A stretch of DNA of 12,825 nucleotides from an uncultured beta proteobacterium (GTDB lineage Bacteria > Pseudomonadota > Gammaproteobacteria > Burkholderiales > Rhodocyclaceae), in NCBI GenBank assembly GCA_903932755.1, contig CAIZHL010000386.1, positions 1-12,825 of the forward strand, given 5' to 3'. This document shows positions 1 to 12,825 of the stretch, piece after piece. Below the pieces are notes generated by a model, which did no database searches, was not told where the DNA came from, and saw only the letters and a list, made by a program, of their open reading frames with translations. A program made the position numbers and the translations under genes. Within the stretch, counting starts at the first letter, position 1. Each line of letters opens with the position of its first letter.

Positions 1-1
1 A

Positions 2-1477
2 CCCGGCGAGAACAAGCTCACCGACTGGGACATCTCGCGCGATGCACCCTATTTCGGCTTCGAGATTCCTGGCGCGCCCGGCAAATTCTTTTACGTCTGG
101 CTCGATGCGCCGATCGGCTACATGGGCTCATTCAAGAATTTCTGCACGAAGAAGGGGCTCGATTTCGACGAGTTCTGGGGCAAGGGTTCGCAGGCCGAGT
201 TGTATCACTTCATCGGCAAGGATATTCTCTACTTCCACGCCCTGTTCTGGCCGGCCGAACTCGAACACGCCGGCTATCGCATCCCGACCAGCGTCTTCGC
301 CCACGGTTTCCTCACCGTCGACGGCGCCAAGATGAGCAAGTCGCGCGGCACCTTCATCACCGCCGAGAGCTACCTGACGCAAGGCCTGAATCCGGAATGG
401 CTGCGCTATTACTTCGCCGCCAAGCTGAACGGCACGATGGAGGACATCGACCTCAACCTCGACGACTTCGTCAGCCGCGTCAATTCCGACCTGGTCGGCA
501 AGTACATCAACATCGCCAGCCGCGCCGCCGGCTTCATCGCCAAGCGCTTTGGGGGAACCCTGCTGCACGGCCACCTCAACGAGCAGTTCCGTGCCGAACT
601 GCCCGGCATCATGGAAGCCGCCGAGGAAATCGCCGGCTACTACGAAGGCCGCGACACGGCGCGCGCCCTGCGCCGCGTGATGGTGCTGGCCGACCAGATC
701 AACCAGTACGTGGACAAGAACCAGCCCTGGACGCTGGCCAAGCAGGAAGGCCAGGACGCCAAGCTGCACGAGGTCTGCTCGCTCTTGATCAACGCCTTCC
801 GCCTGCTGACGATTTACCTGAAGCCGGTGCTGCCCAAGCTGACGCAACGCGCCGAGGAATTCCTCAATGTGGCGCCCCTGCACTGGCAGGACGCCGGGTA
901 CCTGCTGCCGCCGGCGCACCTGATCAATGCCTACGAACACCTGATGCAGCGCATCGACCCGAAGCAGATCGAGGCGCTGGTCGCCGCCAACCGCGAATCG
1001 CTGGAGCCCACAAGCGCGGCGGCCCCGGTCGCCGTATCGCCGGCGCCGACTTCTTCCGCGCCGCAGTCGCCGCAGCGCCATGCACAACACCAGCAGGCGA
1101 CCGAAGACAAGGCGCAGGGCCTGGTGGAACCGAAAGCGCAACATATCTCGATCGACGACTTCGCCAAGGTCGACCTGCGCGTCGCGCGCATCGCCGACGC
1201 GCAGCATGTCGAAGGCGCCGACAAGCTGATCCGCCTGACGCTCGACCTCGGTGAAGGCGGCACGCGCAATGTCTTCGCCGGCATCAAGTCGGCCTACGAT
1301 CCGGCGCAGCTGGTCGGGCGCTTGACGGTGATGGTGGCCAACCTGGCGCCGCGCAAGATGAAGTTCGGCATGTCGGAAGGCATGGTGCTGGCCGCATCGG
1401 ACGACGGCGGCACGACGCCGGGCCTGTTCCTGCTTTCGCCGGACAGCGGCGCGACTCCCGGCATGAAAGTGAAATGA
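2..1477 (+). CDS. metG: Methionyl-tRNA synthetase, 3' part (5' end outside window)
   Basis: Class I aminoacyl-tRNA synthetase that charges tRNA-Met with methionine in the cytoplasm. The reading frame is open from base 2, giving 491 residues; judging from the usual position of KMSKS, roughly the first 220 residues, with the HIGH motif and zinc region, lie upstream. Visible in order: the end of the catalytic domain ([11 protein letters not shown], then the KMSKS loop at bases 329-343), the alpha-helical anticodon-binding domain including an NQPW segment, an Ala/Pro-rich linker (about bases 1000-1130), and a C-terminal Trbp111/EMAP-II-type tRNA-binding domain starting near base 1145 ([11 protein letters not shown], then [13 protein letters not shown]). 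That appended domain is typical of the long dimeric bacterial MetRS. The stop codon overlaps the next start as ATGA. A housekeeping gene; nothing looks broken. Confidence 0.97.
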
Positions 1478-1749
1478 CGGAAGTCCGCCGCCTGCTCATC
1501 AGCGGCGTGGTGCAGGGTGTCGGCTTCCGCCATGCCATGACGACACAGGCGCGGCTACTTGGCGTCACCGGTTGGGTGCGCAACCGCCGCGACGGCAGCG
1601 TCGAGGCCATGATCGCCGGCGATGCGGCGCAGGTCGACGCGATGCTGGCCTGGAGCCGCATCGGTCCGGCCGGGGGCTCTGTTGAAAAGCTGATCGTCGA
1701 ATCCGCCACCGGCGAGTTCGCCGACTTCGAACTGCGGGCCACCGTTTGA
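1474..1749 (+). CDS. acyP: Acylphosphatase
   Basis: Small cytoplasmic enzyme (91 aa, normal family length) that hydrolyses the carboxyl-phosphate bond of acyl phosphates. The sequence has the family signature GVVQGVGFR near the N-terminus, with the catalytic Arg at residue 19, followed by [13 protein letters not shown] with the catalytic Asn at residue 37. The residue after the catalytic Arg is His, where Tyr, Trp or Ala is often seen. Its ATG overlaps the metG stop (ATGA), so it is probably translated by coupling with metG on the same transcript. A role specific to the downstream acyl-ACP genes is possible but has no direct support; acylphosphatases commonly sit beside unrelated housekeeping genes. 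Confidence 0.95.
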
Positions 1750-1761
1750 GGCTTGCCCTCG

Positions 1762-1791
1762 CCCGGCTTCTCCTGTTCAATTCCCGGCTTC
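1762..1791 (+). repeat. Two 9-bp direct repeats 21 bp apart, with a palindrome, upstream of the ACP gene
   Basis: In the 103-bp gap between acyP and the ACP gene, CCCGGCTTC occurs at 1762-1770 and again at 1783-1791, a 21-bp period (about two helical turns). The second copy runs into a perfect 10-bp palindrome, GCTTCGAAGC (1787-1796). The next 50 bp or so are clearly more A/T-rich than their surroundings. This is where the promoter of the ACP-ketosynthase-rpfF operon would be expected, but I cannot pick a convincing -35/-10 pair. The repeats could be a tandem operator or chance. Confidence 0.3.
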
Positions 1792-1852
1792 GAAGCGGTC
1801 GCCGATACGTTAAGTTCATCAAATCCAAACAATCCGGAACCACAATACCTGT

Positions 1853-2107
1853 ATGAGTGCAAGCACCTGGAGCGACGATGCCATTACCGCCAAGATTCGG
1901 GAAATCGCCAAGACCACCTTCGGCATGGACCTGCCAGACAGCAACCAGCCGATAAAAGACTCGGGGCTCGACTCGCTGGCGCTGATCGACATCGTGATGG
2001 GCCTCGAGGAAACCTTCGGCTGCCAGTTGCCGCTGGAACGCCTGCCGGCGAACCCGACCATCAATGACTTCGTCACCCTGGCGCAATCCAGCCTGAGCAA
2101 GCTGTGA
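1853..2107 (+). CDS. Acyl carrier protein, dedicated (non-housekeeping) type
   Basis: An 84-residue acidic acyl carrier protein. The phosphopantetheine attachment motif GLDSLALIDIV is present with Ser41 as the modified residue, inside the usual four-helix ACP pattern (N-terminal helix from about residue 8, acidic helix II after Ser41 containing MGLEETFG). It carries acyl chains as thioesters. It differs from typical AcpP (DSLDTVELV) and lies outside a fabD/fabG/fabF cluster, so it is probably a specialised carrier. Its stop overlaps the GTG start of the ketosynthase gene (GTGA), which strongly suggests a functional pair, as in nodF-nodE. No good Shine-Dalgarno sits close to the ATG; the nearest GGA is about 14 bases upstream. 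I infer that it carries the substrate for the ketosynthase and then for the RpfF-like enzyme two genes downstream. Confidence 0.93.
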   Translation: MSASTWSDDAITAKIREIAKTTFGMDLPDSNQPIKDSGLDSLALIDIVMGLEETFGCQLPLERLPANPTINDFVTLAQSSLSKL

Positions 2108-3330
2108 AGGAGGTCGTCGTCACCGGCCTCGGCATCGTTTCGCCCATCGGCCAGTCCGCGGCGGAAGTTCTCGATCACCTGCTCGAAGTGCGCTCCGGCA
2201 TCGGCCTGTGGTCCGCCGCGGGCCACAAGAAGACCTTCCCGGCGGGCCTCGTGACGGGGGATTTCGACAGCGCTTTCGAGCGCAAGGACCTCCCCTACCT
2301 CGATCGCCTGACCAAGCTCGGCGTCGCCGCCGCCGATCAGGCGCTGGCCGATTCCGGGCTGCCGTCGAACCTGGCCGAGCTCGACCTGCGCGCCGGAGTT
2401 TTTGCCGGAACCGTGTGCGGCGGCACCGATACCCAGTGCCAGTGGCTACGCGACTATTCCGTCGAGGGCAAGCAGACCGCCCGCCCCTTCACCATCATGG
2501 CCGGCATGCACAACGCCCCGACCGCGTGGATTTCGATCCGCCACCAGATCGCCGGTCCGGTCATCACCCATACCGCCGCATGCGCGTCTTCCGGCGCGGC
2601 GATCGGCGAAGCCATGCGCTGGATCCGCCACGGCGACCTCGACGTGGCGATCGCCGGCGGCGGCGAGGCAGCGCTGATCCCGCCCTTCATGGGTGCCTGG
2701 GACGGCCTGCGGGCGCTGGCCCCGCCCGATCCGGACGATGTCGGACGCAGCTGCCGGCCGTTTTCGCGCAATCGCAGCGGACTGGTGCTCGCCGAGGGTG
2801 CGGTGTTCTTCGTGCTGGAATCGGCCGAGCACGCCCTGGCGCGCGGTGCGCGCATCCTCGCCACGCTGTCGGGTTACGGCATCGCCTGCGATGCCTATCA
2901 TGTCGGCGCCCCCCATTCGCGCGGCCAGACGGCAGCCGTTGCGGCGGCCTTGCGCGATGCCGGCCTGCAGCCGGCCGAGCTGTCCTACATCAATGCCCAT
3001 GCCACCGCGACGGCGACCGGCGACCCGGTGGAAGTCGCGTCGCTGCGCGGCGCCCTCGGCGCCGCCGCCGATGACATACCCGTCAGCAGCACCAAGGCCC
3101 AGCACGGGCACATGCTGGGCGCCGCAAGCGCCATGGAACTCGCCGTCTGCCTGCTCGCCATGCAGCACGATTTCCTTCCGGCGACCGCCTTTCTCGACGA
3201 GATCGACCCGGCCTGCCCGCTGCGCCACGTGCCGGCGGTCGCCGAGCGGGATGTGCAAATTCGCCACACTTTGAGCCTGAGCGCGGGTTTTGGCGGCACA
3301 AACGTCGCCCTGGTGCTCAGCAAACGGTAG
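2104..3330 (+). CDS. Beta-ketoacyl-ACP synthase, FabF/NodE family
   Basis: Thiolase-fold condensing enzyme (408 aa, standard FabF length) that elongates an acyl-ACP with malonyl-ACP by decarboxylative Claisen condensation. The active-site set is complete: nucleophile Cys160 in THTAACASSG, His299 in INAHATA, Lys331 and His336 in STKAQHGHMLGA, and the C-terminal GFGGTN gate loop (residues 395-400). Translation starts at GTG, overlapping the ACP stop (GTGA), so the ACP is the obvious partner. It is followed after 31 bp by the RpfF-like gene on the same strand. The pairing of a dedicated ACP with a FabF-like enzyme resembles NodF/NodE, which make special unsaturated acyl chains. Chain length and substrate cannot be read from the sequence. 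A role in another secondary lipid remains possible. Confidence 0.93.
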   Translation: MKEVVVTGLGIVSPIGQSAAEVLDHLLEVRSGIGLWSAAGHKKTFPAGLVTGDFDSAFERKDLPYLDRLTKLGVAAADQALADSGLPSNLAELDLRAGVFAGTVCGGTDTQCQWLRDYSVEGKQTARPFTIMAGMHNAPTAWISIRHQIAGPVITHTAACASSGAAIGEAMRWIRHGDLDVAIAGGGEAALIPPFMGAWDGLRALAPPDPDDVGRSCRPFSRNRSGLVLAEGAVFFVLESAEHALARGARILATLSGYGIACDAYHVGAPHSRGQTAAVAAALRDAGLQPAELSYINAHATATATGDPVEVASLRGALGAAADDIPVSSTKAQHGHMLGAASAMELAVCLLAMQHDFLPATAFLDEIDPACPLRHVPAVAERDVQIRHTLSLSAGFGGTNVALVLSKR

Positions 3331-3361
3331 TATCAAGCCTCCATTTGTGGTCAGGCATGCC

Positions 3362-4273
3362 ATGGTGAAGACTGCTTCCATCGCACAGCAAGAACCCCGG
3401 GGCGACGCTTCGCTCGCAACCCGGCTGGACAATTCGCTCGATACGCTCTGGGTTTCGCTGCAACCCGTGGCCGGGCGGCCGCACAATTTCTCGCCGGAAC
3501 TGCTCGCCGGCTTCGAGCGCCTGCTCGACCGGATCGAAGGCAACGACTGGCACTGGCAGGAGGACTCGCGCGAGGGGCGCCTGCGCTACCTCGTCCTGAC
3601 GTCGAGCCATCCCCGCCATTTCGCCCTGGGCGGCGACCTCGCCTACTTCCAGTCCTGCATCGAAAGCGGCAACGCCGGCGCCCTGCGCGCCTACTCGATG
3701 CGCTGCCTGGAGCTGATCCGGCGGATTTTCTCCGCGGCGCACCGGGTCACCACCGTCAGCCTGGTCCAGGGCCGCGCCCTGGGCGGCGGCTTCGAAACGG
3801 CCTTGAGCGCTTCGCACCTGATCGCCGAGCGCGGCGCCGAATTCGGCTTTCCCGAAATCGCCTTCGGCACCTTCCCCTGTACCGGCGGCATGACGCTGCT
3901 GGCGAACCGCATCGGCCTGCGCCGCGCCGCCGCCTTCATGCGCAATGCGCGCATCCATTCCGCCGCGGACCTGCACGCGCAGGGCGTGGTGGACGAATTG
4001 TGCGAGAACGGCGAAGGCCCGGCCGCGGCGCAGCGCTTCATCGCCGAACACCGCCGCCGCTACAACGCCCGCATGGCGCTGCAGCGCGCCGAAGCGCGCA
4101 TGGGCGCATTCGACCTCGTCGAACTGCGCACCGTGGTCGAAGACTGGGTCGAGACGGCGATGGCGCTGTCGGCCGAGGAACGCCGGGTGCTCGCCACCCT
4201 GGTCCGCATGCAGGCGGCCGATGCCGGCGCCGCCGTGCTCAGGCCACCGACTGTCCTGAAGCATTCGGCTTAG
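3362..4273 (+). CDS. rpfF: RpfF-type DSF synthase (crotonase/enoyl-CoA hydratase superfamily)
   Basis: A 303-residue crotonase-fold protein that I assign to the RpfF family. In Xanthomonas, RpfF dehydrates a 3-hydroxyacyl-ACP and releases the cis-2-unsaturated fatty acid signal DSF. The resemblance runs through the core: FALGGDLAYF (residues 87-96), SLVQGRALGGGFETALS (about 133-149) and FGFPEIAFGTFP (161-172). The two catalytic glutamates correspond to Glu145 and Glu165, with the same 20-residue spacing as Glu141/Glu161 of Xanthomonas RpfF. The C-terminal WVETAMALSAEERRVLATLVR segment also matches the family. The frame is open from 3290, inside the ketosynthase gene; I chose the ATG at 3362, which clears that gene and fits family length. 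The 3' end overlaps the convergent rpfC-like gene by 35 bp. Divergence in the pocket loop (FPCTGG where Xanthomonas RpfF has FPGMGA) suggests a different acyl chain. A generic enoyl-CoA hydratase is less likely given the rpfC and rpfG neighbours. Confidence 0.9.
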   Translation: MVKTASIAQQEPRGDASLATRLDNSLDTLWVSLQPVAGRPHNFSPELLAGFERLLDRIEGNDWHWQEDSREGRLRYLVLTSSHPRHFALGGDLAYFQSCIESGNAGALRAYSMRCLELIRRIFSAAHRVTTVSLVQGRALGGGFETALSASHLIAERGAEFGFPEIAFGTFPCTGGMTLLANRIGLRRAAAFMRNARIHSAADLHAQGVVDELCENGEGPAAAQRFIAEHRRRYNARMALQRAEARMGAFDLVELRTVVEDWVETAMALSAEERRVLATLVRMQAADAGAAVLRPPTVLKHSA

Positions 4274-6314
4274 CCGCGGCGCACCACTCCCGCAGCGCCC
4301 CGACACTGTTGGCGCTGACGTCGGCAAGTTCGGTCGCAAGCTTGGTCCGTACCGCCTCCAACCCCGCAACGTCGGTCTGCATGATGGAAACCGCCATGTT
4401 CTTGAGGCGGAACGCCCCCATCTGATGGGAGACGCCCTTCAGGGCATGCGCCAGTTTCTTGACCTCGTCCCATTGCGCATCGCCCAATGCGTCAAGCAGG
4501 CTTGCCGTGGTCCGCTCGATGTCGCGGACCGCGTGATCGATCATTTCCCCGAGAAACGCCGGCCGCTTGCTGATGGCCGCCACCTCCGCCAGGACCTCGG
4601 TGTCGAGGTAAAGGATGGGCACCGCACGCAGCCCGGGAGTTGCCCGGATTTCGGCGCCGGCCGTCCCCGCCGGGAAGGTATCCGCCAGCACTTCGCGAAT
4701 TTCCGCCAGCCGCACCGGCTTGCCGATGATGCCGCAGGCATCGGTGTCGCGCAGGCGCGCCATGGTGTCGGCCGAGGTATCGGCGGTGAGGAAGAACACC
4801 GGCGCCGGATCGCGCACGCCGAAACGGTAAACCTGCAGGACCTGGATGCCGTCCATGTCGCCCAGGTTGTAGTCGAGGAAGATCACCTCCGGCGCCTCTT
4901 CGGGCAGCGCCAGCAGATCGAGCGCGGCCTGCCCCGAATCGGCAATGCTGACGGCATGACCGTCCTGCTCGAGGATCTCGCGCAGCAGATGCAGGTTGGT
5001 GACGTTGTCGTCGACCACCAGTATCCGCAGCGGCTTCGCGGCAACGCGCTCCGCGGACGCGGCCGGCGCCAGCGGCAGCGCGTCGGCGCGCGGGAAATGG
5101 ACGTCGAACCAGAAGCGCGAACCGCGACCGGGCACGCTCGAAACGCGCAACTGGCTGCCCATCAGTTCCACCACGTCCTTGCAGATCGACAGGCCGAGGC
5201 CGGTGCCGGTGGAGCGGCGGGCGGGGCCGGTGTCGAGCTGCACGAAGGGCTTGAAGATGTTTTCCAGGTCGGCCTGGGCAATGCCGATGCCGCTGTCCTC
5301 GACGGCAAAGCGCAGGTAGAACCGGTCGGGGGCGGCATCGAGCACCATTACCCGGATCACGACCTGGCCCACCTCGGTGAACTTGACCGCGTTGCCTGCC
5401 AGGTTGAGCAGGGCACGGCCGAGGTAGTGCGCATCGGCGATGCTCGCGGAGTCGAGCCGCGGATCGATGATGACCTGCAGGTCGAGATGCTTCTCCTTGG
5501 CCTTGGCGCGCACCGCCGCTTCCACCGTGCCCATCAGTTCGCGGATGTCGCAGACGCCCGGGTTCAGGATCAGGGACTTGGCCTCATGCTTGGCCTGGTC
5601 GAGCAGGTCGGCGATGTCTTCCTGCAGGTGCTTGGCCAGGGCCATGATGGTGCTGGCCAGCCGTCCATGGGGAGATGTCGGCGCCGCCATGTGGATCAGG
5701 TCGGCGGCGGAAACGATTCCCCCCAGCGGGGTGCGCAGTTCATGCGAGACCTTGGCCAGCATGTCCGACTTGGCCCGGCTCTCTTCCTCGGCGCGCTGCC
5801 GCGCGGCGTGCAGCTGGTCGAGCAGCATGCCCACATACAGGGGAATGATGATCAGCGGCACGGCGAAGGCAATCGCCCTGACCGGATGCTGCAGCCATGC
5901 CGGATGGATGGCCAGCAGCAGCACGTAGCCGGCCAGGGTCACCATCTGGTTGACCATCATGACGTACTTGTTGCCGGTGCGCAGCCCGTAGCCAAGGCCG
6001 GTGAACAGCGCAAAACCGAGGACGAGGCCGGCGGCGTCCTCGATCAATGGCAGCCAGAAAATCAGGAAAACCGCATCGAGTGCCGCGGTGCAATAGATGG
6101 CCGGCGACCAAAGCCGCTCCGGCAGCCGCCTCGATGCGACCCAGGTGGTGGCGATGTACACGAAGTAGCAGGCGATCGCCCACTCCGCCCACAACAAGAC
6201 CTTGTCCGCCGCATAATGCAGCCACACCAGCACCCCCGTCATGGGTATGCCGATGAACGCGCGCAGTCTGGCCTGCTTCTCCAGTACGACTTGAAGTGTC
6301 GAGGCGGCTTGCAT
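4239..6314 (-). CDS. rpfC: RpfC-type hybrid sensor histidine kinase (membrane sensor, HK, REC, HPt)
   Basis: Inner-membrane sensor of 691 residues. Order: a short charged N-terminus, about five hydrophobic segments within residues 18-167, HisKA with the phospho-acceptor His191 in SHELRTPLGG, an HATPase domain with N-box NLAGNAVKF (Asn308), VEDSGIGI and GTGLGL, a receiver domain (about 428-545) with Asp481 and Lys532, and an HPt domain with His623 in LAHALKGVSHQMGA. This is the exact architecture of Xanthomonas RpfC, the DSF receptor. The sensor also keeps RpfC-like details: a GLGYGLRTGNKYV stretch and an IPLY segment just before the HK domain. The frame can be extended to a GTG at 6440, but that extension looks non-coding; ATG 6314 places the N-terminus as in RpfC. 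The gene converges on rpfF and diverges from rpfG. Expected role: sense the signal made by RpfF and phosphorylate RpfG. Confidence 0.92.
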   Translation of the reverse strand: MQAASTLQVVLEKQARLRAFIGIPMTGVLVWLHYAADKVLLWAEWAIACYFVYIATTWVASRRLPERLWSPAIYCTAALDAVFLIFWLPLIEDAAGLVLGFALFTGLGYGLRTGNKYVMMVNQMVTLAGYVLLLAIHPAWLQHPVRAIAFAVPLIIIPLYVGMLLDQLHAARQRAEEESRAKSDMLAKVSHELRTPLGGIVSAADLIHMAAPTSPHGRLASTIMALAKHLQEDIADLLDQAKHEAKSLILNPGVCDIRELMGTVEAAVRAKAKEKHLDLQVIIDPRLDSASIADAHYLGRALLNLAGNAVKFTEVGQVVIRVMVLDAAPDRFYLRFAVEDSGIGIAQADLENIFKPFVQLDTGPARRSTGTGLGLSICKDVVELMGSQLRVSSVPGRGSRFWFDVHFPRADALPLAPAASAERVAAKPLRILVVDDNVTNLHLLREILEQDGHAVSIADSGQAALDLLALPEEAPEVIFLDYNLGDMDGIQVLQVYRFGVRDPAPVFFLTADTSADTMARLRDTDACGIIGKPVRLAEIREVLADTFPAGTAGAEIRATPGLRAVPILYLDTEVLAEVAAISKRPAFLGEMIDHAVRDIERTTASLLDALGDAQWDEVKKLAHALKGVSHQMGAFRLKNMAVSIMQTDVAGLEAVRTKLATELADVSANSVGALREWCAAAKPNASGQSVA

Positions 6315-6467
6315 CAGGATTCCATGATCACCTTCGGTTATGCGCGGCGTTCCCGCCAGGCCCTCGATGCCAGACAACCGTCGCTCGCCCCGCAGACCGG
6401 CAGCCGCCGCGGAGTGCCCGACGAAGTACCCTGATCGCACGGCACGGCGCGCGCAGGGACCGGTCCG

Positions 6468-6473
6468 ATTTTA
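6468..6473 (-). promoter_or_regulatory. Candidate -10 element for rpfC
   Basis: On the minus strand this reads TAAAAT, a five-of-six match to the sigma-70 -10 consensus inside otherwise GC-rich DNA. No good -35 lies 16-18 bp upstream. If used, the leader before the rpfC ATG would be roughly 145-150 nt, and the palindrome GGACCGGTCC (6457-6466) would sit at the transcription start, where a repressor could act. Confidence 0.3.
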
Positions 6474-6516
6474 TTCGGCATTTTCCGCCGGCGAAAGCGG
6501 TTTGTGCGTGCCGCCA

Positions 6517-6545
6517 TTGTTCCCGGCGCTGCGGGATGTTATGTT
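6517..6545 (+). promoter_or_regulatory. Candidate sigma-70 promoter for rpfG
   Basis: TTGTTC (6517-6522) and TATGTT (6540-6545) are separated by 17 bp, about 60 bp before the rpfG ATG. The matches to consensus are partial (three and four of six), so this is only a plausible reading. The rpfG ribosome binding site GAGG follows at 6597-6600, six bases before the ATG. Confidence 0.3.
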
Positions 6546-6606
6546 GTGCTTTGCATCGCGCGACCGATCATTGCCGCGCCCGCACACCGGAAAACCGAGG
6601 CAGCCC

Positions 6607-7671
6607 ATGCGCCAGAACGTACTTGTAATCGACGACCAGACCTCCAATGCCCTGCTGGTTGCCGAGATCCTTTCCGGCATCTCCGCGGACATCGACGTCG
6701 TCACCTTCGCCCAGCCGCTGGAAGCGGTGCGCTATGCGGCGGAAAACCCGCTCGACCTGGTCATCACCGACTTCAGCATGCCCGAACTCGACGGCCTCGG
6801 CGTGATCCGCCAGCTCAAGCGCATGGAGCATCTGTTCGACCTGCCGATCGTCGTGGTCACCGCGCTGGATGACATGGATGTGCGCTATGCCGCCCTCGAC
6901 GCGGGCGCCGCCGACTTCCTGACGCGGCCGATCAACCACCGCGAATGCCAGGCCCGCTGCCGCAACCTGCTCAAGATGCGCCTGTTCCAGTTGCAGAACA
7001 AGCGGCATGCCGAAGTCCTCCAGCAGCGCGTCGCGGAGGTCAGCGAGGACCTCCAGCAGCGCAACATGGAAATGCTGCAGCGCCTGGCGGTAGTCGCGGA
7101 GAAGCGCGATTCGGAGACCGGGCAGCACCTGCTGCGGATGGCGCGCTATTCGATGCTGCTGGCCCGCGAGGTGGGCTTCAGCGAAGCCGAGGTGCACGTG
7201 ATCGGCATGGCGGCGCCGCTCCATGACATCGGCAAGATCGGCATTCCCGACGAGATCCTGCTCGCACCGCGCCGGCTCAGCGAAAGCGAACTGGTCGTGA
7301 TGCGCACGCATCCCGTGATCGGCTACGAGATGCTGCAGGGATCGACGTCGGAATCGATGAAGATGTCGGCCGACATCGCCCATTACCACCACGAGCGCTT
7401 CGACGGCAGCGGCTACCCGACGGGCCTGCGCGGCCAGGACATCCCGCTCTCGGCGCGGATCGTCGCGGTGGCCGATGTCTGGGACGCCCTGCTGTCGACG
7501 CGCCCCTACAAGACGCCGTGGACCGAAGAAGCGGCCGTCGACCTGCTGCGCCGCGGCGCCGGAGTCCAGTTCGATCCGCGCCTGGTGGATGCCTTCCTGG
7601 CAAATCTGAACACCTTGCGCGAGATCCGCAGCGAGGCGGCCCGGTCAACAGTCACATCGCCGCCGCCCTGA
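6607..7671 (+). CDS. rpfG: RpfG-type response regulator, receiver plus HD-GYP c-di-GMP phosphodiesterase
   Basis: Cytoplasmic two-domain regulator of 354 residues. The N-terminal receiver (about 1-125) has acidic residues Asp9/Asp10 and phospho-acceptor Asp55 in LVITDFSMPELDG. A coiled linker (about 128-160) leads to an HD-GYP domain (about 160-340) with the metal ligands His206-Asp207 in LHDIGKIGIPDE and the full HHERFDGSGYP signature (261-271), so c-di-GMP hydrolysis is expected. The receiver position that is usually Lys is Arg107 (LTRPIN). This is the domain order of Xanthomonas RpfG, the partner of RpfC, whose gene lies divergently next door. Start ATG 6607 is preceded by GAGG at 6597-6600; the frame is open further upstream but without coding character. 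Phosphotransfer from the RpfC HPt domain should activate it and lower c-di-GMP. Confidence 0.93.
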   Translation: MRQNVLVIDDQTSNALLVAEILSGISADIDVVTFAQPLEAVRYAAENPLDLVITDFSMPELDGLGVIRQLKRMEHLFDLPIVVVTALDDMDVRYAALDAGAADFLTRPINHRECQARCRNLLKMRLFQLQNKRHAEVLQQRVAEVSEDLQQRNMEMLQRLAVVAEKRDSETGQHLLRMARYSMLLAREVGFSEAEVHVIGMAAPLHDIGKIGIPDEILLAPRRLSESELVVMRTHPVIGYEMLQGSTSESMKMSADIAHYHHERFDGSGYPTGLRGQDIPLSARIVAVADVWDALLSTRPYKTPWTEEAAVDLLRRGAGVQFDPRLVDAFLANLNTLREIRSEAARSTVTSPPP

Positions 7672-7710
7672 CCTGCCAGGAGGCAAAGCCGCGCGGACAC
7701 GGGACCCGGC

Positions 7711-7726
7711 GGGTCGGGGCCGACCC
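7711..7726. other. GC-rich inverted repeat downstream of rpfG
   Basis: GGGTCG and CGACCC flank a GGGC centre, a possible hairpin about 40 bp after the rpfG stop. There is no T-run after it, so it is at best a weak or Rho-assisted terminator. It lies in the 174-bp gap between rpfG and the small HTH gene. Confidence 0.3.
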
Positions 7727-7788
7727 GGGGGCGACGGGTTGTCCGGCCGATGACAAGTGGAAGTGCTGCGCTAAGGAATGCGCGGTCG

Positions 7789-7801
7789 ACCGAATTTCGG
7801 T
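7789..7801. promoter_or_regulatory. Perfect 13-bp palindrome upstream of the HTH gene, possible operator
   Basis: ACCGAA (7789-7794) and TTCGGT (7796-7801) are exact inverted arms around one T, 44 bp before the ATG of the small helix-turn-helix gene. Position and symmetry fit an autoregulatory operator, but only one copy is seen and binding is unproven. Confidence 0.35.
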
Positions 7802-7845
7802 ATCCTTGCCGATGCTTTAAACGTAAATCTACAGGAGCAGCAAAC

Positions 7846-8064
7846 ATGGCCCGAAAGAAGAAACTGGATTTTTCCGACATTGCGGAGACGCGCAAGAAGC
7901 AGAACATCAATCAGACCGAGTTCTGGACGCGTTACGGCGTCACTCAGTCCGGAGGTTCCCGCTACGAGTCCGGCCGCAACATCCCCAAGCCGCTGGCGAT
8001 CCTGCTCTGGCTGCATCGCTCGGGCAAGGTAAGCGACAAGGATCTGGCGGAAGCCCTGAAGTAA
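7846..8064 (+). CDS. Small XRE-like helix-turn-helix DNA-binding protein
   Basis: A 72-residue basic protein. Residues about 21-43 (NQTEFWTRYGVTQSGGSRYESG) form a Cro/XRE-like helix-turn-helix of a type I recognise from small conserved betaproteobacterial proteins; the N-terminus is Lys/Arg-rich (MARKKK) and a short helical tail follows. No further domain is present, so it probably acts as a dimeric DNA-binding regulator. The start is set by a good ribosome binding site, AGGAG at 7833-7837, eight bases before the ATG; the frame is open upstream without coding character. A 13-bp palindrome lies just upstream and may be its operator. Its position between rpfG and the thioesterase and pga genes makes it a candidate local regulator, but its targets are unknown. 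Confidence 0.85.
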   Translation: MARKKKLDFSDIAETRKKQNINQTEFWTRYGVTQSGGSRYESGRNIPKPLAILLWLHRSGKVSDKDLAEALK

Positions 8065-8070
8065 GGACGC

Positions 8071-8111
8071 GCATCCGTGCGGATGCCCGGCGGCATCACC
8101 TTGGCGCCGGG
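8071..8111 (+). promoter_or_regulatory. Three mutually exclusive hairpins ahead of the thioesterase gene, attenuator-like leader
   Basis: The 63-bp gap after the HTH stop can fold in competing ways. Stem A pairs GCATCC (8071-8076) with GGATGC (8081-8086). Stem B pairs GATGCC (8082-8087) with GGCATC (8092-8097). Stem C pairs CCCGGCG (8086-8092) with CGCCGGG (8105-8111) and ends directly at the ribosome binding site. B excludes both A and C. This looks like a transcriptional or translational switch, although there is no T-run and GC-rich DNA folds readily. Confidence 0.4.
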
Positions 8112-8118
8112 AAGGAGG
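8112..8118 (+). promoter_or_regulatory. Strong ribosome binding site deciding the thioesterase start
   Basis: AAGGAGG lies nine bases before the ATG at 8128 and fixes that ATG over the earlier in-frame ATGs at 8077 and 8083. It directly follows the 3' arm of the last leader hairpin. Confidence 0.8.
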
Positions 8119-8127
8119 ACTGAAGCG

Positions 8128-8550
8128 ATGATCGAAACCGCACGCGGCACGGTGCACGAGTGGCAGCGCGACCACATGGGCCACATCAATGTTCGCGCCT
8201 ACATGGAATTTCTCGAAGAGGCCTGCTGGCAGTTCTATGCCATGCTCGGCATGACGGCTTCCCTGCTGCGCAGCGGCGCCCTGCACCTGGCCGCCGTGCA
8301 GCAGGACATCAGCTACAGGAAGGAACTCTATCCGGGCGACACGGTGGCGGTGCGCACCGGCGTGCTGGAAATGCGCGAGAAGGTGCTGCGCTTCCGCCAC
8401 GAATTGTTCAATACCGAAACCGGCGATGTCTGCTCGGTCTGCGAGTTCACGGTGGTCTGCCTCAATCCGCAAACCCGCAAGTCGCAGCCCTTTCCCGCAC
8501 AGGTGGCGGCGCGCGCCAGGGAATTGATGCTGCCGGCGGAGCCGGCATGA
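8128..8550 (+). CDS. Hotdog-fold acyl thioesterase, 4HBT family
   Basis: A 140-residue protein of the 4-hydroxybenzoyl-CoA thioesterase (4HBT/YbgC-like) family, which hydrolyses acyl-CoA or acyl-ACP thioesters in the cytoplasm. The N-terminal motif RDHMGHINVRAYMEFLEEA carries the expected catalytic Asp (Asp15) followed by GHxN and a Tyr three residues on. The middle contains the usual Y-RKELYPGD strand-turn. The start at 8128 follows an excellent AAGGAGG site. Its stop overlaps the start of a second, different thioesterase gene (ATGA), so the two are co-translated. The substrate cannot be read from the sequence. Given the neighbouring RpfF and ACP genes, release or recycling of signal-related acyl groups is a possibility but only inferred. 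Confidence 0.88.
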   Translation: MIETARGTVHEWQRDHMGHINVRAYMEFLEEACWQFYAMLGMTASLLRSGALHLAAVQQDISYRKELYPGDTVAVRTGVLEMREKVLRFRHELFNTETGDVCSVCEFTVVCLNPQTRKSQPFPAQVAARARELMLPAEPA

Positions 8551-9032
8551 AGAAGCCCGTCGCCGCAGCCGCCGCTGCGTTCGAGCCCGAATTCATCGAC
8601 GGCCTGAAGAAGATTTTCGAGGAAATGATCATCTTCAACCAGGTCCTCGGCCTCAAGGTCACCTCGATCGCCGAGGACCGCGCCAGCGGCCGCATCGAGA
8701 TGCGCCGCGAGCTGATCGGCCATTACAGCCACAACCGGATCCACGGCGGCGTCATCAGCGCCAGCCTCGACGCGATGGGCGGCCTGGCGGTGCTGGCGGC
8801 GATCGGCGCCCGCCACATGGACGAGCCGCCGCAACAGAGGCTGGCCCGTTTCGGCAAGCTGGGCACCATCGACCTGCGCATCGACTATCTGCGCCCAGGC
8901 ATCGGCGAGCATTTCGAACTGCGCGCCGAAGTGCTGCGCCTGGGCTCGCGCGTCGCCACCACCCGCATGGAATTCCTCGGCGCCGACGGCAAGCTGCTGT
9001 CCACCGGGGCGGGTGCCTATATCGTTTCGTGA
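8547..9032 (+). CDS. yigI: YigI/PaaI-like hotdog acyl-CoA thioesterase
   Basis: A 161-residue hotdog-fold thioesterase of a different subfamily from its upstream neighbour. It contains the PaaI-type signature NRIHGGVISASLDAMGG, with His66-Gly-Gly and probable catalytic Asp75. A long match to E. coli YigI runs through RLARFGKLGTIDLRIDYLRP to the C-terminal AGAYIVS. YigI-family enzymes cleave medium- to long-chain acyl-CoAs. I chose the ATG at 8547 because it overlaps the upstream stop (ATGA); earlier in-frame starts lie within the other thioesterase gene. The Ala-rich N-terminus (residues 5-11) is probably just flexible. Followed after 85 bp by pgaA. A cotranscribed pair of thioesterases suggests two successive or alternative acyl substrates. 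Confidence 0.88.
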   Translation: MKKPVAAAAAAFEPEFIDGLKKIFEEMIIFNQVLGLKVTSIAEDRASGRIEMRRELIGHYSHNRIHGGVISASLDAMGGLAVLAAIGARHMDEPPQQRLARFGKLGTIDLRIDYLRPGIGEHFELRAEVLRLGSRVATTRMEFLGADGKLLSTGAGAYIVS

Positions 9033-9117
9033 AAGCGCCGGGGCAAGCGCGAGGATTTCCGCCGGAGCACGCCTGGTTTTCGTGCGGGATCCGCCACACC
9101 TAGCCGACATCGTGCGC

Positions 9118-10926
9118 ATGCCCGCCCGCCACCTCCTGCCCTGGTCTTTCCTGCTGCTCGCCGCGAGCGGCGGGCTGGCAGCTGCCGAAAATCCGGAGCA
9201 GCGCGTCGCCGAGGGCGACCGGATCGCCGTCGAGATTCGTTACGGCATCATCGATCGCAACACGCTGCGCGGACCCGACCGCTTCCTGCGCATCGATCGG
9301 GCCCTGGCCGCAAGCGATGCCCTTGCCGCCGATTTTTTCGCCGGCAAGGCGCCGGATGCCGAAGACCGGCGGCGCCTGACCGATCGCATGAGCGCCCTGT
9401 TTTTCCGCCGCCGTGCGGCCGATGCCGTCGCCCTCTTTGAAGCTTTCCTCGCCCGCGACCTGGCGGTGCCGACCTGGGCCAAGCGCGACGTCGCCGGCAG
9501 CTATCTCGAACTGCGCAATCCGCGCAGCGCCGCTGCGCTTTACCGCGAAGTGATCGCGGCAAATCCGGATGATTTCGAGGCCAACCTCGGCCTGTTCTAT
9601 GCCCTGGTCGAAAGCGAGGAACTCGATCCCGCCACGGCGCACATCGATGCCTTCGCCGCGCGACTGCCCGAACGCCGGCATCGCGACGGCAAGTACAACG
9701 GCGAACGCCTGAGCAGCGACATCGCCGCCGACCAGGCGCGGATCTACGGCGACCGCCTGCAGGAAGCGCAGGCGCGCATCGAGGCCAGAACGGCCGCCGC
9801 GCCTTTCAATGGCGAGGCGCGCCAGGCTGCCGCGTCGCTGGCGCTGGCGCGCGGCTGGCCGCGCCTGGGCGAGGAACTGTTGCGCCGGATCGCGGGGTCC
9901 GATCCGGAGAACGCGGCAGTGCAAGCGGATCTTGCCGAAGTGCAACTCGGGCTGCAGAACTGGCCGGCGGCGCAGGAAAGCCTGGGCCGGGCGCGCGGAC
10001 TCGACCCCGACAACGGCGGTGTCCGCCGTGCCGGCAGGACATTCGAACTGCACGACAGCCACGAGTTCTATACCGAAGCGGGCTACGGCCGCGGCCAGGA
10101 CAGCGCCTTCAACGGCAACCGCGACTGGTCGAGCGACAGCTATCTCTACAGCCGGCCGCAGGCCGACCGCTGGCGGTTTTTCGTGCACAACTTCACCGGC
10201 AGCGCGGATTTCGACCGCAGCACTACAAAGTGGATACGCACCGGCGTCGGCCTGGAATGGCGCTGGCTGGACTGGCGCCTCACCGGTGAAGTAAACGACG
10301 GCAGCGGCGAAAAGGCCGGCCTGTCCGCCACCGCCCGCTGGAAGGCGGACGACCACTGGACCTTCCATGGCGCCGCCGAGAGCGTCAGCAACCAGATACC
10401 GCTGCGCGCGGTGCAAAGCGGCGTGCGCGCCAGCCGCGCCAGCGCCGGCGCGGACTGGCAGGCCAACGAGTCGCGCAAGCTGTCGGCGGGCGTGGCCGCC
10501 AGCGATTTTTCCGACGACAACCGACGCACGTCGGTCAATGCCGCCTGGTTCGAGCGCTGGTCCAGCGGCCCGCAATGGATGTTCGAAACGACGCTGGGCG
10601 GCGACGCCTCGCACAACACGCTGGGTACCGGGGCCAGCTATTTCAATCCGGAAAACGACCGCTCGCTGTGGCTGACCGCCGCCGTCGAAAACCTGGTCTG
10701 GCGCAACTACGAGCGCTCCTTCCGCCAGCGCCTGGCGCTGACCGGTGGCCACTACTGGCAGCAGCATTTTGCGTCGGGTTCGATCGAGGCCGTCGAATAC
10801 GGCCACCGCTGGGAACTCGAGCGCGACCTGTCCGTCCGCTACGGCATCGGCCGCAGCTTTCGCCCCTACGACGGCGCGCGCGAAGCGCGCAGCTTCGCCA
10901 ACCTGAGCGTGCTATGGCGCTTCTGA
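9118..10926 (+). CDS. pgaA: PNAG export porin PgaA-like (TPR domain plus outer-membrane beta-barrel)
   Basis: Outer-membrane secretin-like porin for poly-N-acetylglucosamine, 602 residues. Residues 1-23 form a signal peptide (hydrophobic LLPWSFLLLAA core, then GGLAAAE). Residues about 80-310 are helical repeats of TPR character (for example SAAALYREVIAANPDDFEANLGLFYAL and AQESLGRARGLDPDN). From about residue 315 alternating aromatic strands make a beta-barrel, ending LSVLWRF with the terminal Phe typical of outer-membrane proteins. The stretch YGIGRSFRPYDG near the end resembles PgaA. It is about 200 residues shorter than E. coli PgaA (807), mainly in the TPR part. Start: ATG 9118 directly precedes the signal peptide; there is no strong ribosome binding site and GTG 9112 is an alternative. 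It overlaps pgaB by 13 bp. Confidence 0.88.
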   Translation: MPARHLLPWSFLLLAASGGLAAAENPEQRVAEGDRIAVEIRYGIIDRNTLRGPDRFLRIDRALAASDALAADFFAGKAPDAEDRRRLTDRMSALFFRRRAADAVALFEAFLARDLAVPTWAKRDVAGSYLELRNPRSAAALYREVIAANPDDFEANLGLFYALVESEELDPATAHIDAFAARLPERRHRDGKYNGERLSSDIAADQARIYGDRLQEAQARIEARTAAAPFNGEARQAAASLALARGWPRLGEELLRRIAGSDPENAAVQADLAEVQLGLQNWPAAQESLGRARGLDPDNGGVRRAGRTFELHDSHEFYTEAGYGRGQDSAFNGNRDWSSDSYLYSRPQADRWRFFVHNFTGSADFDRSTTKWIRTGVGLEWRWLDWRLTGEVNDGSGEKAGLSATARWKADDHWTFHGAAESVSNQIPLRAVQSGVRASRASAGADWQANESRKLSAGVAASDFSDDNRRTSVNAAWFERWSSGPQWMFETTLGGDASHNTLGTGASYFNPENDRSLWLTAAVENLVWRNYERSFRQRLALTGGHYWQQHFASGSIEAVEYGHRWELERDLSVRYGIGRSFRPYDGAREARSFANLSVLWRF

Positions 10927-12458
10927 TCCGCCTCTGCTTCCTGCTGATGGTCCTGCCGGCCTGCGCCCAGCCGGCGGGCGGCTTCATCGCCCTGAGCTAT
11001 CACGAAGTCGAGAGCGATTCGGCGCCGCTCACCTCCCCCACCGCCGTCCGCGCCTCCGACCTTGCGGCCCAGTTCGCCTGGCTCAAGGCCAACGCTTACC
11101 GGCCGGTCAGCCTCGATGCGATCATCGCCGCGCGCAAGGGCGGCGCGGCGCTGCCGCCGAAGGCCGTCCTGCTTACCTTCGACGACGGGCTGAAGGACTT
11201 CCATACCCGTGCGTTCCCGCTGCTCAAACAGTTCGACTATCCGGCGGTGATCGCGCTGGTCGGCGCCTGGCTGGATGTCGAGGCGGGCAAGACGGTCGAT
11301 TACGACGGCGCGGCGCGGCCCCGCGCGGATTTCGTCACCTGGGACGAGGTGCGCGAAATGCAGCGCTCCGGGCTGATCGAAGTCGCCACTCATACCTACG
11401 GCCTGCATCGCGGCATTCTGGCCAACCCGCAGGGCAATACGGAACCCGCGGCAATCACCCGCCTCTACGCCGACGGACGCTACGAAACGGACGAAGCGTA
11501 TCTTGGCCGGCTCGGCCGGGATCTCGCCGCCAGCAGCCGCCTGATCGCCGAGCGCAGCGGCAGCGCGCCGCGCATCCTGGTCTGGCCCTACGGCCGCAGC
11601 AACCTTGCCGGACAGGAGATCGCCGCCGGGCTCGGCATGGCCGGCGCCTTCACGCTGGAAGACGGACCTACCCCGGCGTCGAGATCGCTGTTCCATATCC
11701 GTCGCTACCTCGTCGAGAACAGCCCGTCGCTGCAGGAATTTGCCGAACTCCTGCGCAATGCCTGGGCGCCGGACCCGGCGCGCAGCGTGAAGATCGTGCC
11801 GGGGCGCTGGCAGGACGAAGAAGCCGGACTCTCTGCGACACTCGACCGCCTGCTCGCGCTGCAACCGAACATGGCCTTCGTGTCGCCGTCCGTGCAGCGC
11901 GACGGTCGTGAGCTGGCGCTGTTCGCCACCTCCCGCCTGCCGCTCGCCCGCGACAGCCTCAACCACATCTGCTGGCAGACCGAGAGGCGCGCCGGCGTGC
12001 CGGTTTTCATCGACCTGCCCGACCACTGGCTGGGCGACGCCGCGCTGGTCGCCGATCTCGCGCGCCACGTCAATTTCGCCGGGCTGCGCCTGCGCGCTAT
12101 GCCGGGTAGCACCACGGCGGCCGGGGTGCGTGCCGCCGCCGAACGCTGGCGCTGGCCGCTGCAGTTCGTCCATGCGCTGGACCGGACGCCGGACGCCGAC
12201 GTCTGGGCGCAACTGGCGGAGAAGGACTTGATCGTCCTGCCGGCGACCGAGGCCAACATCGCGGCACTCCCGGCCGGCGCAAAAGCAAAGGTGCTGCTCG
12301 AATTCGACCCGGCCCTGCCCGCCGCGGAAATCGCCGGGCGCATGCGAACGCTGGAAGCCGAGGGCTTCCGCCAGTTCGGCCTGGCCGGCCTGCCGCAAGA
12401 CGGCATGGACGCCGTCGGCCGCGTTCTCTCGCTGCGCTCGCAGCCGCAGCTCAGGTAG
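10914..12458 (+). CDS. pgaB: PNAG N-deacetylase PgaB-like lipoprotein with degenerate C-terminal domain
   Basis: Periplasmic lipoprotein that partly deacetylates PNAG before export, 514 residues. A short signal peptide ends in the lipobox LPAC (Cys17). The CE4 deacetylase domain (about 25-270) keeps the PgaB catalytic set: His30 in SYHEV, Asp90-Asp91 in LTFDDG, and metal ligands His160 and His165 in ATHTYGLH, with spacings matching E. coli His55, Asp114/115 and His184/189. WPYG (224-227) is also conserved. The C-terminal part (about 290-514) aligns with the GH153-type hydrolase domain (for example LPLARDSLNHICWQTERRAGVPVF) but is over 100 residues shorter. By my alignment it reads RLRAMPG where E. 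coli has a His-Asp-Asp motif. Deacetylation is therefore expected, glycan cleavage doubtful. The start overlaps the pgaA end by 13 bp; pgaC begins 6 bp after the stop. Confidence 0.92.
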   Translation: MALLIRLCFLLMVLPACAQPAGGFIALSYHEVESDSAPLTSPTAVRASDLAAQFAWLKANAYRPVSLDAIIAARKGGAALPPKAVLLTFDDGLKDFHTRAFPLLKQFDYPAVIALVGAWLDVEAGKTVDYDGAARPRADFVTWDEVREMQRSGLIEVATHTYGLHRGILANPQGNTEPAAITRLYADGRYETDEAYLGRLGRDLAASSRLIAERSGSAPRILVWPYGRSNLAGQEIAAGLGMAGAFTLEDGPTPASRSLFHIRRYLVENSPSLQEFAELLRNAWAPDPARSVKIVPGRWQDEEAGLSATLDRLLALQPNMAFVSPSVQRDGRELALFATSRLPLARDSLNHICWQTERRAGVPVFIDLPDHWLGDAALVADLARHVNFAGLRLRAMPGSTTAAGVRAAAERWRWPLQFVHALDRTPDADVWAQLAEKDLIVLPATEANIAALPAGAKAKVLLEFDPALPAAEIAGRMRTLEAEGFRQFGLAGLPQDGMDAVGRVLSLRSQPQLR

Positions 12459-12464
12459 GCGACG

Positions 12465-12825
12465 ATGACGCTACCGGCACTGCTAGGCGATTTCTGGGGC
12501 GCGATCCTCGCCTACGTATTTTTCTATCCGGTATTGATGTCGATGATCTGGATGGTCTGCGGCATCGTTTTCTACTTCCGCTTCGAGCGCAAGCCGCACC
12601 GCGTGGTCAGCCAGCCGCCGCCGCGCGACGACTACCCGCTGGTCGCGGTGCTGGTACCGTGCTTCAACGAGGAAGCCCACGCCGAGGAAACCATCGAAGC
12701 GCTGATGGAACTCGAGTATCCGAATTTCGAGATCATCGCCATCAACGACGGCAGCAAGGATCGCACCGGCGAACTGCTCAACGAACTGGCGGAGCGCTTC
12801 CCGCGCCTGCGCGTGGTGCACCAGA
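12465..12825 (+). CDS. pgaC: PNAG synthase PgaC-like glycosyltransferase, 5' part
   Basis: The first 120 codons of an inner-membrane family 2 glycosyltransferase that polymerises UDP-GlcNAc into PNAG; the gene runs off the window. Residues about 10-38 are hydrophobic membrane segments (FFYPVLMSMIWMVCGIVFYF, very like the E. coli PgaC equivalent). Then comes the GT2 start LVAVLVPCFNEE, followed by ETIEALMELEYPNFEIIAINDGSKDRTGELL with the nucleotide-binding Asp in NDGS. The catalytic DxD and QxxRW motifs lie beyond the window. It starts six bases after pgaB with only a weak ribosome binding site (AGG), which suggests coupled translation. In E. coli, PgaC works with PgaD and is activated by c-di-GMP; pgaD, if present, would be downstream. 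Confidence 0.93.
   Translation, partial: MTLPALLGDFWGAILAYVFFYPVLMSMIWMVCGIVFYFRFERKPHRVVSQPPPRDDYPLVAVLVPCFNEEAHAEETIEALMELEYPNFEIIAINDGSKDRTGELLNELAERFPRLRVVHQ

Follow-up and report, generated by a model that had tools for sequence, protein, structure and literature searches.

Genes at the locus

The window analysed here is a stretch of 12,825 nucleotides from an uncultured beta proteobacterium of the Rhodocyclaceae and carries, adjacent to one another on its forward strand, genes for an acyl carrier protein (ACP; positions 1853 to 2107), a FabF-like beta-ketoacyl-ACP synthase (KAS; 2104 to 3330) and an RpfF-family crotonase (3362 to 4273), a predicted DSF synthase. The ACP of 84 amino acids matches the Pfam PP-binding family (E 1.3e-12) and has its phosphopantetheine serine in a DSL motif. 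The KAS of 408 amino acids comprises the N- and C-terminal Pfam KAS domains, finds its top NCBIfam match in FabF and has an intact Cys-His-His catalytic triad, and its start overlaps the ACP stop by 4 bp (GTGA). After a gap of 31 bp follows the crotonase of 303 amino acids with an ATG start and both catalytic glutamates, located in GGGFE and GFPE motifs that align with E141 and E161 of Xcc RpfF. All three genes thus lie where a sequence-only reading of this DNA had placed them and have the features that it had named; its description of them as fused does not apply in the literal sense, since they are three separate genes.

The cluster runs past the part covered by that reading, into a convergent gene for an RpfC-like hybrid histidine kinase (4239 to 6314, reverse strand; the ATG at 6314 was chosen as start by reading, and the ORF can reach 6440) and a gene for an RpfG-like response regulator (6607 to 7671, forward strand; the ORF can extend to 6340). 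The kinase follows the domain order of RpfC, with a membrane sensor domain followed by HisKA, HATPase, REC and Hpt (Pfam), has His, Asp and Hpt motifs, and its sensor domain and those of 55 other RpfF-linked kinases are homologous (hhalign 99.8%). RpfC is described as a sensor kinase with five transmembrane helices in the part of the literature consulted (PMC5391125), and a crude hydropathy scan gave three segments in the window kinase, five in the 85%-identical kinase of locus L005 and three to six in 12 kinases of related loci. The regulator combines REC with HD-GYP and has intact HD and HHExxxGxGYP motifs. The presence of these RpfC- and RpfG-type partners, identified with Pfam, supports the sequence-only interpretation.

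Assignment of the crotonase to the RpfF family

Phylogenetic analysis of 129 RpfF homologues and four solved synthases places the crotonase in a clade of 16 sequences (hereafter the clade); the tree was a quick one with SH-aLRT support only and long branches, and its deep branching was not used. Both catalytic glutamates are present in the window RpfF and in all 16 clade sequences. Ordinary enoyl-CoA hydratases carry the same glutamate pair, which is therefore a weak criterion, and we rejected it as sole proof of a DSF synthase. Stronger evidence for the RpfF family comes from profile score and fold. The crotonase passes the curated cut-off of NCBIfam PRK08788 (243.2 bits, cut-off 177; 411.9 for a Stenotrophomonas-type reference, L114, and 409 for a Burkholderia-type one, L163), and its closest PDB sequence is Xcc RpfF (3m6m). 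The top five structural matches of its AF2 model (pLDDT 87.4) are all five solved DSF synthases, so that the predicted fold is nearer to these enzymes than to other crotonases.

It is highly improbable that the crotonase is instead an ACP-dependent dehydratase/isomerase making unsaturated lipid chains together with the KAS, or an ordinary CoA hydratase. Such a reading could draw on the glutamates being common to crotonases and on the divergence from Xanthomonas RpfF, as the window protein fails the strict Xanthomonas-type equivalog NF053515 (139.8 bits, cut-off 550), which the Stenotrophomonas-type reference passes (579.7) and the Burkholderia-type reference also fails (183). It could further draw on two glycine positions that the cited part of one study ties to thioesterase activity (PMC9040811), and whose conservation is lower in the clade (14/16 and 13/16) than in other RpfF (113/113 and 109/113). 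Against it stand the PRK08788 score, the best structural matches being all DSF synthases, the adjoining RpfC- and RpfG-type genes, and the presence of both glycines (86 and 138) in the window RpfF itself.

Conservation of the gene arrangement

Conserved ACP-KAS-rpfF synteny, the first check that the sequence-only reading had proposed, holds across 15 loci. A KAS gene lies within 8 kb of rpfF for all 16 clade sequences and directly upstream for 15 of them, and an ACP is present in 15/15 clade loci; the ACP profile recovered it for 14/16 sequences, and the ACPs of L010 and L015 were found via tblastn. The arrangement is not always one operon, given that in L055 the ACP-KAS pair is separated from rpfF and located next to the regulator gene, and that in the five Lysobacteraceae loci the ACP is found beyond the kinase gene. 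Locus L006 has a second KAS-rpfF pair without an ACP of its own.

Outside the clade, a KAS was found near 10 of 113 RpfF, or seven after discounting three, as compared to 0.8 expected by an estimate that used the KAS density of nine genomes (31.2 Mb, rounded sizes), a slightly different threshold and sister loci counted singly. The three discounted loci are L138, with a very long KAS ORF (PKS-like by length only) about 6 kb off and no ACP, and L133 and L159, with an ACP-KAS-ACP arrangement that in L133 is followed by AMP-binding and LpxL-type genes. For the other 103 of 113 non-clade RpfF there is no KAS in the stretch read, so the module is no general requirement, and four of the non-clade RpfF (L082, L105, L110 and L116) are accompanied by a nearby ACP without a KAS. 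A survey of 101 related genomes detected clade KAS in five, and these five were also the ones with clade RpfF. Taken together, the tests on the clade, on co-occurrence and on recurrence show that the association of KAS with rpfF is beyond chance. A class-wide KAS search in 275 genomes detected none above 43% identity besides that of the window and contributed nothing to co-occurrence, and the genomes with KAS of 44 to 46% identity (G096, G080 and G035) have no RpfF match at E <= 1e-20. Locus L052 was dropped before counting because it shares a contig with L005, and the counts do not include 11 weaker RpfF places (G307, G336, G246, G392, G364, G338, G318, G655, G542, G602 and G537) or two further RpfF, the second copies of G732 and G733 at 49 to 50% identity, which lie outside the fetched stretches.

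We consider it improbable that the product of KAS and ACP is a separate secondary lipid and that their genes merely adjoin the rpf genes. The ACP-KAS-ACP sets beside rpf genes in L133 and L159 (with AMP-binding and LpxL-type acyltransferase genes following in L133, which was scanned and shows that lipid clusters can occur at this place), the pair of L055 outside the rpfF operon, a patatin-like gene near L015 and an alpha/beta hydrolase gene near the sister loci L007 and L008 would all be compatible with it. However, no other lipid-cluster gene recurs in 15 neighbouring ORFs at 11 clade loci, recurring neighbours are limited to RpfF, the RpfC-like kinase and the RpfG-like regulator, and the shared occurrence in five of 101 genomes likewise speaks against it. 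Recurrence was too limited to count further genes of the window as members of the conserved unit: among the stretches read, the acylphosphatase was seen again only in L005 and L053, the RsaL-like HTH and two thioesterases only in L005, and the pga genes in no other stretch. A promoter scan found none, and an Rfam scan gave no match.

Cluster-specific ACP and KAS, and clade-specific changes in KAS, RpfF and the sensor kinase

The cluster ACP scores well below the cut-off of the housekeeping AcpP model TIGR00517 (27.4 versus 70.45 bits), which by sequence sets it apart from housekeeping AcpP, and the DSL serine is kept in 15/15 cluster ACPs; a separate AcpP above the cut-off was found in 7/8 genomes. 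Similarly, the KAS remains below the cut-off of the housekeeping FabF model TIGR03150 (366.5 versus 493.75). In a tree, the cluster KAS form their own clade (support 100/100) apart from other KAS of the same genomes, of which L193 and L200 are closer to them than the other 14 yet outside their clade. Judged from these comparisons, the cluster encodes a second ACP and a second KAS, specific to it and additional to housekeeping AcpP and FabF. KAS position 108 is Arg, Asn, Ser or Cys in 17/17 clade sequences and position 398 is Ala, Cys or Ser in all 16 readable ones. The substitutions at 304 and 398 are missing from nine KAS beside non-clade RpfF and are thus a trait of the clade, not of rpf-linked KAS generally. 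Alignment of RpfF yielded 11 clade-specific positions.

The sensor kinases differ as well. A membrane-side motif, ExEQAxxR, is present in most non-clade RpfF-linked kinases examined but altered in the clade kinases, where QAxxR is kept and two other positions are changed: position -3 is L or V in 10/10 clade kinases versus E in 41/44 others, and position -1 is never E in the clade versus E in 34/44 others (the motif was not located in a further 2/12 clade and 11/55 other kinases).

A predicted precursor-supply module for a DSF-family signal

From the genes with their intact catalytic motifs and predicted fold, their layout, conservation and co-occurrence, we infer that the locus probably serves DSF-type quorum sensing and includes a module for precursor supply, in which a dedicated ACP and KAS feed RpfF for synthesis of a DSF-family signal. 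The phosphopantetheinylated ACP would hold the growing acyl chain and the KAS would perform the condensation that sets its length or type, with housekeeping FabG, plus FabZ and FabI in earlier rounds, carrying out reductions and dehydrations. RpfF would then accept the 3-hydroxyacyl chain from the ACP, dehydrate it to the cis-2-enoyl form and hydrolyse it to a free fatty acid. The convergent RpfC-like kinase would respond to this acid by phosphorylating the RpfG-like HD-GYP regulator and thereby lower c-di-GMP. Speaking against this reading, Xanthomonas RpfF makes DSF from general fatty acid synthesis without a private ACP or KAS. The route had earlier been proposed to be self-contained, which we reject because neither the window genes scanned nor 15 neighbouring ORFs at 11 clade loci (Pfam) include a ketoreductase, dehydratase, enoyl reductase or malonyl transferase, so that the reduction, dehydration and malonyl transfer steps are most likely supplied by general fatty acid synthesis.

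More tentatively, the clade may be a separate DSF branch in which the private ACP and a KAS with remodelled acyl pocket lead to a chemically new molecule that a matching RpfC with changed input motif senses. This molecule could differ in chain length, end in a polar or branched group, or contain an additional double bond that results when the KAS elongates an enoyl chain; indirect hints at such an unusual signal are the KAS substitutions, the 11 RpfF positions that are specific to the clade, and the altered input motif of the receptor. If so, these bacteria would communicate over a channel of their own within fatty-acid quorum sensing. Conversely, it seems unlikely that KAS and ACP merely increase the amount of 3-hydroxyacyl-ACP available to RpfF, or set when it is available, with ordinary DSF or BDSF as the signal. 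RpfF needs acyl-ACP and the Xcc enzyme is described, in the section cited, to tolerate 8 to 14 carbons (PMC4542539); a cluster in which no other fatty acid synthesis enzyme was found must tap the general pathway; the KAS triad is intact; and KAS beside non-clade RpfF occur without the changes at 304 and 398. All this would suit a mere boost in flux, but the clade-wide KAS changes (108 and 398), the RpfF-specific positions and the altered receptor motif suggest a different acyl group.

Relation to known systems

As in the rpfBF/rpfGHC cluster of Xanthomonas described in the cited account (PMC4504480), the gene for the RpfF-family synthase of the window converges with that for an RpfC-type kinase, and an RpfG-type HD-GYP regulator is encoded as well. 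Unlike there, a dedicated ACP and KAS lie upstream of rpfF, no rpfB lies beside rpfF in the window, rpfG is divergent from rpfC and not in one operon with it, RpfF is 32 to 33% identical in the structural alignment, and the receptor has an input motif unlike that of other RpfF-linked kinases. The part of the literature consulted on Burkholderia DfsA (BCAM0581) and Cronobacter RpfF links them to the receptor RpfR (PMC6361424), and the three Burkholderia-type RpfF sampled (L163, L164 and L168) have, unlike the window, no KAS or ACP nearby.

NodE is a FabF-like ketosynthase for the special acyl chain of a rhizobial signal. Its partner NodF is a specialised ACP according to the excerpt cited (PMC9386255), and the likeness to our cluster is one of arrangement only, a specialised ACP with a FabF-like KAS for a signal's chain; here, RpfF would release the chain as a free fatty acid, so that it would not become part of a lipochitooligosaccharide. 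The same excerpt describes AcpR/AasR of Rhodobacteria, with a private ACP that is, as in the window, encoded alongside the enzyme using it, there serine palmitoyltransferase (PMC9386255). In contrast to the window, that system belongs to a sphingolipid pathway and has an acyl-ACP synthetase in place of the KAS. A full-text literature search found no description of an ACP-KAS-rpfF cluster, in keeping with the sequence-only reading, which knew of no rpf cluster with such a layout.

In the described DSF systems considered here, the substrate of the synthase comes from the general fatty-acid pool, which does not explain how the choice of signal is controlled. Some bacteria may build their DSF signal partly with dedicated parts and not solely with the general fatty-acid machinery, and a conserved branch of synthases that have a carrier and a condensing enzyme to themselves, together with a diverged receptor, makes control of signal choice testable. 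The same gene set recurs in distantly related bacteria, and many clade genomes are MAGs. Named non-MAG organisms with clade members are Lysobacter sp. Root690, Luteimonas and Pseudoxanthomonas koreensis, none of which has another RpfF at E <= 1e-20, and their presence in the branch opens signal chemistry and receptor matching to study. Thiomonas proteins at about 50% identity may belong to this branch, too.

Organization of the ACP-KAS-rpfF cluster

The cluster consists of an ACP gene (1853-2107), a FabF-like ketosynthase (KAS) gene that overlaps it by GTGA (2104-3330) and, after a gap of 31 bp, an RpfF-family crotonase gene (3362-4273), all of which agrees with the sequence-only reading. The unit extends past rpfF to a minus-strand gene (stop at 4239), convergent with rpfF and with 3' ends overlapping by 35 bp, that encodes a hybrid histidine kinase composed of a membrane sensor followed by HisKA, HATPase, REC and Hpt, and then to a REC/HD-GYP regulator gene (6607-7671) with intact HD and HHExxxGxGYP motifs. 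Convergence of the kinase gene with rpfF is shared with Xanthomonas, where rpfGHC runs convergent to rpfF (PMC4504480).

The upstream flank carries a metG-like gene, recognized by eye, and an acylphosphatase gene. Directly 3' of the RpfG-like gene lies the plus-strand gene of a 72-aa RsaL-like HTH protein (7846-8064; PF22495, E 1.1e-24); RsaL of Pseudomonas is a repressor of a quorum-sensing synthase. Two overlapping 4HBT-type thioesterase genes (8077-9032, plus strand) follow, and further downstream of the c-di-GMP regulator are pgaA-pgaB of poly-N-acetylglucosamine export (9109-12458, plus strand), with matches covering only model positions 222-800 of 800 (PgaA) and 3-361 of 621 (PgaB). Among the loci read, the HTH gene (93%) and the thioesterase pair were found again only at the same-genus locus L005, which has a DNA polymerase III alpha gene at the place of pgaA-pgaB.

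A clade of RpfF with conserved synteny

RpfF relatives at E <= 1e-20 were detected in 18 of 101 related genomes, 70 of 399 from the order and 50 of 275 from the class, three samples that overlap in part. Scanning named genomes by pattern, with only close relatives in reach, gave loci L005-L015 (at least 43% identity). Neighboring genes were surveyed at 127 loci and in the window, comprising 129 RpfF ORFs in all. In a tree of 133 rows built by a quick method, the RpfF of the window falls within a 16-row clade (SH-aLRT 99) whose named carriers include a Sulfuritalea MAG, Lysobacter sp. Root690, Luteimonas sp. 8-5, Luteimonas suaedae and Pseudoxanthomonas koreensis. Whole-genome searches of 14 of the 15 clade genomes returned 17 RpfF matches at E <= 1e-20 and, since each shows at least 44% identity, no canonical RpfF was seen in these 14. 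Three genomes (G729, G732 and G733) each encode two RpfF of the clade type, with two KAS at each of the loci L006 (2062-8837) and L010 (6561-16825), and could make two signals.

The sequence-only reading had suggested looking for conserved ACP-KAS-rpfF synteny, and this was found: KAS lies within 8 kb of rpfF in all 16 clade rows and directly upstream in 15, the exception being locus L055, where ACP-KAS is placed before the regulator gene. All 15 clade loci encode an ACP carrying the DS(L/M/I) serine, immediately 5' of KAS in 10 and past the kinase gene in the five Lysobacteraceae loci. Each of the 16 rows has a kinase akin to that of the window nearby, and 12 have the regulator; no regulator was seen in the neighborhoods read of L011, L013 and L015, and L053 stops at a contig end. 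Locus L014 has an AMP-binding (RpfB-like) gene upstream, and L012 a class II tRNA-synthetase gene of D/K/N type 5' of the regulator gene; in Xanthomonas, lysS is found near the rpf genes.

Dedicated KAS and ACP copies

All 17 KAS from the clusters group in a single clade (100/100) that excludes 16 other KAS. The latter come from eight of nine genomes searched, and two of these 16 KAS are closer to the cluster KAS than the rest yet outside their clade. A separate AcpP scored above the family cut-off in 7/8 genomes, the exception being the window's own MAG, which is 70% complete. Among the 101 relatives, clade-level KAS (at least 51% identity; next best at most 46%) and clade RpfF occur in the same five genomes (G000, G020, G029, G031 and G051), with a chance of 1.3e-8 if genomes are independent and 6e-6 counting three lineages.

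The KAS cysteine, both histidines and the lysine are kept in every readable row, while 11 positions separate the clade from the 16 others. Position 304 is Ala in 16/16 clade KAS versus Gly in 16/16 others, 398 is Ala/Cys/Ser in 16/16 versus Phe in 15/15 readable others, and 108 is Arg/Asn/Ser/Cys in 17/17 versus Ile in 8/16; Gly304 and Phe398 are retained in nine KAS adjoining non-clade RpfF. In FabF, Ile108 lines the acyl pocket, and Phe398 and Gly304 adjoin active-site loops. It seems unlikely that KAS and ACP only boost flux. RpfF likewise has 11 clade-specific positions, including Gly169 to Cys and Tyr173 to Met shortly after the second catalytic glutamate. The kinase sensor domain is homologous to those of other RpfF-linked kinases (hhalign 99.8%), whose ExEQAxxR motif has E at -3 in 41/44 and at -1 in 34/44, versus LxxQAxxR or VxxQAxxR in 10/10 clade kinases with the motif (a QAxxR-type motif was not found in 2/12 clade and 11/55 other kinases). 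We infer that this motif matches the membrane-side input region of RpfC of Xcc, where membrane-adjacent N-terminal residues are essential to DSF sensing (PMC5391125). As shared derived traits of one clade, the KAS, RpfF and kinase changes fit an altered signal without proving it.

A predicted elongation and delivery module

In relatives of the cluster, RpfF converts 3-hydroxyacyl-ACP to a cis-2-enoyl chain released as acid (PMC6361424), and RpfF of Xcc uses the general fatty acid synthesis cycle and accepts chains of 8-14 carbons (PMC4542539). In the window, the cluster KAS and ACP would determine what arrives at RpfF, with reductase and dehydratase steps borrowed from outside the cluster. The unit would therefore be a specialized elongation and delivery module and not the self-contained route first proposed.

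That the crotonase is instead a non-signal dehydratase is very improbable. "DSF synthase" is already the JGI annotation for a number of close relatives (among the best 120 of 733 matches), so that the synthase is known as such. A full-text literature search, mostly without subscription papers, gave no description of an ACP-KAS-rpfF cluster by title or abstract opening. The dedicated ACP-KAS branch appears to be the undescribed part, a variation on the known DSF system.

Recurrence outside the clade

KAS lies within 8 kb of 10/113 non-clade RpfF versus 0.82 expected from genome density. Three of these loci (L138, L133 and L159) were discounted and seven kept (L079, L086, L112, L145, L148, L149 and L161), with ACP adjoining KAS in six while L161 stops within KAS; P is 2.4e-5 for at least seven loci, with L145/L148 and L149/L161 being sister rows. 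The KAS of the seven are spread over several lineages, and 9 changes of the KAS label are required along the RpfF tree (the three discounted loci counted in), so that ACP-KAS has probably become linked to rpf on several occasions. Of all the evidence tying the pair to the signal system, this repeated association is the strongest. That the pair serves a neighboring lipid pathway unrelated to the signal is improbable. No KAS was seen for 103/113 non-clade RpfF in the stretch read, some stretches being cut by contig ends, and ACP-KAS is therefore not generally required.

At L133 (11156-16136) and L159 (11131-12938), ACP-KAS-ACP genes immediately adjoin rpf genes, followed at L133 by AMP-binding and LpxL-type acyltransferase genes, possibly part of an aryl-polyene-like cluster. 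ACP-KAS at L086 (11474-14154) sits between an RpfC-type kinase gene and an opposite-strand cyclopropane-synthase-like methyltransferase gene, a possible hint of a signal that is methylated or contains a cyclopropane. At L079 (7930-12323, minus strand), a radical SAM gene lies 5' of ACP-KAS-rpfF on the same strand.
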